Under the pieces are notes generated by a model. It searched no databases. It was not told where the DNA came from and was given only the letters and a program-made list of their open reading frames with translations. Position numbers and translations under genes: made by a program. Source: Chthonomonas sp. (lineage in GTDB: Bacteria > Armatimonadota > Fimbriimonadia > Fimbriimonadales > Fimbriimonadaceae). From it: 64,000 bases of DNA. Below, in pieces: positions 1-64,000 of the stretch (position 1 is the first letter of the stretch; each line of letters starts with the position of its first letter). Where the stretch lies: the NCBI GenBank assembly GCA_016788585.1, contig JAEURP010000001.1:62001-126000 (forward strand). Direction: 5' to 3'.

Positions 1-847
1 CGCGGACTTGCCGGAAGAACTCCAAAGGACTCCGCTTCGCCACCACAATCAGCGCGAGAGAATAGGTGACGACCAAGTGCACCGCCAAGACCACGAGCAC
101 CAGCCCCGCGTATTTGCCCAGCGCCGTGAACGCTTCAATCCCCAACTTTGCCGCCGTCCCAAACATCAGCGCCGCGACACCAACCGGCGCGAGTTTCATC
201 GCCATGTCGATCAGGCGCAAGGAGACCGCGAAAACTCCATCGAGAAAGTTCTTGACTGGAAGGGCCTTCTCCGCCTCGACGGTCGATAATGCGATCCCAA
301 ATAGCACCGCGAAAAGCATGAACGGCAATGCCCCGCCGAAGGATGGCTTCGCGGCCTCCTCGATTGGGTTCTCGGGCACGAAACCAAGGATCGTCTCGCC
401 GAATCCTTTGCCTTCCTTCGCCTTTTCGACCGCCGAAGCCGCGGCGGTTTCGTCGCCATAAAGCTCCATGAGCTCGGCCCGGCGTTCGGCAGAGATCCCC
501 GCGCCGGGTTGCACGATCGCTACACCCGCAACAGCCAATCCAACCGCGATACTGCTCAGCACGACCGTCAATCCAAGCGCCTTAAAGCCAATGCGTCCGA
601 GCTTCTTCAGGTCGCCCACGTCGGCGACCCCCAAAACCAGCGCCGAGAAGAGCAAAGGCATGACCACCAGCAAGGTCAATCGTAAGAAAATGTTGCCGAC
701 CGGCTGCGTAACTTCCTTAATCCACCACGCCAGATCGGGATTCTTGAGGCCATAGACCGCTTGCGCGACGCCCCCGGCGATGCTGCCGATCAGCATCCCG
801 ATTAGGATCTTGGTATGGAGGGGCAATTTCTTGCGCTCGGCCGTCAT
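1..847 (-). CDS. Dicarboxylate/amino acid:cation symporter (DAACS family), C-terminus beyond window
   Basis: The 282 visible residues are the N-terminal part of a sodium or proton symporter for dicarboxylates or glutamate, a cytoplasmic-membrane protein. Hydrophobic helices alternate with the family's typical stretches: 'LPLHTKILIGMLIGSIAGG' in helix 1, then 'FLRLTLLVVMPLLFSALVLG', and later 'GGALPFMLFAVLFGIAL' and 'MKLAPVGVAALM'. The extracellular loop between helices 3 and 4 carries a charged insert (roughly residues 105-150), which is common in the family. The ATG at 847 follows the upstream gene by 15 bases with no clear Shine-Dalgarno site. The reading frame runs off the left edge, so the binding-site hairpins HP1 and HP2 are not visible and the substrate cannot be assigned. 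Confidence 0.88.
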   Translation of the reverse strand, partial: MTAERKKLPLHTKILIGMLIGSIAGGVAQAVYGLKNPDLAWWIKEVTQPVGNIFLRLTLLVVMPLLFSALVLGVADVGDLKKLGRIGFKALGLTVVLSSIAVGLAVAGVAIVQPGAGISAERRAELMELYGDETAAASAVEKAKEGKGFGETILGFVPENPIEEAAKPSFGGALPFMLFAVLFGIALSTVEAEKALPVKNFLDGVFAVSLRLIDMAMKLAPVGVAALMFGTAAKLGIEAFTALGKYAGLVLVVLAVHLVVTYSLALIVVAKRSPLEFFRQVR

Positions 848-862
848 GGAACTGAGGACGAG

Positions 863-1267
863 CTAGAGCCCTTCCTCGGCGCGCAGGGCGTCCATCATCG
901 CCGGATCGAAGGTCAACTTCTTGCGCACAGGCGCCTTCGCGTCGATCATTCTCCAGAACGGCGCGACCTCAGCCTGGCTCTTTCCCAAAGACATTTCCTC
1001 GTGCGCGGCCTCGGCGACGATTCGCAAAAAGATTCCGCTCGTGAGGGGGCAGGTCGCATCGGCCCCGCTCTCATGGGCAAAGGTCTCACGCATCTGAACT
1101 AGGCTGCGTGCCTCGCCGCGAGGGATTGCCCGCATATAGGCATCCACCATCAGCGGCGTCGGAATCAACAACTTTGTGCCAATGGGCAAGCCCCACATCG
1201 CCTTGTCCATCACCTCGACAACGGGATCCTTCCCATTATGAAGTTTCTGCTGCCAGGTCTTCGCCAT
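863..1267 (-). CDS. MGMT-like (alkyltransferase DNA-binding domain) small protein
   Basis: This 134-residue protein resembles the group annotated as 'MGMT family protein'. Members begin with a 'KTWxxKL' stretch, continue with 'hhIPTPLxVDxhMRxIPxGE' and end in a 'CPLTSGIF' segment (residues 73-80 here). That part corresponds to the helix-turn-helix and Cys region of O6-alkylguanine-DNA alkyltransferases. The classical PCHR active-site motif is absent; a Cys-Pro pair stands instead. DNA alkyl transfer is therefore unproven, and a structural or DNA-binding role is as likely. The gene lies 15 bases upstream of the symporter on the same strand and may share its transcript. The family call rests on memory of the motif pattern. 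Confidence 0.55.
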   Translation of the reverse strand: MAKTWQQKLHNGKDPVVEVMDKAMWGLPIGTKLLIPTPLMVDAYMRAIPRGEARSLVQMRETFAHESGADATCPLTSGIFLRIVAEAAHEEMSLGKSQAEVAPFWRMIDAKAPVRKKLTFDPAMMDALRAEEGL

Positions 1268-1447
1268 CTAGTCGTCTGCCTCCTTGCCGGCGGAGGCCAA
1301 CAATCCGGCAAAAAGGAGGGGCAAAGCCTGTTGTAACCTCATACAAACAGTATAAGGAAAATTGCCAGAACATGGGGTTCGCCAGGCAAAAAGCAGGCAC
1401 CCCCGCCGAAGCGGGGGTCACAAGTGCCCGATGGCTAACGCAAGTCG
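1268..1447. other. Intergenic region with one hairpin
   Basis: This 180-base gap between two minus-strand genes holds no convincing reading frame. Its main content is the perfect hairpin at 1399-1418, described separately. Confidence 0.5.
1388..1418 (-). terminator. Intrinsic terminator after the fibronectin-III gene
   Basis: On the minus strand an 8-bp perfect stem (ACCCCCGC/GCGGGGGT) closes a C(UUCG)G tetraloop. Seven bases further on there is a short run of five T (1392-1388). It lies about 30 bases after the stop of the gene ending at 1448. The stem is strong but the T tract is short and displaced, so efficiency is uncertain. Confidence 0.6.
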
Positions 1448-2092
1448 TTATGCAGCTTGAAGTAGGGTGGTCTCTTCTTCGCCGGGCCAGATCGTAATCG
1501 GATCCGATGGCGCAGATGTCAGGTTATCGCGAACAGCCGTGACGCGGTAATACACCGGCACACCGGGCTGCGAAACAGTATTGAATTTCGCCTTGGTGGT
1601 CGAGCCGATGTTGGTCCAAATCGTCGCGCCGTTCGGGCTTCGCTCAATCTGGAAAATGGTGCCCGGAATATTGCCATTGCGCTTCCACTTGAGCATGATC
1701 GAACCTTGCGAGGTCGCATTGAAGGTCATTTCGAGCGGCTGCGTTGGCGGGGTCGAGGTTCGGCCCGGGTTGTGCGCCGGCAAAAGGAGTTCGGCAAGGA
1801 CTTCGTCGGGCACGTCTTGGTTGGCGCGCCAAATCTTGGCCCATCGGCCCACTTCGGCGTGCGCGGCGTCGAGGGCGGCGTTCTTGGCGACCACGCTTGC
1901 CGCGTAGGCAGCCTTCGCGTCGCTCGCATTGCCCAATGCGGTGTTGAGGGCCGTGAAAATAGCCGCCATGCTGGCCAGTTCGGGAGCCGTGATCAGCAGA
2001 ATTTCGTCGTGCTTGACGGCGCCAGCGTGAAAAGTGGAGCAATCCTCGGCGAACCGAGTCTCGTTTCTTTCGTTTGTGATGTAAGTGCTCAT
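1448..2092 (-). CDS. Helical N-domain plus fibronectin type III protein, copy A
   Basis: This 214-residue protein has no signal peptide. Residues about 30-100 form an alanine-rich helical part ('SDAKAAYAASVVAKNAALDAA'-like heptads). Residues about 118-205 form one fibronectin type III domain, with 'IMLKWKRN' at 132-139, 'FQIERSPNG' and 'VYYRVTAV'. The same layout is widespread in Planctomycetes, Verrucomicrobia and relatives, without known function. A paralogue of exactly the same length lies at 49840-50484. Both genes have AAACCTCTAAA upstream, ending 33 bases before the ATG. That agreement supports both chosen starts. Function is unknown; scaffolding or adhesion within the cell is only a guess. 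Confidence 0.75.
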   Translation of the reverse strand: MSTYITNERNETRFAEDCSTFHAGAVKHDEILLITAPELASMAAIFTALNTALGNASDAKAAYAASVVAKNAALDAAHAEVGRWAKIWRANQDVPDEVLAELLLPAHNPGRTSTPPTQPLEMTFNATSQGSIMLKWKRNGNIPGTIFQIERSPNGATIWTNIGSTTKAKFNTVSQPGVPVYYRVTAVRDNLTSAPSDPITIWPGEEETTLLQAA

Positions 2093-2125
2093 CTCAGATT
2101 ACTTTTCGGCCATTTCCCGCTGATC

Positions 2126-2136
2126 TTTAGAGGTTT
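2126..2136 (-). promoter_or_regulatory. Shared upstream motif AAACCTCTAAA, copy A
   Basis: The minus-strand motif AAACCTCTAAA is followed by 33 bases and then the ATG of the fibronectin-III gene. The identical 11 bases sit at the identical distance before the paralogue at 49840. It may be part of a promoter or a regulator site. No standard -35/-10 pair can be assigned with certainty. Confidence 0.45.
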
Positions 2137-2451
2137 TTGGCCGATTTTTGCACGCTCCGGCGTCATCAGGTTCAAAAACCCGCCCAAGAGGTGCCCTGTT
2201 TTGCCGCTCCGCTTCGTAGTTTATGGTCTCGTGTGGCATGTTTAGCGGGTGGTTTCGCCTGTCCTTGGCCTTGTGTGGCTTACTTTGGGTTCTTCCTGGC
2301 TTGCTTATGGGGCCAATTGGCTTGCTTTGCCCCAAAGGTTGCCCGCTGCGCGCCGGGGGAGTGCCGCGAGGCGACAGGGGGGCGAACACGCGAGCCTGCC
2401 GAACAACACCCCCCCGGCTTGCGGGCACCCCCCTGCACGAAGGAGGAGAAT

Positions 2452-2484
2452 GATGAAAAAGAAGCCCCCCGACAATCGGGAGGC
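2452..2484 (-). terminator. Intrinsic terminator of the prepilin-like gene
   Basis: On the minus strand a stem of about 7 bp (CTCCCGA, loop TTG, TCGGGGG) is followed by GCTTCTTTTT. It begins roughly 25 bases after the stop codon of the upstream gene, the usual position for a Rho-independent terminator. Confidence 0.65.
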
Positions 2485-2506
2485 GAAACATGCGCAGATG
2501 TAAGCT

Positions 2507-3439
2507 TTACTGGACGGGCTGGCCCGAGATGTTGAGTACCGGCTTGTTCCCCATACTGTAAATCTGCTTGCCCCACTGAAAGGCATTTGGATTTAGCGTC
2601 TTTGCAGGATCGTTGAACTTTGCGTGGCCGTCGGCGTAGGCATAGTTCGAGCCACTGCCAAAGCGATCAGCTTGGATGTACTTTAGGTGAACTCTGGTAC
2701 TGCTATCGGCACCGGTTTTGCAGAAATTCCAGGCTTCAGTCGCCACGGTCATCGTAACCGCGTAAACCGAGGCGATTGCCGCGTCTGCGGCGTTATCGCC
2801 AGCCCATTTGCCGCCGGTTGTCGTGGTCATATAGGCATTCGTGGGCCGGTGAGACTTGTTTTTGTAGCCGGTGGACGTTTGGTTCTGCGATGTATCGTTT
2901 ACGCACGCGGCGGTGTTGCTGAAGGACGTGATCAAGATTGTCTCGGCGATGCCATCGACGCTGGTCTGGGAAACGACATTGGCAGGATCGGCCTGGCGTC
3001 GCTTTCGAGGCATGAGGGCAGCGTTCACCGTGTAGCTGATCTTTGGAACTTGGGCATCACAGGGAGCTGCGTAATTGATCGTGCCGTCCATGATGTTGGC
3101 GCATGCCGGGTTGGTCGGGACGATTCCCTTTTGAGGATCGCCGGGCGAGACGAACATGTCCTTGTTCTTGATGTAAGGATAGTGGGTCGAAGTCCAGTGA
3201 ACATAGCCACCGGTATCGCCCAGGTCATCCTTATAGTAGTAGGCCTGCCCGTACGTGTCGTCGTTATCGGTAGCGTACATCATTGCGCCAAGGCCCATCT
3301 GCTTCATGTTCGATAGGTCTTGGGTCTTTTTGGCAGCTTGTCGGGCTTGGGCAAACACCGGGAAGAGGATCGCCGCAAGGATTGCGATAATCGCGATGAC
3401 AACCAACAGTTCAATCAAAGTGAAGGCTTTTCGTTTCAT
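2507..3439 (-). CDS. Type IV prepilin-like protein with DGHA tail (DUF1559-like pseudopilin)
   Basis: The protein starts [12 protein letters not shown], a class III signal cut by a prepilin peptidase before Phe. The pseudopilin Glu is at +5, followed by a hydrophobic helix ('[21 protein letters not shown]'). Residues further on read '[19 protein letters not shown]' and near the end '[15 protein letters not shown]', the H-X9-DG pattern of a family greatly expanded in Planctomycetes and Armatimonadota. About 310 residues is normal. The ATG at 3439 is preferred over 3457 because it places the charged leader directly before the cleavage site. Likely role: an envelope pseudopilin or surface protein. 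The gene stands alone with its own terminator. Confidence 0.88.
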
Positions 3440-3538
3440 GAGAGCTCTATGTGCCACTCGGCACGAGCGCTATTGTCACGCGTTGAAATGGGCCTTAACA
3501 TTCCCTAAACGTAGTGTTAACAGAAAGAAAATAACCGG

Positions 3539-4720
3539 CTATGCCACGCCGATTTCTTGTAACGCGCGCAGCACTTTGGGGACTTCGACAACGCTGTGCT
3601 CGCCCGCCAAATCATCTTTGACGACGCCGTACTTCATCCCAAGCACTTGAGAGGCCATGGACCAGGTGCCATCGATAACGCTTTCGCCGAAAATCTCGAG
3701 GAGCGCGGCCCCTGGCTGGCAAAAGACGGAATTGGCGATATTGGTACCGTGTGGTCCGACAATAACTTCGGCATCGCGAAAGTTCTGTGCCTGGCCCCGC
3801 CAGTCGTAATCGGTATTCACGATGCGCTCGAAGCCGAGCCGCTTTAGGGCGAGAAAAAGATCGTCTTCATTGAGGATTCTTCGCACTTTGGCATCCCCCC
3901 GGCTGACATAGATGCGCCTCTTCGGCGGGCTGGAATCGAGCGATTTCGTGAGTTGATCGCGAATCCACCGATAGTTTCTCGGGTGAACATTGCTGAATTC
4001 CATGGTGCGGGTGGGGAGCCACAAGCGCTCGACCCGATAGCGCCCGTCTTTCAGGAGGCGTTGGCGCTCTGGCGGTATGTTCGCGGCATTCAGCGTCGCG
4101 CGGTGGAACTCGCTCAGCCGGTCGCTGAATAGCAAACTTACTTGAGGCGGTAGCGGCGTAGCCTCAAGGGCCTCCCACCGAGGTAGCACATCCGTATGCC
4201 AGTGCCCATAGCTTCTCCAAAACTGGATCGGCAACATCGCGGCATCGCCTTTGACCTCCGTGACCTGGCCTCTTGTCATCGGCAAAAAAAGAGACGGCTT
4301 CAGCAACTGGCGAATGGAGAGCGTGGCTTCTTCGACAAACTTGCCATTCTTCATGACGGCACCGCTGGGAAACTCGACAATCGCATCCTCGATGACGAGC
4401 ACCTCTGCGGGGCGGCTAATGGCTCTGTGCCGGAGATGGCGCTCAAGCAAGCCTTGGTGGTAGACCTCACGGTCTTCATCTGGTCCAAATTGGGGTGGCA
4501 GCCGCTCAAACTCTTCGGAGGGAAAGATGCTGAATCGCTCGAAGGGCTTGAAGACTTCGCAGTCGTGGCTGTCGAGCCCCGAAACGTGCATCGCATCGGA
4601 GCCACGGGTCATGCGGGCGTAGATTTCAGCCTTGCCGACTAAAGCATCGCCGACGGGCGTGAGGTCGAGGACGGCCCTACCCACCTTTGATCTTGCCGCA
4701 CTCCGCCAAAAATCGCTCAC
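3539..4720 (-). CDS. Glycosyltransferase family 61 protein (DUF563)
   Basis: This 393-residue protein fits the GT61/DUF563 group, whose members add sugars to capsule or other surface glycans. The signature parts are 'YGHWHTDVLPR' (171-181), 'RRIYVSRGDAKVRRILNE' (268-285) and 'VIVGPHGTNIAN' (319-330) followed by 'FCQPGAALLEIF'. No signal or membrane segment is evident, so it is probably cytosolic. It is divergent from the GH31 gene and not in an obvious operon, though glycan genes follow on both strands. Acceptor and donor sugars cannot be read from the sequence. Confidence 0.82.
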   Translation of the reverse strand: MSDFWRSAARSKVGRAVLDLTPVGDALVGKAEIYARMTRGSDAMHVSGLDSHDCEVFKPFERFSIFPSEEFERLPPQFGPDEDREVYHQGLLERHLRHRAISRPAEVLVIEDAIVEFPSGAVMKNGKFVEEATLSIRQLLKPSLFLPMTRGQVTEVKGDAAMLPIQFWRSYGHWHTDVLPRWEALEATPLPPQVSLLFSDRLSEFHRATLNAANIPPERQRLLKDGRYRVERLWLPTRTMEFSNVHPRNYRWIRDQLTKSLDSSPPKRRIYVSRGDAKVRRILNEDDLFLALKRLGFERIVNTDYDWRGQAQNFRDAEVIVGPHGTNIANSVFCQPGAALLEIFGESVIDGTWSMASQVLGMKYGVVKDDLAGEHSVVEVPKVLRALQEIGVA

Positions 4721-4783
4721 ATCTCCTCCAAGCTAGATTCTGGCGAGTTTAGCACCAGCGATTAGGCTACGACTTCGTTCAAA

Positions 4784-7093
4784 ATGTCCTTTCGTCGCAT
4801 GCTCTTTCACAAAACTCCTTATGCTGCCAACTTCCGCTATCCCGATCGGTATAAGGAAGGCAAGATTTCGATTGGAAATGCGCAATTGAGCGCATCGGTT
4901 ACAGCATACGAAGGCGACATTTACCATCTGAAAGTCACTGCCGATCATCTTTGGACGGAAGACCACAATCTTGTGCCGCTGATCGCCCCAAAGGTCTCCG
5001 ACAGCTCCAACCTTTCAATCGGTCCCAAGTTTGAGATCTCACTAAAAGATGGAGCTGGCAGTGTCTTGCTTGAAACCATTCCGGGCTTTGGGTTCGGCAT
5101 CTGCGGCCGACAGTCTATCTTTACCTTCGCCTATGACAAGAAGATGAAGTTCTACGGCATGGGCGAAAAAACCTTTGGGCGGATGGAGTTAAGCCACATT
5201 CGATCTCGCTTTTGGAACGTCGACGCGCTTGGCGACCACCCGGGCCAAGTCTGGGGCGAGCATTCCGCCGATCCTTACTATGTCAGCGTTCCTTATCTAA
5301 TCGTACGACAAGGCAATACCTACTTGGGATTGCTGCTACATAACCCCTACGAAACATGGGTGGACACGGGCACCGACCCAAGCTTTTTTGGCACCGAAGA
5401 TCAGAACCGGAAGATCGTCCTTGGCTCGGAAGATGGCATGCCAAGCTTGTGGATCCTTGTCGGCCCGTCGCTCGCTGAACTTACAAGGAAGCTACAAAAG
5501 CTCGTCGGCGTGACCCCGCGCCCGCCGCTCTGGTCCCTTGGCTATCACCAGTGTCGCTGGGAATACAAGGGTGATAAGCACCTAATGGAACTCGATGGCT
5601 ACATGACCAAGCATCAGATTCCAAACGATGGGCTTTGGCTGGACATCGACTACATGGAGGGATACCGGGTCTTCACGTATTCCAAAGAGGCCTTTCCCCA
5701 GGGAGTCGCAGCCACGATCAAGAAACTCGCCCCAAATGATCGCAAGGTCGTACCGATCATCGACCCTGGCGTCAAGCTCGAGCCGGGCTTCCAAATGTAT
5801 GACGAAGGGGTGAAGAAGGGTTACTTCTGCCTTACTCCGGAGGGCCAACCATTCGTCGGTTTTGTTTGGCCTGGCGAAACCGTGTTCCCCGACTTTAGCA
5901 AGTCGAACGTGCGCGAATGGTGGGCAGGCTACTGCAAGACATTCCGAGAAGAGGGCTTCGCCGGAGCCTGGGTGGACATGAACGACCCATCGACTGGTGC
6001 TGTCGACCCATATTCCATGCTCTTTAATGACGGTAAGTGGAGTCATGGCTCCTTCCGAAACCAATACGCGCTTGGCATGCAAGTAGCCACCCGGGATGGG
6101 TTCTTGAAAGCAAAGCCAAACGAACGACCTTTTGTTCTTTCTCGATCGGGTTACACCGGAACGAGCCGCTATGCCGCCATTTGGACTGGTGATAATGTCT
6201 CAAACCGCTTCTACCTCAAGGGCTCGATTCCCACAACCCTTGGGCTGAGCTTGAGCGGCATTCCCTTTAATGGCCCCGACGTGGGCGGCTTCATGAACGA
6301 CACGACCGAGGAACTCATGGTCGACTGGGTGAAGTCTGGCTTCCTTTTTCCATTCTTCCGAAATCATAGTGGCGGAAGTCACCGCCGCCAGGAACCGTGG
6401 ACCTTTAGCAAGCGCGGTCTGCACATCATCACGCACTACACTCAACTGCGCTACAAACTGTTGCCATACCTCTACCAGCTTTTTGTGGCCCAAGAGCGCG
6501 ATGGCGACCCAATGCTTCGACCGGCTCAATATCATTTCCCAAACGGAGACATGGCGGACGATATGTTTATGGTTGGACCATCAATCCTGCAAGCACCGTG
6601 CAATGATGGTAACGGACAGCGCACTCTAAAGCTACCAGGCAAGCAGTGGTTCGATGCCCGATGGGGCAAGTGGGCAACCGGTAAGTTGAGTATTCAGTGC
6701 GGTCCAATGGACACGCCTCTGTACTTCGCCGATAAGTCAATCATCCCCGCCCTGCCTGGGGTTCGAACCGACAATGCCAAGGACCTTACGGACGTTGAGT
6801 TCCACATCTTCCTCTCTGCCGGTTCAACTGAAACTGACTACATTTTCGATGATGGAGAGAGCCTCGACTACCAAAAGGGCAAGGAATCGGTGATCAACAT
6901 TCGAGCCAGCCTCAAGGGCGGGACGCTCGCAATTGACACGAGGCAGACCAAGTCTGGCTTTGGCGAACTGACTGGAATGAAGTTCTTCTTCTACGGCGAA
7001 GCGAAGGTCATCAAGTTGAACGACGAAATGGTTAAGGCCAAGCGAGAAAAGGTCACCTGGACGGGCATGCCCATTTCTGCGCTAACCTTTTGA
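4784..7093 (+). CDS. Glycoside hydrolase family 31 (alpha-glucosidase/alpha-xylosidase type)
   Basis: At 769 residues this is a full GH31 enzyme, which splits alpha-linked terminal sugars with retention. An N-terminal beta domain contains 'FYGMGEKTFG', followed by the barrel with 'GLWLDIDYMEGYRVFT' (around residue 285). The nucleophile Asp is residue 398 in 'WVDMNDPS'; most relatives have DMNE, so the last residue is a conservative change. The acid/base Asp is residue 470 in 'IWTGDNVS'. 'GPDVGGF' and 'FPFFRNHS' follow as usual. No signal peptide is seen, so it acts in the cytoplasm. The ATG at 4784 has a weak ribosome site, and Met6 at 4799 is an alternative. The next gene follows after one base, suggesting co-transcription. 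Confidence 0.93.
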   Translation: MSFRRMLFHKTPYAANFRYPDRYKEGKISIGNAQLSASVTAYEGDIYHLKVTADHLWTEDHNLVPLIAPKVSDSSNLSIGPKFEISLKDGAGSVLLETIPGFGFGICGRQSIFTFAYDKKMKFYGMGEKTFGRMELSHIRSRFWNVDALGDHPGQVWGEHSADPYYVSVPYLIVRQGNTYLGLLLHNPYETWVDTGTDPSFFGTEDQNRKIVLGSEDGMPSLWILVGPSLAELTRKLQKLVGVTPRPPLWSLGYHQCRWEYKGDKHLMELDGYMTKHQIPNDGLWLDIDYMEGYRVFTYSKEAFPQGVAATIKKLAPNDRKVVPIIDPGVKLEPGFQMYDEGVKKGYFCLTPEGQPFVGFVWPGETVFPDFSKSNVREWWAGYCKTFREEGFAGAWVDMNDPSTGAVDPYSMLFNDGKWSHGSFRNQYALGMQVATRDGFLKAKPNERPFVLSRSGYTGTSRYAAIWTGDNVSNRFYLKGSIPTTLGLSLSGIPFNGPDVGGFMNDTTEELMVDWVKSGFLFPFFRNHSGGSHRRQEPWTFSKRGLHIITHYTQLRYKLLPYLYQLFVAQERDGDPMLRPAQYHFPNGDMADDMFMVGPSILQAPCNDGNGQRTLKLPGKQWFDARWGKWATGKLSIQCGPMDTPLYFADKSIIPALPGVRTDNAKDLTDVEFHIFLSAGSTETDYIFDDGESLDYQKGKESVINIRASLKGGTLAIDTRQTKSGFGELTGMKFFFYGEAKVIKLNDEMVKAKREKVTWTGMPISALTF

Positions 7094-7094
7094 C

Positions 7095-7883
7095 ATGCGA
7101 ACGCTCGTCGTGGGCGCCGATGGGTTCATCGGGCGGCATTTGATGCCGCTCCTCGATGAGCCTTGTGCTTTCGACGGAGACATCCGAGACCCGCACGCGG
7201 TTCAATTGGCCGTTGAGCAATTTCAACCCGACACGATCATCAACTTGGCTGGAGTTTTTCGCGGCAGCCTTGCCGACATGTCAGACGTACATCTCGACGG
7301 AGCCGCGAACCTTCGTGACGCCGCCGGAACATGCCGGATCCTTTCCGCTGGATCGGCCGCAGAGTACGGAATTGTGCCCCCTCGCCCGGTGAAAGAGGAC
7401 TTTCCCTGCGCCCCGGTTTCGGGGTACGGAATGACGAAGTTCCTCGCGACCCAAGCATTGGGTGAGGATGCGACTGTGTTTCGACCGAGTAATGTGATTG
7501 GTCCAGGGATGTCACCGGATCTCTTGCTCGGCAACGTCATCCGTCAACTGAAAAAGGGAGAGGCGACGATCGAAGTGTCGGCCCTTCACACGATACGTGA
7601 CTATGTGGACGTTAATGATGTGGCCAGCGCGATTGTGGCATTGGTGCAATTGCCCCCTGGCATTTATAACGTTTCGTCGGGAGTGGGCACGAGTACGGAT
7701 GCATTGCTAGCCACCCTTCGGCAAGTCAGCGAACGTGACTTTGCGGTTACAACTGGCCCGGTACCCACTCAAAGCAGCGAACTTGACGTCTTCATCGCTG
7801 ACTCGTCAAAGCTCCAATCCCTGGGGTGGCGTCCGCTAGTCTCGCTCGAGCAATCTGTTCGCGCTACATGGGAGGCAGCGTGA
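7095..7883 (+). CDS. NAD(P)-dependent epimerase/reductase of nucleotide sugars (extended SDR)
   Basis: This 262-residue extended short-chain dehydrogenase has a Rossmann motif 'GADGFIG' at residues 7-13, 'AGSAAEYG' (85-92) and the catalytic Tyr111-x3-Lys115 in 'YGMTK'. The short length and the 'RPSNVIGPG' and 'IRDYVDVNDVA' stretches resemble GDP-4-keto-6-deoxy-mannose reductases or RmlD-type enzymes. The exact sugar is not decidable. It starts one base after the GH31 gene and overlaps the next glycosyltransferase by 4 bases, so the three form one unit for glycan or nucleotide-sugar metabolism. Confidence 0.82.
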   Translation: MRTLVVGADGFIGRHLMPLLDEPCAFDGDIRDPHAVQLAVEQFQPDTIINLAGVFRGSLADMSDVHLDGAANLRDAAGTCRILSAGSAAEYGIVPPRPVKEDFPCAPVSGYGMTKFLATQALGEDATVFRPSNVIGPGMSPDLLLGNVIRQLKKGEATIEVSALHTIRDYVDVNDVASAIVALVQLPPGIYNVSSGVGTSTDALLATLRQVSERDFAVTTGPVPTQSSELDVFIADSSKLQSLGWRPLVSLEQSVRATWEAA

Positions 7884-8962
7884 GGCTTGCGATCCTTTCT
7901 AGCCTCGATTCCCCATGGTCCTATGGGGCCATCGAAGCGATTGCGAAAGCCGGAGCCGAAGTTCATGCTTTTCAAGTCGCTGGTAAAGGCTATATCGATC
8001 CCAACTCCCCGGACTGGCTCGATCGCATCGCTTCGTTCGAAAGGCACGTAGCGACCCGCACAGTGATCCGCGGAGGACCGTTCAAGTATGTTCAAATGGG
8101 GTCTTGGCTCCGGAACCACTTCAAGACCCTAAGACCTGATGCTGTGCTGAGCCTTTATGCCGGCGGACTTGGTTTGGCCGCTATCCGGTCTAAAGCCCCG
8201 CGTACCGTTCTCTATGCGGTTGGCAGTGATGTCCTTGCCACCCGTCCCCCCAAAGCTTGGGCAACCCGGCGGAACCTCTCAATGGCTGACCTCGTCGTCG
8301 CCAATGGGCAGTACCTAGCCGAACAGACCAAGAAGCTTGCTCCGCATGCAAAGGTTCGCGAGCTCTTGCTGGGTGTCGATACCAGTGTCTTCGTGCCCAG
8401 TTCGAAACCGCCAGTCCCGACCATGATCTGCACCCGAGGCTTCAGTTCGGTCTACAACAACCTCACCATCCTCAAAGCTCTCGCCCTCTTGCCCGATGAT
8501 CTCCCCGAGTGGAGATTCCAGTTCGTAGCCGGAGGGCCACTGGTCGAGTCTCATCAGGAATGGGCGAAAGCCAACCTGTCGTCCACTTCCCTAGCTCGAG
8601 TTGATTTCATTGGCGGCTTGGCCAGCCAAGGAGTACTTCGGGCTCTGCAGGAATCGAGTATTTTTGTGTCCATGTCACGGTCTGACGGAACGGCTACCTC
8701 TCTTCTCGAGGCGATGAGCTGCGGTCTCTACCCAGTTCTTAGCGACATACCGGCCAATCGACCTTGGGCTAAGACCTTGATTTCGCCTGACGACCCCGTA
8801 GCCTTAGCCAAGGCTCTGGAAGAAGCGATCCGTCATCCCGGAGTACAGCATCCATCGGGGCAAGAGGCTCGGGAACGAATTGTGCTCGAGGCCGATTCGA
8901 CGAACAATATGGCCGAGTTAGTCAAGTGGATCAGAGATTTGCCCGCTAAGCCGCACGCTTAA
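7880..8962 (+). CDS. Glycosyltransferase family 4 protein
   Basis: This 360-residue GT-B fold enzyme transfers a sugar from a nucleotide donor to a glycan or lipid acceptor. The C-terminal half carries the retaining GT4 signature 'SRSDGTATSLLEAMSCG' followed by 'YPVLSDI', with 'GGPLVESH' earlier and 'ADLVVANGQYL' in the middle. I chose the GTG start at 7880, overlapping the previous stop as GTGA. GGAGG at 7871-7875 stands at the right distance, and Met-Arg-Leu-Ala-Ile-Leu is a typical N-terminus. An ATG at 7868 is possible. The 3' end overlaps the convergent flippase gene by 17 bases. Confidence 0.87.
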   Translation: MRLAILSSLDSPWSYGAIEAIAKAGAEVHAFQVAGKGYIDPNSPDWLDRIASFERHVATRTVIRGGPFKYVQMGSWLRNHFKTLRPDAVLSLYAGGLGLAAIRSKAPRTVLYAVGSDVLATRPPKAWATRRNLSMADLVVANGQYLAEQTKKLAPHAKVRELLLGVDTSVFVPSSKPPVPTMICTRGFSSVYNNLTILKALALLPDDLPEWRFQFVAGGPLVESHQEWAKANLSSTSLARVDFIGGLASQGVLRALQESSIFVSMSRSDGTATSLLEAMSCGLYPVLSDIPANRPWAKTLISPDDPVALAKALEEAIRHPGVQHPSGQEARERIVLEADSTNNMAELVKWIRDLPAKPHA

Positions 8963-10238
8963 GTTGGGCGGAACGCCTGCGCAGGGCAGCCCAATCGTTT
9001 TTCTTTACCAGCAAAAGATCACCGATTCGGGCTTGGTACAGCGAACACATTTGAATAAGCCCCGTAATCACGCCCCATGTGGCAGCCCCAACGCTGGCAA
9101 GAACAACGCCCCATAGGCCCATGGGCCCCAAGACGTGGAGCATTCCAACCAGCGTAACTACCTCGACAACCAGAGCCCCAGTCGTCAGACCAGGCCGACC
9201 AGCGCCAGCAAAGGCATTCCCCATGGTTTTAAGCAGCGCATGAGATACCCCGGTGCCGAATAGAGCTAGAGTGACGGAGAAGGCACCCCGGAACTCGGTT
9301 CCAAAGACCAATGGGATCAACCAGTAGCCGGTAACCGCAAGCACTACAAATAGGCAGAGGAATAACCCCACCGAGACCCGCATCATACGCATGATGGCGT
9401 CGCCGGCAGCGGCATCGGAGGCCTGCTTACTAAGGATCAGGGCACCGAGCGAACCATGGGGTGCAAATATGCCTTCGACGATGTTCATGGCCAGGACAAA
9501 CAACGACAGTTCAATTGGGGTCAAGAACCTGGCTCCCAACAACACGGCAAATGACGCTATGCCGATGCTTAGGCAGACATTCGGCCAAGATCGAAATCCA
9601 AACTTTAGTAGATCAATTGCGAGTTCGTTCGACCATCGCATCGTTCGAAGCTCGCCTCGAAGGAACCATAGTGTTGCCCCAAGTACGGAAGCCCAAACGA
9701 CTATCTGAGCCCAGACTGCGGCCTGTAAAGGCGGCAGGAAAGGTAGGAGGATGAGACAAGGTACAACAAAGGCTCCTCCCGAAAGCAGCTGGAGTATGCC
9801 GTACGCGCGCACTTTTTTCATTGGGATTAACATGACTCCCAAGTTCATTGCGAGCACTACAAAAGGCATCGACCACGACATCATCAACACGGCCTGCATC
9901 CCGCTCGGGTGTTTCGGAAAAAGGAGGTCTTGCAAGAGCGATAGGAACAAGTATTGACCTCCCAACGCAAAGACACTGATCAGCACCGATAGGCCAAAGC
10001 TCGTGCCAACAACGGCAGACCGCGAAACGGATGGCTTGCTGGCAAAGTACTGAGACGCGCTAGCGGAACCTAAAGAGAGGACGCGGCTAGTCACGCCTAT
10101 CGCGTTTGTGGACACACCGAAGGCACCGTAGTTTGCCGCCCCAAGGGCTCGAGACAAAACTACTCGAGAAACCAGCGCAAGCAAAATGTTGACAATCTGA
10201 GCCCCGCCTAAAATGGTTGCGTTACGAAAGAAGCTCAT
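8946..10238 (-). CDS. Wzx-like oligosaccharide flippase (MATE/MOP superfamily)
   Basis: This 430-residue membrane protein has about 12-14 hydrophobic helices. Its start, 'ATILGGAQIVNILLALVSRVVLSRALG', is typical of polysaccharide flippases that move lipid-linked oligosaccharides across the cytoplasmic membrane. The ATG at 10238 overlaps the upstream stop as ATGA, so translation is probably coupled; a longer frame back to 10277 would run into the previous gene. It is the last gene of the long minus-strand glycan run, directly after a Wzy-like gene, which fits a Wzx/Wzy-dependent pathway. Confidence 0.87.
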   Translation of the reverse strand: MSFFRNATILGGAQIVNILLALVSRVVLSRALGAANYGAFGVSTNAIGVTSRVLSLGSASASQYFASKPSVSRSAVVGTSFGLSVLISVFALGGQYLFLSLLQDLLFPKHPSGMQAVLMMSWSMPFVVLAMNLGVMLIPMKKVRAYGILQLLSGGAFVVPCLILLPFLPPLQAAVWAQIVVWASVLGATLWFLRGELRTMRWSNELAIDLLKFGFRSWPNVCLSIGIASFAVLLGARFLTPIELSLFVLAMNIVEGIFAPHGSLGALILSKQASDAAAGDAIMRMMRVSVGLFLCLFVVLAVTGYWLIPLVFGTEFRGAFSVTLALFGTGVSHALLKTMGNAFAGAGRPGLTTGALVVEVVTLVGMLHVLGPMGLWGVVLASVGAATWGVITGLIQMCSLYQARIGDLLLVKKNDWAALRRRSAQLKRAA

Positions 10239-11746
10239 GATTGGGGTGCCATTTGGTGATTGCTTCGAAGGAGCCACGGCGACTCCGAGGGCTTCTCGTT
10301 AGTCGTAATTCCCAATCGATGAACGAAGAGGTAGGCGACCATAAGAATGCCATTGATGACATTCACGTTGAAACTTCGCGGGCTAAGCACGGCTAGATTC
10401 CCACCAACCGAGTGCATTGCGAGGAGCCAAGCGAGAAACGAGACTAGAAATACCGCCCCAATTCGGTAGTTTTCGCCACGGTTGAGCGGACGAAAAGAGA
10501 GCCGCAACAACCGAAGTCCTAAGAATCCAAACAAGCCGTAGAGGGCACCAAGTCCGATGAGTCCATTTTCAGCGAGGGTGGTGAAGGTCACGGAATGCGC
10601 ATCGTTGTAACCACGGACGCTCCATGCTCCAAACCCTCCGTACCCTTGCCCGATCAGCGGATCTTGTCTCCAAAGGCGCAGGGCCTCATTTCGAAGCTGA
10701 TCGCGAGCAAAGCTATCGTCGCCACCCGGCTTGACCCGGCTGAAAATGCTGGCCATCTGTTCTGGACTTGAGATGTTGAACCGCTGAGCCCATACGAGGC
10801 CAAGTGACTCGCGATTGGGCATCGCCGTCCAAACCAACAAGCATGTGATGGCCATCGCGAGAACCGTTGATCCAAGAGCGACCGGCGATCTCCGATACAA
10901 CGAAAAAATCCCGACGATGATGAGCAGTGGAACTAACAGGATTCCTGTCCGAGAAAGACCAATCACTGCGCTCGCCAGAAACAGAACCGACAGAACTCCA
11001 ACGCACCAGGCTCCAATACGAGAGGCCGCAACCAATGCGATAGGCCAAAGCAACAGCATGTAGGCAAAGATGAGGTTGTAGTCGCTCACATTTCTCGTAC
11101 CAAGGAGGCCGGTAACGCCACCCATCGACATGCCTGAACCTAGTTTGATGACGACAAAAGTGCCAACGGCGAGAGCTAGGAATGACACAAATGAGGCAGA
11201 AGCGAGTTGGGCTCCAGCGGTGATATCGGACGCAAATTGCTGCTTGAAGTACGCATAGAGAAGGGGCAATAGGATGGCGAATACGAGAAATCCAAAGAAC
11301 CCAACTGCCGATGCATCAAGCCCGCTAACCCACCCCAATAATCCGACGCCACCACAAAGTAAAAAGCCAACTTGCTCGGCCCTGGAAAGGCAGACTGGTC
11401 TGCGAATTAGCTCCGCGCTCAAGGCACAGGCTAGACCCACGTATGGTAGGACGCGAATCAGCGACTGCGGGCCGAGGGCAAAATCCCAAGCCAAACCAAC
11501 CTGATAAAACTGGGTGAGCACGGGAATAAGAATGGCCAGCGCGGCTCGAATGTCTTGAAATCGCGGCAGGAAGAGAGCAACCAACAGGCCGATGACCGTG
11601 CATGCGAGTCCATTTCGAACCACGTCCATCGAGCCAAAGCCAAACAGATTGACCCCTAACGCGTCGGCAGCGACGGAAGTTGTCGCACCCAAAAGCGCAA
11701 AGGACCCTACGCAGGCAAGGAGCTTTCCGGTGATCGTTCGAATCAT
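10235..11746 (-). CDS. O-antigen polymerase/ligase-like membrane protein (Wzy/WaaL type)
   Basis: These 503 residues contain roughly 12 membrane helices and one large periplasmic loop. That loop includes 'DPLIGQGYGGFGAWSVRGYNDAHS' and then 'LAENGLIGLGALYG', which matches the Wzy_C/O-antigen ligase pattern (G-x-G...H-x...E-x-G-x-x-G). Such proteins polymerise repeat units or join them to lipid A-core. Which of the two roles applies cannot be told from sequence, though the adjacent flippase and Wzz-like genes favour polymerase. The ATG at 11746 overlaps the upstream stop by 4 bases. Confidence 0.82.
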   Translation of the reverse strand: MIRTITGKLLACVGSFALLGATTSVAADALGVNLFGFGSMDVVRNGLACTVIGLLVALFLPRFQDIRAALAILIPVLTQFYQVGLAWDFALGPQSLIRVLPYVGLACALSAELIRRPVCLSRAEQVGFLLCGGVGLLGWVSGLDASAVGFFGFLVFAILLPLLYAYFKQQFASDITAGAQLASASFVSFLALAVGTFVVIKLGSGMSMGGVTGLLGTRNVSDYNLIFAYMLLLWPIALVAASRIGAWCVGVLSVLFLASAVIGLSRTGILLVPLLIIVGIFSLYRRSPVALGSTVLAMAITCLLVWTAMPNRESLGLVWAQRFNISSPEQMASIFSRVKPGGDDSFARDQLRNEALRLWRQDPLIGQGYGGFGAWSVRGYNDAHSVTFTTLAENGLIGLGALYGLFGFLGLRLLRLSFRPLNRGENYRIGAVFLVSFLAWLLAMHSVGGNLAVLSPRSFNVNVINGILMVAYLFVHRLGITTNEKPSESPWLLRSNHQMAPQS

Positions 11747-13062
11747 GCAGCGCTCCGAATCGCCCCTGCGCAATTCAATAGCGCCTCAGCCAAGCGAATC
11801 TCTGGCTGCCCCTGCGTTGCCAAACGCGCTAAGGCGGCCCGCTCAGATCGGCGATCTTCGGGATGACCCAGTGCGAATCTAATCGCTTCTATCAATTCTG
11901 CGCGACCATAAGCCATCTGTCCGGCACCGCTCTCAACATAAGGCTGCTGATGGGTGAATTGATAAAACTTCCGCACCGAGATGTTCTCTGGAAGTTCACG
12001 GTCACCATCATAGGCGACAGAAACAATGGGAACGTCATTCGCGGCCGCATCCAAGACAATCGTGCTGGCGCAATTCACACAAACATCCGCTGACTGCATC
12101 ATGCGCCGTAAGACGGTGAGATCATCCGCCGGGGGCACCGTCTCGACCCCATAGGACTCTGCTAATTCTGGCCACACATACACGTTCGCGTAGTTTCTGA
12201 GGAACGCATAGTCAGCCGGCTGATCGTGCGGATGGCAACGAATGGTGAGTTGCGCGTCGCCAAACGCTCCCTCGTTAAGGGCTTCTGCCAAGTGCCGCGC
12301 TACCGCTGGCTGATCGGGGCAAGACTTGGTCGCCGTGTTGGCGAAGAGAATCTGCTTCGGCCCCGGCCCGATGCCTTGAGCACCTTCATATACACCAAAT
12401 CGAGGAATGCCCACGATCGGAACTTGACTGACTGATAGGCTTGACAAGAGGCTCAACACCTCAGCCTGCATAACCTCATTCCAAACGTAAACTTCATCGA
12501 AGTCGGTAAAGAGAACTCCCTTCGTGCTGAGGTTATCCCAACTTGGGATCATCGTCGCAACGGGCATATCGACAAGCTTTGCCGCCTTAATGAGTGGGTC
12601 CTCGCGAAAGTCAACCGGATTCGTTGTAAACAGCAGGTCGGCCTTCGGCAATGCGCCGACCGCAGTTAGGTCCCATCGCTTCTTGGAAACAGAATTGGCA
12701 AGTTGCGGGGAAAAGGGCGTCGATGCCACGAACCTGAGAATGGACCCGACGATGCGCTCGGCTCTGCTACGCTGTCCTTTCTTCTGAAGGATGCGTTCCG
12801 TTGCAACACCCTGGCTTTCGAAAACAAGGCTCTTCTGGAGCTTTCGTACCCGGGTGAGATTTGAGGACTCCGGCTGGGGTTGATAGCCATGCCACTCGAT
12901 GGGTCTCAAACCAAGTTCGCGAACGAGACCCTCTAGGTGAGGAATACGAGATGGATCAGCAATTCCAATAATCTCGGCTTGCGCTTGCAATCGAGCCGCA
13001 ACGCCGCTGTGGAGAATATTTTTTATCGCCCAATGGTTTGGAAAGGTGATCGCGATTTTCAA
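11743..13062 (-). CDS. Predicted GT-B glycosyl- or glycerophosphotransferase of the glycan cluster
   Basis: I do not recognise a precise family for this 439-residue protein. It begins 'MKIAITFPNHWAIKN' with Rossmann-like strands. The second half reads 'QILFANTATKSC', 'LTIRCHPHDQPADY' and 'ADVCVNCASTIVLDAAANDVPIVSV'. This resembles the nucleotide-binding half of CDP-glycerol glycerophosphotransferases and of UDP-GlcNAc epimerase-fold enzymes. It is soluble. It sits directly after the CMP-sugar synthetase gene (4-base overlap). It is therefore a reasonable candidate for the transferase that uses the CMP-nonulosonate, but that is inference from position only. Confidence 0.55.
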   Translation of the reverse strand: MKIAITFPNHWAIKNILHSGVAARLQAQAEIIGIADPSRIPHLEGLVRELGLRPIEWHGYQPQPESSNLTRVRKLQKSLVFESQGVATERILQKKGQRSRAERIVGSILRFVASTPFSPQLANSVSKKRWDLTAVGALPKADLLFTTNPVDFREDPLIKAAKLVDMPVATMIPSWDNLSTKGVLFTDFDEVYVWNEVMQAEVLSLLSSLSVSQVPIVGIPRFGVYEGAQGIGPGPKQILFANTATKSCPDQPAVARHLAEALNEGAFGDAQLTIRCHPHDQPADYAFLRNYANVYVWPELAESYGVETVPPADDLTVLRRMMQSADVCVNCASTIVLDAAANDVPIVSVAYDGDRELPENISVRKFYQFTHQQPYVESGAGQMAYGRAELIEAIRFALGHPEDRRSERAALARLATQGQPEIRLAEALLNCAGAIRSAA

Positions 13063-13733
13063 GCCGCCAACCTCCGCTCCGCTTCGGTCCAGTCCTCTTC
13101 AGTGTCGATGCTAATCGACCCGGTCACGAGCATTGGCACACATCGCTGTCCATAAATCGACCCTTGCTCCATGAGTACGTCGCGTCTAACCAGATACACG
13201 GTTCCTTCTCTAACAAAAGCGGCTGGAGCATCTTGTCGCCGAGTGATTTTTTGGCCCTCATCAAGGAAGTTCTTGAGCCAGCCACCTTCAATCCGCATGA
13301 CCGAGTAGGGGCTGAGTGTCGGGGGAACCTCGGCTACCGAGCAGACCGAGTCGCCGCTCTCGAGCATTGAAGTTGCCTCCCTAAGTTGCTCAGCCGTGCG
13401 GAGAGGTGACGTAGGCTGCAGTAGCATGATCGCATCAGGACGATATCCGGCTAGCTCAAGAACCCCAACACCGTGTCGGAGAACATCGAGCATCGGAGTC
13501 GTGTCGAGCGACAACTCCGCTGGCCTTACAAATGGAACGTCGAGACCAATTTTTCGGGCCAATGCCATGACCGCAATATCATCAGTACTCACGATGATCC
13601 GGTCGCAGACTCCACTTTCGCAAGCAATGCGAAAAGTCCGCTCTACCAGGCTCATTCCGCTCAGCAAACGATGGTTTTTACCAGGGACACCCTTACTGCC
13701 TGCCCTTGCCGGGATAAATCCCAAGATCTTCAT
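13059..13733 (-). CDS. neuA: CMP-nonulosonate (N-acylneuraminate) cytidylyltransferase
   Basis: This 224-residue enzyme activates a nonulosonic acid (Neu5Ac, legionaminate or similar) with CTP to give the CMP-sugar. The N-terminus 'ILGFIPARAGSKGVPGKN' is the nucleotide-binding signature. 'IIVSTDD', 'LLQPTSPLR' and 'SIDTEEDW' near the end complete the pattern. The ATG at 13733 overlaps the upstream stop as ATGA. A longer frame adds 46 residues unlike any relative, so I reject it. Together with the neuC- and neuB-like genes this gives the minimum path from UDP-GlcNAc to a CMP-sialic-acid-like sugar. Confidence 0.9.
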   Translation of the reverse strand: MKILGFIPARAGSKGVPGKNHRLLSGMSLVERTFRIACESGVCDRIIVSTDDIAVMALARKIGLDVPFVRPAELSLDTTPMLDVLRHGVGVLELAGYRPDAIMLLQPTSPLRTAEQLREATSMLESGDSVCSVAEVPPTLSPYSVMRIEGGWLKNFLDEGQKITRRQDAPAAFVREGTVYLVRRDVLMEQGSIYGQRCVPMLVTGSISIDTEEDWTEAERRLAA

Positions 13734-14641
13734 TTGGTGTTCTGGACCTGTCGGATTTCGCGAAGCAGATTTGCGACCCAAGTCGACTCGGGCGTGACTA
13801 TGGTCGGCTTCGTGGGCACGCAAATGTAAGAAACATGCAAGTGGTCGGCACTGTAACTCTTTCGCACCCACGCAAATCCGGCGCGCGCAAAGAGGGCCTC
13901 TGCGGTCTCCTCGGTAAGCGAGTAGACATGATCGATCTTGATCGCTTCTTCAACCGATCGGTTGCGAAGCATCGCGGCCCGAAAGTCCACGATATCGACC
14001 AAAAAGATTCCGTGGTCCGAAATCACCTCTCGAAGCTTCGCTAAGGTTAGAGTGAGATCCATCAGGTGATCGATGGTCTGGAACAGCCCCACTACGTCGA
14101 ACTTCCGCCCTTGCGAATCCCAGCTTTCAACAAACCCCGTGATACTCTCGATTCCCAAGGCCGCAGCCTCAGCAGTTTCGGCTGGAGCAGGATCGATCAG
14201 TGTAGTGCTGAATCCAAATTCAGCCATGAATTCCCTCGCCACGATGCCCGTGGAGCCACCCACATCGAGCAGTGTGCGATGGGAATCCGTGATGTACGGT
14301 GCGGCAAACTCAATAAAAGCTCGGGCGTAAGGCACTTGCTCTGCCTGAATGGTCTTGGCGTCGATCAGTCGGCCGTGATACGCACTTACCAAGGGCCTAT
14401 ACACTCCCTCATAAAACTTGCCATAGGCCTCCGGAGTCATCCTTGGATTAAGCATCGTGAGTCCACAATCTGCACAGGTGGTGGCCCTTGCAGGGTAACC
14501 ATAACGGTCTCGGTGCGTAATCACTACCCAGCGATCGGAAGCGCAAAGGTTGCAAGGGAGGATGGCCTCTTTCGGCACGCTAGCGTAGTCGAAATTAAGG
14601 GCTTGTATTCGTTCTTCTCGGGTGGTGGCAATGGCGATCAT
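13730..14641 (-). CDS. SAM-dependent methyltransferase with N-terminal zinc-binding motif
   Basis: In this 303-residue protein two Cys pairs near the N-terminus ('CNLC' and 'CADC', residues about 30-60) probably bind zinc. They are followed by 'LNPRMTPEAYGKFYEGVY' and then a class I methyltransferase fold with 'TLLDVGGSTGIVAREF' (SAM-binding loop). The arrangement resembles sugar C-methyltransferases and many surface-glycan methyltransferases. It lies between neuC and neuA with 4-base overlaps on both sides, so it most likely methylates a glycan or nucleotide sugar made by this cluster. The acceptor is unknown. Confidence 0.78.
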   Translation of the reverse strand: MIAIATTREERIQALNFDYASVPKEAILPCNLCASDRWVVITHRDRYGYPARATTCADCGLTMLNPRMTPEAYGKFYEGVYRPLVSAYHGRLIDAKTIQAEQVPYARAFIEFAAPYITDSHRTLLDVGGSTGIVAREFMAEFGFSTTLIDPAPAETAEAAALGIESITGFVESWDSQGRKFDVVGLFQTIDHLMDLTLTLAKLREVISDHGIFLVDIVDFRAAMLRNRSVEEAIKIDHVYSLTEETAEALFARAGFAWVRKSYSADHLHVSYICVPTKPTIVTPESTWVANLLREIRQVQNTK

Positions 14642-15810
14642 GCGGCGATTTGTTTCTCCTCTTCGGTGTATGAAAGTTGTTTTTGTGTTCTAAGCTCGAG
14701 CTTGGCTACCTTGTCCGCAACCATTGGGGCGACAAATCCATCGCCGTATAGCGTGCTGGGGCTGTAGCGCCCGTGGGCCAGTTGAGCTTGAATTGCGTTC
14801 TGAATGGCGATGGCTTCAGGTGCGACAGGCCATACGTGCTCGCCTCGCTCGCGTCCGGCCTGGCGATTCCCAACCAAAACAACCGGAGTGCCAAAGTAAC
14901 TGGCATCACGAACGAAACTACTGCTATTGCCTACGGCGCATGCCGTATTAGCAAGTACCTTCAAGTAAGTTTCAGGATCGAGATTTGTCATGGTCTTGAG
15001 CCACTTCGACGTGTCGTTCTGGGCGCGGAATCGGCGGACCTCCTTACTAATGTGATCGCTGCCCGCATCGATGTTGGGCCATAGAAGCAATGTCGGCTTT
15101 TGCGCCGTATTGAGAGCGCAAAGGAGCTGCTGCATCTGAGCTGCCTCGCCACCAAACTCGGTTGTTGTCGGATGAAAGAGAGCAAGCAAAAATGGGCTCT
15201 TGAAGTCAAGTTGGGCACCCGCGCCAACGGTGTTCAACGCATCATTGTCGAGAGTCAGGTCAAGTGAGCGCGCGATGTCGCTACTAGGGCACCCAATGGT
15301 CAAAACTGAGTCTGAGCGCTCACCCATGCGTAGCAAGTATTCGGAAGCCCTCGGCGTGCTGGGAACATGATAGTGGGCGAATTTGCTGATGGCGTGTCGG
15401 GCACTCTCGTCGATCGATCCGCTGACTTCTCCGCCCTGGATGTGAACCAGAGTCAAGTTCATGTAGGCGGCGGCGATTGCCGCACCCAGCGCCTCGTATC
15501 GGTCTCCAATCATCACGACGACTTCGGGCTGGAGCCGCTGAAAGGCATTGGTGAATTCTATGACGCCGAGTCCAACCGACTTTGCCATCGTGGCCGGCGT
15601 CGAGCCTTCCAACTCCATAAACAGCTCGGTTGTAACATCGAAGCCATCTCGTCGGATGACATCCACGGCTCGGCCAAAGCGCTCAAGCACGAGGGTGCCG
15701 CCGCAAATTACTTGGAGCTCGATTGAAGGATGCGCCTTTAGCGCCTCCATGACGGGACGAAGCCTTCCATAATTGGCTCGATCGACTAGTACAACACTGA
15801 CTTTACGCAA
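14638..15810 (-). CDS. neuC: UDP-N-acetylglucosamine 2-epimerase (hydrolysing), NeuC type
   Basis: This 390-residue GT-B fold enzyme converts UDP-GlcNAc to ManNAc plus UDP, or an analogue. Family features are 'NYGRLRPVMEAL' near residue 14, 'VVMIGDRYEALGAAIAA' around 97, 'HIQGGEVSGSIDESARHAISKF' around 123 and 'VGNSSSFVRDASYFGTPVVLVGNRQAGRERG' near the end. The GE-x-x-G-S-I-D-E-x-x-R-H-A-I-x-K pattern is specific to the hydrolysing/2-epimerase branch used for sialic-acid-like sugars. The gene overlaps neuB by 8 bases and the methyltransferase by 4. Confidence 0.9.
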   Translation of the reverse strand: MRKVSVVLVDRANYGRLRPVMEALKAHPSIELQVICGGTLVLERFGRAVDVIRRDGFDVTTELFMELEGSTPATMAKSVGLGVIEFTNAFQRLQPEVVVMIGDRYEALGAAIAAAYMNLTLVHIQGGEVSGSIDESARHAISKFAHYHVPSTPRASEYLLRMGERSDSVLTIGCPSSDIARSLDLTLDNDALNTVGAGAQLDFKSPFLLALFHPTTTEFGGEAAQMQQLLCALNTAQKPTLLLWPNIDAGSDHISKEVRRFRAQNDTSKWLKTMTNLDPETYLKVLANTACAVGNSSSFVRDASYFGTPVVLVGNRQAGRERGEHVWPVAPEAIAIQNAIQAQLAHGRYSPSTLYGDGFVAPMVADKVAKLELRTQKQLSYTEEEKQIAA

Positions 15811-16810
15811 CGTCTTTCTCCAAAATAAACTCGTCTTTGGCGAGGTCTCGAACAGCAGTTCTCCCGACGATCTCGTCCCACTTATCTTCTGGCAGACCCG
15901 CTCCCGGCTTTTTTAGGGCCAGATGGTGATGAGCGATAATCTCGCCGGCTCGAATCGAGGTCTTTGCAACGAGGCTCTTGCCAAACTTCTGTCTCAGCGG
16001 CTGCAACTCGGCCGCCAATTCGTCCTTGTCAACTGGATTTGCGTGCATGGTCTCGATTGCTCTCACGCCCTGGACCAAGGTTGCGAGATCCTCAAGGGTG
16101 AGCGAAGCTGGGACATCCGGGCCGAAGGCACCGCGATGCCAAGTGATATGGACCTCCAACGCGTCGACGCCGAGGGTGGCGGCCGCCAAACCCGCGTAGA
16201 TTTGACCACTATGGTCGCTCAGTCCAACGCGACAGCCAAACTCCTGGCGCATCATCTCGATCACGTTTAGCCCAACCATTTTAGGCGGAGTGGGATAGGC
16301 TGTTGTGCATTGGAAAAGTACCAGTTCTAAATTTCTTTCTTGCACTTGTTTAACCACCCGCCTAATGTCTTCCCAGCCGATCATTCCGGTCGAAACAAAC
16401 ATTGGCCAGCCAGCTTCCGCCATGGCATCGAACATCTTTCTTCCCAGTACTTCCCCGCTGGCGATCTTCCACGCGGGCATTCCAATCTTCTTCAAAATCT
16501 CAACTGCTCGGAGACTAAATGGCGAACATAGGAACGTGATTCCCGCTTCGTCGCAATGAGCTTTGAGTTCATGCCACTGCGTCTCAGAGAACTCCATGCG
16601 CTGCCAATACTCGTATCGGGACTGATCTTGTCGTGAAAACGCCACTCTCCAAGGCTCTTGCGGAGTGCTTTCTTCCGAGGCAAAGTGCATCTGAAATTTC
16701 ACCATGTCGGCGCCCGCCGCCTTGGCGGCATCGACGAAGGCGTGCGCCATTCCCAGCGATCCATCATGGGCCTGGGCTACTTCGGCAATCACTAAGCAGC
16801 GGTTTGACAT
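15803..16810 (-). CDS. neuB: N-acetylneuraminate (nonulosonate) synthase
   Basis: This 335-residue enzyme condenses phosphoenolpyruvate with ManNAc or a related hexosamine to a nine-carbon acid. It opens with 'LVIAEVAQAHDGSLGMAHAF' and 'AGADMVKFQMH'. It has 'WKIASGEV' and 'MFVSTGMI' in the barrel, 'LFQCTTAYPTPP', 'GLSDHSG' and 'DALEVHITW'. It ends in a C-terminal SAF (antifreeze-like) domain from about residue 280 ('LVAKTSIRAGEIIAHHHLALKKPG'). Both domains are complete. The start overlaps the Wzz-like gene by 19 bases. With neuC and neuA it forms the nonulosonate branch of the cluster. Confidence 0.92.
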   Translation of the reverse strand: MSNRCLVIAEVAQAHDGSLGMAHAFVDAAKAAGADMVKFQMHFASEESTPQEPWRVAFSRQDQSRYEYWQRMEFSETQWHELKAHCDEAGITFLCSPFSLRAVEILKKIGMPAWKIASGEVLGRKMFDAMAEAGWPMFVSTGMIGWEDIRRVVKQVQERNLELVLFQCTTAYPTPPKMVGLNVIEMMRQEFGCRVGLSDHSGQIYAGLAAATLGVDALEVHITWHRGAFGPDVPASLTLEDLATLVQGVRAIETMHANPVDKDELAAELQPLRQKFGKSLVAKTSIRAGEIIAHHHLALKKPGAGLPEDKWDEIVGRTAVRDLAKDEFILEKDVA

Positions 16811-18036
16811 TGAACTTTCTCCTTGCGCCTCCGCGCTTTAGTGGGAACAGAAAAGGCGAGAATCGCTCCAAATAGCAGGCCAAGGACGGCGCCAGCGGCG
16901 GGATTTCTGGCCCACCGCTTGTTGATGGGCTGTTCCTCGCTAAAGGCCGGGGTAATCACTGCCCAGTTGACCCTTTCGACCTCAGCGTCGATCCGCGCCT
17001 GTTCATACTTGGCCCTCAAGTCGGTCGTTGTCGCAAAGGTCTCGCGTAGCTTTCGAATTCGCTGCTGAAGAACGGACTGCTCTGCTGGCCCTTGCTCGAT
17101 AAGGTTGCCCTCGCGACGCACAAGATACTGCAGGCCCGCAATTTGGGCATCGAGATCGGCCAATTCACCCTGTAGGCCAGCATTCGCGGCAAGACGTGCC
17201 CTTTGCAGTTCCCGGCGGTACAGGTTGTCGGCCACTTCAAACTTGCTCTGAAGTTGCCCAAGTAGCGGAGACTCTGGGCCAAGTTCCGAATGGCCGTCGG
17301 TATATTCCTTCTTGGCCGTAAGTGCCTTTTGGCGAAGCTCGTCCAACTTAGCGTCCTTTGGCAGGGCACCGTTGGCCAAGTTCTTCTGAATCTTTGAGTA
17401 GATTTGCGCCCGCTGAGTCTTCAGTAGGCTGAGTTGAACTTGGTTGGCCTCGGCAGAGGCGATACTCTGCAGGATGCCCTGGCCGTCCCACGCGGTCGTG
17501 GATGTCTCCTCAAGGAACTTCACCAGTTCGAATTCTGCCTGCTCGTTCCGCTTTTGCTGCGCCTTAAGCGATGCGGCCAGTTGCATTTCTCGGCGACCCG
17601 CCGTAGATTCGTTCGCGCGCAGCTCAAACTCGCGTGCCTTCGAGATCGAGAACTCGACAATCTGCCGAGCTTGTTCTTGGCTCGTCGCGTCGGCAATGAC
17701 TTCCAGCTGATTCGTCGTTTGATCGGATCGAACAAACCAGATCCCCCTCAGCGTGTCTTCTGAAATCTTAAATTGGTCGGAGAGTTCTCGGGCCATCGCA
17801 TCGCTATCGAACATGCCTTGGAGCACCGTGAGTGGCGTCGCGGTATTGCCGCTGAGAATCGGTGAGTAAGCGAGCAAGTCATTTGCCGTTGGCAACAACA
17901 TCACCTGGGCCCGAACGCGGTGCTTCGCTGGAATCCAAGCGGTGTAAGCAAAGGCGACAATCCCACCAATTACAGCAAGACTAGCGAGCCAACGCCATCT
18001 TGCAATCAAGGGATGCTGTTCTCTTTCAACCATCAC
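16792..18036 (-). CDS. Wzz-like polysaccharide co-polymerase/chain-length protein
   Basis: This 414-residue protein has one membrane helix near each end: residues about 13-32 ('WLASLAVIGGIVAFAYTAWI'), and about 380-400 ('AAGAVLGLLFGAILAF') preceded by 'ARNPAAG'. A long periplasmic, largely coiled-coil part lies between them. This is the layout of chain-length regulators of O-antigen and capsule. No kinase (BY-kinase) domain is attached. The ATG at 18036 or the next one at 18033 may be used. It lies directly upstream of neuB. Confidence 0.78.
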   Translation of the reverse strand: MMVEREQHPLIARWRWLASLAVIGGIVAFAYTAWIPAKHRVRAQVMLLPTANDLLAYSPILSGNTATPLTVLQGMFDSDAMARELSDQFKISEDTLRGIWFVRSDQTTNQLEVIADATSQEQARQIVEFSISKAREFELRANESTAGRREMQLAASLKAQQKRNEQAEFELVKFLEETSTTAWDGQGILQSIASAEANQVQLSLLKTQRAQIYSKIQKNLANGALPKDAKLDELRQKALTAKKEYTDGHSELGPESPLLGQLQSKFEVADNLYRRELQRARLAANAGLQGELADLDAQIAGLQYLVRREGNLIEQGPAEQSVLQQRIRKLRETFATTTDLRAKYEQARIDAEVERVNWAVITPAFSEEQPINKRWARNPAAGAVLGLLFGAILAFSVPTKARRRKEKVQCQTAA

Positions 18037-18066
18037 AAACCGGGATTCCCAGTATGTTTATCGGTA

Positions 18067-19416
18067 TTACTTAGGCGGAAAGATAGGCTGACCTTGAGAA
18101 TTGTTGTCAGGTTTTCGAACTGGCTGGCTTAGAGTGGAATCTTCAAGATAGCTCTTGCGCCAACGCATTTTCTCGACGATCTCCAATTCGTACTTTGCGA
18201 AATCATCAAAATTCTGAATCTTGTAGGTGCGCGCAATGCCTTGCAGCACCGGCAAGATCGGATCGAGTTTGCCCGTATTGACTTTTCGGTCCATCAGCGT
18301 CGCCAGTCCCGCTTCGCTCTTGATTATCGCCCCGACCGTCCCACTTAGAATTCTGCCATCGACGGGCACGAGCAGAGAATCACCGGCAGGATAATACTGC
18401 TGCTTCGCAATTTGCAGTTGGGCAATTCGATTGGCTTCGCTCAGCCTTCCCGCCCTTTGAAACACGCCGATCAAGCGCTTATCTTTGATGATTTGTTGGG
18501 CGGCCTCTGGACCAATTCGCTCTTCGCCGCTGGAGATATCCAAGGCGATGATCGAGCCACTAGGAGCGACATCGAGACCAAATCGTCGGAAGTCTCGCTC
18601 AAAACTTGCAGGGTCATTTGTGCGCTGACGAAGCATCACTTGACCAAGTGAACCGGCTCCATTAGTCAAGCATGCGAATTGAATGAACCCAACGCTCACA
18701 AAACCCGTGTCGTACGTATTGATGCTGTCGAATCCGCCTTCTAGCAGTGACACCGCAGCAAACACCTTTTTGACCGAGCCTTCTATTCCAGCCTTCTTTA
18801 GGAGCTGGGAAATCACCTCCTCCGGCTCCTTTCGCATTGCCGTGCCACCATCTTGGACTCCGTCCTTGAAGCGGTAGTACTCGTATCGGGGCCGCATGTC
18901 TGGGTTATCCAACCAAGCATGCCGATTGCTGTCCTCAAACTTGACCCGGTGCATCCTGGGCATTACGGCTTCGGCGAATAAGGGTGGTTGCCCAACTTGG
19001 GCGGCCAAATCGGCGGGCGCTGGACCAGGATCACTAGCAACGATCAATTTGGGCATTTCGCAGCCATGTTGCTCGACGTTCTTCTTGCGCGCCGCGAGCG
19101 CGGCGTTGGCCCGATCCCAAGCGATCTTGGCATTGATCCATGCTTCCCAATCCGACCTCGTCGAAGTGGCAACCAGGTTCGGTTGAGATTTCCCAATTCC
19201 ACGGGAACGGCTGTAGTTCCTCAACCAGACCGATCCCTCCACAGTCAGGCGGACTTGCCAGGCACCATTCTGCTTAACGTTGTCTGGTAGCCCCGCAATG
19301 TATCGCCCATCCTCATTCCAGTAAGACTGGACATCCTGGACTCGACGGCTGCTAAAGACCTTGGCCTCGCTCAACGTGACCAAGCATAGGGTGGCAAGAA
19401 AGATTCGCGTGCCCAT
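18067..19416 (-). CDS. Secreted protein, possible lysozyme-like domain
   Basis: The 449-residue product starting at the second Met has a plausible signal peptide ('MGTRIFLATLCLVTLSEA'). The middle holds 'AAVSLLEGGFDSINTYDTGFVSVGFIQFA'. This recalls the region around the catalytic Glu in lysozyme-like or transglycosylase folds: Glu followed by a Gly-rich turn and a later G-F-x-Q. The last 200 residues are helical and unrecognised. Because the gene lies between lpxB and the Wzz-like gene, an envelope or peptidoglycan task is likely. The enzyme assignment is only a suggestion. The longer frame starting at 19446 would spoil the signal peptide. Confidence 0.55.
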   Translation of the reverse strand: MGTRIFLATLCLVTLSEAKVFSSRRVQDVQSYWNEDGRYIAGLPDNVKQNGAWQVRLTVEGSVWLRNYSRSRGIGKSQPNLVATSTRSDWEAWINAKIAWDRANAALAARKKNVEQHGCEMPKLIVASDPGPAPADLAAQVGQPPLFAEAVMPRMHRVKFEDSNRHAWLDNPDMRPRYEYYRFKDGVQDGGTAMRKEPEEVISQLLKKAGIEGSVKKVFAAVSLLEGGFDSINTYDTGFVSVGFIQFACLTNGAGSLGQVMLRQRTNDPASFERDFRRFGLDVAPSGSIIALDISSGEERIGPEAAQQIIKDKRLIGVFQRAGRLSEANRIAQLQIAKQQYYPAGDSLLVPVDGRILSGTVGAIIKSEAGLATLMDRKVNTGKLDPILPVLQGIARTYKIQNFDDFAKYELEIVEKMRWRKSYLEDSTLSQPVRKPDNNSQGQPIFPPK

Positions 19417-19467
19417 ACAAATACTATTGTAGGCAAAAAGCTCCACAAACAGAACACAAAAGCAGAA

Positions 19468-20562
19468 TTACTTTGAGGTAGCCAGTTCTCGAATCAGTTG
19501 AGCGGTCCGATTGAGGCAGTCTCGCGGCTCCAAGTCGCTTTGCAATCTCGCAAACGCATCGAGTTGCCGTCTGCGCGGACCGCCGTCATCCATGATCTTC
19601 CCCAATTCCTGCTTAATGCGCTCTGCCGTGGCATCCCATTGAATCAGCTCAGTGAGAATCGGCTGCTGCAAAATGAGGTTGGGAAGAGAGATGTATTCAA
19701 ACTGTGGTTTACGTATCTTGGCCTCGATCACCATGGCCCGAGAACCGCGATAGACCACAACATGAGGCAAGCCACACATGGCGGCCTCAAGAGTAGCAGT
19801 TCCCGAGCAGATAACCCCTGCACGGCATCGTCGCAAAACTTGGTGGCGATCCGTGTTAAAGTCGGCCTCGATTCCATTTCCACCAGCCTGCAACCAGAGC
19901 CGAGAGAGCTCTTCGCTCGTGATGGTACTCGCCACACCAAAGGCGACCTTCTTCACTCCCAGCGCTTTCACTGCGGCGACAATCGGAGGTAGGTTGTGAA
20001 TAATCTCATGCTGGCGACTTCCCGGCAAGATCGCGACTTCGTCTTCCGACCGTTGGATATCTACGCCATCGCTTTCGATCATTTGCAGAACCGGGTGTCC
20101 AAAGAACTCTGCATCGGCTCCCATGTCGCGCAATATCTTGGCCGACCACGGGAAGGGCGTCACGATCTTGTCCGTTATTAACGGCAAGTCCGCTCCCTGT
20201 TTGTCACGACGCCAACTCCCGGGCGGAATGAAGTAGAGCACCTTCCAACCGTGCCGCTTAGCTGTGCGAGCAAGACGCACATTGATATAGCCGTAGTCGA
20301 TCGGGACAAAGACACCGGGCGTGCCCTGCCGCAGGTTCTTCTTCGCAGCCCGAAACCCGCCCAATACGAGAGGCGCAACTTTCAGTGTCTCGATGAGACC
20401 AAGTGCACCCCAGCGACGGCTGTCGGCGACCATTCTGGCGCCTGCCTTGCGGAGTTGCGATCCGCCTACACCCTCGATCTCGAAGTCTGGAGCCAATTGT
20501 TCTGCAAGGGCTCCGGCGTAGGCATCGCCGCTTGCTTCACCAGCGCAAAGAAAGATCCTCAC
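19468..20562 (-). CDS. lpxB: Lipid-A-disaccharide synthase
   Basis: This 364-residue GT19 enzyme joins UDP-2,3-diacylglucosamine and lipid X to make the lipid A disaccharide at the inner membrane. Typical motifs are 'CAGEASGDAYAGAL' (6-19), 'GALGLIE' (52-58), 'VFVPIDYGYINVRLA', 'YFIPPGSW', 'PFPWSAKILRDMGADAEFFGHPV', 'LPGSRQHEI' and 'CSGTATLEAAMCGLPHVVVYR'. The length is slightly short of the E. coli enzyme but all motifs are there. The start overlaps lpxA by 4 bases. It shows that the cell makes lipid A, so the envelope is diderm. Confidence 0.93.
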   Translation of the reverse strand: MRIFLCAGEASGDAYAGALAEQLAPDFEIEGVGGSQLRKAGARMVADSRRWGALGLIETLKVAPLVLGGFRAAKKNLRQGTPGVFVPIDYGYINVRLARTAKRHGWKVLYFIPPGSWRRDKQGADLPLITDKIVTPFPWSAKILRDMGADAEFFGHPVLQMIESDGVDIQRSEDEVAILPGSRQHEIIHNLPPIVAAVKALGVKKVAFGVASTITSEELSRLWLQAGGNGIEADFNTDRHQVLRRCRAGVICSGTATLEAAMCGLPHVVVYRGSRAMVIEAKIRKPQFEYISLPNLILQQPILTELIQWDATAERIKQELGKIMDDGGPRRRQLDAFARLQSDLEPRDCLNRTAQLIRELATSK

Positions 20563-21344
20563 GGTTGATCGCCGCGGCCATTCTTACCGCCAAACCGCCG
20601 TTGCTCGAACTGCAAGAGGTACTCGACTTCCGGAGTAAGCTCGACATCTCGCCTTACAATTTCAATGGCATGAGTGAGGCCTAATTCAGACTTATAGAGG
20701 AGTCGCACCGCTTTGTGAAGTGCGCGTCTCGCCTCTTGCGTCACGAGGAGGCGCCGAAGTCCGACCGCATTGATGTCGATGACTTCATTATCACCGGCGA
20801 CCACGCAATAAGGAGGGACATCTCGGGTGATTCTCGCCATCCCGGCGACCATGGCGGCTCTCCCGATGCGGGTCCACTGGTGAATCCCGGTCATGCCCCC
20901 AATATTCGCGCGATCCTCGATCGTCACATGTCCGGCGCACCCGACATTATTGGTAATCGTGATGTCGTCGTGCAAATTGCAGTCATGCCCAAGATGAACG
21001 AAAGCCATGAGATAATTGCGATTCCCGAGCCGGGTCGTCCCTCCTTCGAGCTTTGATCGGTGGATAGTCACAAACTCGCGAATGACGTTATCGTCACCCA
21101 TTTCGACATAGCTCTCTTGCCCCTGAAATCCCCTATCCTGCGGATCACCCCCGATAATGGCTCCTTGGAAAACCGAGTTCCGCGCCCCCATTTTGGTCCC
21201 GGACTTCACTGTTACATGAGAGTCTAGGCGGCAACCCGGTCCCAGCACGACCCCATCGTCCACATAGCAGAATGGCCCGACGATCACATCATCAGCGATC
21301 TCGGCACTCGAGCTAATTACGGAGCTGGGATGAATGTTCGCCAA
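20559..21344 (-). CDS. lpxA: Acyl-ACP:UDP-N-acetylglucosamine O-acyltransferase
   Basis: This 261-residue left-handed beta-helix protein catalyses the first step of lipid A synthesis, acylation of UDP-GlcNAc. Hexapeptide repeats run through residues 5-190. The catalytic His lies in 'MAFVHLGHDCNL' (around 113-124). 'GAIIGGDPQDRGF', 'GMTGIHQWTRIG' and 'GLRRLLV' match the family. The C-terminal helical domain is present. It follows fabZ by 2 bases and overlaps lpxB by 4, the usual fabZ-lpxA-lpxB order of Gram-negative bacteria. lpxC and lpxD are not in this window. Confidence 0.94.
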   Translation of the reverse strand: MANIHPSSVISSSAEIADDVIVGPFCYVDDGVVLGPGCRLDSHVTVKSGTKMGARNSVFQGAIIGGDPQDRGFQGQESYVEMGDDNVIREFVTIHRSKLEGGTTRLGNRNYLMAFVHLGHDCNLHDDITITNNVGCAGHVTIEDRANIGGMTGIHQWTRIGRAAMVAGMARITRDVPPYCVVAGDNEVIDINAVGLRRLLVTQEARRALHKAVRLLYKSELGLTHAIEIVRRDVELTPEVEYLLQFEQRRFGGKNGRGDQP

Positions 21345-21346
21345 AT

Positions 21347-21778
21347 CTACTCCTTAACGATGGGAACGAGTTTGAAAGTGAGTTCCATTGTTGCAGCGAT
21401 GTCTCCTTCGACCGTCGCCTCGCATTTGATCCGGCCAATTGCTCCCCGCATCCATAACAAACTCACGTGCGTTCGCAATTGGTCCCCCGGCACAACTTGG
21501 CGTCTGAACTTCACCTCATCGACATTACCGATGATCGGCACCAGTCCTTCGTACTTCTTGTCGCACAAAAGGATGACCGCTCCGGCCTGAGCCATGGCTT
21601 CGATAATGAGCACGCCCGGCATGATCGGAAAGCCTGGGTAATGACCAACGAAGAATGGTTCGTTGATGGTCACATTTTTGATCGCCACACAACTGCTTTC
21701 TTCAAGTTCCTCGATGCGGTCTACCATCAACATCGGATACCGATGCGGCAAGTAGCTCATGATTTCTTGAATCTTCAC
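21347..21778 (-). CDS. fabZ: 3-hydroxyacyl-[acyl-carrier-protein] dehydratase
   Basis: This 143-residue single hot-dog-fold enzyme of fatty-acid elongation dehydrates 3-hydroxyacyl-ACP and so competes with LpxA for substrate. The N-terminus 'YLPHRYPMLMVDRIEEL' and the active-site helix 'FFVGHYPGFPIMPGVLIIEAMAQAGA' are complete. The catalytic His and Glu are both in place. Length and start are standard. It heads the lipid A genes, a conserved coupling of fatty-acid and lipid A supply. Confidence 0.96.
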   Translation of the reverse strand: MKIQEIMSYLPHRYPMLMVDRIEELEESSCVAIKNVTINEPFFVGHYPGFPIMPGVLIIEAMAQAGAVILLCDKKYEGLVPIIGNVDEVKFRRQVVPGDQLRTHVSLLWMRGAIGRIKCEATVEGDIAATMELTFKLVPIVKE

Positions 21779-21847
21779 GTCAACCTCTGGAACATAGCCA
21801 AAAGCTAATGTACCAGCGGAAGATTTTATTTGGTCCGAGGGGCCGGG

Positions 21848-23218
21848 TTAGCGGAATAGGTTCTGTAACACGAGAACCCCGTTCAAGGCTTGCGAGATAT
21901 TACTGAGAGTGAACCCTTTTGGTTGGCCAAACAGAACTACGTCTCCGGGCGCGATCACGGGATTTGCGTCGAGGTTGCCATCCTTAAGGAACTCGTCTAG
22001 ATTGAATTGCTTGGCGACGAACTTTCCGCCCTCCGGCTTCAAAACGAAAATGCGGCGAAGGGAGCCCTTTTCGGCCAATCCGCTGCCCATTGCCAAGGCG
22101 TCCACCAAACGATACTCCTTGTTGTCTTGCATCTTGATCGTCCCTGGCTTTTGAACCTCACCAAGGACCGTAAAGACGCGCTCGTTCCGGAGCACAAAGA
22201 CCGAATCGCCGCTCATTAGCGGGAAGCTCCCCGATGTGGGAAGGGCATCGGAGACATATACTTGTGAGCCCCGGAAAACGTAAACGCCCTTAAGAGTGCC
22301 GTCTTCGGTCGGCCCACCTGCAGTTGCGCCGATGACTTGGCTGAGCGAAGTGCCCGGTTTGACCTCGAAGTCTCCCGGACGATTGACGAAGCCCCCGACC
22401 GAGACTCTTAAAAGGGTTGGGGGCTGGACAATGACCGTGTCGCCATTCTCAAGTACAAACGGAGCTCTACCAAAGTCCTGCTTCGGCGCGAATGAAATGA
22501 CGTCAGGCCCTCGTCGAACCATGACTTCCACGTCGGCAAACTGTTCGGGGCTCGCCATGATAGCCCCCGCGGTCGCAATGGCATGGTAGAGGTCGCTCCC
22601 CTGCCGGATCCGCTTCTCGCCCGGTGCGCCCACCATTCCAAGGACCCAAACGCGGACCATTTGGACCGGCATGATCGTAACAAGGTCGCCCGGTTCCATG
22701 GGGCCATTCCATTGAGTTTGGTCACCCTTCATGAGTTGATCTAAATTCACCGACTGCAGTACTTTGCCCGAACGATAGACCCGCGTCTCATAGAGATCGA
22801 GCGGGGTAGGCATCTTGCTCATGGCGACCAATTGCCGAAGCTCCATTCCCGGCTGGAATGGGAAGCCGCCACTCGTTGGAGAAGTCGAAGAGTCCCCATC
22901 GCCACGAACGACGAAAACGCTCTCCTTCCGCTCATTTGTAACCACGATGGCGACCTTTGGATTGCGGATGTACGCCGTCAGGCGGTCGGTGACCTCTGAC
23001 TGTAACTGCGGAACCGTCTTTCCGGCAGCTTTCACTTGGCCAAAGCCGATGCCGCTGATCGTTCCGTCGCTCAAGACAATGTAGTTAGAGACAAACTCGC
23101 TGTAACCCAATACGACCACGCGAATCTCGTCGCCTGGCTTGAGCCGAAATGGGGCGGGGGTAGTTGGTGATTGGCTCTGATTCGCCAATAGGACAAGGCC
23201 GAGGGCAACAAGTTTCAT
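21848..23218 (-). CDS. Wza-like polysaccharide export protein with SLBB domains
   Basis: This 456-residue protein has an N-terminal signal ('LVALGLVLLANQSQS') but no lipobox Cys. A Poly_export domain ('PFRLKPGDEIRVVVLGYSEF...LSDGTISGIGFGQVKAAGKT') is followed by several SLBB beta-grasp repeats: 'VWVLGMVGAPGEKRI', 'RVSVGGFVNRPGDFEV' and 'FTVLGEVQKPGTIKM', about residues 180-400. Such proteins form the outer-membrane or periplasmic channel for capsule or exopolysaccharide. It stands upstream of the lipid A and glycan genes on the same strand, so it probably exports the polymer built by the Wzx/Wzy/Wzz set downstream. Confidence 0.88.
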   Translation of the reverse strand: MKLVALGLVLLANQSQSPTTPAPFRLKPGDEIRVVVLGYSEFVSNYIVLSDGTISGIGFGQVKAAGKTVPQLQSEVTDRLTAYIRNPKVAIVVTNERKESVFVVRGDGDSSTSPTSGGFPFQPGMELRQLVAMSKMPTPLDLYETRVYRSGKVLQSVNLDQLMKGDQTQWNGPMEPGDLVTIMPVQMVRVWVLGMVGAPGEKRIRQGSDLYHAIATAGAIMASPEQFADVEVMVRRGPDVISFAPKQDFGRAPFVLENGDTVIVQPPTLLRVSVGGFVNRPGDFEVKPGTSLSQVIGATAGGPTEDGTLKGVYVFRGSQVYVSDALPTSGSFPLMSGDSVFVLRNERVFTVLGEVQKPGTIKMQDNKEYRLVDALAMGSGLAEKGSLRRIFVLKPEGGKFVAKQFNLDEFLKDGNLDANPVIAPGDVVLFGQPKGFTLSNISQALNGVLVLQNLFR

Positions 23219-23286
23219 GATTCGCGAGGCCCGTAAACGTACGGGCGCTAATCAGATTGTCGGATGCCTTTAGGACATTCTAGAGA

Positions 23287-24315
23287 CTATTGTCCAAGAA
23301 GGTATTCGAGCCCAGTAGCAAAGCGAGACCGCCAGGCCGTCCAATTGTGGCCCTCGCCGGTCACCAATGTGCCATGCGGCTTGAAGAGACGGCGCAGAGC
23401 ATCTGCCATCCGGTCATTGCTGACGGTAAGTACTCCCTCGTACCGGCCCCAATCAATGAATATCTTAATGTCTGGACTGAGTCGAAGCAGAGCGGACTTC
23501 GCAAACACTCCCGGCGAGGCCCAAAACGCACCCGATTGCGAGTGAACACCTCCAGCGACATGGGCCGGATAGTGCTCGGCCAGGCGCATGCTGATCAATC
23601 CCCCCAAGGATGCGCCGCCCACATAGACGTCGGAGGCAGACATCGAGATTGGAGCCTGCTCCCGCAATGCGGGCAACACATTGTGGACAACATAGTCCTC
23701 GTAATCAGTAGAGTCCTTCCAATACTCCTGCATGCGATCCTTTGGCGGCACTAGGGCCACCGCAACCGGCGGAATCTTCTTCGCATCGATCAAGTTCTGG
23801 ATAATGTGCTGCGGCTGGACAAACTTTTCGTACTCCTTTCCGTCAGCATAAATCAACACTGGAATCCTGCCTTTGACCCCTTCAGGCACAAACAATGCGA
23901 CCGCCCGGCTTTCGGCATGCCCGCCTACCCGCAGGGCTAACCTGCGCATCGGGGTTTCCGGAATTGTGTCCGGGACATGCTCCGTATATTGAGGTCCTGT
24001 ATAGGAGCTGTTGAAGCCACCAAATCCATTGGCGCTTCGAACCGGGTTCTTTGGATCGAGGATCCACTTGCCATCGACTACGAATTGATATTCGATACGT
24101 ACATCGTCGGGCAGAGGAACATCGAGCACCCACTGATCGCCCGAACGCTGCATGGCCTTGGGGCGATCCCAACCGAAGAGATCGCTCGCAAACCGTACCT
24201 CCTTCGCCGAAGGCGCAACAATACTGAACATGGCTGTGTGCTTGGCGGGGGTGACTACTCCCTGGGCAGGCCCGGATACAAGCGCCGATCGAGGCCCAAT
24301 ACTTCTACCTTCCAC
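23287..24315 (-). CDS. Esterase-like alpha/beta hydrolase with N-terminal E-set (CBM48-like) domain
   Basis: This 342-residue protein resembles enterochelin-esterase (Fes/YieL-type) hydrolases. Residues about 25-115 form an immunoglobulin-like early-set domain ('FSIVAPSAKEVRFASDLFGWD'). The hydrolase domain has the nucleophile elbow 'GGASLGG', an Asp in 'IFIDWGRYEG' and the His in 'GEGHNWTAW'. No signal peptide is evident. The ATG at 24315 overlaps the preceding gene by 61 bases; the next ATG (24231) would cut the first beta strand of the E-set domain, so I keep the longer form with caution. The substrate is unknown. Confidence 0.78.
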   Translation of the reverse strand: MEGRSIGPRSALVSGPAQGVVTPAKHTAMFSIVAPSAKEVRFASDLFGWDRPKAMQRSGDQWVLDVPLPDDVRIEYQFVVDGKWILDPKNPVRSANGFGGFNSSYTGPQYTEHVPDTIPETPMRRLALRVGGHAESRAVALFVPEGVKGRIPVLIYADGKEYEKFVQPQHIIQNLIDAKKIPPVAVALVPPKDRMQEYWKDSTDYEDYVVHNVLPALREQAPISMSASDVYVGGASLGGLISMRLAEHYPAHVAGGVHSQSGAFWASPGVFAKSALLRLSPDIKIFIDWGRYEGVLTVSNDRMADALRRLFKPHGTLVTGEGHNWTAWRSRFATGLEYLLGQ

Positions 24316-24704
24316 TTTCCATCCTTCTTGATCAGCGGGAGCTCAAACTTCTCCTCATAGCCTCCATCTCGCTCCGCATTCCGGATAACCATCATCCGGA
24401 CCATCGACACTTGATCATTCGCGTTGAGGGTCGACTCAATTTTATAGGTAAAGATGTAGTGCTTGCCGATTGAGGTCGTCCTTTCCCAAGCAGATTTGAT
24501 TTCGTCTGGCGACTTCCCAGGGATTTCGCTCATTGAAGTCAAAGTCACCACATCGCCCTTTCCAAGGGCGTTCATAAATCGAATGGCCGCTGATTGGCTA
24601 GACTCGCCAGACAAAAAGAACAGCACGCCGATGACCAACAAACCAAGGGTGCCCGCAATCGTCAGCCAGTTTGCTCGCCCTGCACGCTTCATAGTTCTCT
24701 GCAT
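24255..24704 (-). CDS. Membrane-anchored NTF2-like small protein, copy 1
   Basis: This 149-residue protein has one N-terminal membrane helix (about residues 13-31) and an outside domain starting 'SAAIRFMNALGKGDVVTLTSM' and ending with 'LPLIKKDGKWKVEVLGL'. The pattern of helix, sheet and final W-K-V strand looks like an NTF2/DUF4878-like fold. The neighbouring gene upstream encodes a similar layout. No function can be assigned. The Met5 start is an alternative. Confidence 0.6.
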   Translation of the reverse strand: MQRTMKRAGRANWLTIAGTLGLLVIGVLFFLSGESSQSAAIRFMNALGKGDVVTLTSMSEIPGKSPDEIKSAWERTTSIGKHYIFTYKIESTLNANDQVSMVRMMVIRNAERDGGYEEKFELPLIKKDGKWKVEVLGLDRRLYPGLPRE

Positions 24705-24710
24705 TTTGAA

Positions 24711-25142
24711 CTAAAGACGGCCGCTATCGCTTCGTTGTCGGTATCTGAGGGTTCCGATCGGGTCAATTCTCCACACTCCTCGCTCTCGGCTAAGCACCCA
24801 AAAGAAGGAGACGACCACCGGTTGCTGACCATTTGCGGTCAGAACCGATGCCTCGTGATCGGTCTTGACCAAGGCGATATTGCCCTCTCGCTGTTTTGCC
24901 GTCACTCGGTAAGGGTTGCTTGCAATGGGCTGGAGCGCCTGAATCAGGAACAAGCTGGCATTCGAATCGACTGGAACCGTGATCAGTGCTTGGACGCCGG
25001 GGACATCATTCCTCGACAAAGACGACAGGTACTTTCGGACCGCGCTCTCCGGCCCCGAGGACTGTTCAAGCCCGAAAACACCCAGCGTCAGCGCCGACAA
25101 TACGACGCAGGTGAGGATGCTGGCCCCGGGTTTCTCCATCAT
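24711..25142 (-). CDS. Membrane-anchored NTF2-like small protein, copy 2
   Basis: This 143-residue protein has an N-terminal hydrophobic helix, 'SAVRKYLSSLSRNDVPGVQALI' after it, and 'VSFFWVLSRERGVWRIDPIG' at the end. The order of elements matches the next gene downstream, 6 bases away, so the pair is probably an old tandem duplication. I use the ATG at 25142 because the longer frame (25358) would run through the divergent promoter region and the start of the DUF1501 gene. Function is unknown. Confidence 0.6.
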   Translation of the reverse strand: MMEKPGASILTCVVLSALTLGVFGLEQSSGPESAVRKYLSSLSRNDVPGVQALITVPVDSNASLFLIQALQPIASNPYRVTAKQREGNIALVKTDHEASVLTANGQQPVVVSFFWVLSRERGVWRIDPIGTLRYRQRSDSGRL

Positions 25143-25230
25143 CAAATAGCGTACCGTGCCCTGAACAATTGTGATTTTTCCACGTCCATTCCAATCATCT
25201 CCGGTGTAGATTAAGTAATAAGGGCAAGAC

Positions 25231-26460
25231 ATGAGCAACGAACTCTCTCGACGTAGCTTCCTAGGAAACACGGCCAAGATCGCCATCGGCCTAGTTGCTC
25301 CTACTTGGTTAAGCACTATCGCTAGAGCCGATGTCCTTCGCGCTTCCGCGGGCCGCAAGATCGATCCAGAAGCAGTCCTCGTTGTTCTTCAGCTTTCTGG
25401 CGGTAACGACGGCCTGAACACTGTTGTTCCTTACGCCGATTCCCGCTATCATCAACTTCGACCGACCCTTGGCATTGCCGAGGACCAGGCCCTGGTTCTT
25501 GCCGAAGGGCTAGGCTTGCACCCGGCCATGGAGGGGATGAAGACCCTTTACAAAGAAGGCAAGGTTGCGATCATCAACGGCGTGGGTTATCCCAAGCCCA
25601 ATCGCTCTCACTTCAAGAGCATGGAGATTTGGCAATCAGCATCTCCCGAAACAAATCTCAAATATGGTTGGTTGGGACGCCACCTCGACATTCTCGAGAC
25701 CCGTTCCAAGCTGAACCCAGTTTTTGCGCTCGGCCTCTCCACAGACAAGCCACGGGCCCTGCAAGCCGACGAAGTCTCGGTCCCCTGTTTTGCAAGCCTC
25801 GCCGACATTCAGAGCATGGTTGGCGATCCTGACGCCGAGCGAATGCTTCGGCTCATTCAGGGATCAGGAGGCAGTGAGGGCGAAGCTGTCGTTCGCGCTG
25901 CAAACAAGTCAGCCCTCGATGCCATGGTGGCACTTCGCGACAAGCTCAAGGGCTTCACTCCCAAAGAAACCTACCCTGCGGATGCCTTTGGTAATGGCTT
26001 TAGACAGATTTCTCAAATCATCGCGGCTTCGCCTCAAACCCGTGTCCTGTATTTCTCTGCCGGCGGCTTTGATACTCACGCCCGCCAAGTCGATCAGCAC
26101 GCTAAGCTGATGAAGGGCTTCAGCGACTCAATCCTCGCCTTCCAGCGAGAAATGGAAGCACTTGGTAAGGCGGATAAGGTTATGGTCTTGGTCTTCTCAG
26201 AGTTTGGAAGAAGGTCATATGAGAACGCGAGCGGCGGTACGGACCACGGCGCTGCTGGCCCCATGTTCTTAGTCGGAAAGCAGGTCAAGGGCGGGCTTTA
26301 TGGTCCGAAGCCTGACCTTGAGAAGTTGGTTGATGGCGACGTCCCATTCAGCGTCGACTTTCGACAGGTCTATGCAACTGCCCTCGATAGCTGGATGGGA
26401 GGTGAAAGCGAGAAGGTTCTCGGCTCCAAGTTCACCTCATTGGACGTGCTAAAGCCTTAG
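25231..26460 (+). CDS. DUF1501 secreted protein with Tat signal
   Basis: This 409-residue protein begins with a twin-arginine signal ('LSRRSFLGNTAKIAIGLVAPTWL'), so it is exported folded. The body matches DUF1501 (alkaline-phosphatase-like fold): 'VLVVLQLSGGNDGLNTVVPY', 'GLGLHPAMEGMKTLYKEGKVAIINGVGYPKPNRSHF', 'GGFDTHARQVDQHAKL' and 'VLVFSEFGRRSYENASGGTDHGAAGPMFLVG'. Members are common in Planctomycetes and Armatimonadota and are often encoded next to DUF1800, which is absent here. Its enzymatic role is unknown. The stop codon shares the bases TTAG with the convergent VOC gene. Confidence 0.92.
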   Translation: MSNELSRRSFLGNTAKIAIGLVAPTWLSTIARADVLRASAGRKIDPEAVLVVLQLSGGNDGLNTVVPYADSRYHQLRPTLGIAEDQALVLAEGLGLHPAMEGMKTLYKEGKVAIINGVGYPKPNRSHFKSMEIWQSASPETNLKYGWLGRHLDILETRSKLNPVFALGLSTDKPRALQADEVSVPCFASLADIQSMVGDPDAERMLRLIQGSGGSEGEAVVRAANKSALDAMVALRDKLKGFTPKETYPADAFGNGFRQISQIIAASPQTRVLYFSAGGFDTHARQVDQHAKLMKGFSDSILAFQREMEALGKADKVMVLVFSEFGRRSYENASGGTDHGAAGPMFLVGKQVKGGLYGPKPDLEKLVDGDVPFSVDFRQVYATALDSWMGGESEKVLGSKFTSLDVLKP

Positions 26461-26882
26461 AAGTCCATCGGGGGCGCCTCGCGGCCAAGTTCGCTAAGTG
26501 CCTGACCGAAGGACCACTTGTATCCAAATGGATCCTTGACTTGACCGAAGCGGTCGCCCCAAAACATATCGGCTAAGGGCATCATGACTTCACATCCGGC
26601 GTCGACAGCGCGCTGAAACTCATTGTCGACATCGTGGCTCAGTAGATGAAAGGTCACTGCATTGGCGCCGAGGGTCTTGGCGCTTAGGGCACCGTAATCT
26701 GGAAACTCATCATTCAGCATCAGCATGCTGTCGCCGAACTGCAGTTGAGCATTCATCACCTTGCCATCGGGAGTTTCCATTACATTGATCGTTGTGGCCC
26801 CAAATGCCCGCTCGTAAAAGGCAATTGCTTCCTTTGCACTATGGGTGACGATGTAGGGAGTAATTCGTGGAAATTCAGCCAT
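26457..26882 (-). CDS. VOC/glyoxalase superfamily protein (PhnB-like)
   Basis: This 141-residue protein is made of two beta-alpha-beta-beta-beta modules, as in the PhnB or 'VOC family' group. It shows 'ITPYIVTHSAKEAIAFYERAFGA', 'MNAQLQFGDSMLMLNDEFPD' and 'GCEVMMPLADMFWGDRFGQVKDPFGYKWSF'. Members bind a metal and small ligands, and some are resistance proteins or isomerases; the ligand cannot be told. It is transcribed alone and convergent with DUF1501. Confidence 0.85.
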   Translation of the reverse strand: MAEFPRITPYIVTHSAKEAIAFYERAFGATTINVMETPDGKVMNAQLQFGDSMLMLNDEFPDYGALSAKTLGANAVTFHLLSHDVDNEFQRAVDAGCEVMMPLADMFWGDRFGQVKDPFGYKWSFGQALSELGREAPPMDF

Positions 26883-26959
26883 CGCGGCAATCTACCCGAA
26901 CGAGGCTATTTGGCCCGAGCTATAGAACCTGAACTCGAAAAAATCGTAGAATCAAGCGA

Positions 26960-28159
26960 ATGCCCTTCGCAACAATTCCTGAAGCTCTAGCCGAACTACA
27001 AAAGGGCCGGCTGATCATTGTCGTCGATGATCCGGATCGAGAAAATGAGGGCGACCTGGTTTGCGCCGCCGAAGAATGCACGCCAGAACTGATGAACTTT
27101 ATGTTGCTTCATGGTCGCGGTGTACCGTTCATTCCGACCACCTCCGAGCGCCTTCAAGAACTTGGCATTCCGATGATGACGAAGCAGAACACCGCACGCT
27201 ACGGGACTGCGATGGCCGAAACTGTCGACGCGCTCCATGGCGCAACTACAGGTGTCAGCGCGGCCGACCGGACCTTGGCAGTCAAGGTTTTTGTCGACCG
27301 AGGGGCCAAGCCGACCGACCTCGCGCGACCTGGCCACATTATTCCGTTGCGTGCCGAGTCCGGTGGAGTTCTCCAAAGGGCGGGGCATACGGAGGCAATT
27401 GTTGATCTGATGACTCTCGCGGGTTTTCAGCCAACTGGCGTGGGTTGCGAGATTCTCAACGAAGACGGAACGATGATGCGTCTGCCTGAGCTTGAAAAAT
27501 TTGCCGAAAAGCATGGGCTCATCATCGTCACCATTGCCGACCTTATCGCCTACCGACGGCAAAACGAGAGACTCATCGAGCGAGCGGCCGGGCCAATTGA
27601 TTTCCCAACCAAGTTCGGCCACTTTCAACTTTACGCCTACCAGCCGAACGTCGAACACGATCCCTATGTCGCCATTGTTAAGGGGGACGTTTCCGGGGGC
27701 GAGCCTGTCCTCGTTCGAATGCACAGTTCTTGCCTAACTGGGGACCTCCTACACTCGCTCCGTTGCGACTGCGGCGACCAACTCGAAATGGCGTTGCGAA
27801 TGATTGAAGAAGAAGGGCGCGGCGTGGTTGTTTACATCATGCAGGAAGGCAGGGGAATCGGCCTGATTCCGAAGCTCAAGGCGTACGAACTGCAGGATCA
27901 AGGTATGGACACCGTTGAGGCGAACTTAGCTCTGGGTTACAAAGCTGACCAACGGAATTACTCCCTGGGAGCGCAAGTACTGGCCGATCTAGGAGTCTCG
28001 AAGATACGCTTGATGACGAACAACCCAGCCAAGCGCGCTGGCGTGGCCGGTTATGGCCTTGAGTTTGTTGAGTTTGTTCCCATCGTCGCTCCAAGCGACC
28101 CCAATCGCGAGAAGTATCTCGCGACGAAGGCCGCGAAGATGGGGCACATGCTGCCTTAG
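26960..28159 (+). CDS. ribBA: Bifunctional 3,4-dihydroxy-2-butanone-4-phosphate synthase / GTP cyclohydrolase II
   Basis: This 399-residue fused enzyme makes both precursors of riboflavin. The N-terminal half is RibB, with 'VVDDPDRENEGDLVCAAE' at 20-37, 'HGATTGVSAADR', 'GHIIPLRA' and 'RAGHTEA'. Residues from about 205 are RibA: 'VRMHSSCLTGDLLHSLRCDCGDQ' holds the zinc-binding Cys residues and 'QEGRGIGLIPKLKAYELQD' the catalytic part. Both active sites look complete. Other rib genes are not nearby and no FMN riboswitch is visible upstream. The stop shares TTAG with the helicase stop. Confidence 0.96.
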   Translation: MPFATIPEALAELQKGRLIIVVDDPDRENEGDLVCAAEECTPELMNFMLLHGRGVPFIPTTSERLQELGIPMMTKQNTARYGTAMAETVDALHGATTGVSAADRTLAVKVFVDRGAKPTDLARPGHIIPLRAESGGVLQRAGHTEAIVDLMTLAGFQPTGVGCEILNEDGTMMRLPELEKFAEKHGLIIVTIADLIAYRRQNERLIERAAGPIDFPTKFGHFQLYAYQPNVEHDPYVAIVKGDVSGGEPVLVRMHSSCLTGDLLHSLRCDCGDQLEMALRMIEEEGRGVVVYIMQEGRGIGLIPKLKAYELQDQGMDTVEANLALGYKADQRNYSLGAQVLADLGVSKIRLMTNNPAKRAGVAGYGLEFVEFVPIVAPSDPNREKYLATKAAKMGHMLP

Positions 28160-30186
28160 CGCTTGTGCTTCGGCTTGAAGCCTGCTGGCTTCTTGCCCTT
28201 TTTCGGCTTTGCCTTAAACGACTTTGGCATTCCGTTCGGTCGTGGTCGACCCGTCTTCGGGCTCAAAACCGTCGCCGGGCGATCCTTTACCGGTGACTTC
28301 TTTCCAGGATGCTCGGGCCGAGCCGAATCCTCGCGCTTTCTTCGCGGAGCAGCCTCTTCGGTTGGGCGGCTTTGATAGGATCGTTCGCGATTTCCCCAAG
28401 GCCGTGCCGGCCCCTCGGGCTTGCGGTGATTGCTACCAAAGTCTCTCTTTCCTCGGCTATCGGGCTTACCGCCGCGGTCCTCATAGCGGGGACGATCGTA
28501 GCCGTCATTCCTTCGCTCGTAGCCGCCCCGGCTCTCGTTTTTCTTACCTTCCCATGGACGGTTCGGGGCAACCGGACGATCTCGTCGCTCATACCCCCGA
28601 TCTCCATAAGTCGAAGGCCGGCTCTCTCTTCTAGAATCGCGTTCTCCGAAGCTCTTGCGCTCCCAGGGCCGCTGGTCGCCTGATGACCTCTCACGCCGGT
28701 CTTGATTCCGATCTCCATAGCTGGGTCGGCGATCCTGATCTCGCGAATCTCGGCCCTGATAGCCGCCTCGAGAAGATTCATCGCGCCTCTCCCAAGGACG
28801 GTTATTAGCAGCGGGTCGCTCACGTCGCTCGTAACCGCCGCGATCGTCGTTTCTGTGGCCATGTGCCGCTGGTTCTCTTCGTTCCCAAGGACGATTGCTT
28901 GTGGCTGGTCGCTCACGTCGATCGGGCGCTCGGTCATCCTCGCGTGGTCGCCTAGACTCTTGCTTGTAGAACGGCATTGTCGAGTGGGGCTCGCGCTTAA
29001 CAATCGGGCGAGGTCCGCGACCCTTTTCATCCATAGGCTGCGAACGCTCTCTGGCCCGGCGACTTCGCGCTTCTTCTCGCGCAAAAGGTGATTCCGGTGC
29101 AGTTGCAATCGAGTAGCCGACCGTTTGCTCCAACGCTGCTAGAGATCGCACCTTTTCGGGTGTAACGAAGATAATTGCTCGACCCGTGGCGCCCGCTCGA
29201 CCCGTTCGACCAATCCGGTGGACGTAGTCGTCATGATCGTCCGGCAAATCATACTGGACAACCAGGCTGATATCCTTCACATCGATACCGCGTGCGGCGA
29301 TGTCGGTCGCGACCATCACGCGGTACTTGCCATTACGGAATCCGGTGATCGCGGCGGTGCGCTGGTTCTGAGTTCGGTCCGAATGGATTTCAACGGCGTC
29401 GAGAGCCATATGGCGCATCGCCTCGGCAACCCGCTTGGCTCCATACCGGGTTCTCGTAAAGACCAGCGCCTGACCCTCAGTTGCACAAATTAGCTTATGA
29501 AGCAAGTCGTACTTATCGAGCTGAGGAACGAAAACCGCACTTTGATCGATGAGGTGAACGGTTGAACCAGGCGGTGAAACTTCGACCCGCTTGGGGTCCT
29601 TCATAAACTTCTTAACCAACGTCGCGATCGTGTCGGGCATTGTCGCGCTGAACATCATCGTGTGCCGTTCCTCAGGCAACTTGCTCAAGATCATTTCGAT
29701 CGCGGGTTGAAAGCCCATGTCGAGCATGCGATCGGCCTCATCGAGAACAACCTTATTGAATTCTCGCAACCGAATATGACCCTTTTGAACATGGTCGAGA
29801 AGGCGTCCTGGAGTTGCAACAACCAAACCCGGGTTACGGCGCAGGTCGGCATTTTGACCCTGCATTCCAACGCCCCCTACAAGCACGGCAGTGCGGAAGC
29901 CAAAGGCCTGGGCAAACGGTCGAAGTGCGGTTGCGATCTGAGCCGCAAGTTCTCTTGTTGGAGCCAGAATCAAGGCGCGTCCAGCATCTTCTCGCATGCG
30001 AGCGATTAGCGCGAGTCCAAAAGCAAGTGTCTTGCCTGTACCGGTTTGTGCGATGCCAACCAGATCGTGCCCTTCAAGAATAAGTGGCGTTGATTCAGCC
30101 TGGATTGGCGTAGGAGTCTTGATCCCCAGCGCGTCGAGCTGCGGGCCGAAATCGGCCGGCAGGCCAAGTGATGGGAATGTCTCCAT
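28156..30186 (-). CDS. DEAD-box RNA helicase with long Arg-rich C-terminal tail
   Basis: In this 676-residue protein the helicase core covers residues 1-370: Q motif (22-34), 'AQTGTGKT' (46-53), 'PTREL' (76-80), 'DEAD' (149-152), 'SAT' (180-182) and 'HRIGRTGRAG' (323-332). The remaining 300 residues are low-complexity and basic, with repeats around 'NRPWERR' and 'GGYERR' and a Lys-rich end. Bacterial relatives with such tails act in ribosome assembly or cold-shock RNA unwinding, and the tail probably binds RNA and may drive phase separation. The repeats also create long false frames on both strands. Confidence 0.94.
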   Translation of the reverse strand: METFPSLGLPADFGPQLDALGIKTPTPIQAESTPLILEGHDLVGIAQTGTGKTLAFGLALIARMREDAGRALILAPTRELAAQIATALRPFAQAFGFRTAVLVGGVGMQGQNADLRRNPGLVVATPGRLLDHVQKGHIRLREFNKVVLDEADRMLDMGFQPAIEMILSKLPEERHTMMFSATMPDTIATLVKKFMKDPKRVEVSPPGSTVHLIDQSAVFVPQLDKYDLLHKLICATEGQALVFTRTRYGAKRVAEAMRHMALDAVEIHSDRTQNQRTAAITGFRNGKYRVMVATDIAARGIDVKDISLVVQYDLPDDHDDYVHRIGRTGRAGATGRAIIFVTPEKVRSLAALEQTVGYSIATAPESPFAREEARSRRARERSQPMDEKGRGPRPIVKREPHSTMPFYKQESRRPREDDRAPDRRERPATSNRPWERREPAAHGHRNDDRGGYERRERPAANNRPWERRDESSRGGYQGRDSRDQDRRPSYGDRNQDRRERSSGDQRPWERKSFGERDSRRESRPSTYGDRGYERRDRPVAPNRPWEGKKNESRGGYERRNDGYDRPRYEDRGGKPDSRGKRDFGSNHRKPEGPARPWGNRERSYQSRPTEEAAPRRKREDSARPEHPGKKSPVKDRPATVLSPKTGRPRPNGMPKSFKAKPKKGKKPAGFKPKHKR

Positions 30187-30335
30187 GGGGAGGTGCGATG
30201 GTACCAGTTAAGGCTGTGGAAAAGCTACTTTTGAAGCCAATGGCCCCAGTCGAACGACGAAGTCGGAAGTTCGAAGATCGTCGTTTGTAGCTCGTCCTTC
30301 GTACTTCAACTTCTCATCTTGTTCTAAAATCGCTC
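30187..30335. repeat. Degenerate GAAG/CTTC-rich spacer
   Basis: This is the divergent promoter gap between the helicase and the M42 peptidase. Around 30255-30310 it is built of short related words: CGAAGTCGGAAGTTCGAAG on the left and CCTTCGTACTTCAACTTC on the right, which are roughly complementary. A comparable spacer with other words follows the peptidase gene. Confidence 0.4.
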
Positions 30336-31385
30336 ATGCCTCGATTCGAGATCGACCGCGAGTACCTGAGCAAGACGCTCATTGATTTGCTCAACACGCC
30401 TAGCCCGACGGGCGATACCGACTGGGCAATTAGCTTTGTCGAGCAGGAACTCGAAGTCTTTGGCATCCACGCGGGGCGAACGTACAAGGGTGCGCTCGTG
30501 GCCAACATGCCTGGTCTGTCCGAGGAAAGGCCCCGAGGATTAACCGCCCATGTAGACACCCTCGGAGCCATGGTCGCAGAGATCAAATCGAGCGGACGGC
30601 TCCGGATCAGCGCCATTGGCGGCATCAATTGGCCGAGCATCGAGAGTGAAGGGGTGACAGTGATGACCAAAAGCGGCCGCGGTATCCCCGGCTCGATTGT
30701 TCTGGAGAATGGGGCGGCCCACGTCAGCCGCGAGGCGACAACAAAAGAGCGCAACTCCGATTCGCTTGAAATACGGATTGACGAGGTCACGTCTAGCGCG
30801 GAAGAAACGCGAATGCTTGGGATCGAAGTGGGTGACTTCGTTTACATCGATCCCCGAGTTGCATTCAACGAGACGTCTGGATTTATTCGGAGTCGATTCC
30901 TAGACGACAAGGCTTGCGTCGCTGCGCTGCTAGCCGCTCTTAAGGCAATTAGCGACGCAGGTGTGACACCGATGCGCCGCACAAGCGTGCTCATTAGCAA
31001 CTTTGAAGAAGTCGGGCATGGGGGAGTGGACGGCCTTCCCGATGACCTAGCCGAACTCCTCGTGCTGGATATGGCAGTTGTTGGCAAGGGTCAGCAAGGC
31101 AGCGAGTTCCATTGCTCAATTTGCGTAAAAGACTCAGGAGGCCCGTACAGCCGCCGATTCACCGACAAACTTCGTTCGATTGCGGAAAAGGCAGCGGTCG
31201 AGCTAAAGCCGGATATCTACCCCCACTATGCAAGCGATGGAACACAATACTGGGGAGCTGGTGGGCGAGCTGAAGTCGCCTTGATTGGACCGGGTGTGGA
31301 TACCTCTCACGCCTATGAGCGCACCCACATTTCGGCTTTGGTGAGTACGGCAATTCTTATTGCCGAGTACTTGATTGAGGAGTAA
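30336..31385 (+). CDS. M42 family metallopeptidase (aminopeptidase/deblocking type)
   Basis: This 349-residue protein belongs to the tetrahedral (TET) aminopeptidase group, cytosolic dinuclear metal enzymes that trim peptides. Metal ligands can be seen in 'LTAHVDTLGAMV' (His), 'RFLDDKACVAAL' (Asp), 'NFEEVGHGG' (Glu pair) and 'VLDMAVVG' (Asp), with 'AYERTH' near the end as the last ligand. Length and order match the family. It is flanked by two low-complexity spacers and shows no operon partner. Confidence 0.92.
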   Translation: MPRFEIDREYLSKTLIDLLNTPSPTGDTDWAISFVEQELEVFGIHAGRTYKGALVANMPGLSEERPRGLTAHVDTLGAMVAEIKSSGRLRISAIGGINWPSIESEGVTVMTKSGRGIPGSIVLENGAAHVSREATTKERNSDSLEIRIDEVTSSAEETRMLGIEVGDFVYIDPRVAFNETSGFIRSRFLDDKACVAALLAALKAISDAGVTPMRRTSVLISNFEEVGHGGVDGLPDDLAELLVLDMAVVGKGQQGSEFHCSICVKDSGGPYSRRFTDKLRSIAEKAAVELKPDIYPHYASDGTQYWGAGGRAEVALIGPGVDTSHAYERTHISALVSTAILIAEYLIEE

Positions 31386-31580
31386 CTTGGTGTTCGGTGT
31401 TCGGATTTCGGTTCGCGGTCGGGGTGAGGGTTACAGGTTCAAATTGCTCCTGCTGCTTCGGCGTCAAAGCCTTCTGAAACCTGCAACCCGAAACCTATTC
31501 CCCCTAAGACCTCAAGATTCTGCTTTAACCCGCCGATACTTTTGCCGGGAGCCGTTCCCACTTGGAGTTTCGTAAGAGGT
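31386..31580. repeat. Word-repeat spacer with inverted halves
   Basis: This 195-base gap starts with repeated TTCGG words (about 31393-31420). Then GGGTTACAGGTTCA (about 31427) and TGAAACCTGCAACCC (about 31478) form an imperfect inverted repeat about 40 bases apart. Its plus-strand end holds the ribosome site of the MerR gene. It does not resemble a known mobile element. Confidence 0.45.
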
Positions 31581-31844
31581 ATGCCAAACAATAAGCGCCG
31601 AGCCGAGCAGGCGGTGGGAATCAGTGGAGCCAGCGCCATCACAGGTGTCGAAGTGCATACGCTTCGCTACTGGGAACGTGAGTTCCCCGAGTTCCTCTAT
31701 CCCACTCGCACTGATGGTGGACAACGGCGCTATCGCCCCGAAGACATTCAGACCGTGTTCACGCTAAAGAGACTGCTCCGCGACGAGATGTTCAGCATCG
31801 CAGGAGCACGAAAGGCCCTCCGCGATCAAAGGCGAGCCGCATAG
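31581..31844 (+). CDS. MerR-type DNA-binding regulator, HTH domain only
   Basis: This 87-residue protein consists of little more than a MerR winged helix: 'GVEVHTLRYWEREFPEF' (recognition region) and 'TDGGQRRYRPEDIQTVFTLKRLL' (wing and second helix pair). No effector domain follows, as in CarA/MlrA-like minimal MerR proteins. The ATG at 31581 has AAGAGG a few bases before it; an upstream Met at 31542 would add 13 unrelated residues. One base separates it from the convergent dockerin gene. Its target is unknown. Confidence 0.82.
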   Translation: MPNNKRRAEQAVGISGASAITGVEVHTLRYWEREFPEFLYPTRTDGGQRRYRPEDIQTVFTLKRLLRDEMFSIAGARKALRDQRRAA

Positions 31845-31845
31845 T

Positions 31846-33345
31846 TCAGTCGTCAATCGCACCAAAGTTCGAAATGACAATGTCGATATCTGCGAAGTCC
31901 ACTTCGTAGGTACCGTCGAGATCAGAATTACTTGGACCAGTGTTGCCAAAATTCGAGATCACGAGATCGATGTCCCCTGCATCCACCTCTCCGTTAAGAT
32001 CTGCATCTCCGTTTGGCAAAGTGAACGAAGCACTCGCTCCCGAATTGGTGATTGTAATGCCAACTTGGCGACGGAGCCAATGTGACGTCTCCACAGAAAG
32101 GGTGTAGGAGCCAAATGCGGTCGTATTGAAGGTGATTTGGCCCGACATGCTGGTGATAGCCAAGCCGGAATTGATGGTGGTTGTACCGCTCTTGAGCCTG
32201 TACTCCACTTGGTGAGACCCGAGAGCACCGATAAAGTCGTTTAGCGCGATGTTACAGGTCACGGTCCGCGTCATGCTGTTTACAAGGACCGATACGACGG
32301 AAGCAGTCGTGTTGGTCGTTACCAAGTCCGCGCGGCCATCGCTGGTGAGATCACCACTCGCGATGTGAATGGGATTTGCATTGGCGTTTACTGATGTGAC
32401 TGAGCCCAAAAGCATGGTGCCGTTTGTTTGCACGGCAAAGACTTGGGGGCCAGAGCTTGAACCAGTAATAATCTCCGCTCGACCATCGCCATTCAGGTCG
32501 TTAGCAATAGTGGCCACTCCATTGCCGCCAATAATGCTCGAAGATGCAAAGATAAACCCTCCGCCGGTGCTCCGGTGGGTACTCATTACCGTCGAATTGG
32601 AAGCCGCCACGATGTCCGCGTTCAGGTCGCTGTCCACATACGCCGACACGATCGTTCCCGCTAGGGCCGATGTCGTGAAAGTACTGACGTATACAAGGTT
32701 TGGTCCCGACCAGTTCGTGAAAGCAACGGAACTACCGTAGTTAAGCGCGAGTTCTTGCTTGCCATCGTTGTTCATGTCCCCGATGGCCATCGAGGTAACG
32801 GTCCCCGCGATCGGAACCGAAGTGTTGATTCCGCTAGAGAAGCTGCCGGTGCCAGTTCCCATGAAGCGCGTAACCAACGGAAGGGAGGGATAGGCGACCG
32901 CAATGTCGAGGTGCGTATCGTTGTTGAAGTCCGATAACGCTAAGAATCTCGCCCCAGCGCCCGCTGGATAGGTGCTTAACTCCAGAAACGTGCCAGCACC
33001 TTGATTCGCCATTATCTTTATCGAGCCTGCGCCATCTGCGCAGACAAAATCGAGCAAACCATCCTCATTGAAATCCCCAGCAGCCGCATTGACCATTGGA
33101 CCTCCAGTCGATGAAAAAATTGGGGCTCCAAAGAATCCAAATCCATCGCCTGGAATCACAAAGAAGGCGTTGGCAAGCACGCCGAGATCCTTCTTTCCGT
33201 CACCTGTAAAGTCACCAATCAAAGTTACTTTGGGGTTTGCCACACTGGTGATTGGCAAAAGCGACGCAAAGGTGATGGTCTGGCCAGGAACAATTGCCAC
33301 AGCACACAGGGCAGGCACTAATCCAGAACAACGAGAAAAACGCAT
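31846..33345 (-). CDS. Secreted FG-GAP/VCBS repeat protein with dockerin-like tail
   Basis: This 499-residue protein has a signal peptide ('MRFSRCSGLVPALCAVAIVPGQ'). About five to seven FG-GAP/VCBS repeats follow ('IGDFTGDGKKDLGV', 'DFNEDGLLDFVCAD', 'DFNNDTHLDIAV', 'DMNNDGKQELAL', 'DLNGDGRAEIITG', 'DLTSDGRADLVT'), forming a calcium-binding beta-propeller. The end has the shared beta-sandwich ('IALNDFIG...TSHWLRRQVGITI') and two dockerin-like loops ('NGDADLNGEVDAGDIDLVI', 'DLDGTYEVDFADIDIVI'). I use the ATG at 33345 as it begins the signal peptide. It is one of five such tails in this region. Confidence 0.85.
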   Translation of the reverse strand: MRFSRCSGLVPALCAVAIVPGQTITFASLLPITSVANPKVTLIGDFTGDGKKDLGVLANAFFVIPGDGFGFFGAPIFSSTGGPMVNAAAGDFNEDGLLDFVCADGAGSIKIMANQGAGTFLELSTYPAGAGARFLALSDFNNDTHLDIAVAYPSLPLVTRFMGTGTGSFSSGINTSVPIAGTVTSMAIGDMNNDGKQELALNYGSSVAFTNWSGPNLVYVSTFTTSALAGTIVSAYVDSDLNADIVAASNSTVMSTHRSTGGGFIFASSSIIGGNGVATIANDLNGDGRAEIITGSSSGPQVFAVQTNGTMLLGSVTSVNANANPIHIASGDLTSDGRADLVTTNTTASVVSVLVNSMTRTVTCNIALNDFIGALGSHQVEYRLKSGTTTINSGLAITSMSGQITFNTTAFGSYTLSVETSHWLRRQVGITITNSGASASFTLPNGDADLNGEVDAGDIDLVISNFGNTGPSNSDLDGTYEVDFADIDIVISNFGAIDD

Positions 33346-33439
33346 GTACTCATTGTAAGGAAGTTCTGCGAAAATCCAACGAAATTTAGGATGCGTAATC
33401 CTGGGAAGCGAGGCAGGGACTGATATACTGACTGAGCCC

Positions 33440-35737
33440 ATGACCGTCAAAGACATCTTCGAAACCTTGGAATACGGGCCGGCGCCCGAAGAGGCAAAGG
33501 TTGCCCAGCAATGGATCGACGATCATAAGGGTGAATTCGGGCACTTTATTGACGGCGAATGGCGCGGCGGGGCCTCGCATTTCGACAGCTTTAACCCATC
33601 AAATGGCGGCAAACTTGCACAGATCGCGCAAGGGTCTTCTTCGGATGTCGATGATGCGGTGGCGGCGGCGCGGGCGGCATTGCCGGCGTGGCAAAAGCTG
33701 AGCGGCGCGGCGCGGGCGCGGTTTTTGTACGCCATCGCGCGGCAGATTCAGAAGCATTCGCGGCTGTTCGCGGTGCTGGAGACGATGGACAATGGCAAGC
33801 CCATCCGCGAGACGCGCGACATTGATGTGCCCTTGGTGGCGCGGCATTTTTATTCGCACGCGGGCTGGGCGCAATTGCGCGATTCGGAGTTTCCGGGCTA
33901 CGAGCCGGTGGGCGTTTGCGGCCAGATTATTCCGTGGAATTTTCCTTTATTAATGCTCGCGTGGAAAATCGCCCCCGCGATCGCCATGGGCAACACCGTG
34001 GTGCTGAAACCGGCGGAATTTACGTCATTAACGGCGCTTTTATTCGCCGAAATCTGTGCGCAAGTTGGCCTCCCGGCGGGCGTGGTAAACATCGTGACCG
34101 GCGACGGCGAGACCGGCAAAGCCATCGTCGCGCATAAAGACATTGATAAGATCGCCTTCACGGGCTCGACGGAAGTCGGGCGAATTTTGCGGCGCGCGAC
34201 GGCGGGAACAGGCAAGAAATTATCGCTGGAATTGGGCGGAAAATCGCCGTTTATTGTCTTCGAGGATGCGGACTTGGACGCCGCTGTGGAGGGAATGGTC
34301 GACGCGATCTGGTTCAACCAGGGCCAAGTCTGCTGCGCGGGCTCCCGCTTGCTGGTTCAAGAAGGCGTCGCCGAAAAGGTGATCGCTAAGACCAAGGCCC
34401 GCATGGAAAACCTCCGCGTGGGCGATCCGCTCGATAAGGCGGTGGACGTCGGCGCGATTGTGGACCATGTGCAACTCGACCGCATTTCGGATTTGGTTGA
34501 ACAAGGCGTCACCGAAGGCGCGACGAAGTTCCAACCTAAATCATTTGCCTGCCCGAAGGATGGCTGGTACTACCCGCCGACCCTTTTGACCGACGTCGGC
34601 CCCGCTTCGACCGTAGTTCAGGAAGAGATTTTCGGCCCGGTTTTGGTCGCGATGACCTTCCGCACTCCCGACGAGGCGATCGCCTTGGCGAACAATACGG
34701 TTTATGGATTGGCGAGCAGCGTCTGGACCGAAAACCTGAACCTGGCCCACGACATCGCAAGCCGGATTAAGGCCGGCGTCGTTTGGGTGAATTGCACGAA
34801 CCAATTCGACGCCGCGGCGGGCTTCGGCGGCTACCGCGAGAGCGGATTTGGCCGGGAAGGGGGCCGGGAGGGGCTTTATGAGTATTTGAGGGAAATGGCG
34901 GGACATGGAGGGACCTTGAGGGACGTAGCTAAGTCCAGCCAAGTCCCACCACGTCCAGCAAAGTCCCTCGACGTCACACATAAGCTTTTCATCGCCGGCA
35001 AACAAGTCCGCCCCGACGGCGGCTACAGCCTCACCATTCACGGCCAAGAAGTGAGCCGCGGCAATCGCAAAGACATTCGCAACGCGGTCGAAGCGGCCGA
35101 AGGGGCGTTGGGGTCTTGGTCGTCACAAACTGGCCACGCGCGGGCGCAGATTCTCTACTATCTTGCCGAAAACCTAGCCGGAGAGCGCGAACGAATTGGC
35201 GTTAGCGACGCTGAAATGGATGCCTCGATCGAGCGCATCATGCATTACGCCGCCTGGGCCGATAAGTACGATGGCGCGGTGCATCAGGTGCCGATGCGCG
35301 GCCTGGTCTACACGCGCAACGAGCCGATTGGCGCGTGCGGAGTGGTTTGTCCGGATGATGCTCCTTTGCTTGGTTTCCTCAGTTTGGTTCTGCCTTTGAT
35401 CGCGATGGGCAATACGGTGGTCGCGATACCAAGCGAAGCCAATCCATTGCCCGTTTGCGAACTCATCCGCGTCATCGAGGCGAGCGACGTTCCGGGCGGT
35501 GTCTTGAATATCGTAACGGGCCTTCGCGAAGAACTTGAGAAGACCTTAGCCGAGCACGACACGCTTCAGGCAATTTGGAACTTCGGCCCGAACGGCGCAG
35601 AGACCGAGACGATGAGCGCGGCGAATCTCAAACAGACCTGGATCGGCCACGGCGAGGACTTCTGGGCTGAACCGGGGCGCGAGTGGCTGAGGAAAGCGAC
35701 TCAGGTGAAGAACATCTGGGTTCCATACGGGGCATAG
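33440..35737 (+). CDS. ALDH16-like aldehyde dehydrogenase with a second, inactive ALDH domain
   Basis: In this 765-residue protein, residues about 30-490 are a complete aldehyde dehydrogenase: 'IIPWNFPLLM', 'FTGSTEVGR', 'LELGGKSP' and the nucleophile Cys298 in 'NQGQVCCAGSR'. Residues about 515-765 are a shortened second ALDH domain ('GVVCPDDAPLLGFLSLVLPLIAMGNTVV', 'GGVLNIVTG') with no catalytic Cys. This is the arrangement of the ALDH16 family, where the second domain serves dimer contacts. The linker (about 34905-34980) is built of repeated GTCCAGCCAAGTCCC-like words. The substrate is unknown. The next gene starts with GTG directly after the stop. Confidence 0.9.
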   Translation: MTVKDIFETLEYGPAPEEAKVAQQWIDDHKGEFGHFIDGEWRGGASHFDSFNPSNGGKLAQIAQGSSSDVDDAVAAARAALPAWQKLSGAARARFLYAIARQIQKHSRLFAVLETMDNGKPIRETRDIDVPLVARHFYSHAGWAQLRDSEFPGYEPVGVCGQIIPWNFPLLMLAWKIAPAIAMGNTVVLKPAEFTSLTALLFAEICAQVGLPAGVVNIVTGDGETGKAIVAHKDIDKIAFTGSTEVGRILRRATAGTGKKLSLELGGKSPFIVFEDADLDAAVEGMVDAIWFNQGQVCCAGSRLLVQEGVAEKVIAKTKARMENLRVGDPLDKAVDVGAIVDHVQLDRISDLVEQGVTEGATKFQPKSFACPKDGWYYPPTLLTDVGPASTVVQEEIFGPVLVAMTFRTPDEAIALANNTVYGLASSVWTENLNLAHDIASRIKAGVVWVNCTNQFDAAAGFGGYRESGFGREGGREGLYEYLREMAGHGGTLRDVAKSSQVPPRPAKSLDVTHKLFIAGKQVRPDGGYSLTIHGQEVSRGNRKDIRNAVEAAEGALGSWSSQTGHARAQILYYLAENLAGERERIGVSDAEMDASIERIMHYAAWADKYDGAVHQVPMRGLVYTRNEPIGACGVVCPDDAPLLGFLSLVLPLIAMGNTVVAIPSEANPLPVCELIRVIEASDVPGGVLNIVTGLREELEKTLAEHDTLQAIWNFGPNGAETETMSAANLKQTWIGHGEDFWAEPGREWLRKATQVKNIWVPYGA

Positions 35738-36196
35738 GTGACCGAACCTCTCTTCCCGCTACATTACTTCGACCACTCGAAGAAAGAGCGCCACGTATAC
35801 GAGAATCTGGAACTCACCTGGATGTCGATTGAGGTTTACGATTCGGAATCTCCCGAGGATTCAGCTCAATCCACTTTCACCGACGCTCTATTGCGGCCCG
35901 TAAAGATCAAGTTCTTTCATGAAGAGACAGAGCAATTTGAGTTACTCTTTCTCGAGCCAGATCCGAGGGCTGCCCAATGGCTGAATGATTACGTCATCCC
36001 ACCAATTGAAAACCACAAAACGACTTGGAAGGAAGCATTAGGATGTATTTCTGCCGCGTTGCTTTTAGCGATGGGATTCGGCTACGGCTTCAGGGCCAGC
36101 GGTCCTATGGGGCCAATCGTGCTCGGCATAATCATTGTCGCGGTCATAGTCCTTGCGTGCAGGGATCGGTGGCTTGAGAAAAAGGCTAGAAAGTAG
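35738..36196 (+). CDS. Hypothetical membrane protein
   Basis: This 152-residue protein of no recognised family has an acidic N-terminal soluble part of about 100 residues and two membrane helices near the end ('LGCISAALLLAMGFGYGF' and 'IVLGIIIVAVIVLACRDRW'). The GTG start abuts the ALDH stop codon, so co-translation is likely. No promoter is seen between them. Confidence 0.65.
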   Translation: MTEPLFPLHYFDHSKKERHVYENLELTWMSIEVYDSESPEDSAQSTFTDALLRPVKIKFFHEETEQFELLFLEPDPRAAQWLNDYVIPPIENHKTTWKEALGCISAALLLAMGFGYGFRASGPMGPIVLGIIIVAVIVLACRDRWLEKKARK

Positions 36197-36221
36197 CCTG
36201 TGATCTTGTTATACTAAATTC

Positions 36222-36740
36222 ATGCTATCCATAGCCCTCGCACTTGTTGCCGCACCCAGCGGAGTTGCCCAATCTATCAGCGGCTATTCGGTCGAGGGTC
36301 GAAAAGTGGCGCAGGCGTACATCATGGATACGAACTCCGACTACTACCTAACCAAGGCTGTGGATTGCGATTTCTCCTCGGTTAACATTACGCTGATCCG
36401 CGACCGACGGATGATCCCGGATTGGATTTCGAGCCCTACGAAGGAGCCACTCAACCTTTCGACGAACACGGGTGAGTACATTGGGATGGCGCTATCCACG
36501 CTGATGAAGAAGCTAGGCAAGCCGACGAAGCAAGTGCGCCGTGGTGCGCAGAGCCAATATACATGCCTTCTTTATCGTGCGGTCCGGATGGAGGACAAGA
36601 CTTTTGGCCAGCGCTGGGATCGAACTTACATTTTCAAAGGCGGAAAGCTCATCGAGATTAACCTAAACTACCAGTCAATTCCTGGTTGCGGTGACAGCGA
36701 TCCGTACTCGCTCACTCACTGGCCGCCAGGCAAGTTCTGA
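36222..36740 (+). CDS. Hypothetical secreted protein
   Basis: This 172-residue protein has a short signal-like start ('MLSIALALVAAPSGVAQS'). The mature part includes 'GMALSTLMKKLGKPTKQVRRG' and 'RTYIFKGGKLIEINLNYQ', reminiscent of small outer-membrane assembly (BamE/SmpA-like) or DUF-type folds, but too weak to name. Its 3' end overlaps the convergent zinc-finger gene by 25 bases. Confidence 0.6.
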   Translation: MLSIALALVAAPSGVAQSISGYSVEGRKVAQAYIMDTNSDYYLTKAVDCDFSSVNITLIRDRRMIPDWISSPTKEPLNLSTNTGEYIGMALSTLMKKLGKPTKQVRRGAQSQYTCLLYRAVRMEDKTFGQRWDRTYIFKGGKLIEINLNYQSIPGCGDSDPYSLTHWPPGKF

Positions 36741-37399
36741 CTTTGCCTAAGTTTCAAGTGGGCTCGCCAATCCCAGGTCGATTGATCGTCGCAACACCGG
36801 ATCGGTACCGCGTTCCCAATCCGCTGCGCCACGTCCTTCAAGACCTCAGCGCCTTGAGCCATGACAGCCGCATCCCCAAAGGGTCTGGTCACCGCACATG
36901 AGTCGCACATCGGGCGCAGGTTAATGGGCCTATTGCAAAAGGTCTTGATGTGATCTACCGTCGTGGCAGCACCTCCACAAGCCGAGCATTTGCCGTCGTG
37001 CTTCTCAAAAAAGCGCGCCAATGCACGCGCCGGAATCAACGAATTTCGATAAGGCAAACCGCCACCCATGAGGTGCCAAACGATCTGCCCATAGGCGACT
37101 TGTTTCTCGGCGAGAAAAATAGTCTCGGTGAATAGGGTCGCGCGGAATTGGCGCACGAAACTGCTCATCTCCTTGCAACGTTCGCTGCAGTAGGGGGTCG
37201 CCCGCTTATCGCAAACTGCATCGCAGTTCGGGCAATGGGATGGTTCCGGAAAAACAACCTCAACCGCTGAAATAGCAATCGCCATGTCGACAGGAACGCG
37301 CAAGAACCAGCGTGCTTGCTGTTCGACCGACTCCTCTGGGTCGCCCGGCAAAGTTGACAGCAAACTCCGCAATCGCTCCCTCTGAGAAAATTCACCCAT
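36716..37399 (-). CDS. Zinc-finger protein with HNH-like C-terminal region
   Basis: This 227-residue protein has three Cys clusters: 'CPNCDAVC...YCSERC' (about residues 61-82), 'GKCSACGGAATTVDHI' and 'RPMCDSC' (about 140-172). The second and third, with Asp-His between them, look like a degenerate HNH/McrA-type zinc motif ('CxxC...VDHI...C..C'). The final Asn/His of true nucleases is not obvious, so DNA cleavage is uncertain. The ATG at 37399 leaves 39 bases to the divergent start at 37439; Met at 37432 would leave almost none. Confidence 0.6.
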   Translation of the reverse strand: MGEFSQRERLRSLLSTLPGDPEESVEQQARWFLRVPVDMAIAISAVEVVFPEPSHCPNCDAVCDKRATPYCSERCKEMSSFVRQFRATLFTETIFLAEKQVAYGQIVWHLMGGGLPYRNSLIPARALARFFEKHDGKCSACGGAATTVDHIKTFCNRPINLRPMCDSCAVTRPFGDAAVMAQGAEVLKDVAQRIGNAVPIRCCDDQSTWDWRAHLKLRQSQNLPGGQ

Positions 37400-37438
37400 A
37401 AATCGTGATTCCAGCAAATTCTGGCTTATCATAGGGGT

Positions 37439-38662
37439 ATGAGGCACTTCGCCCTGCTCGGAGGACTTGTCGCCCAAAGCGCATTCGGCATGGGGTTGTT
37501 CGGCATTTCTCCGAGCCCGATCGGCTACAACATGGTCAAGATCAACCCCTCCACTGGAGTGGCAACACCGGTAGCGTATTTGGGTTACCAAAACTGGCAA
37601 GCGATCAACTCGATGACCTACGATCCGGTCAATCGACTCTACGTCGCGGTCGCAACCAGCGGCGGAACATCGGCTCAATTCATCTTCATCAACCCGATGG
37701 ACTGGGCCCACTGGTCGACCGACCTCGACACCCCGGCCCAATATTGGGAGGCCATCGAGTGGATGCCGGGATGGCCCAATCCGATGGTAGTTACGGGCGG
37801 CAGTAACTACTACACCCAGTACTTAATCTTTTACAACACGAACCATGTTGCGTCTGCGTTCACCCTGGGTAACGTTCCCGGCAATTACGACATGGACTCA
37901 TTGTTCCGCGATGCGGGAAACAACTTGAACACTCTCGATGTAAACAACCCGGTCGACGGAATCAGCCCTCGGCACATTATTGTTGGCGCCACCAATAACA
38001 ACTGGACTTGGACTCCCTACAGCAATTGGACGGCACACGGTGACTTCGATATGGACGGAGCTTACGATCCGGTAACCCAGCGCACTTACCTCTCAAGATG
38101 GACCAATTTGGGCTACTACAGTCCAAATGGGGCAAGCATCATCAACCTGCCCAACTACGGCTCGGGAATCAATGTCGGAGCCCTTGCGTATGGCGCCGAA
38201 AAAGTGACCATCACAGGCAACATCGTTCTGGAAAACACAATCAGCAACTTTGCCTTTGGCACACAGCGGGACATTAACTATGCGATCAAGCAAGGCACGA
38301 CCACGGTCTGGTCGGGCATGGTAACCGCCACAACCCAAGTCCACAATTTCTCCATTGAAATTCCCAGCGATATTCAAGGCCCCAGCATCTTTGAATGGGA
38401 CACCGGTCCGCACCTCGTCAAAAAGCTCATTATCGTGCTACCGGGTTACAGCACGGGTTTTGGCACGGTGAATCTAAAGAACGGCGACTGTGACCTCTCA
38501 GGTGAGGTGGATAGTGCCGACATCGACGTGGTTATCGCGAACTTTGGCAATGTTTATCCTAACGACCCTGGGAATCTCAACGCCGACGTAGATTGCTCAG
38601 GCGAAGTGGACTCCGACGACATTGACATCGTCATCGCCTGTTTCGGAAACGTCGACGACTAA
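37439..38662 (+). CDS. Secreted dockerin-tailed protein, tandem paralogue 1
   Basis: This 407-residue protein has a signal-like start ('HFALLGGLVAQSAFGMGLFG'). Repeated motifs such as 'INSMTYDPVNRLYVAV' and 'GAYDPVTQRTYLSRW' suggest a beta-propeller. A beta-sandwich follows from about 260 ('GNIVLENTISNFAFGTQRDINYAIKQGTTT'). The tail carries two dockerin-like calcium loops ('NGDCDLSGEVDSADIDVVI' and 'DVDCSGEVDSDDIDIVI') and ends in acidic DD. The next paralogue starts 18 bases downstream. The role is probably extracellular or surface; no cohesin partner is visible in the window. Confidence 0.83.
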   Translation: MRHFALLGGLVAQSAFGMGLFGISPSPIGYNMVKINPSTGVATPVAYLGYQNWQAINSMTYDPVNRLYVAVATSGGTSAQFIFINPMDWAHWSTDLDTPAQYWEAIEWMPGWPNPMVVTGGSNYYTQYLIFYNTNHVASAFTLGNVPGNYDMDSLFRDAGNNLNTLDVNNPVDGISPRHIIVGATNNNWTWTPYSNWTAHGDFDMDGAYDPVTQRTYLSRWTNLGYYSPNGASIINLPNYGSGINVGALAYGAEKVTITGNIVLENTISNFAFGTQRDINYAIKQGTTTVWSGMVTATTQVHNFSIEIPSDIQGPSIFEWDTGPHLVKKLIIVLPGYSTGFGTVNLKNGDCDLSGEVDSADIDVVIANFGNVYPNDPGNLNADVDCSGEVDSDDIDIVIACFGNVDD

Positions 38663-38680
38663 CCCTCTACCGGAAACAAT

Positions 38681-39901
38681 ATGAAACTACGACACATCGC
38701 ATTAGGTTCAATCCTGGCTTCTCAAACTGCCTTTGGCGGTGCCTTGTTCGGCATGTCGCCCTATATCGGCGGCTTTAACCTGGTGAAGATCAACACCACT
38801 AGCGGTTTGGCGCAAGTTGTTGCCAACTATCCGATGACTGGCGTCGCGGCCTTTAATTCCATGACCTACGACGCGATGAACAAGAGGCTTCTGGCCGTCG
38901 CTAACGTGAGCCCAACCAGTAGTTACCTCGTCGCGATTGACCCCATGGACTATTCGATGACTTCAGTACCTGTTTGGTCAGGGGCTCCATTCTTCGAAGG
39001 AATCGAGTATCTGAATTGGACTAACCAAATTGCGTTAGCGGTCGGGTCTGGTCCAAATTATACAAACCAGCTTTGGATCCATGACACAAACATGTTCTTA
39101 AATTCAGGCTGGGTTTGGGGCCCCACCATGGACATGGACACCCTCTTCACGGACGGACAGTTTAGAGTCTGCCATCTGGACGTGAACAATTCGTTCGACA
39201 CGAGTCCGCGCCACATCATCAACAACGCGCTTGCCACGACGGGCAGCGCGACCATGACTCCCGTTGGCGACTGGTCAATTTACAATGAATCTGAATACGA
39301 TGTTGCCTACCACCCGGTCCAAGATCGCCTTTATGTGACTCGAGGATCGGCGCTCGCCTATTACAATTCGGCAGGCACGACCCTCACAAACATCGGGAAC
39401 TACGGCGGCCCCCTAGTGACCTGTTTGGCCTATGGCGCGGAGCCACACCTGATTTATGGCACCCTCATCCTCGATGACATGCTCTCCAATTTTGCGCCTG
39501 GCATTTCACGCACGATCAACTGGGCCGTTAAGCAAGGAACCATAACCGCCGCCTCGGGTTCGGTGACCACTAACACGGCAATCGTTAACTTTGCCGTGAG
39601 CCTGCCCGATTCAATTCAAGGCTACTCAATTTGGGAGTGGGACACCGGGTCTAGTCTTAAGGAGAAGTTGATCATCATCATGCCCGGCAACTCATTTGGC
39701 TTTGGGACAGTTCATCTTCTAAATGGCGATGCCGACCATTCCGGTGAAGTTGACGCTGCCGACATTGATAATGTGATCTCCAACTTCGGCAACTCTTACC
39801 CCGGTCCAGGCAATGTTGACGCCGACGTTAACGGCACCGGCGAAGTAGATGCCGACGACATTGACATCGTGATCGCCTGCTTCGGCAATACAGACGATTG
39901 A
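38681..39901 (+). CDS. Secreted dockerin-tailed protein, tandem paralogue 2
   Basis: This 406-residue protein is built like its upstream neighbour: signal-like start ('IALGSILASQTAFGGALFG'), 'FNSMTYDAMNKRLLAV', 'DVAYHPVQDRLYVTRG', beta-sandwich ('YGTLILDDMLSNFAPGISRTINWAVKQG') and a dockerin-like end ('NGDADHSGEVDAADIDNVI', 'DVNGTGEVDADDIDIVI'). A 44-base segment (39629-39672) is identical to the third paralogue. ATG starts lie 18 and 19 bases after the previous stops, so the three genes are one operon. Confidence 0.85.
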   Translation: MKLRHIALGSILASQTAFGGALFGMSPYIGGFNLVKINTTSGLAQVVANYPMTGVAAFNSMTYDAMNKRLLAVANVSPTSSYLVAIDPMDYSMTSVPVWSGAPFFEGIEYLNWTNQIALAVGSGPNYTNQLWIHDTNMFLNSGWVWGPTMDMDTLFTDGQFRVCHLDVNNSFDTSPRHIINNALATTGSATMTPVGDWSIYNESEYDVAYHPVQDRLYVTRGSALAYYNSAGTTLTNIGNYGGPLVTCLAYGAEPHLIYGTLILDDMLSNFAPGISRTINWAVKQGTITAASGSVTTNTAIVNFAVSLPDSIQGYSIWEWDTGSSLKEKLIIIMPGNSFGFGTVHLLNGDADHSGEVDAADIDNVISNFGNSYPGPGNVDADVNGTGEVDADDIDIVIACFGNTDD

Positions 39902-39920
39902 TGCTCCTCCAGACAAGAAC

Positions 39921-41135
39921 ATGAAACTACGATACAGTGCTATCCTTGCCGGCTTAATCGGCCAATCCGCCTACGCCGGCTCTCTTGTTGGCATCGCTCA
40001 AGGCATGAGCGGCTACAACATGGTCCGAATTGACACCACCACGGGTCTCGCCGAGGTGATGTTTAGTCTGGGCATGGAGGGAGCCCTCACGATTTCAAGC
40101 ATGACCTACGACAGTAATCGCAAGAAGTATGTTGCCGTCGCTCACTACGGCAGTAACTCAAGCTTTCTCCTCTGGATCGATCCGCTAAATGGAAGCGTGA
40201 CCTCAGAGACAATCGACATCTTTTCATCGTACTTCGAGGCTGTTGAGCATTGGCCCTGGGCTAATAGGTTGATCATGACCTATGGTGCAAACTACTTCAC
40301 TAACACTTTTGTCCATTACAATCAGCTCTACCAAATTAATACGGTGGTGTGGCCGAATTACAGCGGGCTCGACATGGATACCGTATTCATTGATGGGCAA
40401 AACAACATCTTTCACCTCGATGTTAACAACCCGATCAGTAGCAGTCCCCTCCATCGGATCGACAACTTCTTCACTTCAAATCCCACCTTTGTCCCCGTCG
40501 GCACCCAGGGAATCTACACGGGAACAGAATACGATTGTGCCTACCACCCGGTTCAGGATCGCGTTTACGTAACGCGGGGTAACAACCTCGCATACTACAA
40601 CGCGTCGAAGACGGCCATAACGAATGTTGGCAATTACGGCGGACACAACGTTACGGCGCTCGCTTATGGCCCCGTTCCCGTCACCGTTTACGGCACCTTA
40701 GTCCTGGATGACATGATTCCAAACTTCGCCCCCGGAGTCAATCGGACAGTGAACTGGGCCATCAAGCAGGGCACCGTTACGGCAGCTTCTGGCTCAATGG
40801 TTACGAGTTCGTCAACAGTCAACTTCTCAACCGTACTGCCCGATACGATTCAAGGCTACTCGATTTGGGAGTGGGACACCGGGTCTAGTCTTAAGGAGAA
40901 GTTGATTATCGTCATGCCTGGTACGAGCTTTGGGTTCGGAACGGTTCACCTACTGAATGGAGACGCTGACCACAGCGGGGAAGTGGACGCGGCTGATATA
41001 GATGATGTTATTGCTAATTTCGGCAATTCCTATCCCGGCCCAGGAAACGTCGATGCCGACGTAGATGGCACAGGTGAGGTTGATGCAGGGGACATTGATA
41101 TTGTCATTGCTTGCTTCGGCAATGCGGACGACTAA
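39921..41135 (+). CDS. Secreted dockerin-tailed protein, tandem paralogue 3
   Basis: This 404-residue third member has the same order: signal ('YSAILAGLIGQSAYAGSLVG'), 'ISSMTYDSNRKKYVAV', 'DCAYHPVQDRVYVTRG', 'YGTLVLDDMIPNFAPGVNRTVNWAIKQG' and dockerin-like loops ('NGDADHSGEVDAADIDDVI', 'DVDGTGEVDAGDIDIVI'). It is closer to paralogue 2 than to 1, so the second duplication is the younger one. Ligands and function are unknown. Confidence 0.85.
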   Translation: MKLRYSAILAGLIGQSAYAGSLVGIAQGMSGYNMVRIDTTTGLAEVMFSLGMEGALTISSMTYDSNRKKYVAVAHYGSNSSFLLWIDPLNGSVTSETIDIFSSYFEAVEHWPWANRLIMTYGANYFTNTFVHYNQLYQINTVVWPNYSGLDMDTVFIDGQNNIFHLDVNNPISSSPLHRIDNFFTSNPTFVPVGTQGIYTGTEYDCAYHPVQDRVYVTRGNNLAYYNASKTAITNVGNYGGHNVTALAYGPVPVTVYGTLVLDDMIPNFAPGVNRTVNWAIKQGTVTAASGSMVTSSSTVNFSTVLPDTIQGYSIWEWDTGSSLKEKLIIVMPGTSFGFGTVHLLNGDADHSGEVDAADIDDVIANFGNSYPGPGNVDADVDGTGEVDAGDIDIVIACFGNADD

Positions 41136-41210
41136 TAATATTAGGTCTGCTGGCACGAAACCTGTTGTAGAATGGAACACAGCCTAGCTGTTCGGAGACT
41201 CACTGTGTAT

Positions 41211-42617
41211 ATGCGCTCTGTTATCTCGCTTGCGCTTCTTGGCGCGTTGTCCTCGTTTGCCGCCGCTCAATGCACGACGGTTGTTACACACTCTGGCGCA
41301 AACTTCCAAAGTAATTTCACGGGCTACGCTGAAGCGGGTCTAGTCGATGGCGAAGCTGCTGCAGCAAGTTTTGTCATTCCCGCGTCCGCCTTCCCAATCA
41401 AGCTCAACCTAACAGAGATGATCTTCGCAACATCGAATGCGACGGTGCTAACGACCACCGTGTGGGAAGTCTTTGGGTATGAGGGAACACCAACTAATGG
41501 GACACTGGCGTTTAGTTATGCGGCCGACGACATTATGCTTCCCTACTTGCGGCTCGGCCCGGGCACCCAAGGCACGAACATCCAGTTTTCAGTGGATCCC
41601 GGCGATCCCGAACAGATCATTTTGCAGAACAACGGCTCGAATACTGTGACGATTGGATACCGTGTGCTTCAACACAATAATCCTCCGACACCACCAAATG
41701 CCCCGGACTCCAATACGAATGCGTTTCCGACCATCGACAGCAATGGAATCTCGCAAATCTCGCGTAACTGGCTCTATGCGGTAGATGTTGGTAGTCCGCT
41801 TCAGGCGCCTCCGGGCTGGAGCAATTTCCAGTCACTTCCATTTTGGGTTCGGCCCAGTGGTGACTGGAACATCAGGTTCACCTACGAATCGACAAATCCC
41901 GTGAGCATCACTGATGACCCGGACAGCGTTTCAGTCGCATTGGGCCAACCGGCCACATTCTCTGTCGTAGCACAAGGGGCCAACTTGCAGTACCAGTGGT
42001 ATCAGGGTGCGACGCCGGTTCAAAACGTGTCGGGCCGAATTTTTGGCGCACAAACCCCTGATCTCATCTTCTTGACGACCCAGCCTCAGGACGCCGGCAA
42101 CTACACTTGCGTTGTCAGCGCGACTTGCGGAGTCGTGACGAGCGATCCTGCTACGCTGTCATTCTCCAGCGGACTGCCAACCATTTCTGGACAAGTGAAT
42201 CTCGATGACTTTGTCGGTGCACCGGGCGGTCGGCCGTTCCTCCTACGATTCCGCAACGTTGGTGGAACTACCGACATCGCGACCGTCGCTGGCACTCTCA
42301 ACCCAAATGGGACTTATTCGGTGAACAAGCCAGGCGCCCTCGGCAACGGCAACTACCAAGTCAATCTGGATATCCAGCACTGGCTGCGCGACAAGCTAGC
42401 TTCTGTCGCAGTGAACAGCAACGGTGCCACGAATGTCAACTTCAATCCTGTCAATGGAGATGCCGACGACTCGGGAGAAGTGGATGCGGCCGATATCGAT
42501 GCGGTTATTGCTGACTTTGGTGGCAGTGGAGTGATGACCGATATGGATGGATCACTCGAAGTCGATGCCGCCGACATCGATATCGTCATCGCAAACTTTG
42601 GTAGCACAGACGAGTGA
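41211..42617 (+). CDS. Secreted Ig-like domain protein with dockerin-like tail
   Basis: The 468-residue product has a clear signal peptide ('MRSVISLALLGALSSFAAAQ'), an N-terminal part of about 210 residues of unknown fold, and an immunoglobulin-like domain ('ALGQPATFSVVAQGANLQYQWY...DAGNYTCVV'). The shared sandwich follows ('VNLDDFVGAPGGRPFLLRFRN...DIQHWLRDKLASVAV'), then two dockerin-like loops ('NGDADDSGEVDAADIDAVI', 'DMDGSLEVDAADIDIVI'). The ATG at 41211 begins the signal sequence; an upstream Met at 41172 would add 13 residues before it. It lies 75 bases after the tandem set. Confidence 0.85.
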   Translation: MRSVISLALLGALSSFAAAQCTTVVTHSGANFQSNFTGYAEAGLVDGEAAAASFVIPASAFPIKLNLTEMIFATSNATVLTTTVWEVFGYEGTPTNGTLAFSYAADDIMLPYLRLGPGTQGTNIQFSVDPGDPEQIILQNNGSNTVTIGYRVLQHNNPPTPPNAPDSNTNAFPTIDSNGISQISRNWLYAVDVGSPLQAPPGWSNFQSLPFWVRPSGDWNIRFTYESTNPVSITDDPDSVSVALGQPATFSVVAQGANLQYQWYQGATPVQNVSGRIFGAQTPDLIFLTTQPQDAGNYTCVVSATCGVVTSDPATLSFSSGLPTISGQVNLDDFVGAPGGRPFLLRFRNVGGTTDIATVAGTLNPNGTYSVNKPGALGNGNYQVNLDIQHWLRDKLASVAVNSNGATNVNFNPVNGDADDSGEVDAADIDAVIADFGGSGVMTDMDGSLEVDAADIDIVIANFGSTDE

Positions 42618-42619
42618 GT

Positions 42620-43462
42620 CTAGTTGGCCCCAGAACCTCGCTGAGTACTTCGGTACTCGGCGAGTTCTGCTTTTGCCTCGGTCCCGATCTTCTCTAGCTT
42701 TTCCATCCAGCCTTCTTCGTGGCGCTCGAGCGCTTGAACGAGGGCTTCTACAATGGCTAGATTCCTGAACCACTTTCGGTCCGATGGAACGACAAACCAG
42801 GGAGCTTCAGGCGAGCTCGTCTTGTTGATGGCATCCTCGTAGGCATCCTGATAGTCCTGCCAATACTCGCGCTCTTTCCAGTCACCTGCGCTCAGTTTCC
42901 AGGCCTTCTCAGTCTCTTTCTCTCGAGCCAAGAGCCGCTCTTCTTGTTCCTCTTTTGAAATATGCAGAAAGAACTTTGTAATGATCGTTTCGTTGTCGGA
43001 CAGTAGATCCTCAAACGCGCGAATATGACCGTAGCGCTTCCTCCATCGCTCCTCTGGTGTCAGAGAATGGACTCGCACCACGAGCACATCCTCGTAGTGC
43101 GATCGGTTAAAGATCGTAATGGCGCCGCGCCTCGGCGTGTCTTGGTGACATCGCCACAGAAAGTCCTGGCTGAGTTCCCTGGGAGTCGGAACCTTGAACG
43201 AAGCTACCGATGTGCCCTGCGCGTTCAGATGCTGGAGCAAAAACCGAATTGTCCCGTCCTTGCCACTTGTATCCATTCCTTGCAGGATGACTAGCAACGG
43301 ATGCTGGCCCGCGAAATACATGAGATCGGCAAGTTCGCCCAGCCGATCACCCAAGGCCTTTGTCTGCTTCTCGGCAATTTCTTTGCTCAAGCCGCCATCG
43401 GAATTCGTGGGAATCTCGCTTAGGCGAATACTCTTAGATCCATCAACGCGCTCTGCAAACAT
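42620..43462 (-). CDS. ppk2: Polyphosphate kinase 2 family protein
   Basis: This 280-residue single-domain PPK2 uses polyphosphate to phosphorylate nucleotides, or the reverse. It carries Walker A 'LQGMDTSGKDGTIRFLL' (about 60-76), 'RCHQDTPRRGAITIFNRSHYEDVLVVRVH' with the lid and Walker B region, and 'APWFVVPSDRKWFRNLAIVEAL'. The motif set fits class I/III; AMP or ADP preference cannot be given. It is divergent from the CCA gene by 32 bases and 2 bases from the convergent dockerin gene. Confidence 0.92.
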   Translation of the reverse strand: MFAERVDGSKSIRLSEIPTNSDGGLSKEIAEKQTKALGDRLGELADLMYFAGQHPLLVILQGMDTSGKDGTIRFLLQHLNAQGTSVASFKVPTPRELSQDFLWRCHQDTPRRGAITIFNRSHYEDVLVVRVHSLTPEERWRKRYGHIRAFEDLLSDNETIITKFFLHISKEEQEERLLAREKETEKAWKLSAGDWKEREYWQDYQDAYEDAINKTSSPEAPWFVVPSDRKWFRNLAIVEALVQALERHEEGWMEKLEKIGTEAKAELAEYRSTQRGSGAN

Positions 43463-43494
43463 GCATCGGGTTTTACCTGTAAGCTATTCCACTG

Positions 43495-44844
43495 ATGGAG
43501 ACGCTGCTAGAGCAACCGGCTGTGAAAGCGCTGCAAGATCTGGTGAACCGGTCCGAATGGGCCGGCCAAGTCTGGCTGGTCGGCGGATGCGTTCGCGACG
43601 CTCTCCTTAACCGCAAGCTATCGGGCGATTTCGACCTAGTGCTGGAAGGTGATTCGATCGCGCTCGCCCAGTGGCTGGGCGAAAACGGTGCCAAGCATCT
43701 TGCGACCTATCCTCGGTTTGGAACCGCGATGGTGCGGTTGAGCCACGCTCAATTTGAGTTTGTTTCGGCCCGCAGGGAGTCCTATGTTCCATCGTCGCGC
43801 AAGCCCCAGGTGGAGTCGGGAACTTTACTCGACGATGCCCGCCGGCGCGACTTCACCTGCAATGCCCTAATGGTTAACCTCAAGGATGGTCGGCTTATGG
43901 ACCTCGTGGGGACAGGCCTTGAGGACCTGCGAGATCGAATGTTGCGAACACCCCTCGACCCCCGGCAAACGTTTTTCGACGATCCGCTGCGAATGCTACG
44001 AGCCATTCGCTTCCGCCATCAACTCAGTTTTGAGTACGCGCCGGGATTAACCGACTCAATCAAAGATGAGGCGCACCGATTGCAGTCGATTAGCGCAGAG
44101 AGAATTCGTGACGAATTTTCAAAGATGGTCTGCTACCCCGAGGCCTTGCGAGAAATGTGTGCCTTTGGTCTCATGCCATACATCATGCCCGAGGTACTCG
44201 ACATGCACGGCGTCGAGCAAGGCAAATGGCATCATCTGGACGTTTGGGACCACACACTGCTCGTGATCGCAAACGCGGCCTCCAATGACCTGATCCTCAA
44301 TCTTTCCTGCTTGTTGCACGATGTCGGCAAGCCATCGACGAGGACGATAGACGAGAAGGGTGACACCCGTTTCTTCTCTCACGAGGTCGTCGGTGCCGAG
44401 ATGTCTAGAATGATTCTACGCAGGCTACGTTATGACAATGAAACCATCGATGCGGTATCGCTCCTAGTCAAGAATCATATGCGATTGAGCAGTGCCCCAA
44501 AGCTTTCGGCACCAGCCGCGCGCCGCTTGATTCGGGACCTTGATGACCAGTTAGAACGGCTCATTCTGCTGGTTGATGCGGATGCCAGGGCTCTCAAACC
44601 AGGCGTCAAGACTATTAATGCCCCGGCAATATACGCACAAATTCAGGAAGTTTCCGCGCAGACACCGGCAGCAACGATCAAGTCCCCGATCAGCGGTCAG
44701 GAGGTCATGGCAATATTGGGGTTGCCGCCGGGCCCAACAATCGGCGAAGCGATGAGATTCCTAACCGAGCAAGTGATCGAAGGCCACTTGCCGCCCGATG
44801 ATCTCGAAGCTGCTAGGCAAATGCTGACCGAATGGAAGTCGTGA
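43495..44844 (+). CDS. CCA-adding/poly(A) polymerase family nucleotidyltransferase with HD domain
   Basis: In this 449-residue protein the N-terminal catalytic domain has 'VWLVGGCVRDALLNRKLSGDFDLVLEG' (two metal-binding Asp), then 'RRRDFTCNAL' and 'DDPLRMLRAIRFRHQL'. The C-terminal part has an HD motif ('LLHDVGKPSTR') as in bacterial tRNA CCA transferases and PcnB relatives. It repairs or makes tRNA 3' ends, or adds A tails. The tRNA in this window already encodes CCA, so repair or A-adding is plausible. The split between these activities cannot be read here. Confidence 0.9.
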   Translation: METLLEQPAVKALQDLVNRSEWAGQVWLVGGCVRDALLNRKLSGDFDLVLEGDSIALAQWLGENGAKHLATYPRFGTAMVRLSHAQFEFVSARRESYVPSSRKPQVESGTLLDDARRRDFTCNALMVNLKDGRLMDLVGTGLEDLRDRMLRTPLDPRQTFFDDPLRMLRAIRFRHQLSFEYAPGLTDSIKDEAHRLQSISAERIRDEFSKMVCYPEALREMCAFGLMPYIMPEVLDMHGVEQGKWHHLDVWDHTLLVIANAASNDLILNLSCLLHDVGKPSTRTIDEKGDTRFFSHEVVGAEMSRMILRRLRYDNETIDAVSLLVKNHMRLSSAPKLSAPAARRLIRDLDDQLERLILLVDADARALKPGVKTINAPAIYAQIQEVSAQTPAATIKSPISGQEVMAILGLPPGPTIGEAMRFLTEQVIEGHLPPDDLEAARQMLTEWKS

Positions 44845-44883
44845 GCCCAAATTGCAACGTCTGAATCTGAGGACAAGTAAGAC

Positions 44884-46017
44884 ATGCACAACATGGAAGT
44901 GAACGAACTTGACCGCCAGTATAAGAAGTTTGGCTTCTGGGCTCTCATCGCGGTTGTTCTCTTGCTCGTTGCGATGGTGCTCGCGCCATTCGCCCAAGCG
45001 CTCATGTGGTCGGTCGTTCTCAGCGTCCTTTCCTATCCCCTTTACAAACGCTTCTGCAGCCGGTTCAACGAAGTTGTTAGTTCCCTCTTAACAATCCTCA
45101 GTACCGTATTCCTTGTAGCAATACCCCTTGGCCTTGTGGGGCTTCTCGTTTTCCTCCAATTCCGTGGAGTTGCCGATGACTTCGAAAAGCATGCAACCAA
45201 CCCAGCCGTCACTACCACCAAGACCAAAGAGACGCCTATCACTCGGCTCGCCCAGCAAATCGACACGGCAATCCAGCCAACACTGAAGCAGTTCGACATC
45301 GATTTCAAGGTTGACGAGTATGTCCGTGAGAATGGGCAAGAAATCGCCCGCACCGTAACTGGCCCAGTGACAAAGGGCGCAACGGCGTTTGCGGTGAGCG
45401 CAGTCATGATGGTGGTCTCGTTCTTGACAATGTTCTTTATGCTGAAAGACGGTCACAAGCTCCTCAAGCCTGCGATTGAGCTCATTCCCTTGCCTGAAGC
45501 GTGGACTCGGAAGATCTTAAGTCGAGTTCAACAGACCATAAAGGCCGTGTTCATCGGGGTCGTCTTGGTGGCGCTGATTCAGGGCGCGGCCGCGGGGATT
45601 GGTTACGCAATCTCGGGAGTCGAAGGCTGGTTGGTCTGGGCCTTCGCGACCTTTGTCCTTTGCGTTATTCCATTGCTTGGCGCGCCAATCGTGTACGTTC
45701 CGTTCGGCCTTATCCTGTTGATGCAAGGAAAGATCTGGCAAGGAGTGTTTCTACTCGTATGGGGTTTTGTCGTCATCAGCAACATCGACAATTTCCTGAG
45801 GCCAAAGTACATTGGTGAAGCGGTCGGACTTCACTACATAGCGATCTTCTTCAGCTTGCTAGGAGGAATATTGGCCTTTGGCCCGGTCGGCCTCATTGCT
45901 GGGCCTGCTCTCCTCACCATTTTCCTCGAACTCATTGCCTTTGCTCGCGAGGAGCGCGCGAAGTCACTCGAATCGAACGCCGAGAACCCTAGCGGCGCCG
46001 CCGAGGTCGCGCCATAA
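44884..46017 (+). CDS. AI-2E family membrane protein (PerM/TqsA type)
   Basis: This 377-residue protein has about eight membrane helices. It begins with a helix pair ('FWALIAVVLLLVAMVLAPFAQALMW'), continues with an amphipathic soluble stretch, and shows the family signature 'VFIGVVLVALIQGAAAGIGYAISG', 'CVIPLLGAPIVYVPFGLILL' and 'PKYIGEAVGLHYIAIFFSLLGGILAFGPVGLIAGP'. Relatives export autoinducer-2 or act as Na+/H+ antiporters; the substrate is open. Its last 54 bases overlap the convergent prmC gene. Confidence 0.88.
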   Translation: MHNMEVNELDRQYKKFGFWALIAVVLLLVAMVLAPFAQALMWSVVLSVLSYPLYKRFCSRFNEVVSSLLTILSTVFLVAIPLGLVGLLVFLQFRGVADDFEKHATNPAVTTTKTKETPITRLAQQIDTAIQPTLKQFDIDFKVDEYVRENGQEIARTVTGPVTKGATAFAVSAVMMVVSFLTMFFMLKDGHKLLKPAIELIPLPEAWTRKILSRVQQTIKAVFIGVVLVALIQGAAAGIGYAISGVEGWLVWAFATFVLCVIPLLGAPIVYVPFGLILLMQGKIWQGVFLLVWGFVVISNIDNFLRPKYIGEAVGLHYIAIFFSLLGGILAFGPVGLIAGPALLTIFLELIAFAREERAKSLESNAENPSGAAEVAP

Positions 46018-46776
46018 CCGCATCGTCCGGCCTTCAAACATCTCTTCCACTGCTGCCGATTGCCCATCGCCTAACTCGGCAAGAAACCACCCGTCTTTCG
46101 TAAGTTGCTTCGGGACTTCCTTGGCCAGCCGCCGATAGAAACTCAGCCCATCAGGCCCAGCAAAGAGGGCATGGGCCGGCTCCCATTCACTTACTTCGGG
46201 TTCTAAGTCGGCATCAGCTTCAACATATGGAGGGTTCGTGATGATTGCATCAAATCGCTCGTCTTCAAAAGTGCCAAAACCATCGCTCCAAACGAAGTCG
46301 AGGTCTGCGCATAGTCGTTCCGCGTTGCGCTCGGCGATCGCTAGGGCTTCGTCGCTGATATCGCAGGCCACGATATCCAGATCAGGACGTTCTAGTTTGA
46401 GAGTAATGGCAACGCACCCCGAACCAGTTCCCAGATCCAAAACGTGGGCACCGTGCGGCAGTACTTCAAGGGCGGCTTGCACTAAGGTCTCCGTTTCCTG
46501 GCGCGGAATCAGGACAGAAGTGTCCACCGAGAACTCTCGACCATAGAACTCACGCCAACCGGTGATGTAGGCCAATGGAAACCGGCTCAATCGATGCATG
46601 AGACATGAAGATAACTGCTCCTCGTTGAAGGCATCGTCGTGAGAATGCGCGAGAACCCAGGCTCGGTCACGGTCCAAGGCATGGGCGGCAAGGAGTTGAG
46701 CTTCCAACTGAGGCGTGGCGATACCCGCATCCTTTAGCTGCTCCGTAGCGTGACGGACCCACTCCCCCACCGTCAT
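45964..46776 (-). CDS. prmC: Peptide chain release factor N5-glutamine methyltransferase
   Basis: This 270-residue enzyme methylates the Gln of the GGQ motif in release factors. An N-terminal helical domain is followed by 'REFYGREFSVDTSVLIPRQETETLV', the SAM loop 'VLDLGTGSGCVAITL' and the substrate motif 'NPPYVEADADLEPEV'. The length is normal. Its 3' end lies 54 bases inside the convergent permease gene, yet both C-termini look family-like, so the overlap appears real. Confidence 0.93.
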   Translation of the reverse strand: MTVGEWVRHATEQLKDAGIATPQLEAQLLAAHALDRDRAWVLAHSHDDAFNEEQLSSCLMHRLSRFPLAYITGWREFYGREFSVDTSVLIPRQETETLVQAALEVLPHGAHVLDLGTGSGCVAITLKLERPDLDIVACDISDEALAIAERNAERLCADLDFVWSDGFGTFEDERFDAIITNPPYVEADADLEPEVSEWEPAHALFAGPDGLSFYRRLAKEVPKQLTKDGWFLAELGDGQSAAVEEMFEGRTMRLWRDLGGAARVLGVRFE

Positions 46777-46806
46777 GATTTCAAGTATGCAAGGTTTTGC
46801 AAGGGT

Positions 46807-47670
46807 ATGCTCGGCCCGATGCTGCCCATCGTCCGCCTGTTAAGGCCACATCAGTGGACGAAGAACCTCTTGGTCTGGGCGCCATTTCTATTCGTTTCGG
46901 GCTGGGAGATGCCCGGCTATTCGCAACTCGTTTGGTTAGCATTCGCCGCCTTTTGCTGTCTAAGTTCCGCTACGTACGCATTCAATGACGTCATGGACGC
47001 GGAGCGCGACAGGAACCACCCGCGCAAGAGCCAGCGGCCTGTTGCCTCTGGGGCGATCAGCAAGACACTCGCCGTAACGCTGGCCTTTCTCCTCCTAATG
47101 GCAGGGCTTGCCATTGCAGTGAGTATCAATATGCAGGCGCTCGGTGTCCTGGGTGCATATGCCGCCTTGCAAATCGCGTACTCGTTTTGGCTTAAGCATG
47201 AGCCGGTTCTCGATGTTTTTGCGATCGCCGGAGGCTTTGTTCTTCGTGCATTGATGGGGGCCGTTGCGATTCAGGTCGTAGCATCAGGCTGGCTGTTTGC
47301 GTGCACGGGGCTCTTCGCGCTCTTTCTTGGGTTCGCAAAACGGCGCGGCGAGCTTCTGACGCTCGGTACCGAGGGTCGCGAAAGCTTGAGCAAGTACAAC
47401 GCAAAGTTTCTCGATCACGCGCTCACGATCACGAGTGCCTCGACGCTCGTTTGTTACGCCCTTTACGCCATCTCTTCGGCCACGGCGCGCGAGCATCGCA
47501 GTCTCGCCATCACTATTCCGATCGTCGCCTTCGCCCTTTTGCGCTACTTGCTCCTGGCGTTCACGCAAGACGAAGGCAGTGACCCCGACGTGCTGCTTTT
47601 CAAGGATCCGCAGCTCGCAATTAGTCTTGTGCTCTTCGTCGGAGCCGCCACGTGGGCGATGCTCCGATAG
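46807..47670 (+). CDS. UbiA-family prenyltransferase, decaprenyl-phosphate phosphoribosyltransferase-like
   Basis: The membrane protein has about nine helices, 287 residues from the ATG at 46807. The start 'LRPHQWTKNLLVWAPFLF' and the first Asp-rich motif 'NDVMDAERDRNHPRKSQRPVASG' are typical of 5-phosphoribosyl-1-pyrophosphate:polyprenyl-phosphate transferases. In actinobacteria these begin decaprenyl-phospho-arabinose synthesis. The second motif (after 'LGFAKRRGELLTL') is also present. The partner oxidoreductase genes (dprE1/dprE2) are not seen. The longer frame (46750) overlaps divergent prmC, so I start later; ATG 46819 is an alternative. Confidence 0.85.
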   Translation: MLGPMLPIVRLLRPHQWTKNLLVWAPFLFVSGWEMPGYSQLVWLAFAAFCCLSSATYAFNDVMDAERDRNHPRKSQRPVASGAISKTLAVTLAFLLLMAGLAIAVSINMQALGVLGAYAALQIAYSFWLKHEPVLDVFAIAGGFVLRALMGAVAIQVVASGWLFACTGLFALFLGFAKRRGELLTLGTEGRESLSKYNAKFLDHALTITSASTLVCYALYAISSATAREHRSLAITIPIVAFALLRYLLLAFTQDEGSDPDVLLFKDPQLAISLVLFVGAATWAMLR

Positions 47671-47672
47671 CG

Positions 47673-48950
47673 CTAAGTCAAGTAAGGCTTTAGCAACCCG
47701 AGCATTTCGCTTGTCACTTCGGCTTCAAGGTGGATCCCGTCCTCTTCGTAGTCCGCTTTAATCACGCGACCGAAGCGATAACATTCATCCACAATGTTAG
47801 ACTTATCATAAGGAAGCACGGCCGAAACGCGACCGAGCTGCTTTTGCGCCATCTCCTTCAGGCGGTTCATCAAGTCGTTGATGCCGACCTTCTTCAGGGC
47901 CGAGATAGCAACCGAGTCGGGCGTGTGGGCGACGAGTTCGCGCACGATGGTTGGGTCGGGGAGTGCGTCGATCTTGTTGAAGACCGTCACGATCGGTTTC
48001 TCGCCCGCATCAAGTTGGTCCAGGGTCTCCAAAACCGAGGCCGCTTGCTCTTCCCAGTTCGGATGGCTAACGTCCACCACGTGAATGATGAAGTCCGCGT
48101 CAGTGGCCTCCTCCAGCGTCGCGCGAAAGGCCGCGACGAGGTTCGTCGGAAGGTTCCGGATGAAGCCCACGGTGTCGGTCAGAAAGATGCTGTAGCCATC
48201 CGGCAGGTCGATCTTTCGCGTCGTTGGGTCGAGCGTCGCAAAGACCATTGCGTCGACCAGCACTTCCGCGCCGGTGAGCAGGTTCATCAGCGTTGACTTC
48301 CCCGCGCTCGTGTAGCCGACGATCGAGACAAAAGGAAAGGGGTGTTTTCGGCGCGAGCTGCGCTGCTGCTTCCGATGAATCTTCACGTCCTCGATCGATT
48401 GGCCGAGCCGGCTGATCCGGTCGCGCACCATTCGGCGGTCCGATTCCAGTTTGGTTTCGCCGGGGCCGCGCATGCCGATGCCGCCGCGCTGGCGCTCGAA
48501 TTTCGTGTAAACGCTCATGAGCCGAGGCATCATGTAGCTCAGTTGGGCGAGCTCGACTTGCAATTGTCCTTCCGTCGTTTTCGCGCGGCGGGCAAAGATG
48601 TCGAGAATCAGCTGCGTGCGGTCCACGACCTTCACTTCGCAAGTCTCGCTGATGTTGCGAGCCTGAATTCCGCTCAGCTCGCAGTCGAAGATAATCACGT
48701 CGGCGTCGGCGTCTTTGGCGTAGGCGCAAAGTTCCTCCAGCTTTCCTTTGCCAATGTAGGCGTGCTGGTGCGGCCGGTCGATGCGCTGGCGCATCATGCC
48801 GATCGGTTTAATCCGAGCCGCCTCGCAAAGGCTTTCTAATTCAGCCTCGACGAGGTCGTCTTCTGCTTCAGAGTCGTTGACGTAAACGAGGAAAGCCGTC
48901 TCTTGGACTTTCCATTGATCGAGTTCGGCGGTGTTTTTTGTATGGGGCAT
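47673..48950 (-). CDS. hflX: Ribosome-associated GTPase HflX
   Basis: In this 425-residue protein the N-terminal HflX domain contains 'YIGKGKLEEL' and 'DCELSGIQARNISE...VVDRTQLILDIFA', with the helical part 'ERQRGGIGMRGPGETKLESDRR'. The G domain has 'GYTSAGKSTLMNLL' (G1), 'DTVGFIRNLP' (G3) and 'NKID' (G4). It splits stalled ribosomes under stress. It shares a transcript with the small gene at 48958-49479, 7 bases upstream, and its stop lies 2 bases from the convergent UbiA gene. Confidence 0.95.
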   Translation of the reverse strand: MPHTKNTAELDQWKVQETAFLVYVNDSEAEDDLVEAELESLCEAARIKPIGMMRQRIDRPHQHAYIGKGKLEELCAYAKDADADVIIFDCELSGIQARNISETCEVKVVDRTQLILDIFARRAKTTEGQLQVELAQLSYMMPRLMSVYTKFERQRGGIGMRGPGETKLESDRRMVRDRISRLGQSIEDVKIHRKQQRSSRRKHPFPFVSIVGYTSAGKSTLMNLLTGAEVLVDAMVFATLDPTTRKIDLPDGYSIFLTDTVGFIRNLPTNLVAAFRATLEEATDADFIIHVVDVSHPNWEEQAASVLETLDQLDAGEKPIVTVFNKIDALPDPTIVRELVAHTPDSVAISALKKVGINDLMNRLKEMAQKQLGRVSAVLPYDKSNIVDECYRFGRVIKADYEEDGIHLEAEVTSEMLGLLKPYLT

Positions 48951-48957
48951 AAAGGCG

Positions 48958-49479
48958 TCAGAAAGACGCGAAAAGCCAAGATGCGTTCAGGCTAAATCCT
49001 GAGAAATTGACTCCGGCGCGCTTCGTAAAATTGTCGTATCGCCCGAAGATGCGCAGCCGTTCACCCACTGTCGCGCCAAGCTCAAAATTGGTGTTAATAA
49101 TGAGTCCGCGCTCGGTGTCGCCAAAAAGTCGAAAATCGGTGTAGGCCGGGCCAATTCGGGCCGCAAAATAAGGAACAGTGCCGCGAGGGTCGGTGCCAAA
49201 GCCTTGGTTCCAGCCGACGGTCGGAGCAAAGATGAATACGCGGTTGCCGTTCTTGCTACGAGTGAGAACATTCACGTCATAGTCGATCCGTCCTCCAGTC
49301 GCGGAGCGCGAGCTGGCAGGAGAAATTCCAAACCCCCACCATTGGTCGCCAAATGCGCTCTTTACCAGCGAATTGCTCGGATAAAAGATTCCGGAGCTAA
49401 TACTCAGGCCATAAGAATCGGCATGGGCGAACGCGCCAAGCAAGGTCGCAGAGGCGGCAACAGCGAAGAACTTCTTCAT
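48958..49479 (-). CDS. Small secreted protein, possible outer-membrane beta barrel
   Basis: This 173-residue protein has a signal peptide 'MKKFFAVAASATLLGAFAHA'. The mature part alternates hydrophobic and polar residues in strand-like stretches ('VFIFAPTVGWNQGF', 'YFAARIGPAYTDFRLF', 'LNASWLFASF') and ends in Phe, as outer-membrane proteins do for Bam recognition. An 8-strand barrel is plausible by length. The ATG at 49479 gives the signal peptide; a longer frame reads through the G-rich repeat. It is located directly upstream of hflX. Confidence 0.65.
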   Translation of the reverse strand: MKKFFAVAASATLLGAFAHADSYGLSISSGIFYPSNSLVKSAFGDQWWGFGISPASSRSATGGRIDYDVNVLTRSKNGNRVFIFAPTVGWNQGFGTDPRGTVPYFAARIGPAYTDFRLFGDTERGLIINTNFELGATVGERLRIFGRYDNFTKRAGVNFSGFSLNASWLFASF

Positions 49480-49500
49480 AGTGCGCAAATCGTACCCGTG

Positions 49501-49535
49501 TTTGGGGGGTGTGGGGTGTGGGGTGTGGTTAGGGG
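49501..49535. repeat. GGGGTGT short tandem repeat, G-rich on plus strand
   Basis: About five G-runs of three to six bases follow one another with GTGTG spacers ('TTTGGGGGGTGTGGGGTGTG' and so on). This could form a G-quadruplex on the plus strand. It lies in the 5' region of the minus-strand barrel gene, just upstream of its start. Confidence 0.55.
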
Positions 49536-49638
49536 TGAGGTCAGGGCGGGCTAACGTGCGGGACTCCAAAAAAATGGGGCCGAAGCCCTCGCTTCGATGG
49601 CGCAAATCGCGCCATTCGTGATCACTGGCCCCGCAGGA

Positions 49639-49764
49639 AGAGCCGTCGAGTTGACCTCAACGATCATTCTTCTCGCAAAATTCGCCGTTGGTCTCGCTTC
49701 GATGATCACTTTTCTCAGAAAAAGGGCCGTCGGGCTCGGTTCGATGATCACTTTTCACCGATAG
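49639..49764. repeat. Three degenerate 42-bp tandem repeats
   Basis: Units 49639-49680, 49681-49722 and 49723-49764 line up without gaps. Shared parts are GCCGT at unit positions 4-8 and, strongest in units 2 and 3, TTCGATGATCACTTTTC at 19-35. A partial fourth unit starts at 49765 (GGGCCGT). Unequal flanks and the absence of spacer variation exclude a CRISPR. The block ends 75 bases before the start of the fibronectin-III copy B. Confidence 0.65.
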
Positions 49765-49795
49765 TGGGCCGTTCCGACGACTTTTTTGTCGCAAG

Positions 49796-49806
49796 AAACC
49801 TCTAAA
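49796..49806 (+). promoter_or_regulatory. Shared upstream motif AAACCTCTAAA, copy B
   Basis: These are the same 11 bases as at 2126-2136, again exactly 33 bases before an ATG, here the one at 49840. A small hairpin with a six-T loop lies just upstream (CGAC-TTTTTT-GTCG). Confidence 0.45.
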
Positions 49807-49839
49807 AAGTTGAACATAGTGCCAAAGATATTTACTGTT

Positions 49840-50484
49840 ATGGCAAACGGATACCATGCAATGAGCGACTCGACGCTCACCCAGAATATCGCAATTACGA
49901 CCGACTTCCTCATCACGAAGTTCGCCGACTACGGCCTGACCGAGGCTGAAGTCGAGGCGCTGGTCGCGACCAATGATGCGTTCGACAGCAGCATCACGGC
50001 CTCGATGAATGCCGATGCCGCCAAGCTGGCAGCCACCCAGGCCAAGTATGCCGAGCGGGCGACGACGCTTGATGCCATGTCGAGCTTTGTCGGCAAGATT
50101 TACGCCAACCCCGAGGTGTCGAACGAGATGCTGGCGGCGGCGAATCTCAGCCCGCGTCCAAGCCACTCCGGCGCCCGCCCGCTTGTGCCCGTGTTCGACT
50201 TTTTGGCCACGCCTTCGCCCAATGGCGAGGTTCGCCTGAAGTGGAATCGCAGCACAAATCTGCGCTCGGTGACCTTTGTGGTCGAAGCTCAGACGGGCGA
50301 ATCGGGCCCGTTCGAGTTCATCGCTAGCACGACGCGCACGACGCTGACTTTGACGGGCTTCGAGCCTGGCCAGATGCGCACTTTCCGCGTCCTCGCCACC
50401 CGCGGAAGCCAAACAAGCGCGCCGAGCAACCTCGCCGTGATTTATGGAGAAGGCTCGTACACCGAGCTGCCGATGGCGGCGTAA
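49840..50484 (+). CDS. Helical N-domain plus fibronectin type III protein, copy B
   Basis: This 214-residue protein has the same length as copy A at 1448-2092. Its alanine-rich helical part ('AAKLAATQAKYAERATTLDAM') is followed by a linker with Pro and Arg and one fibronectin-III domain with 'VRLKWNRS' (131-138), 'FVVEAQTGESGPF' and 'FRVLATRGSQTSAPSNLAV'. Copy A reads 'IMLKWKRN' and 'YRVTAV...TSAPSD' at the same places. I choose the ATG at 49840 over 49786 because of equal length and equal motif distance. A downstream Met at 49861 cannot be excluded. There is no signal peptide and function is unknown. Confidence 0.75.
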   Translation: MANGYHAMSDSTLTQNIAITTDFLITKFADYGLTEAEVEALVATNDAFDSSITASMNADAAKLAATQAKYAERATTLDAMSSFVGKIYANPEVSNEMLAAANLSPRPSHSGARPLVPVFDFLATPSPNGEVRLKWNRSTNLRSVTFVVEAQTGESGPFEFIASTTRTTLTLTGFEPGQMRTFRVLATRGSQTSAPSNLAVIYGEGSYTELPMAA

Positions 50485-50573
50485 TTCTCTATTGAGTGCG
50501 GCGAGCCATCGCCGCTTTTGGTCGGGCAGCGAGCAATCGCTGCCCGCAATCTATGTGGCCGGGCGGCGACAGT

Positions 50574-51686
50574 TTATGGGGACCGCAGAATCTTTTTGGA
50601 CCGCGTGGTGAGGTCGGGCGACCAGAAGCCGAGCGTCGCGCGCAACTCGAGCAGATTTTCCATCGGCGTCTTCGCCTTTTCGAGGTCGTCGAGCTTCATG
50701 TAGGCCTCGAGCACGACCTTGTTGGCGATGAAGCGATTTTTTGCGTTGTCGTGATCGAGGAATTCGTCGGCGAGCGTGATTGCGCGCTCGGGCGAACCGT
50801 ATTTGCATTCGATCCAGGCGAGCGAAAGCTCTTGAAGATCATCGTGATTCGCATGGCGCAGCACGTCGGCGGCGAGGTGGGGATAGCCCGCCCAGTCTAT
50901 GAACATGGACCGCATCGTGGCGAACTCGGCTTGGCGATCCTCGGGCAACGTGACGATTTTCTTCTCCATCCAACGCAACCGATTGGCCGCCGCCATGCGA
51001 TTGGTGACTTCGGGAAAGCCTCTCCAGCCCGACGAAATCTGCGTCGCGGTGATTTCCTCTTCGGGAATGCCCTCCTCCGCGCCATATCGGGCCGCGATGC
51101 GATAAGCCTGACCGCACAAATGATGCTCGCCGATGTGCATGAGCGAGAGGGCGAGCGTGCGCGAGGCTTCGAACCGCGTGAGTGGCGGCGTCCAACGCCC
51201 ATGCTCGGCTTCGAGCAAGAGGTTTACAAGGGTGCGCGCCGCCGTGAGTGGTTCATTGGCCGCCAACGCTTGCAATTGCTCTAAGCTGAGGCTTTCGGCG
51301 GGCTCGACGACGGGTCCGCCGAGCTTTTGAATGAGCTTTTTGACCTGGTTGCGACCGACGCGACTCTGCCCGGTCTCGTAGCGATGCCAAGCCGATGCGG
51401 GGATCAAAGTTTGCTCGGCTGCGCGGCGGATCGACGTGAGCGCGGCAAACCTTTCGATCTTTAGCATCCATCCGTAGTGGATGCCATCGAGCTCCGGCTC
51501 TGAACGCTGCGCCCCGTGAATGAGATCGAAAAGCGCTTCGCGTTGGGCCTCGGTCGGCGCGACTTGGCCGGCCTCCCACCGCTTGAGGGTGGAAACCGAA
51601 GTCCCAAGGAAGTCCGCAAATTCGCCAAGAGACTGACCCAGTCTTAGTCTCTCGGACCTAATTGCGGGCCCAAAGCTCGCTTCCAT
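50574..51686 (-). CDS. Transcription regulator with two XRE-like HTH domains and a helical repeat part
   Basis: In this 370-residue protein the first HTH is clear (residues about 7-57, 'SLGEFADFLGTSVSTLKRWEAGQVAPTEAQREAL'). A second HTH-like stretch follows at about 85-130 ('AEQTLIPASAWHRYETGQSRVGRNQVKKLIQKLG'). The remaining 230 residues are helical and resemble tetratricopeptide repeats ('LSLMHIGEHHLCGQAYRIAARYG', 'LADEFLDHDNAKNRFIANKVVLEAYMKLDDLEKA'), the layout of RRNPP-type peptide-sensing regulators. It is divergent from the PEP-CTERM gene, whose promoter region holds an inverted repeat. Confidence 0.75.
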   Translation of the reverse strand: MEASFGPAIRSERLRLGQSLGEFADFLGTSVSTLKRWEAGQVAPTEAQREALFDLIHGAQRSEPELDGIHYGWMLKIERFAALTSIRRAAEQTLIPASAWHRYETGQSRVGRNQVKKLIQKLGGPVVEPAESLSLEQLQALAANEPLTAARTLVNLLLEAEHGRWTPPLTRFEASRTLALSLMHIGEHHLCGQAYRIAARYGAEEGIPEEEITATQISSGWRGFPEVTNRMAAANRLRWMEKKIVTLPEDRQAEFATMRSMFIDWAGYPHLAADVLRHANHDDLQELSLAWIECKYGSPERAITLADEFLDHDNAKNRFIANKVVLEAYMKLDDLEKAKTPMENLLELRATLGFWSPDLTTRSKKILRSP

Positions 51687-51760
51687 CTGAACCTATATTA
51701 CAGGAGAACTAGCTCATGTCCCAAATGTGGGCTTGCTCTTGGGTCGGCGAAAGGTGTCAA

Positions 51761-51785
51761 ATCGAATCAGATCGAGCAATTCGAT
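51761..51785. promoter_or_regulatory. Inverted repeat, candidate operator
   Basis: ATCGAAT (51761-51767) and ATTCGAT (51779-51785) are perfect inverted copies 11 bases apart, with GATCGA between. They lie in the divergent gap between the double-HTH regulator and the PEP-CTERM gene, 17 bases before the latter's ATG. Control by the neighbouring regulator is inference. Confidence 0.4.
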
Positions 51786-51801
51786 CATCAAAGGAAAAAC
51801 A

Positions 51802-52503
51802 ATGAACACTTACCGAACCCTCTCGCTTGGACTGCTGATCGCTGCCGCATCATCCAGCTTTGCATTCATCGTCAATGGCAGCTTTGAAACCGGCACCGCC
51901 TATTCTGGAGCGCCGAATATCTTCTCGCCGGGCACACCGGCTCCGTGGGTCGCTACAACATTCACACCCGACATGTATGACAACGCCGCGGTGGACGGTT
52001 GGGGCATTGGCGGAATCGCGGCCTACAACAACATGATGTCTGGCGTCGTCGCCGCACACGGCCACCGCTTCATCGGCTTCGCCGCATCCGCCCCAATGGG
52101 CTTCGGCGAGTCCTTCGGCCAAAACGTTTCTGGCCTGACTGTCAACAACCAGTACACGGTCACCGCGAGCATGATCACTGACCCAACAACACTAGGAAAT
52201 GTGCAGTTTGGCGGCGTCTATGACGGCTACGGAACGATCGACGCATACTTTAACAATGCCTACATCGGCACGTTTGCTCAGAACACGCTCTCGAAAACCT
52301 GGCAAACGAGGAGCTTCACGTTCACAGCATCCGCAACGTCGGGTTTCCTAGAGTTTCGAGCCATGGCTGACATGTCGACGCCGGTCTTGAGGAGCTCCTA
52401 TATGGGCCTAGACAACCTTCAAACGGTGCCAGAGCCATTTACGATGGTAACTCTGGGTCTTGGCTTGGCTTCACTGATCCGAAGACGGTCGCGAAGAACC
52501 TAA
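51802..52503 (+). CDS. Secreted PEP-CTERM protein
   Basis: The 233-residue product has a signal peptide ('LSLGLLIAAASSSFAFI') and a body with 'VNGSFETGTAYSG' and 'YMGLDNLQ'. The C-terminus 'VPEPFTMVTLGLGLASLIRRRSRR' is a standard PEP-CTERM sorting tail (VPEP, helix, basic end) recognised by an exosortase. The body looks like a carbohydrate-binding or DUF642-like beta sandwich. AAGGA lies just before the ATG at 51802; an upstream frame from 51727 would bury the signal. A strong terminator follows. Confidence 0.85.
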   Translation: MNTYRTLSLGLLIAAASSSFAFIVNGSFETGTAYSGAPNIFSPGTPAPWVATTFTPDMYDNAAVDGWGIGGIAAYNNMMSGVVAAHGHRFIGFAASAPMGFGESFGQNVSGLTVNNQYTVTASMITDPTTLGNVQFGGVYDGYGTIDAYFNNAYIGTFAQNTLSKTWQTRSFTFTASATSGFLEFRAMADMSTPVLRSSYMGLDNLQTVPEPFTMVTLGLGLASLIRRRSRRT

Positions 52504-52517
52504 GTTTATCGGCTTCA

Positions 52518-52548
52518 AATGCCGCGGCAGATTGCCGCGGCATTTTTC
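52518..52548 (+). terminator. Intrinsic terminator of the PEP-CTERM gene
   Basis: A 12-bp perfect stem (AATGCCGCGGCA / TGCCGCGGCATT) with a GAT loop ends in a T run. Weak T-content on the other side may let it also stop the convergent lipid kinase gene, which ends at 52553. Confidence 0.88.
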
Positions 52549-52552
52549 TATT

Positions 52553-53434
52553 CTATTCGGGCCGTGCGAAAACTTGGATCGCATGCCGAACGCTTTGAAT
52601 CTCCACCCGCTGCGCCTTGTAAGGATCGCCGTCGAGAATGAACTTCTGCCTGCGTCGGCACGTGATTGTGACGCGCTGCGCCTCGGTAGACCAAACATTC
52701 TCGAGCTGCGTTTGCCGACCACGTAAGAACGCCCACAGGAACTTAAAGAAGCCGCGGCGGTCTTCTTGCGCGACCGCATAGATCGAGAGCAACCCATCGC
52801 TCGCACTCGCATTATCGGTCACGGCAAAGGGACCGGAGTGCAGCCGCGAATTGCTGACAACTACTTGGGCCACACGCCCCGCAAAGTGCTTCCCATCCGC
52901 CTCGATTACGACATGATAGGTGCGAAAAGCCTTGATCGCACGCCAGAAAGCGCCAAGGTAAGCAAGCCTTCCATAACGCCTCTTTGCTTCAGACTTCAAC
53001 TCTTCCGCGATGTGCGTTGTGATCCCGAGTGTCGCAATCGTGATAAACGCGCGGTCATTACAGGTTGCGAGGTCTAGCGGCATCGCCACGGCATCGTTTT
53101 GCAGAAAGGAAATGGCACTGTCGGTCTTGATTGGTATGCCGAGTTCTCTCGCCAATGCATTGCCTGTACCTAAAGGCAAGATACCAAGCACGGTGGATTT
53201 GCCCATCAGGAACTTGGCCACCCTGCCAATTGTGCCATCGCCGCCTCCGACCCAAAGTTCTTTGATGCCTTCCGCTTCGGCGCGCAAAATTGCCTTCTCC
53301 ATGTCATCCCATGCTTCGAGGGGGACTATAAACGCAGCTTCGCCTCCCAGGCGGGCTCGCACGAGTTCCAACATCGCCCGCCCCGATCGCGAATGGGAGT
53401 TGATGATGATTGCGAAGGACTTCCTAATGACCAC
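52553..53434 (-). CDS. Diacylglycerol kinase-family lipid kinase
   Basis: This 293-residue protein is similar to YegS/DgkB-type kinases, which phosphorylate lipids such as diacylglycerol. The nucleotide loop 'ELWVGGGDGTIGRVA' (about residues 58-72) and 'LGILPLGTGNALARELGIP' are diagnostic. 'ISFLQNDAVAMPLDLATCNDRAFITIATLG' and 'SDGLLSIYAV' follow as usual. No neighbour suggests the substrate. An RBS-like AAAGGTGAG precedes the start. Confidence 0.88.
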   Translation of the reverse strand: MVIRKSFAIIINSHSRSGRAMLELVRARLGGEAAFIVPLEAWDDMEKAILRAEAEGIKELWVGGGDGTIGRVAKFLMGKSTVLGILPLGTGNALARELGIPIKTDSAISFLQNDAVAMPLDLATCNDRAFITIATLGITTHIAEELKSEAKRRYGRLAYLGAFWRAIKAFRTYHVVIEADGKHFAGRVAQVVVSNSRLHSGPFAVTDNASASDGLLSIYAVAQEDRRGFFKFLWAFLRGRQTQLENVWSTEAQRVTITCRRRQKFILDGDPYKAQRVEIQSVRHAIQVFARPE

Positions 53435-53495
53435 TCACCTTTCTAAAGTTAAGAAGATACATGTTGATCCGTTATCAGCTTGATTGGCCGCTTCA

Positions 53496-53812
53496 TCAAA
53501 CTCCCGCTTTTAACATTCTTGCCATCTCCAGATACAAGGGAATTCCAATCATGAGGTTGAACGGAAAGGTTTCGCCGATCGCACCAGTGAGATATAGAAT
53601 AGCCGGACAGCTGCTGGCGCGGCGATGTACGATGCACTTGCCGCCATCGAGCCCAGCACACCTGCTCCGCCCGCTGAGAGGCCCGCGAATACACCCGCTG
53701 CAGTGCCCAACGCACCATTTACCAGAGGCACTAGTGTTCCGAAGATCAGGAGAAAAGGCGAAGCATCGTCTTTGTCGCGACCAAAGCGAAGTTTGGACGA
53801 TTGTCTAACCAC
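53496..53812 (-). pseudogene. Remnant of a sodium-dependent bicarbonate transporter (SbtA-type) gene
   Basis: In one frame (53812 to about 53600) the C-terminal part of an SbtA-like permease can be read: 'PLVNGALGTAAGVFAGLSAGG' and 'AASASYIAAPAAVRL'. Then the reading shifts by one frame to 'LYLTGAIGETFPFNLMIGIPLY' and stops at 53496. The stretch normally lying between (x-x-x-PEANP-x) is missing, about 25-28 bases. The first two thirds of the gene (normally about 320 codons) are gone. The remnant begins at the very end of terC, so a deletion probably joined the two. Confidence 0.8.
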
Positions 53813-54800
53813 GGACGGCCTCCTTGGGCCTCGAGCTTCTCAAAGAAGCCCCAACAGCCGTGGCAAGAATCAACAGGATGACCCCTAAAGATAGGGCGAC
53901 TGGAAACTTTGGCCATTCAGGGACGACAACCTTCTCAGCATAGTTGTAGAGCATCTTGCCACCGACGAAGACAAGGATTGCCGCAAGACCATAGCTAAGA
54001 TAGTGGAACATCTGCATCAGGCCGGCAAGAGCAAAAAAGAGCGCCCGCAGGCCAAGAATAGCAAAGACATTCGATGTGAACACCAGAAATGGATCGGAGG
54101 TGATCGCGAAGATCGCCGGAATTGAGTCGACAGCAAAGATCACATCCGTGAACTCAACCATTAGCAAGACAACAAAGAGCGGAGTAGCCCACAACTTTCC
54201 ATCGATTCTTGTAAAGAATTCTTGGCCCTGATAGTCCCTCGTCACAGGCATCAATTTTCGAAATGCCCTCACAAGCGGGTTCTTTTCCGGGTCGATCTTT
54301 TTGTCTTTGACGATCGCCATCTTAATGCCAGTGAAGATCAGGAAGAGACCAAACACGATCATCATCCAGAAAAACTTTTCAAGAATGGCAACTCCGGCTG
54401 CGATGAATACCGCGCGCAGAATCAGCGCTCCGATGATTCCCCAAAAGAGCACGCGATGCTGGTACTCGTCGGGCACCGCGAAGTACCCAAATATCAACAG
54501 AAAGACGAATATGTTGTCGACACTTAGGGCCTTTTCTATCAAGTATCCGGCGAGAAACGAATACCCAGCCTCCTCATTCGTGTACTGGCTCCCTGGCTGA
54601 ATCTGATCCCAAAAGAAAAACAGACCGAGGTTAAACAGCAGCGCAAGACCAATCCAAATGCCGCTCCAAGTGAGCGCCTCCTTCATCTCGATCTTGTGTG
54701 CGTGGCGATGGAAAACGCCAAGATCTAGGGCGAGCATCAAGAGCACGAAACCCATGAACGCGCCCCAAATCCAAAGGGGGATATTTGCTAGTTCTGCCAT
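53805..54800 (-). CDS. terC: TerC/Alx family membrane protein, likely manganese exporter
   Basis: In this 331-residue membrane protein with about nine helices, typical signatures are 'IWGAFMGFVLLMLALDLGVFHR', 'FLAGYLIEKALSVDNIFVFLLIFGYFAVP', 'VVLLMVEFTDVIFAVDSIPAIFAIT' and 'MFHYLSYGLAAILVFVGGKML'. The acidic residues in membrane helices fit a metal route. Relatives (Alx, YkoY/MeeF, TerC) export Mn2+, sometimes to load exported enzymes. A manganese riboswitch heads the transcript, which supports that role strongly. Its start touches the zinc-ribbon gene (TGATG). Confidence 0.93.
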   Translation of the reverse strand: MAELANIPLWIWGAFMGFVLLMLALDLGVFHRHAHKIEMKEALTWSGIWIGLALLFNLGLFFFWDQIQPGSQYTNEEAGYSFLAGYLIEKALSVDNIFVFLLIFGYFAVPDEYQHRVLFWGIIGALILRAVFIAAGVAILEKFFWMMIVFGLFLIFTGIKMAIVKDKKIDPEKNPLVRAFRKLMPVTRDYQGQEFFTRIDGKLWATPLFVVLLMVEFTDVIFAVDSIPAIFAITSDPFLVFTSNVFAILGLRALFFALAGLMQMFHYLSYGLAAILVFVGGKMLYNYAEKVVVPEWPKFPVALSLGVILLILATAVGASLRSSRPKEAVRG

Positions 54801-55084
54801 CAGAAGTCGAACAAATCTCCAAGGAATCCGCCGCGCTTCTTGCTGTATTTGCGGTGGTCGTCGTCGTCCTCGTACCTGCGCAGCCCTCGCTCTTCTCGAG
54901 AATAGGGGGTTCCACGGTCAGTGGAATGCCGAGCCAATTTGTCGGCAAGGGACACTCGTTCAATGATCTTATCGAGTTCTCCGCGATCCAGCCAAACTCC
55001 GCGGCATGTCGGGCAATAGTCAATCTCAACTCCGGTTCGTTCGGACATCGAGAGTTCAGTGATTTCGCATTTCGGACACTTCAT
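54800..55084 (-). CDS. Zinc-ribbon (zf-TFIIB-like) small protein
   Basis: This 94-residue protein has 'MKCPKCEITELSM' at the start and 'IDYCPTCRGVWLDRGELDKI' at 22-41; the two Cys pairs (CPxC...CPTC) match the short zf-TFIIB domain of many bacterial proteins. The rest is charged and disordered ('EERGLRRYEDDDDHRKYSKK') with a final GFLGDLFDF. Its function is not known. It is the first gene behind the riboswitch and its stop overlaps the terC start by one base. Confidence 0.82.
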   Translation of the reverse strand: MKCPKCEITELSMSERTGVEIDYCPTCRGVWLDRGELDKIIERVSLADKLARHSTDRGTPYSREERGLRRYEDDDDHRKYSKKRGGFLGDLFDF

Positions 55085-55129
55085 TTCTTGTTACCTACAC
55101 ACACCCGTCCGCAAGGTGCTATAGGTCAC

Positions 55130-55161
55130 AAAAAAACCTTCACTCGCAACGCGGTGAAGGT
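55130..55161 (-). terminator. Terminator of the manganese riboswitch expression platform
   Basis: The minus-strand stem ACCTTCAC / GTGAAGGT (8 bp) with a 10-base loop is followed by seven T (55136-55130). It lies between the aptamer and the start codon of the zinc-ribbon gene, about 45 bases before the ATG. This arrangement fits premature termination that is relieved when metal binds. Confidence 0.8.
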
Positions 55162-55164
55162 CTT

Positions 55165-55247
55165 GCGCTAATTACTGGGCCGGCTCTTTCGAGCGTAATG
55201 ACGACCTCAGTTCTGCAAAGTGCAGGCGCTACTCCCCTTCGGGGTTA
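55165..55247 (-). promoter_or_regulatory. yybP-ykoY manganese riboswitch
   Basis: The minus strand reads AACCCC-GAA-GGGGAGTAGCGCC, later GGTCGTCATTACG, CGAAAG and CCGGCCCAGTAA. GGGGAGTAGC followed by a GTC...TTACG/CCGGC part is the core pattern of the yybP-ykoY aptamer, which binds Mn2+. The two genes after it include terC, its best-known target family. The pairing was done by eye; a covariance-model scan would confirm it. Confidence 0.85.
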
Positions 55248-55296
55248 AAAATGTTTTACGAGAGACAAACAAAAAAGTTCCCAGTTCGATAGGTTT

Positions 55297-55372
55297 TGGT
55301 GGAGATGATGGGATTCGAACCCACGACCTCTGCAGTGCGATTGCAGCGCTCTCCCAACTGAGCTACATCCCC
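55297..55372 (-). tRNA. tRNA-Ala(CGC)
   Basis: The 76-base minus-strand gene includes the encoded CCA (55299-55297). The acceptor stem GGGGATG/CATCTCC contains the G3-U70 wobble pair that marks alanine tRNAs. The D arm (TAGCTCAGTTGGGAGAGC), anticodon stem CTGCA/TGCAG with loop ATCGCAC (anticodon CGC), and T arm GTGGGTTCGAATCCCAT are complete. It stands upstream of the riboswitch on the same strand, with about 50 bases between. Confidence 0.95.
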
Positions 55373-55395
55373 CGGTGGAGCTTGAGGATACCTTT

Positions 55396-56214
55396 CTAGC
55401 TCACGAGCATCTGCCAACGCTCAAGGGTCGGCAACGCAAACGCTTCTAGCTTGTCGCTAGCGATCACGATGGTCTCCTTGGCTTCAGGAGCCCCCTCGGC
55501 AAAGTCGGGATTCGCGAGTTGATCAATCCACCATTGGATGCGCGGCGTGTTATCAATCTCCTGCGTTTCCTCGCCACGCTGCGCTCGGCCGTATGATCCT
55601 GTGCACAGCCTCACGAGTCTCGTCTCGGCTGTCGTCACCGGCCGCTGCGGCATGTACTGAGCACCATTCGTACCCGGCGCAATCGCACCTTCACCATCGG
55701 GAACAACATCAGCCGTCCCCCAAATCACGCCTTGTTCGCGAAGCATCGCGGCGGTCTCGGGCATGTGCCAGGCCGCCCCCCGAAGCTCGACCGCAACCGG
55801 TCCGGCGTAGTCGCGCCGACCAAGAAAAGCCGCCAGCTCATCAAACAACTTAATGCTCGCCGTGCCCGGCAGTTGGACAACTAACATTGTCCTTGAAGCC
55901 CCGAGAATATTGGCAAGCTCGACCAGTCTGGCCCAACGAGATCGAGCGTCATCCTTTGAAAATCGATCAAGCCCACCCGCATGCGTAATCTGCTTGGGGC
56001 ACTTCATGCCAATCACGAAGTCATCCGGCACCGCATCGCGCCATTTCTTCATCAGGTCGTCCGATGGCAACTTGTAAAACGAGCCGTCGGTCTCGATCGC
56101 CCCAAACTTGGTGGCGTAGTACTTCAGATGATCCTTTGGCTTGATGTCGGGTGGAAAGAACGCATTGCCCGACAGCCGATAGTCCAAGCCGATTGCTCCA
56201 AAGCGCCACTTCAT
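55396..56214 (-). CDS. DUF72 family protein (YecE-like)
   Basis: This 272-residue TIM-barrel-like protein shows 'LKYYATKFGAIETDGSFYKLPS', 'DFVIGMKCPKQITHAGGLDRF', 'MLVVQLPGTASIKLFDELAAFL' and 'VAVELRGAAWHMPETAAMLREQGV'. The family is widespread and its reaction is unknown. It is transcribed with, or in front of, the tRNA gene (24 bases apart), and divergent from the sigma factor gene. Confidence 0.9.
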   Translation of the reverse strand: MKWRFGAIGLDYRLSGNAFFPPDIKPKDHLKYYATKFGAIETDGSFYKLPSDDLMKKWRDAVPDDFVIGMKCPKQITHAGGLDRFSKDDARSRWARLVELANILGASRTMLVVQLPGTASIKLFDELAAFLGRRDYAGPVAVELRGAAWHMPETAAMLREQGVIWGTADVVPDGEGAIAPGTNGAQYMPQRPVTTAETRLVRLCTGSYGRAQRGEETQEIDNTPRIQWWIDQLANPDFAEGAPEAKETIVIASDKLEAFALPTLERWQMLVS

Positions 56215-56251
56215 ACGGTCATTGTATCGGTTCTGGAGCTAGACTAAGACG

Positions 56252-56752
56252 ATGGAGTCAAGCCAGTTTGAGCTAATGGTCGAGGAGCACAAGGACGCGG
56301 TTTATCGACAAATGACTCGGGTTTGCAATGGGCGCGAAGACGCAGAAGATGCATTGGCCACGGCGATCATGCTGGCTTTTCAGTCGCTTCATCAGCTGAA
56401 AGATGAGGGTGCATTTCGAGGATGGCTTGCAATGATCGGCCGCCGAGTTTGCTCGAGAATGCGACAGCACCCAAAGATGCAAGAGGTTTGGGAATATGCC
56501 GATGCTCACCAGCTTATAGACAGAGATGCAGAACCATTTGAGATGGAGGTTCTAAAAGGTTGTGTTAAGCAAGCGGTCGAGGAACTCGATGAAAGCTATC
56601 GGCAGGTCTACGAAGCCTGTGAAATCGAAGAGCACAGCCTAGCCGACGCAGCCAAACAGCTTGGAATCACAGAAGCTGCGGCGAAGTCGCGCCTTCATCG
56701 CGCCCGAGCGATGGTGAGGGACCGTTTGGACCATTCGATCTGCGCTCGGTGA
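56252..56752 (+). CDS. ECF-type RNA polymerase sigma factor
   Basis: In this 166-residue protein region 2 is 'EHKDAVYRQMTRVCNGREDAEDALATAIMLAFQSL...FRGWLAMIGRRVC' (residues about 11-74), and region 4 is 'LDESYRQVYEACEIEEHSLADAAKQLGITEAAAKSRLHRARAMVRDRL' (about 112-160). It recruits RNA polymerase to special promoters. No anti-sigma factor gene follows; the next genes are the sulfur-handling set, so a link between them is possible but unproven. Confidence 0.92.
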   Translation: MESSQFELMVEEHKDAVYRQMTRVCNGREDAEDALATAIMLAFQSLHQLKDEGAFRGWLAMIGRRVCSRMRQHPKMQEVWEYADAHQLIDRDAEPFEMEVLKGCVKQAVEELDESYRQVYEACEIEEHSLADAAKQLGITEAAAKSRLHRARAMVRDRLDHSICAR

Positions 56753-56786
56753 ATCGAAATTCGCTCAGATTCACTCTCAATCCTTG

Positions 56787-57536
56787 ATGGCCTACCTCGC
56801 AGCAGTGTTTATGGGATTGGTTTTAGGGGCCCTTGGAGGCGGGGGCGGGGTACTGACGGTTCCAATTTTCGTGTACCTGTTCCACCAGCCTCCCGAAGTC
56901 GCAACCGGAAGTTCACTCTTCGTGGTCGGGGCAGCCAGCCTTTTTGGCGCCGCGGCGACCATCCACAAGAAAGAAGCCGACCTCGCTGCCGCGATCACGA
57001 TCGCCATCCCCAGTAGCATCGGGACCTTCCTGGCGAGGTCCTACTTGGTGCCGGCAATACCGTCGCAGATACTCGGCATCGACCGCGGACGCTGGCTGAT
57101 GGGCGCTTTTGCGGTCATCATGCTGATCGTTGGGACGAGGATGCTCACCCCGGCCAAGGAGGTTGAAGAAGCAGGGGCCAAACCATTGCTTCTCACCGGG
57201 CTGATTGGTGTGGCAATTGGAATCATCAGCGGCACACTGGGCGCCGGTGGCGGGTTCCTCGTGGTGCCCGCGCTCAATCTACTACTCGGTGTCGATCTAA
57301 AGCGCGCGATCTCAACATCGCTCCTTGTGATCACTTGCCAGTCTCTTGTTGGCTTTACCGGAGAACTGCGACACGCAATTGACTGGCCAACTCTGCTAGC
57401 GGTAACAGCAGCGGCAATCATCGGTATGTTTATTGGGATCGCTCTTCGTGATCGGGCTCCAAAGAAGTCACTGCAGCGAGCGTTCGCCTATATGGTCTTG
57501 GCAATGGCCATCTGGGTGATCTCGCAAATTCTTTGA
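56787..57536 (+). CDS. TauE/SafE family permease (sulfite/sulfonate exporter type)
   Basis: This 249-residue protein with about eight membrane helices has two repeated halves, each with the family motif: 'GLVLGALGGGGGVLTVPIFVYL' near the start and 'GIISGTLGAGGGFLVVPALNLLLG' around residue 140. Members move sulfite, sulfoacetate or similar anions. It stands before a rhodanese gene and a persulfide dioxygenase-like gene, which supports a sulfur compound as the substrate. Confidence 0.9.
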   Translation: MAYLAAVFMGLVLGALGGGGGVLTVPIFVYLFHQPPEVATGSSLFVVGAASLFGAAATIHKKEADLAAAITIAIPSSIGTFLARSYLVPAIPSQILGIDRGRWLMGAFAVIMLIVGTRMLTPAKEVEEAGAKPLLLTGLIGVAIGIISGTLGAGGGFLVVPALNLLLGVDLKRAISTSLLVITCQSLVGFTGELRHAIDWPTLLAVTAAAIIGMFIGIALRDRAPKKSLQRAFAYMVLAMAIWVISQIL

Positions 57537-57572
57537 ATCGATTTCGTCGGCTCCTGTCTCTACCCAGTTACG

Positions 57573-58118
57573 ATGAGTAAATCAATCACTGCTTCGGATC
57601 TCAAGAAGCTGCTTGAAGCCGATCCGTCAATTCAACTAGTCGATGTCCGGGGTGCCGACGAGTTTGCAAGCGGTCACGTGCCAAAGGCAACGAACATTCC
57701 CCTGGAACAACTCGAAGGACGCCTGGACGATTTGGGCACGAGAGTTGTCGTCCTTTGCCAAAGTGGCAATCGCGCATCGATGGCTTGCGAACTTCTTCGT
57801 AGCCAGCATGATGACCTCATTTTGCTCGAAGGCGGCACCAAGGCATGGGCGGAGGCTGGGCATCCACTCACGGCACCGAGCCGGCATACGCGGTGGTCAC
57901 TAGAACGACAAGTGCGTCTCGCCGCAGGGCTTCTCGTTCTCCTTGGCACACTTGCCTCGCTGTTCACTAATGCGAGTTGGATTTACCTCGCTGTTTTTGT
58001 CGGAGCTGGGCTCACATTTGCCGGAGCGACAAACCTCTGCTTGATGGCTAGCCTGCTTGCAAAACTCCCGTGGAACCAGCCCAAGGCAACCTTAAACCAA
58101 TCCCGGACACAACAATGA
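57573..58118 (+). CDS. Rhodanese domain fused to two membrane helices (YgaP-like)
   Basis: In this 181-residue protein residues 1-95 are a rhodanese domain with catalytic Cys62 in 'VVLCQSGNRASMAC' and 'DVRGADEFASGHVPKATNIPL'. Residues about 115-165 hold two helices of DUF2892 type ('LAAGLLVLLGTLASLFT', 'IYLAVFVGAGLTFAGATNLC'). E. coli YgaP has the same order and moves sulfane sulfur at the membrane. The next gene starts inside the stop codon (ATGA). Confidence 0.9.
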   Translation: MSKSITASDLKKLLEADPSIQLVDVRGADEFASGHVPKATNIPLEQLEGRLDDLGTRVVVLCQSGNRASMACELLRSQHDDLILLEGGTKAWAEAGHPLTAPSRHTRWSLERQVRLAAGLLVLLGTLASLFTNASWIYLAVFVGAGLTFAGATNLCLMASLLAKLPWNQPKATLNQSRTQQ

Positions 58119-59476
58119 TTCTCAAACCTATTACTTACGAAAAACTCGCACAAAACAGCTATCTGATCGGTTGCGCGGCGACAGGTGAAGCGATCGTCAT
58201 CGATCCCATTCGTGACGCTAACATGTACATCGACCTTGCCGCAGAAAACGACCTGAAGATCGTGGCAATCACCGAGACGCATATTCACGCTGACTACCTG
58301 TCGGGTACCCGTGAACTAAGCGCCGCGACCGGGGCACAAATGTTTCTATCGGATGAGGGCGATGAGAATTGGAAATACGCATTTGCAGCTGATCCGAAAG
58401 TCACCTTGCTTAAAGATGGTGACAAGATCGAAATTGGTAACCTCACTCTCACCGCGGTTCATACGCCAGGGCATACGCCGGAGCACCTCGCATTCCTTTT
58501 GGTAGATCACCCCGCTGGAGAAGTCCCCCATTCGCTTTTCTCGGGCGACTTTCTTTTTGTTGGAGACGTTGGACGACCGGACCTTTTGGAACGGGCCGCC
58601 AACATCGAGGGCACAATGATCAAAGGGGCGCAGACCCTTTTCGAATCCCTCAAGAAGCTAGAGGCTTTGCCCGACTCACTCTTAATCTGGCCCGGGCATG
58701 GCGCCGGATCGGCCTGTGGCAAGTCCCTGGGAGCAGTTCCCGTCACGACCCTTGGCTACGAGCGCAAGACGAATTGGGCTCTGCTGAGCACGAGTTCGGA
58801 TTCATTTGTGAAGGAAATCCTGGAAGGGCAGCCCGAGCCTCCTTACTACTTCAAGGAGATGAAACGGCTTAACAAGGAAGGCCCGGAAGTGCTGGTCGAA
58901 ATTTCACGCCCAACGCACCTCGGATCGCCAAGTGGATTGTTGGTCGACATTCGTAGCGCAGCAGACATTCGCGAAAGCTACATCGATGGGTCACTTGCCA
59001 TTCCATTTGGGCACAGCTTCCCCGGCCGCGCGGGTTGGCTCCTTCGCTACGATGCGCCGATTACGCTGGTGACCAACGACAGCGACGAGGCGATTGCAGC
59101 CAAGAGGGACCTCGCGATGATTGGGTTAGACGTCGTGGCGGGTTGGATTGCGCCGAGCGAGCTCAGTGAACCGACATCGTCCCTTGCTCAGGTGTCCCTG
59201 GGCGAAGTGTCTCCCGATGACTACCTGATCGACATCCGCAATGCCAGCGAATGGAACTCGGGCCACATTTCCGGGGCGCATCATTTGCCCTTGGGATACT
59301 TGGCGACCCAGCTAGAGAGCTTGCCTTGCGATCGCCGTATCGTCGCCTATTGCCAGAGCGGAGGGAGGTCGGCCGTCGCCTGCAGCATCCTGAAACAGGC
59401 TGGACTTGACAATGTCGCAGAGTTGCGAGGTGGGATCGAGGCGGTTGAGAAGGAGAAGCTGGTCCTAAACGGCTAG
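58115..59476 (+). CDS. Persulfide dioxygenase-like MBL-fold protein with rhodanese domains
   Basis: In this 453-residue protein the N-terminal metallo-beta-lactamase domain has 'THIHADYLSGTREL' (55-68), 'THTPGHTPEHLAFL'-like His ligands ('HTPGHTPEH') and 'FSGDFLFVGDVGRPDL', as in ETHE1/BlhA iron enzymes that oxidise glutathione persulfide to sulfite. Two rhodanese domains follow; the last has the active Cys in 'IVAYCQSGGRSAV' (about residue 425), while the first lacks it. The ATG at 58115 overlaps the previous stop. It oxidises sulfane sulfur from the membrane rhodanese; TauE could export the sulfite. Confidence 0.92.
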   Translation: MILKPITYEKLAQNSYLIGCAATGEAIVIDPIRDANMYIDLAAENDLKIVAITETHIHADYLSGTRELSAATGAQMFLSDEGDENWKYAFAADPKVTLLKDGDKIEIGNLTLTAVHTPGHTPEHLAFLLVDHPAGEVPHSLFSGDFLFVGDVGRPDLLERAANIEGTMIKGAQTLFESLKKLEALPDSLLIWPGHGAGSACGKSLGAVPVTTLGYERKTNWALLSTSSDSFVKEILEGQPEPPYYFKEMKRLNKEGPEVLVEISRPTHLGSPSGLLVDIRSAADIRESYIDGSLAIPFGHSFPGRAGWLLRYDAPITLVTNDSDEAIAAKRDLAMIGLDVVAGWIAPSELSEPTSSLAQVSLGEVSPDDYLIDIRNASEWNSGHISGAHHLPLGYLATQLESLPCDRRIVAYCQSGGRSAVACSILKQAGLDNVAELRGGIEAVEKEKLVLNG

Positions 59477-60244
59477 CCCACCTTCGACCCACTCCGGCAT
59501 GCACATTTCGGCGATCACGCCATGAGCGAGCGCAAACTCTCCGAAAACTCGGAGCGCGGCCTCATGGCGGGCGTCGAAATCATAAGTCATCGTATTGCAA
59601 AGGTAGCTCCGCGTGACCTCCTCCGAAAACCCAAACCGCTCGACCGCTTCGTCGATGATTGGCTCCATATTGTTGAGAGCGTCTTGCCTTGCATGAATGA
59701 GATGCGCTGCGATTTCAGTCGTTAGGTCGGGTCCGCCCAGCCACATTGCCCAAACAAACGGCAAGCCTGTCCAACTTGTCCAAGCCTCTCCCAGATCCAT
59801 CACGTGAAGCCCTGAACCCTGGGCTCGCATGCCATTGTCGCCGATCAGTATCGCCGCATCGTGTTTGGCGAGCATCTCCTCCAAGTTAGGTGGCTCTGGC
59901 TGGGCTTCGGGAGAAACCCGATACAGTTCCTTCAACAGAATCTGAGCTAAGGTGTTGCTCGTCATCGAACTCTGGTCCAGCGCCAGTGACCTAATCTCGA
60001 CAATCGGCACCTTGCTAAAGAGCCGAACACTGAAGACTGGCCCATTCGAGCCAACGCAGGCCCCCCGAACCACACGGGCGCTCGGCGTGCGTAGTCCAAC
60101 GATACTACTCACCAAGATCGCCGCGACCTCACGGTTTGCAAGTAGCGGCGGCAACTCAGTTGGCACCGCATAATGAACATCCAAGGTGGTGCGAGCTACC
60201 AAGGGGTAGGCGTTCAAATATGGGACGCAACCGACACGTGTCAC
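59465..60244 (-). CDS. mqnA: Chorismate dehydratase of the futalosine menaquinone pathway
   Basis: This 259-residue protein is periplasmic-binding-protein-like but without signal. The start 'RVGCVPYLNAYPLV' and 'VPTELPPLLANREVAAILVSSI' are the MqnA pattern (Y-L-N-x-x-P-L and L-x-x-G/N-x-x-D/A...SS). It removes water from chorismate to 3-enolpyruvyl-benzoate in menaquinone synthesis via futalosine. No other mqn gene is in this window. It overlaps the convergent MBL gene by 12 bases. Confidence 0.9.
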   Translation of the reverse strand: MTRVGCVPYLNAYPLVARTTLDVHYAVPTELPPLLANREVAAILVSSIVGLRTPSARVVRGACVGSNGPVFSVRLFSKVPIVEIRSLALDQSSMTSNTLAQILLKELYRVSPEAQPEPPNLEEMLAKHDAAILIGDNGMRAQGSGLHVMDLGEAWTSWTGLPFVWAMWLGGPDLTTEIAAHLIHARQDALNNMEPIIDEAVERFGFSEEVTRSYLCNTMTYDFDARHEAALRVFGEFALAHGVIAEMCMPEWVEGGLAV

Positions 60245-60260
60245 ATCAGTAGTTTAGAAC

Positions 60261-60803
60261 ATGAGCCGCCTGACCTTCCGAAATTGGGATCCACAACACG
60301 ATGCTGAAGCCGCCTTCAAGATCTATTCCGACATCGAAGTCGTGCGCTATCTGGGGTGTCGAGTTACTGTAATGGAATCCGTTGAAATGCAACGCGAGAG
60401 GCTCCAGAAAATCGCAGATTCCGCAGCGTCTACTGGCGGCGTGACGGGATTTTGGGCGGCCTGCCTCGATGGCGAGCCGGTTGGCTCGGCGCTCTTCAAG
60501 GAACTCCCAGATGGCGAAGGGAATCCCACCGGCGATTTTGAAATCGGATGGCACCTGAGGCGGGACAAATGGGGGCAGGGCCTTGGAACCCAAATCGCAG
60601 CGGCGATGCTAGAACTCGCTCATCGACATGTCCCACGCGTGCTCGCCATCGCATATCCCCAGAATTTGGCGTCGTTGCGAGTCATGGAGAAGATTGGGAT
60701 GCAACCTCTTGGACTGACGAGCCAGTATTACGGCGTTGAATGCATTGCCTATGAGTCGTCCCTACTTGCGCGCAACGGCGACAACGCTGCTACCCACCGG
60801 TAG
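60261..60803 (+). CDS. GNAT-family N-acetyltransferase
   Basis: This 180-residue RimJ/RimL-type acetyltransferase has 'FEIGWHLRRDKWGQGLGTQIAAAML' (acetyl-CoA loop, Q/R-x-x-G-x-G/A) at about 93-117 and 'AIAYPQNLASLRVMEKIGMQPLG' at the end. It acetylates an amino group of a protein, antibiotic or metabolite; the target is unknown. The last 42 bases overlap the convergent methyltransferase gene. Confidence 0.88.
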   Translation: MSRLTFRNWDPQHDAEAAFKIYSDIEVVRYLGCRVTVMESVEMQRERLQKIADSAASTGGVTGFWAACLDGEPVGSALFKELPDGEGNPTGDFEIGWHLRRDKWGQGLGTQIAAAMLELAHRHVPRVLAIAYPQNLASLRVMEKIGMQPLGLTSQYYGVECIAYESSLLARNGDNAATHR

Positions 60804-61466
60804 CGGTACCCATTGCAACAGCTTTCCCTCCAACCTCATGAGGCAGATGAGAAGGTGATTGAGAAAGCTCCCGACTTCTGGCAACCTCACCTTCGCTTCT
60901 CGGCGAAAAATTCGGTCCAATAGCCGAACGCCCACCACAACGGGAAAAAGGAAGAACACACTGTAGCTAAGCAGTTCGACCTTGAATCCGGCATCTTGTA
61001 GCAACAATCTCACCTCTGTGCGGGTGTACCGGCGATGATGGTGGAGCGCAACATCATGAGGCCCCCAGAGCCACTTGAAAGCGGGCACGTTCAGAACGAG
61101 TAAGCCTTCAGGTTTCAAGGCCCGATAGATCTCCGAGATCGCGGCCCGGTCATCCGAAACGTGTTCCAATGTGTCTAACGTGACCACTCGGGATACGCAT
61201 TGATCTACCAAAGGCAGCCGCTGGGCATCACCAAGAGCGACTTTCTTCAGGCCTCGCCTGAGGCAAAAGCGCAACGCTTCCGGGCTGAAATCGATACCCA
61301 AGGCTTCCGGCCCTAGAGCCGCCAGCAAGGCACCCGTACCACAGCCGACGTCTAACGATTTACCTTTGCCTCGGCCTAGGAGCTTCAGCGCAAGCTCGCG
61401 CCTCGCGACGAACCACCAATAATGGTCTTCGCGGTCGAACATCTGGCCGTACTCATCGTGGTTCAA
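60762..61466 (-). CDS. Class I SAM-dependent methyltransferase
   Basis: In this 234-residue protein the core is 'SLDVGCGTGALLAALGPEALGIDFSPEAL' (about residues 37-65), with 'VVTLDTLEHVSDDRAAISEIYRALKPEGLLVLNVPAFKWLWG' later. It ends in one or two hydrophobic helices ('YSVFFLFPVVVGVRLL'). The group often modifies lipids or sugars. It overlaps the GT2 gene by 14 bases, so the two probably act on the same lipid-linked sugar. Confidence 0.85.
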   Translation of the reverse strand: MNHDEYGQMFDREDHYWWFVARRELALKLLGRGKGKSLDVGCGTGALLAALGPEALGIDFSPEALRFCLRRGLKKVALGDAQRLPLVDQCVSRVVTLDTLEHVSDDRAAISEIYRALKPEGLLVLNVPAFKWLWGPHDVALHHHRRYTRTEVRLLLQDAGFKVELLSYSVFFLFPVVVGVRLLDRIFRREAKVRLPEVGSFLNHLLICLMRLEGKLLQWVPLPVGSSVVAVARK

Positions 61467-62178
61467 GGCGGGCTCGTTTTCCTTTTAGCCTCAGTTTGAC
61501 CAAATCCAGCACCATTCGGGTGCCGTCGCGCAACACGCGCACTTTCGAGCCCTCTTGATGCATCCAGCGGATCGGGATTTCTTCGATCTTGTAGCCCAAG
61601 TCTCGTGCGATCATCAGCGCTTCCAAATCAAAGCTAAAGCCATTTAACTTGCACCGCTTAAAGACCTCTTGAGCCGCCTCGCGAGTGAAAACCTTGAACC
61701 CACACTGAGTATCAGCAATCCCCTTGATCGCGAGCATTTGCACGACGCCATTAAAAGTTCGCCCGAGCATCTCGCGGTACCAAGGCTGCCGAATCTCGAG
61801 GCTCGATTCGCGCAACGGGCGGCTGCCGATTGCGATATCGGCGCCGTTTTGAACCCGCGGGAGGAGCTTCTCGGTCTCCTCTTGCGGCGTCGCGAGGTCG
61901 GCATCGCAGAACAACACGTAGTCACCAGTGGCCTGCAACATCCCCAGTCGAACGACCGCCCCCTTTCCCTGGTTCGGCTCACTCCTAACAAGCGAAAACT
62001 TCGAATGGGTCTTGGCAAACTCGTCAACAATCGCGTTGGTCCTATCCGTGCTGCCATCGCTGATCACTGCCACGTCGTAGTCGTAATCCTGAGCGTCGTA
62101 ATACTCTGCAAGCCGCTCCAGCGTTCGCTGAATTCGGAGTTCTTCGTTATAGGCCGGGACCACGACACTCAGTCTCAA
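61453..62178 (-). CDS. GT2 glycosyltransferase, dolichyl-phosphate glucosyltransferase-like
   Basis: This 241-residue GT-A fold enzyme shows 'SVVVPAYNEELRIQRTLERLA' at the start, 'VISDGSTDRTNAIVDEFA', 'LFCDADLATPQEETEKLLP' (DxD-like) and 'GIADTQCGFKVFTREAAQEVF'. The family members (ALG5/DPM-like) put glucose or mannose on polyprenyl phosphate. There is no C-terminal membrane tail. The co-transcribed methyltransferase suggests that the product is a modified lipid-linked sugar. Confidence 0.9.
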   Translation of the reverse strand: MRLSVVVPAYNEELRIQRTLERLAEYYDAQDYDYDVAVISDGSTDRTNAIVDEFAKTHSKFSLVRSEPNQGKGAVVRLGMLQATGDYVLFCDADLATPQEETEKLLPRVQNGADIAIGSRPLRESSLEIRQPWYREMLGRTFNGVVQMLAIKGIADTQCGFKVFTREAAQEVFKRCKLNGFSFDLEALMIARDLGYKIEEIPIRWMHQEGSKVRVLRDGTRMVLDLVKLRLKGKRARLEPR

Positions 62179-62218
62179 GTTCGCGGGAGTTTACTAGAGA
62201 TTCCTAATGATGAGGTCA

Positions 62219-62962
62219 CTAATCCGAAGGCAATAGAAACGGGGAGCGCTCGTAAACAACGAACAGGTTGCTCAACTTACGACCCGGTCGGACCTTGAGA
62301 TCGCCCTTGTACAGCATCGCGGCGCTAGTACCTCCGTCCATGTTCACCGCATCATGAACACCAGCCGAGAGCATAGCCTTACCAAGTTCGCTAAGCGTCA
62401 CCGCGTTGTTGGTGGCGAAGATCACCAGGCGGCCATCTTTGGTTGTGCCGACGGCGCAGCGCTCGGCGCTGCTCCACACCCGGGGATCTCGGAATTGCTG
62501 ACTCTTGGGGTCGGGCGAGACGACGCCATTTCGAATAATCCGCACGGTGCCGCGTAAAGCGAAGCGGTAAGGGGACCAGTCGATCGCTTGGTCGAAAGCC
62601 GAATCAAAAATCTTGACGTCGCCAAACCAATCCACGGCGACCACCGAGCCGCGATAACCTTCGGCGGTCTGCTTGCCCTCGACCACGATATCGCCGACGG
62701 GAGAGGCGCTTGTCGGGTGGAAGAACGTGCCTGTGACTGCCACGGTCGGAGTGTCTTCCTTCACCAAACTCCAAATGGACTCGAGGCGAGGAGAGTGGAT
62801 TACGGCAGGGCTAACTTGCTCAGACGTGAGGTCCACGGACACCGAGTGAAAGGCAAACTTGTTCCATCGCACCACCTGATATTCGACGGGGTGCAACTGA
62901 GCGGCTGATGCGATCTGAATAGCACCACACAAGCCCACCGACAAAAACGCCTTGGTCCACAT
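62219..62962 (-). CDS. Secreted phosphodiester glycosidase-like protein (NAGPA domain)
   Basis: In this 247-residue protein a signal peptide ('AFLSVGLCGAIQIASA') is followed by a single NAGPA/DUF2233 domain: 'TVAVTGTFFHPTSASPVGDIVVEG', 'AVGTTKDGRLVIFATNNAVTLSELGKAML' and the hallmark 'HDAVNMDGGTSAAMLYKGDL'. In relatives the domain cleaves GlcNAc-phosphodiesters or acts on peptidoglycan-linked polymers. It is divergent from ctaA and follows no operon. Confidence 0.88.
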   Translation of the reverse strand: MWTKAFLSVGLCGAIQIASAAQLHPVEYQVVRWNKFAFHSVSVDLTSEQVSPAVIHSPRLESIWSLVKEDTPTVAVTGTFFHPTSASPVGDIVVEGKQTAEGYRGSVVAVDWFGDVKIFDSAFDQAIDWSPYRFALRGTVRIIRNGVVSPDPKSQQFRDPRVWSSAERCAVGTTKDGRLVIFATNNAVTLSELGKAMLSAGVHDAVNMDGGTSAAMLYKGDLKVRPGRKLSNLFVVYERSPFLLPSD

Positions 62963-63150
62963 AACTAGCTCACAACATACTAATAGCGGAAGTATCGTTC
63001 CACGGTACTCCGCATAAAAACCAGCTTTTGCTGGAGTTCGCTAGTTTCCCCCAAATTCAAAGAAAAGTGTCAATGGGGTCGAATGACTTTTTCTTGACCC
63101 ATTTGACGGCGGGGCACCAAATCGGATACCTTGGGAACAGGCAAGCGACG
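62963..63150. other. Divergent promoter region
   Basis: 188 bases separate the secreted glycosidase and ctaA. No repeats or RNA elements were recognised; promoters for both directions should lie here. Confidence 0.4.
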
Positions 63151-64000
63151 ATGCGACCTGGAGACCCTTCCGACAAACCTCAGGGAACCCAATCGGTACT
63201 CGCGAACGAAGGCCGCAACCCCCAGAACATTGACGGAAAAGTCCAGATTCCGCTTTGGTTTAGGCGGCTGACAATTTTCAATGTTTGTTTCACGGTGCTC
63301 GTGATCCTTTGGGGTGCCGTGGTCCGCGCAACCGGCAGCGGAGCGGGATGCGGCGATCATTGGCCAAAGTGCGATGGTGAAATCATTCCCACCGCCCTAG
63401 GCGGGGCAAAAGCCATCGAATTTACGCACCGAGCCATGACTGGGCTTTGGCTCATACCAGTCTTCTTCGTCGCGATTTGGGTCCTGCGAAACTTGCCAAA
63501 GGAAAGTGTCGTGCGCAAGGCAGCACTGATCTCTGCCGGGCTAGGGATTATCGAATCCTTGATTGGCGCGTGGCTCGTTCTTGGCAAATTGGTGGGCCAA
63601 GATCTTTCGGTTACGCGAGCCGTCGTGATGGCGCTGCACCACTTCAACACGACCTGCCTGCTCGCAGTTATCACGTTAACTGCATACTTCACATGGGGAG
63701 GCGAACGCGTTCGGCTCAAGGGGCAGGGAGCCGTGCTGGGAGCGCTGGGAGTCGGCGCCTTCGCCATGGTGGGCACAATCGTTAGCGGTGCCATTACGGC
63801 GCTTGGCGACACACTTTTCAAGCCGACCGACACCTTCGCCGGATTGGCAAGGACGATGGATCCAGCGGCGCACTTTTTGGAGCGACTGCGGATCGCACAC
63901 CCTGTCATTAGCACCTCGGCAACGCTTTACCTCCTGCTTGGATTAGCGTTTGTAGGAACCCTTCGCAAGTCGCCTCAGGTGAATAGCCTCACTCGTTGGA
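63151..64000 (+). CDS. ctaA: Heme A synthase (CtaA/Cox15), C-terminus beyond window
   Basis: At least 283 residues are visible; the frame is open to the right edge. After an unusual polar N-terminus of about 40 residues the family signature starts: 'VVRATGSGAGCGDHWPKCDG' with the paired Cys, 'EFTHRAMTGLWLI' (heme-binding His), 'ALHHFNTTCLLA' with another His, and 'IVSGAITALGDTLF'. The enzyme oxidises the methyl group of heme O to heme A for cytochrome oxidase. The ATG at 63151 is the first in this frame. Other cox genes are probably next. Confidence 0.9.
   Translation, partial: MRPGDPSDKPQGTQSVLANEGRNPQNIDGKVQIPLWFRRLTIFNVCFTVLVILWGAVVRATGSGAGCGDHWPKCDGEIIPTALGGAKAIEFTHRAMTGLWLIPVFFVAIWVLRNLPKESVVRKAALISAGLGIIESLIGAWLVLGKLVGQDLSVTRAVVMALHHFNTTCLLAVITLTAYFTWGGERVRLKGQGAVLGALGVGAFAMVGTIVSGAITALGDTLFKPTDTFAGLARTMDPAAHFLERLRIAHPVISTSATLYLLLGLAFVGTLRKSPQVNSLTRW

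Follow-up and report, generated by a model that had tools for sequence, protein, structure and literature searches.

Three adjacent genes in a 64,000-nucleotide stretch of the Chthonomonas sp. genome (contig JAEURP010000001.1; the whole stretch is called the window here) end in dockerin tails, and two of them are identical over 44 bases within otherwise strongly diverged sequence. The locus raises the questions of what the tail is for and of how the identical patch arose. The three tandem paralogues p1, p2 and p3, already recognised in the original prediction, were found alike as open reading frames and as matches to a profile of the tail (Table 1). They are predicted to be copies of a beta-propeller protein with a C-terminal dyad of an X-module and a type II-like dockerin; residues 17–256 of the p2 model match beta-propellers in a fold search of the predicted structure. 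Overall, p2 and p3 are 61% identical, and a separate comparison gave 59% for p3 to p2. The label "dockerin-tailed" was correct for the dockerin but understated the tail, which profile and fold identify as the complete dyad.

Table 1. Features of the tandem locus and its neighbours in window coordinates, with the basis of each assignment.
Feature	Position	Strand	Details and basis
Paralogue 1 (p1)	37439..38662	+	407 aa; propeller-type N-part and X-dockerin tail; ORF, alignment, tail profile match
Paralogue 2 (p2)	38681..39901	+	406 aa; ORF, structure model, fold matches
Paralogue 3 (p3)	39921..41135	+	404 aa; ORF
X-module + dockerin tail, p1	38216..38659	+	profile A2 match C27:100216-100659, converted to window coordinates
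X-module + dockerin tail, p2	39458..39898	+	profile; tail model pLDDT 94; Foldseek, VIA
X-module + dockerin tail, p3	40692..41132	+	profile match C27:102692-103132
Dockerin calcium loop 1, p2 (predicted), DADHSGEVDAAD	39728..39763	+	positions 1, 3, 5, 9, 12 invariant or >=90% (61 tails)
Dockerin calcium loop 2, p2 (predicted), DVNGTGEVDADD	39824..39859	+	positions 1, 9, 12 invariant, 3 >=90%, 5 below 90% (61 tails)
44-nt identical patch, p2 copy	39629..39672	+	X module, tail residues 58-72
44-nt identical patch, p3 copy	40863..40906	+	exact match to p2 copy
Wider putative conversion tract, p2	39602..39682	+	counted from codon list
Wider putative conversion tract, p3	40836..40916	+	counted from codon list
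Neighbour gene, unrelated N-part with Ig domain	41172..42617	+	X-dockerin tail 42189-42614
Neighbour gene, FG-GAP N-part	31846..33456	-	X-dockerin tail 31849-32253

The profile of 61 tails finds the X-dockerins of cellulosomal scaffoldins (2b59_B, E 5e-6; 3kcp_A, E 2.3e-5) in an alignment that begins midway through the X module and runs to the end of the dockerin. With the model of the tail, the matches obtained by Foldseek at E <= 0.001 were ten type II X-dockerin chains and none other. VIA yielded eight X-dockerin entries with Z 13.0–13.6 over 133–140 residues, the runners-up being a type II dockerin (Z 8.9) and the first unrelated entry (8.5). A beta-sandwich X module stands directly before a two-loop dockerin, which is the arrangement of type II X-dockerins. 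The calcium loops of dockerins are recognised by the residues at positions 1, 3, 5, 9, and 12 of both repeats. In loop 1 of the 61 tails these are D, D, S, D, and D, each invariant or at 90% or more; the tail fits the calcium-loop residue rule of type II X-dockerins, and binding of calcium is predicted from its sequence. The gathering cut-off of Pfam Dockerin_1 (PF00404; 22.9 bits) is missed by p1 (18.2), p2 (18.6), and p3 (11.6), a match to this family at E <= 0.001 is found in 25 of 72 tail proteins, and a search of p1–p3 against NCBIfam gave no family at E <= 1. The modules, their order, the fold, the two calcium loops, and the C-terminal position are like those of the type II X-dockerins of cellulosomal scaffoldins (PDB 2b59, 3kcp, 5g5d, 4u3s), whereas the sequences are only 14–19% identical in structural alignments. 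According to passages in one report, the scaffoldin dyad anchors the cellulosome to the cell surface (PMC5141474). There it is carried by a scaffoldin, whereas the tail studied here is carried by 78 distinct and diverse ORFs of a genome with no recognisable cohesin.

Among the 77 tail ORFs having a stop codon, 66 end 4–5 residues past the last FG. Counts of tails per genome were taken from the profile search, where a value of 47 stands for at least 47; six genera are rich in the tail. The cargo in front of the tail is unrelated: among the first 25 of 62 families listed for 72 tail proteins there are seven subtilases, two matrixins, two DUF642 proteins, and singletons, and peptidases, a lipase, and propellers predominate among these families. 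One tail protein, L006, matches an NCBI choice-of-anchor R domain with 58 bits at a cut-off of 30. A crude hydrophobicity rule, used in place of a proper predictor, recognised a signal-like start in no more than 49 of the 71 long tail proteins and missed p1–p3. The 72 proteins of the family scans (with a stop codon, 200 or more amino acids) and the 72 N-parts compared with PEP-CTERM proteins below (90 or more amino acids) are slightly different sets.

Outside the genus, all eight loci found for propeller homologues (seven genomes, four genera) carry PEP-CTERM as their C-terminus, with the boundary in the same place. Within the genome itself, seven of the 72 N-parts of tail proteins match PEP-CTERM proteins (BLASTP E < 1e-20, over 222–346 residues); 65 lack such a strong match. 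The partners of the seven are four in all, with L162 alone matched by four of the seven, and weaker matches (L024, L050, L005, and L081 by BLASTP, L041 by phmmer) were left out of the count. The PEP-CTERM set comprised 42 ORFs, picked by pattern from 40 loci and standing for 40 of 41 matches (one below the cut-off was excluded); some of these ORFs are incomplete and a few are extra neighbours. In two cases the tail gene and the PEP-CTERM gene lie next to each other (C2:59217-60665/60795-61826 and C4:81802-82965/80898-81662). The X-dockerin tail behaves as an alternative C-terminal tag to PEP-CTERM, because related cargo bears PEP-CTERM instead, even in adjacent genes. Both tags are C-terminal, and within this one genome they are found on shared families of cargo; however, p1–p3 end in the dockerin and DD and have neither the PEP motif nor the hydrophobic helix and basic end, and the tail is presumably not cut by exosortase. 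As the genome keeps an exosortase and 37–41 PEP-CTERM matches, the tail stands beside that system and has not taken its place. Genes in which the same cargo carries one or the other tag, even side by side, offer paired test objects for localisation and binding.

While the architecture, the genome-wide copies, the exchange with PEP-CTERM, and the synonymous patch were computed, docking and surface holding are what we infer. After export, the calcium-loaded dyad would dock on an envelope partner other than a Pfam-recognisable cohesin, and the docked tails would hold diverse cargo at the cell surface, as PEP-CTERM and exosortase do for the sister proteins. A cohesin-free receptor of this kind would be new. 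The same fold is found in cohesin-binding X-dockerins, and the tails might instead be ordinary dockerins that serve a cellulosome-like complex, with a cohesin that is absent from the assembly (the genome is 95% complete) or too diverged for Pfam; one sub-threshold cohesin match (12.4 bits) does lie inside a tail gene of the genome. Yet no cohesin above the Pfam cut-off, and thus no cohesin-bearing scaffoldin as a cellulosome has it, was found in the own genome or in 85 genomes of the family, and the cargo, mainly peptidases, a lipase, and propellers in the first 25 of 62 families, also makes this explanation rather unlikely. The tail might also be a terminal domain that calcium stabilises and that serves stability or adhesion, being neither anchor nor sorting tag. 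This would agree with the alignment, in which visual inspection shows neither a processing site nor a membrane anchor; it is an unlikely account of a domain that replaces PEP-CTERM one-for-one on the same cargo and keeps a near-constant distance to the stop codon. Two weak cohesin matches below the cut-off were seen among the 85 family genomes.

As for the patch, the run of 44 identical bases is exact and maximal, and with its flanks 76 of 81 nucleotides are identical as counted from the codon list. It had been placed just before the dockerin part; it lies inside the X module rather than in a linker leading to the dockerin. The strong synonymous divergence claimed for p2 and p3 was borne out by a pS of 0.77 for the whole pair. 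Outside the wider tract, p2 and p3 use the same codon at 0.39 of the degenerate residues that they share (204 codons), as compared to 0.37 expected if the codons were independent, so that the pair is close to synonymous saturation there. The sliding-window check that had been suggested showed that divergence is not uniform: pS drops to 0.18 in the 20-codon window 39623–39682, with weaker dips at 38861–38920 (0.30) and 39263–39322 (0.43). As expected of a conversion tract, synonymous divergence is low in the patch and rises abruptly at its edges to the saturation of the flanks.

Tests of the patch gave p values from 5e-3 to below 1e-5. The longest run between p2 and p3 had p = 0.0049 by permutation, 0.0036 when stratified by amino acid, and 0.002 within an amino-acid-specific simulation, in which the maximal segment was reached in 0 of 100,000 simulations. 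A GENECONV-like test on third positions, the kind of test that had been proposed, was significant for p2–p3 (run p = 0.0006, segment p = 0.0008) and not for p1–p2 or p1–p3. Among the 62 full-length paralogue pairs (BLASTP E <= 1e-30, 180 or more columns) p2–p3 ranks first, with 0 of 3,000 simulations reaching it. Its score among the 2,969 tail pairs of the genome is 16.4, the top of 29,690 null draws being 14.2; correction for all these pairs bounds p only at about 0.1, which is marginal, and the strength of the patch therefore rests on p2–p3 being a tandem pair given a priori.

These data are best fitted by a small tract of gene conversion or template switching, 44 or about 81 nucleotides long, between p2 and p3, and a short and fairly recent event of this kind probably left the patch. 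Such a length, between genes of 61% identity, is short for RecA-dependent conversion. The original prediction had left recent conversion and strong nucleotide constraint side by side; of the two, conversion fits better. A regulatory element, RNA structure, or pacing of translation peculiar to p2 and p3 might keep twelve shared degenerate codons in a row free of synonymous change in a saturated pair, but this is very improbable: p1 differs at the patch, the synonymous identity of other family members in the patch columns is near expectation (ratios about 0.8–1.3; the p2–p3 pair and six near-identical tails excluded), the patch RNA is no more stably folded than its shuffled versions (z +1.23 and +0.27), and uncommon codons are among those shared (within-residue frequencies GGG 0.17, TCT 0.11, AGT 0.11, CTT 0.19, TTG 0.21). 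Constraint shared by the whole family, RNA structure, or a preference for certain codons does not account for the patch, and nucleotide constraint was set aside on the strength of family columns, folding, and codon frequencies. Chance, that is a coincidence picked out of the many comparisons on which the original prediction could draw, gains from the run-length p of only 0.002–0.005, from the 0.1 left after correction, and from the dips elsewhere in the pair; it is nevertheless improbable given the amino-acid-specific tests (0/100,000 and 0/3,000) and a neighbouring tandem pair in which conversion is expected a priori. Collapse of a 44-nt repeat in the assembly was also considered and appears unlikely because the two contig-end overlaps, at 141 nt, are longer than the patch.

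A DNA query of patch and surroundings matched 0 of 60 relatives at E <= 1e-8. Neither of the two outcomes that the original prediction had named as refuting, uniform divergence along the pair or the same patch in distant homologues, was thus observed. With this query at E <= 1, only p2 and p3 cover the patch in their own genome, where one 18-nt match overlaps its edge. No orthologues of p2 and p3 were found at E <= 1e-60 in four other genomes of the genus (70–99% complete); the two matches reaching this threshold have 39–40% identity and resemble another gene, L018, most closely. A scan of genome contigs gave a single distant match of 30%, which was set aside.

Tail DNA seems to have been exchanged among some dispersed genes too, because in both cases tested, in a comparison excluding L115 and L127, a tail resembles those of unlike genes more closely than those of its orthologues. 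The last 86 residues of the C4 tail are 99% identical to paralogue C13 in amino acids and 93% in nucleotides, versus 68% and 67% to the presumed orthologue in G003, whereas its N-part is nearer to that orthologue (47%) than to C19 (35%). The C19–C13 gene is split across two contigs having 141 nt in common, with overlap coordinates from BLAST. The C2 tail is 75–76% identical to those of C4, C24, and C13 (codon identity 0.52–0.55) and 72–73% to the presumed orthologues in G002 and G003 (0.44–0.45), whereas the C2 N-part is 67–68% alike to the orthologues and 26–30% to the paralogues. In the sandwich part of C4 codon identity to the presumed orthologue is also 0.64 (n = 25), which exchange does not explain. 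Exchange among some dispersed genes would help to keep the common tag alike and would account for the continued fit of dozens of copies to a single receptor.

Taken jointly, a propeller with an X-dockerin dyad as surface tag, a conversion tract between p2 and p3, and exchange of tail DNA elsewhere form the explanation that we prefer, with a probability of about 0.62. A bolder and more tentative form, which we would put somewhat short of even odds, sees in the cohesin-free X-dockerin a second general C-terminal surface tag, swapped in this bacterial lineage with PEP-CTERM cargo by cargo, bound by a novel receptor, and held uniform in its dozens of copies through gene conversion.

The names of the NCBIfam choice-of-anchor domains and of NF041540, "GC-type dockerin domain-anchored protein", already imply interchangeable C-terminal anchors with a dockerin as one of them. 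NF041540 differs from the tail, matching two of 72 tail proteins at E <= 0.001 (best 2.8e-4, from E-values only), and was not among the matches in 30 tail proteins rescanned singly. Non-cellulosomal dockerins are reportedly the subject of Peer et al. 2009. Our literature search found nothing joining PEP-CTERM with dockerins, choice-of-anchor with PEP-CTERM, or dockerin domain with choice-of-anchor, and nothing on dockerins in Fimbriimonas; dockerin reports for Armatimonadetes appear unrelated, judged from their listings. Dockerins outside cellulose degradation are described, in the passages available, for a proposed "planctosome", Omnitrophota, and ANME archaea, with their function open (PMC6461901, PMC10066038, PMC5244752), and in this the tail is like them. 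The passages on Planctomycetes and ANME mention cohesins, whereas none over the cut-off is found here. The role of cohesin and dockerin proteins outside the cellulosome is, as one passage of a review puts it, not known (PMC5244752). In our literature search this source, on ANME archaea, was the one paper with both dockerin and exosortase (PMC5244752).

Each gene of the tandem trio p1–p3 (see the table) encodes a predicted beta-propeller followed by a C-terminal X-module and a type II-like dockerin. The protein of p2 is 59% identical to that of p3 and 50% to that of p1. In its structural model (pLDDT 73.5, with low values for the dockerin) residues 17–256 matched beta-propellers (Foldseek; VIA Z 13–17). 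The tail was modelled separately with 61 tails, which yielded a pLDDT of 94, and Foldseek returned ten type II X-dockerin chains and nothing else at E <= 0.001. With VIA, eight X-dockerin entries reached Z scores of 13.0–13.6, a type II dockerin 8.9, and unrelated chains no more than 8.5. A purely sequence-based search with the tail profile matched the CipA X-dockerin (E 5e-6), the alignment starting in mid-X module and extending to the dockerin end. Pfam Dockerin_1 remained below cut-off in p1–p3 and was matched by 25 of 72 tail members at E <= 0.001.

Genes of the tandem trio (window positions) and adjacent pairs with different C-terminal tags (contig positions)
Feature	X-dockerin gene	PEP-CTERM gene	Remark
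p1	37439-38662		ORF, first of tandem three
p2	38681-39901		ORF, second of tandem three
p3	39921-41135		ORF, third of tandem three
Adjacent pair 1	C2:59217-60665	C2:60795-61826	same strand
Adjacent pair 2	C4:81802-82965	C4:80898-81662	same strand

In the same genome 78 distinct tail ORFs were collected, including partial ones at contig ends, those of contigs C13 and C19 being probably one gene. Among the 77 with a stop codon, 66 have 4–5 residues between the last FG and the end, and 63 carry D or E within the final two residues. The cargo is diverse (n = 72), with seven subtilases, two matrixins, two DUF642 proteins and singletons among the 25 of 62 families listed. At least one tail (E <= 1e-8) occurs in 35 of 85 family genomes; nine or more are confined to genera g1, g3, g6, g15, g24, and g27, where the top counts of 47 stand for at least 47. 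A cohesin over cut-off was found in none of these 85 genomes, 76 of which have an exosortase and 77 the exosortase-linked sorting tag PEP-CTERM. The own genome contains a single exosortase match, while PEP-CTERM gave 37 matches there at E <= 0.001 and 41 at E <= 0.01. Its sole cohesin-like stretch at E <= 1 (L031, G000:C19:34585-34725; 12.4 bits, below cut-off) is in the N-part of a protein which itself bears the tail. Another tail gene (L043, G000:C19:152985-153569) has an in-frame TAG within the match and is perhaps a decaying copy.

This cohesin-free tail alternates with PEP-CTERM, which is a more interesting result than the patch of identity described below. The p2 propeller is present in 10 of 85 family genomes (E <= 1e-10). 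Eight of the loci lie outside the genus, in seven genomes of genera g6, g15, g19, and g24, and every one of them ends in PEP-CTERM, with VPEP, a hydrophobic stretch and a basic end. The tag occupies the position of the X-dockerin of the genus members, and the propeller alignment diverges at that point. A comparison of 72 tail-protein N-parts with 42 PEP-CTERM ORFs of the own genome yielded seven N-parts that matched over 222–346 residues (BLASTP E < 1e-20). These seven share four partners, one of which, L162, is matched by four tail proteins. L034 is 47% identical to L162 and 37–46% to its three X-dockerin paralogues; these pairwise identities hint at a tag switch inside the group, though by a small margin. 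With members scanned singly, the NCBI choice-of-anchor R domain was over cut-off in the tail protein L006, and choice-of-anchor C matched L033 below cut-off. A PEP-CTERM match also lies inside the window at 52423-52488 (+) (G000:C27:114423-114488, 23.5 bits), which places both kinds of tag no more than about 11 kb from the trio.

The modular structure, the tag swap on shared cargo, the lack of a recognisable cohesin and the patch are computational observations. In PMC5141474, type II cohesins on surface proteins are the binding partners of X-dockerins, and by analogy with this cellulosome literature the dyad may hook onto an envelope protein non-covalently and in a calcium-dependent manner. 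The idea of the dockerin as an anchor is not new: NCBIfam already has a family called 'GC-type dockerin domain-anchored protein', matched by two of 72 members at E <= 0.001, and dockerins outside cellulosomes are described in PMC6461901, PMC10066038, and PMC5244752. For the X-dockerin/PEP-CTERM exchange no published account was found in literature short on subscription papers.

The original prediction had pointed to 44 bases identical in p2 (39629-39672) and p3 (40863-40906) despite strong synonymous divergence. Both parts held: the run is exact and maximal, the surrounding 81 nt (39602-39682 against 40836-40916) contain five differences, and outside this stretch synonymous codons agree at 0.39 versus 0.37 expected for independent draws (204 codons); overall nucleotide identity is 61%. 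Divergence along the pair is non-uniform, pS in 20-codon windows being mostly 0.6–1.0 versus 0.18 in the patch window (39623-39682). Other dips were seen at 38831-38920 (0.49 and 0.30) and 39263-39352 (0.43 and 0.59); the low at 38861-38920 of p2 (0.30), weaker than that of the patch, lies in the propeller part. Run-length permutation gave p = 0.0049 (residue-stratified p = 0.0036), and a GENECONV-type check of third positions polymorphic among p1–p3 gave p = 0.0006 for the run and 0.0008 for the segment, with no significance for p1–p2 and p1–p3. A score weighted by residue matching difficulty was reached in 0 of 100,000 simulations. Among 2,969 tail-family pairs of the genome p2–p3, scoring 16.4, ranks eighth, behind seven pairs inside one group of near-identical tails, one of which is probably one gene split in two; null draws reached at most 14.2 among 29,690. 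For a single tandem pair this result is strong, and its p is bounded at about 0.1 when corrected for all 2,969 pairs. Among 62 full-length paralogue pairs p2–p3 was top (0 of 3,000 simulations; runner-up p = 0.0013).

Recent conversion or constraint at the nucleotide level had been proposed as causes. Conversion fits better than constraint: in the other family members synonymous identity in the patch columns is near expectation (ratios about 0.8–1.3, excluding the p2–p3 pair and six near-identical tails), p1 departs across the patch, folding does not exceed shuffles (z +1.23 for p2, +0.27 for p3), and uncommon codons are present. As a DNA query the region matched none of 60 relatives at E <= 1e-8, and in the own genome no match at E <= 1 other than p2/p3 covered the patch. 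No strain in the pre-conversion state turned up among four other genus genomes. The best reading is a short tract of conversion or of replication template-switching; conversion between p2 and p3 is supported, not proven.

Tails of dispersed genes (C4, C19/C13, the start of C20, and the start and second gene of C24) are about 80–97% identical in DNA (BLASTN). In 60-nt windows, C4 and C19/C13 show identities of 0.35–0.70 upstream, 0.88–1.0 over the last 250 nt and 0.38 past the stop codon; the alignment of C19/C13 with the second C24 gene continues about 50 nt beyond it. The last 86 residues of the C4 protein are 99% identical (93% in DNA) to C13 and 68% (67%) to the presumed orthologue in another genome, G003, whereas its N-part is closer to this orthologue (47%) than to C19 (35%). 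The C2 gene follows the same pattern more weakly: its tail is 75–76% identical to the C4, C24, and C13 tails (N-parts, where present, 26–30%) and 72–73% to presumed orthologues (N-parts 67–68%), with codon identities of 0.52–0.55 and 0.44–0.45, respectively. Because in both genes the paralogue tails are more alike than those of presumed orthologues, homogenisation of some tails seems to postdate the species split. Between C4 and C24, both within contigs, codon identity is 0.68 in the last 86 residues and 0.38 in the sandwich, the X-module part; C4 shares 0.64 of sandwich codons with its presumed orthologue (n = 25), which speaks against a simple exchange story. The assembly breaks within near-identical tails at the ends of contigs C13, C19, C20, and C24, with 141-nt overlaps, which may have led to under-counting or mis-joining of tail copies; from such an overlap between the ends of C13 and C19 we infer a single gene.

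Upstream of the trio, a minus-strand ORF (36716-37741) in its longest form runs over the start of p1. It probably begins near 37400 instead, which would leave a short divergent spacer before p1.
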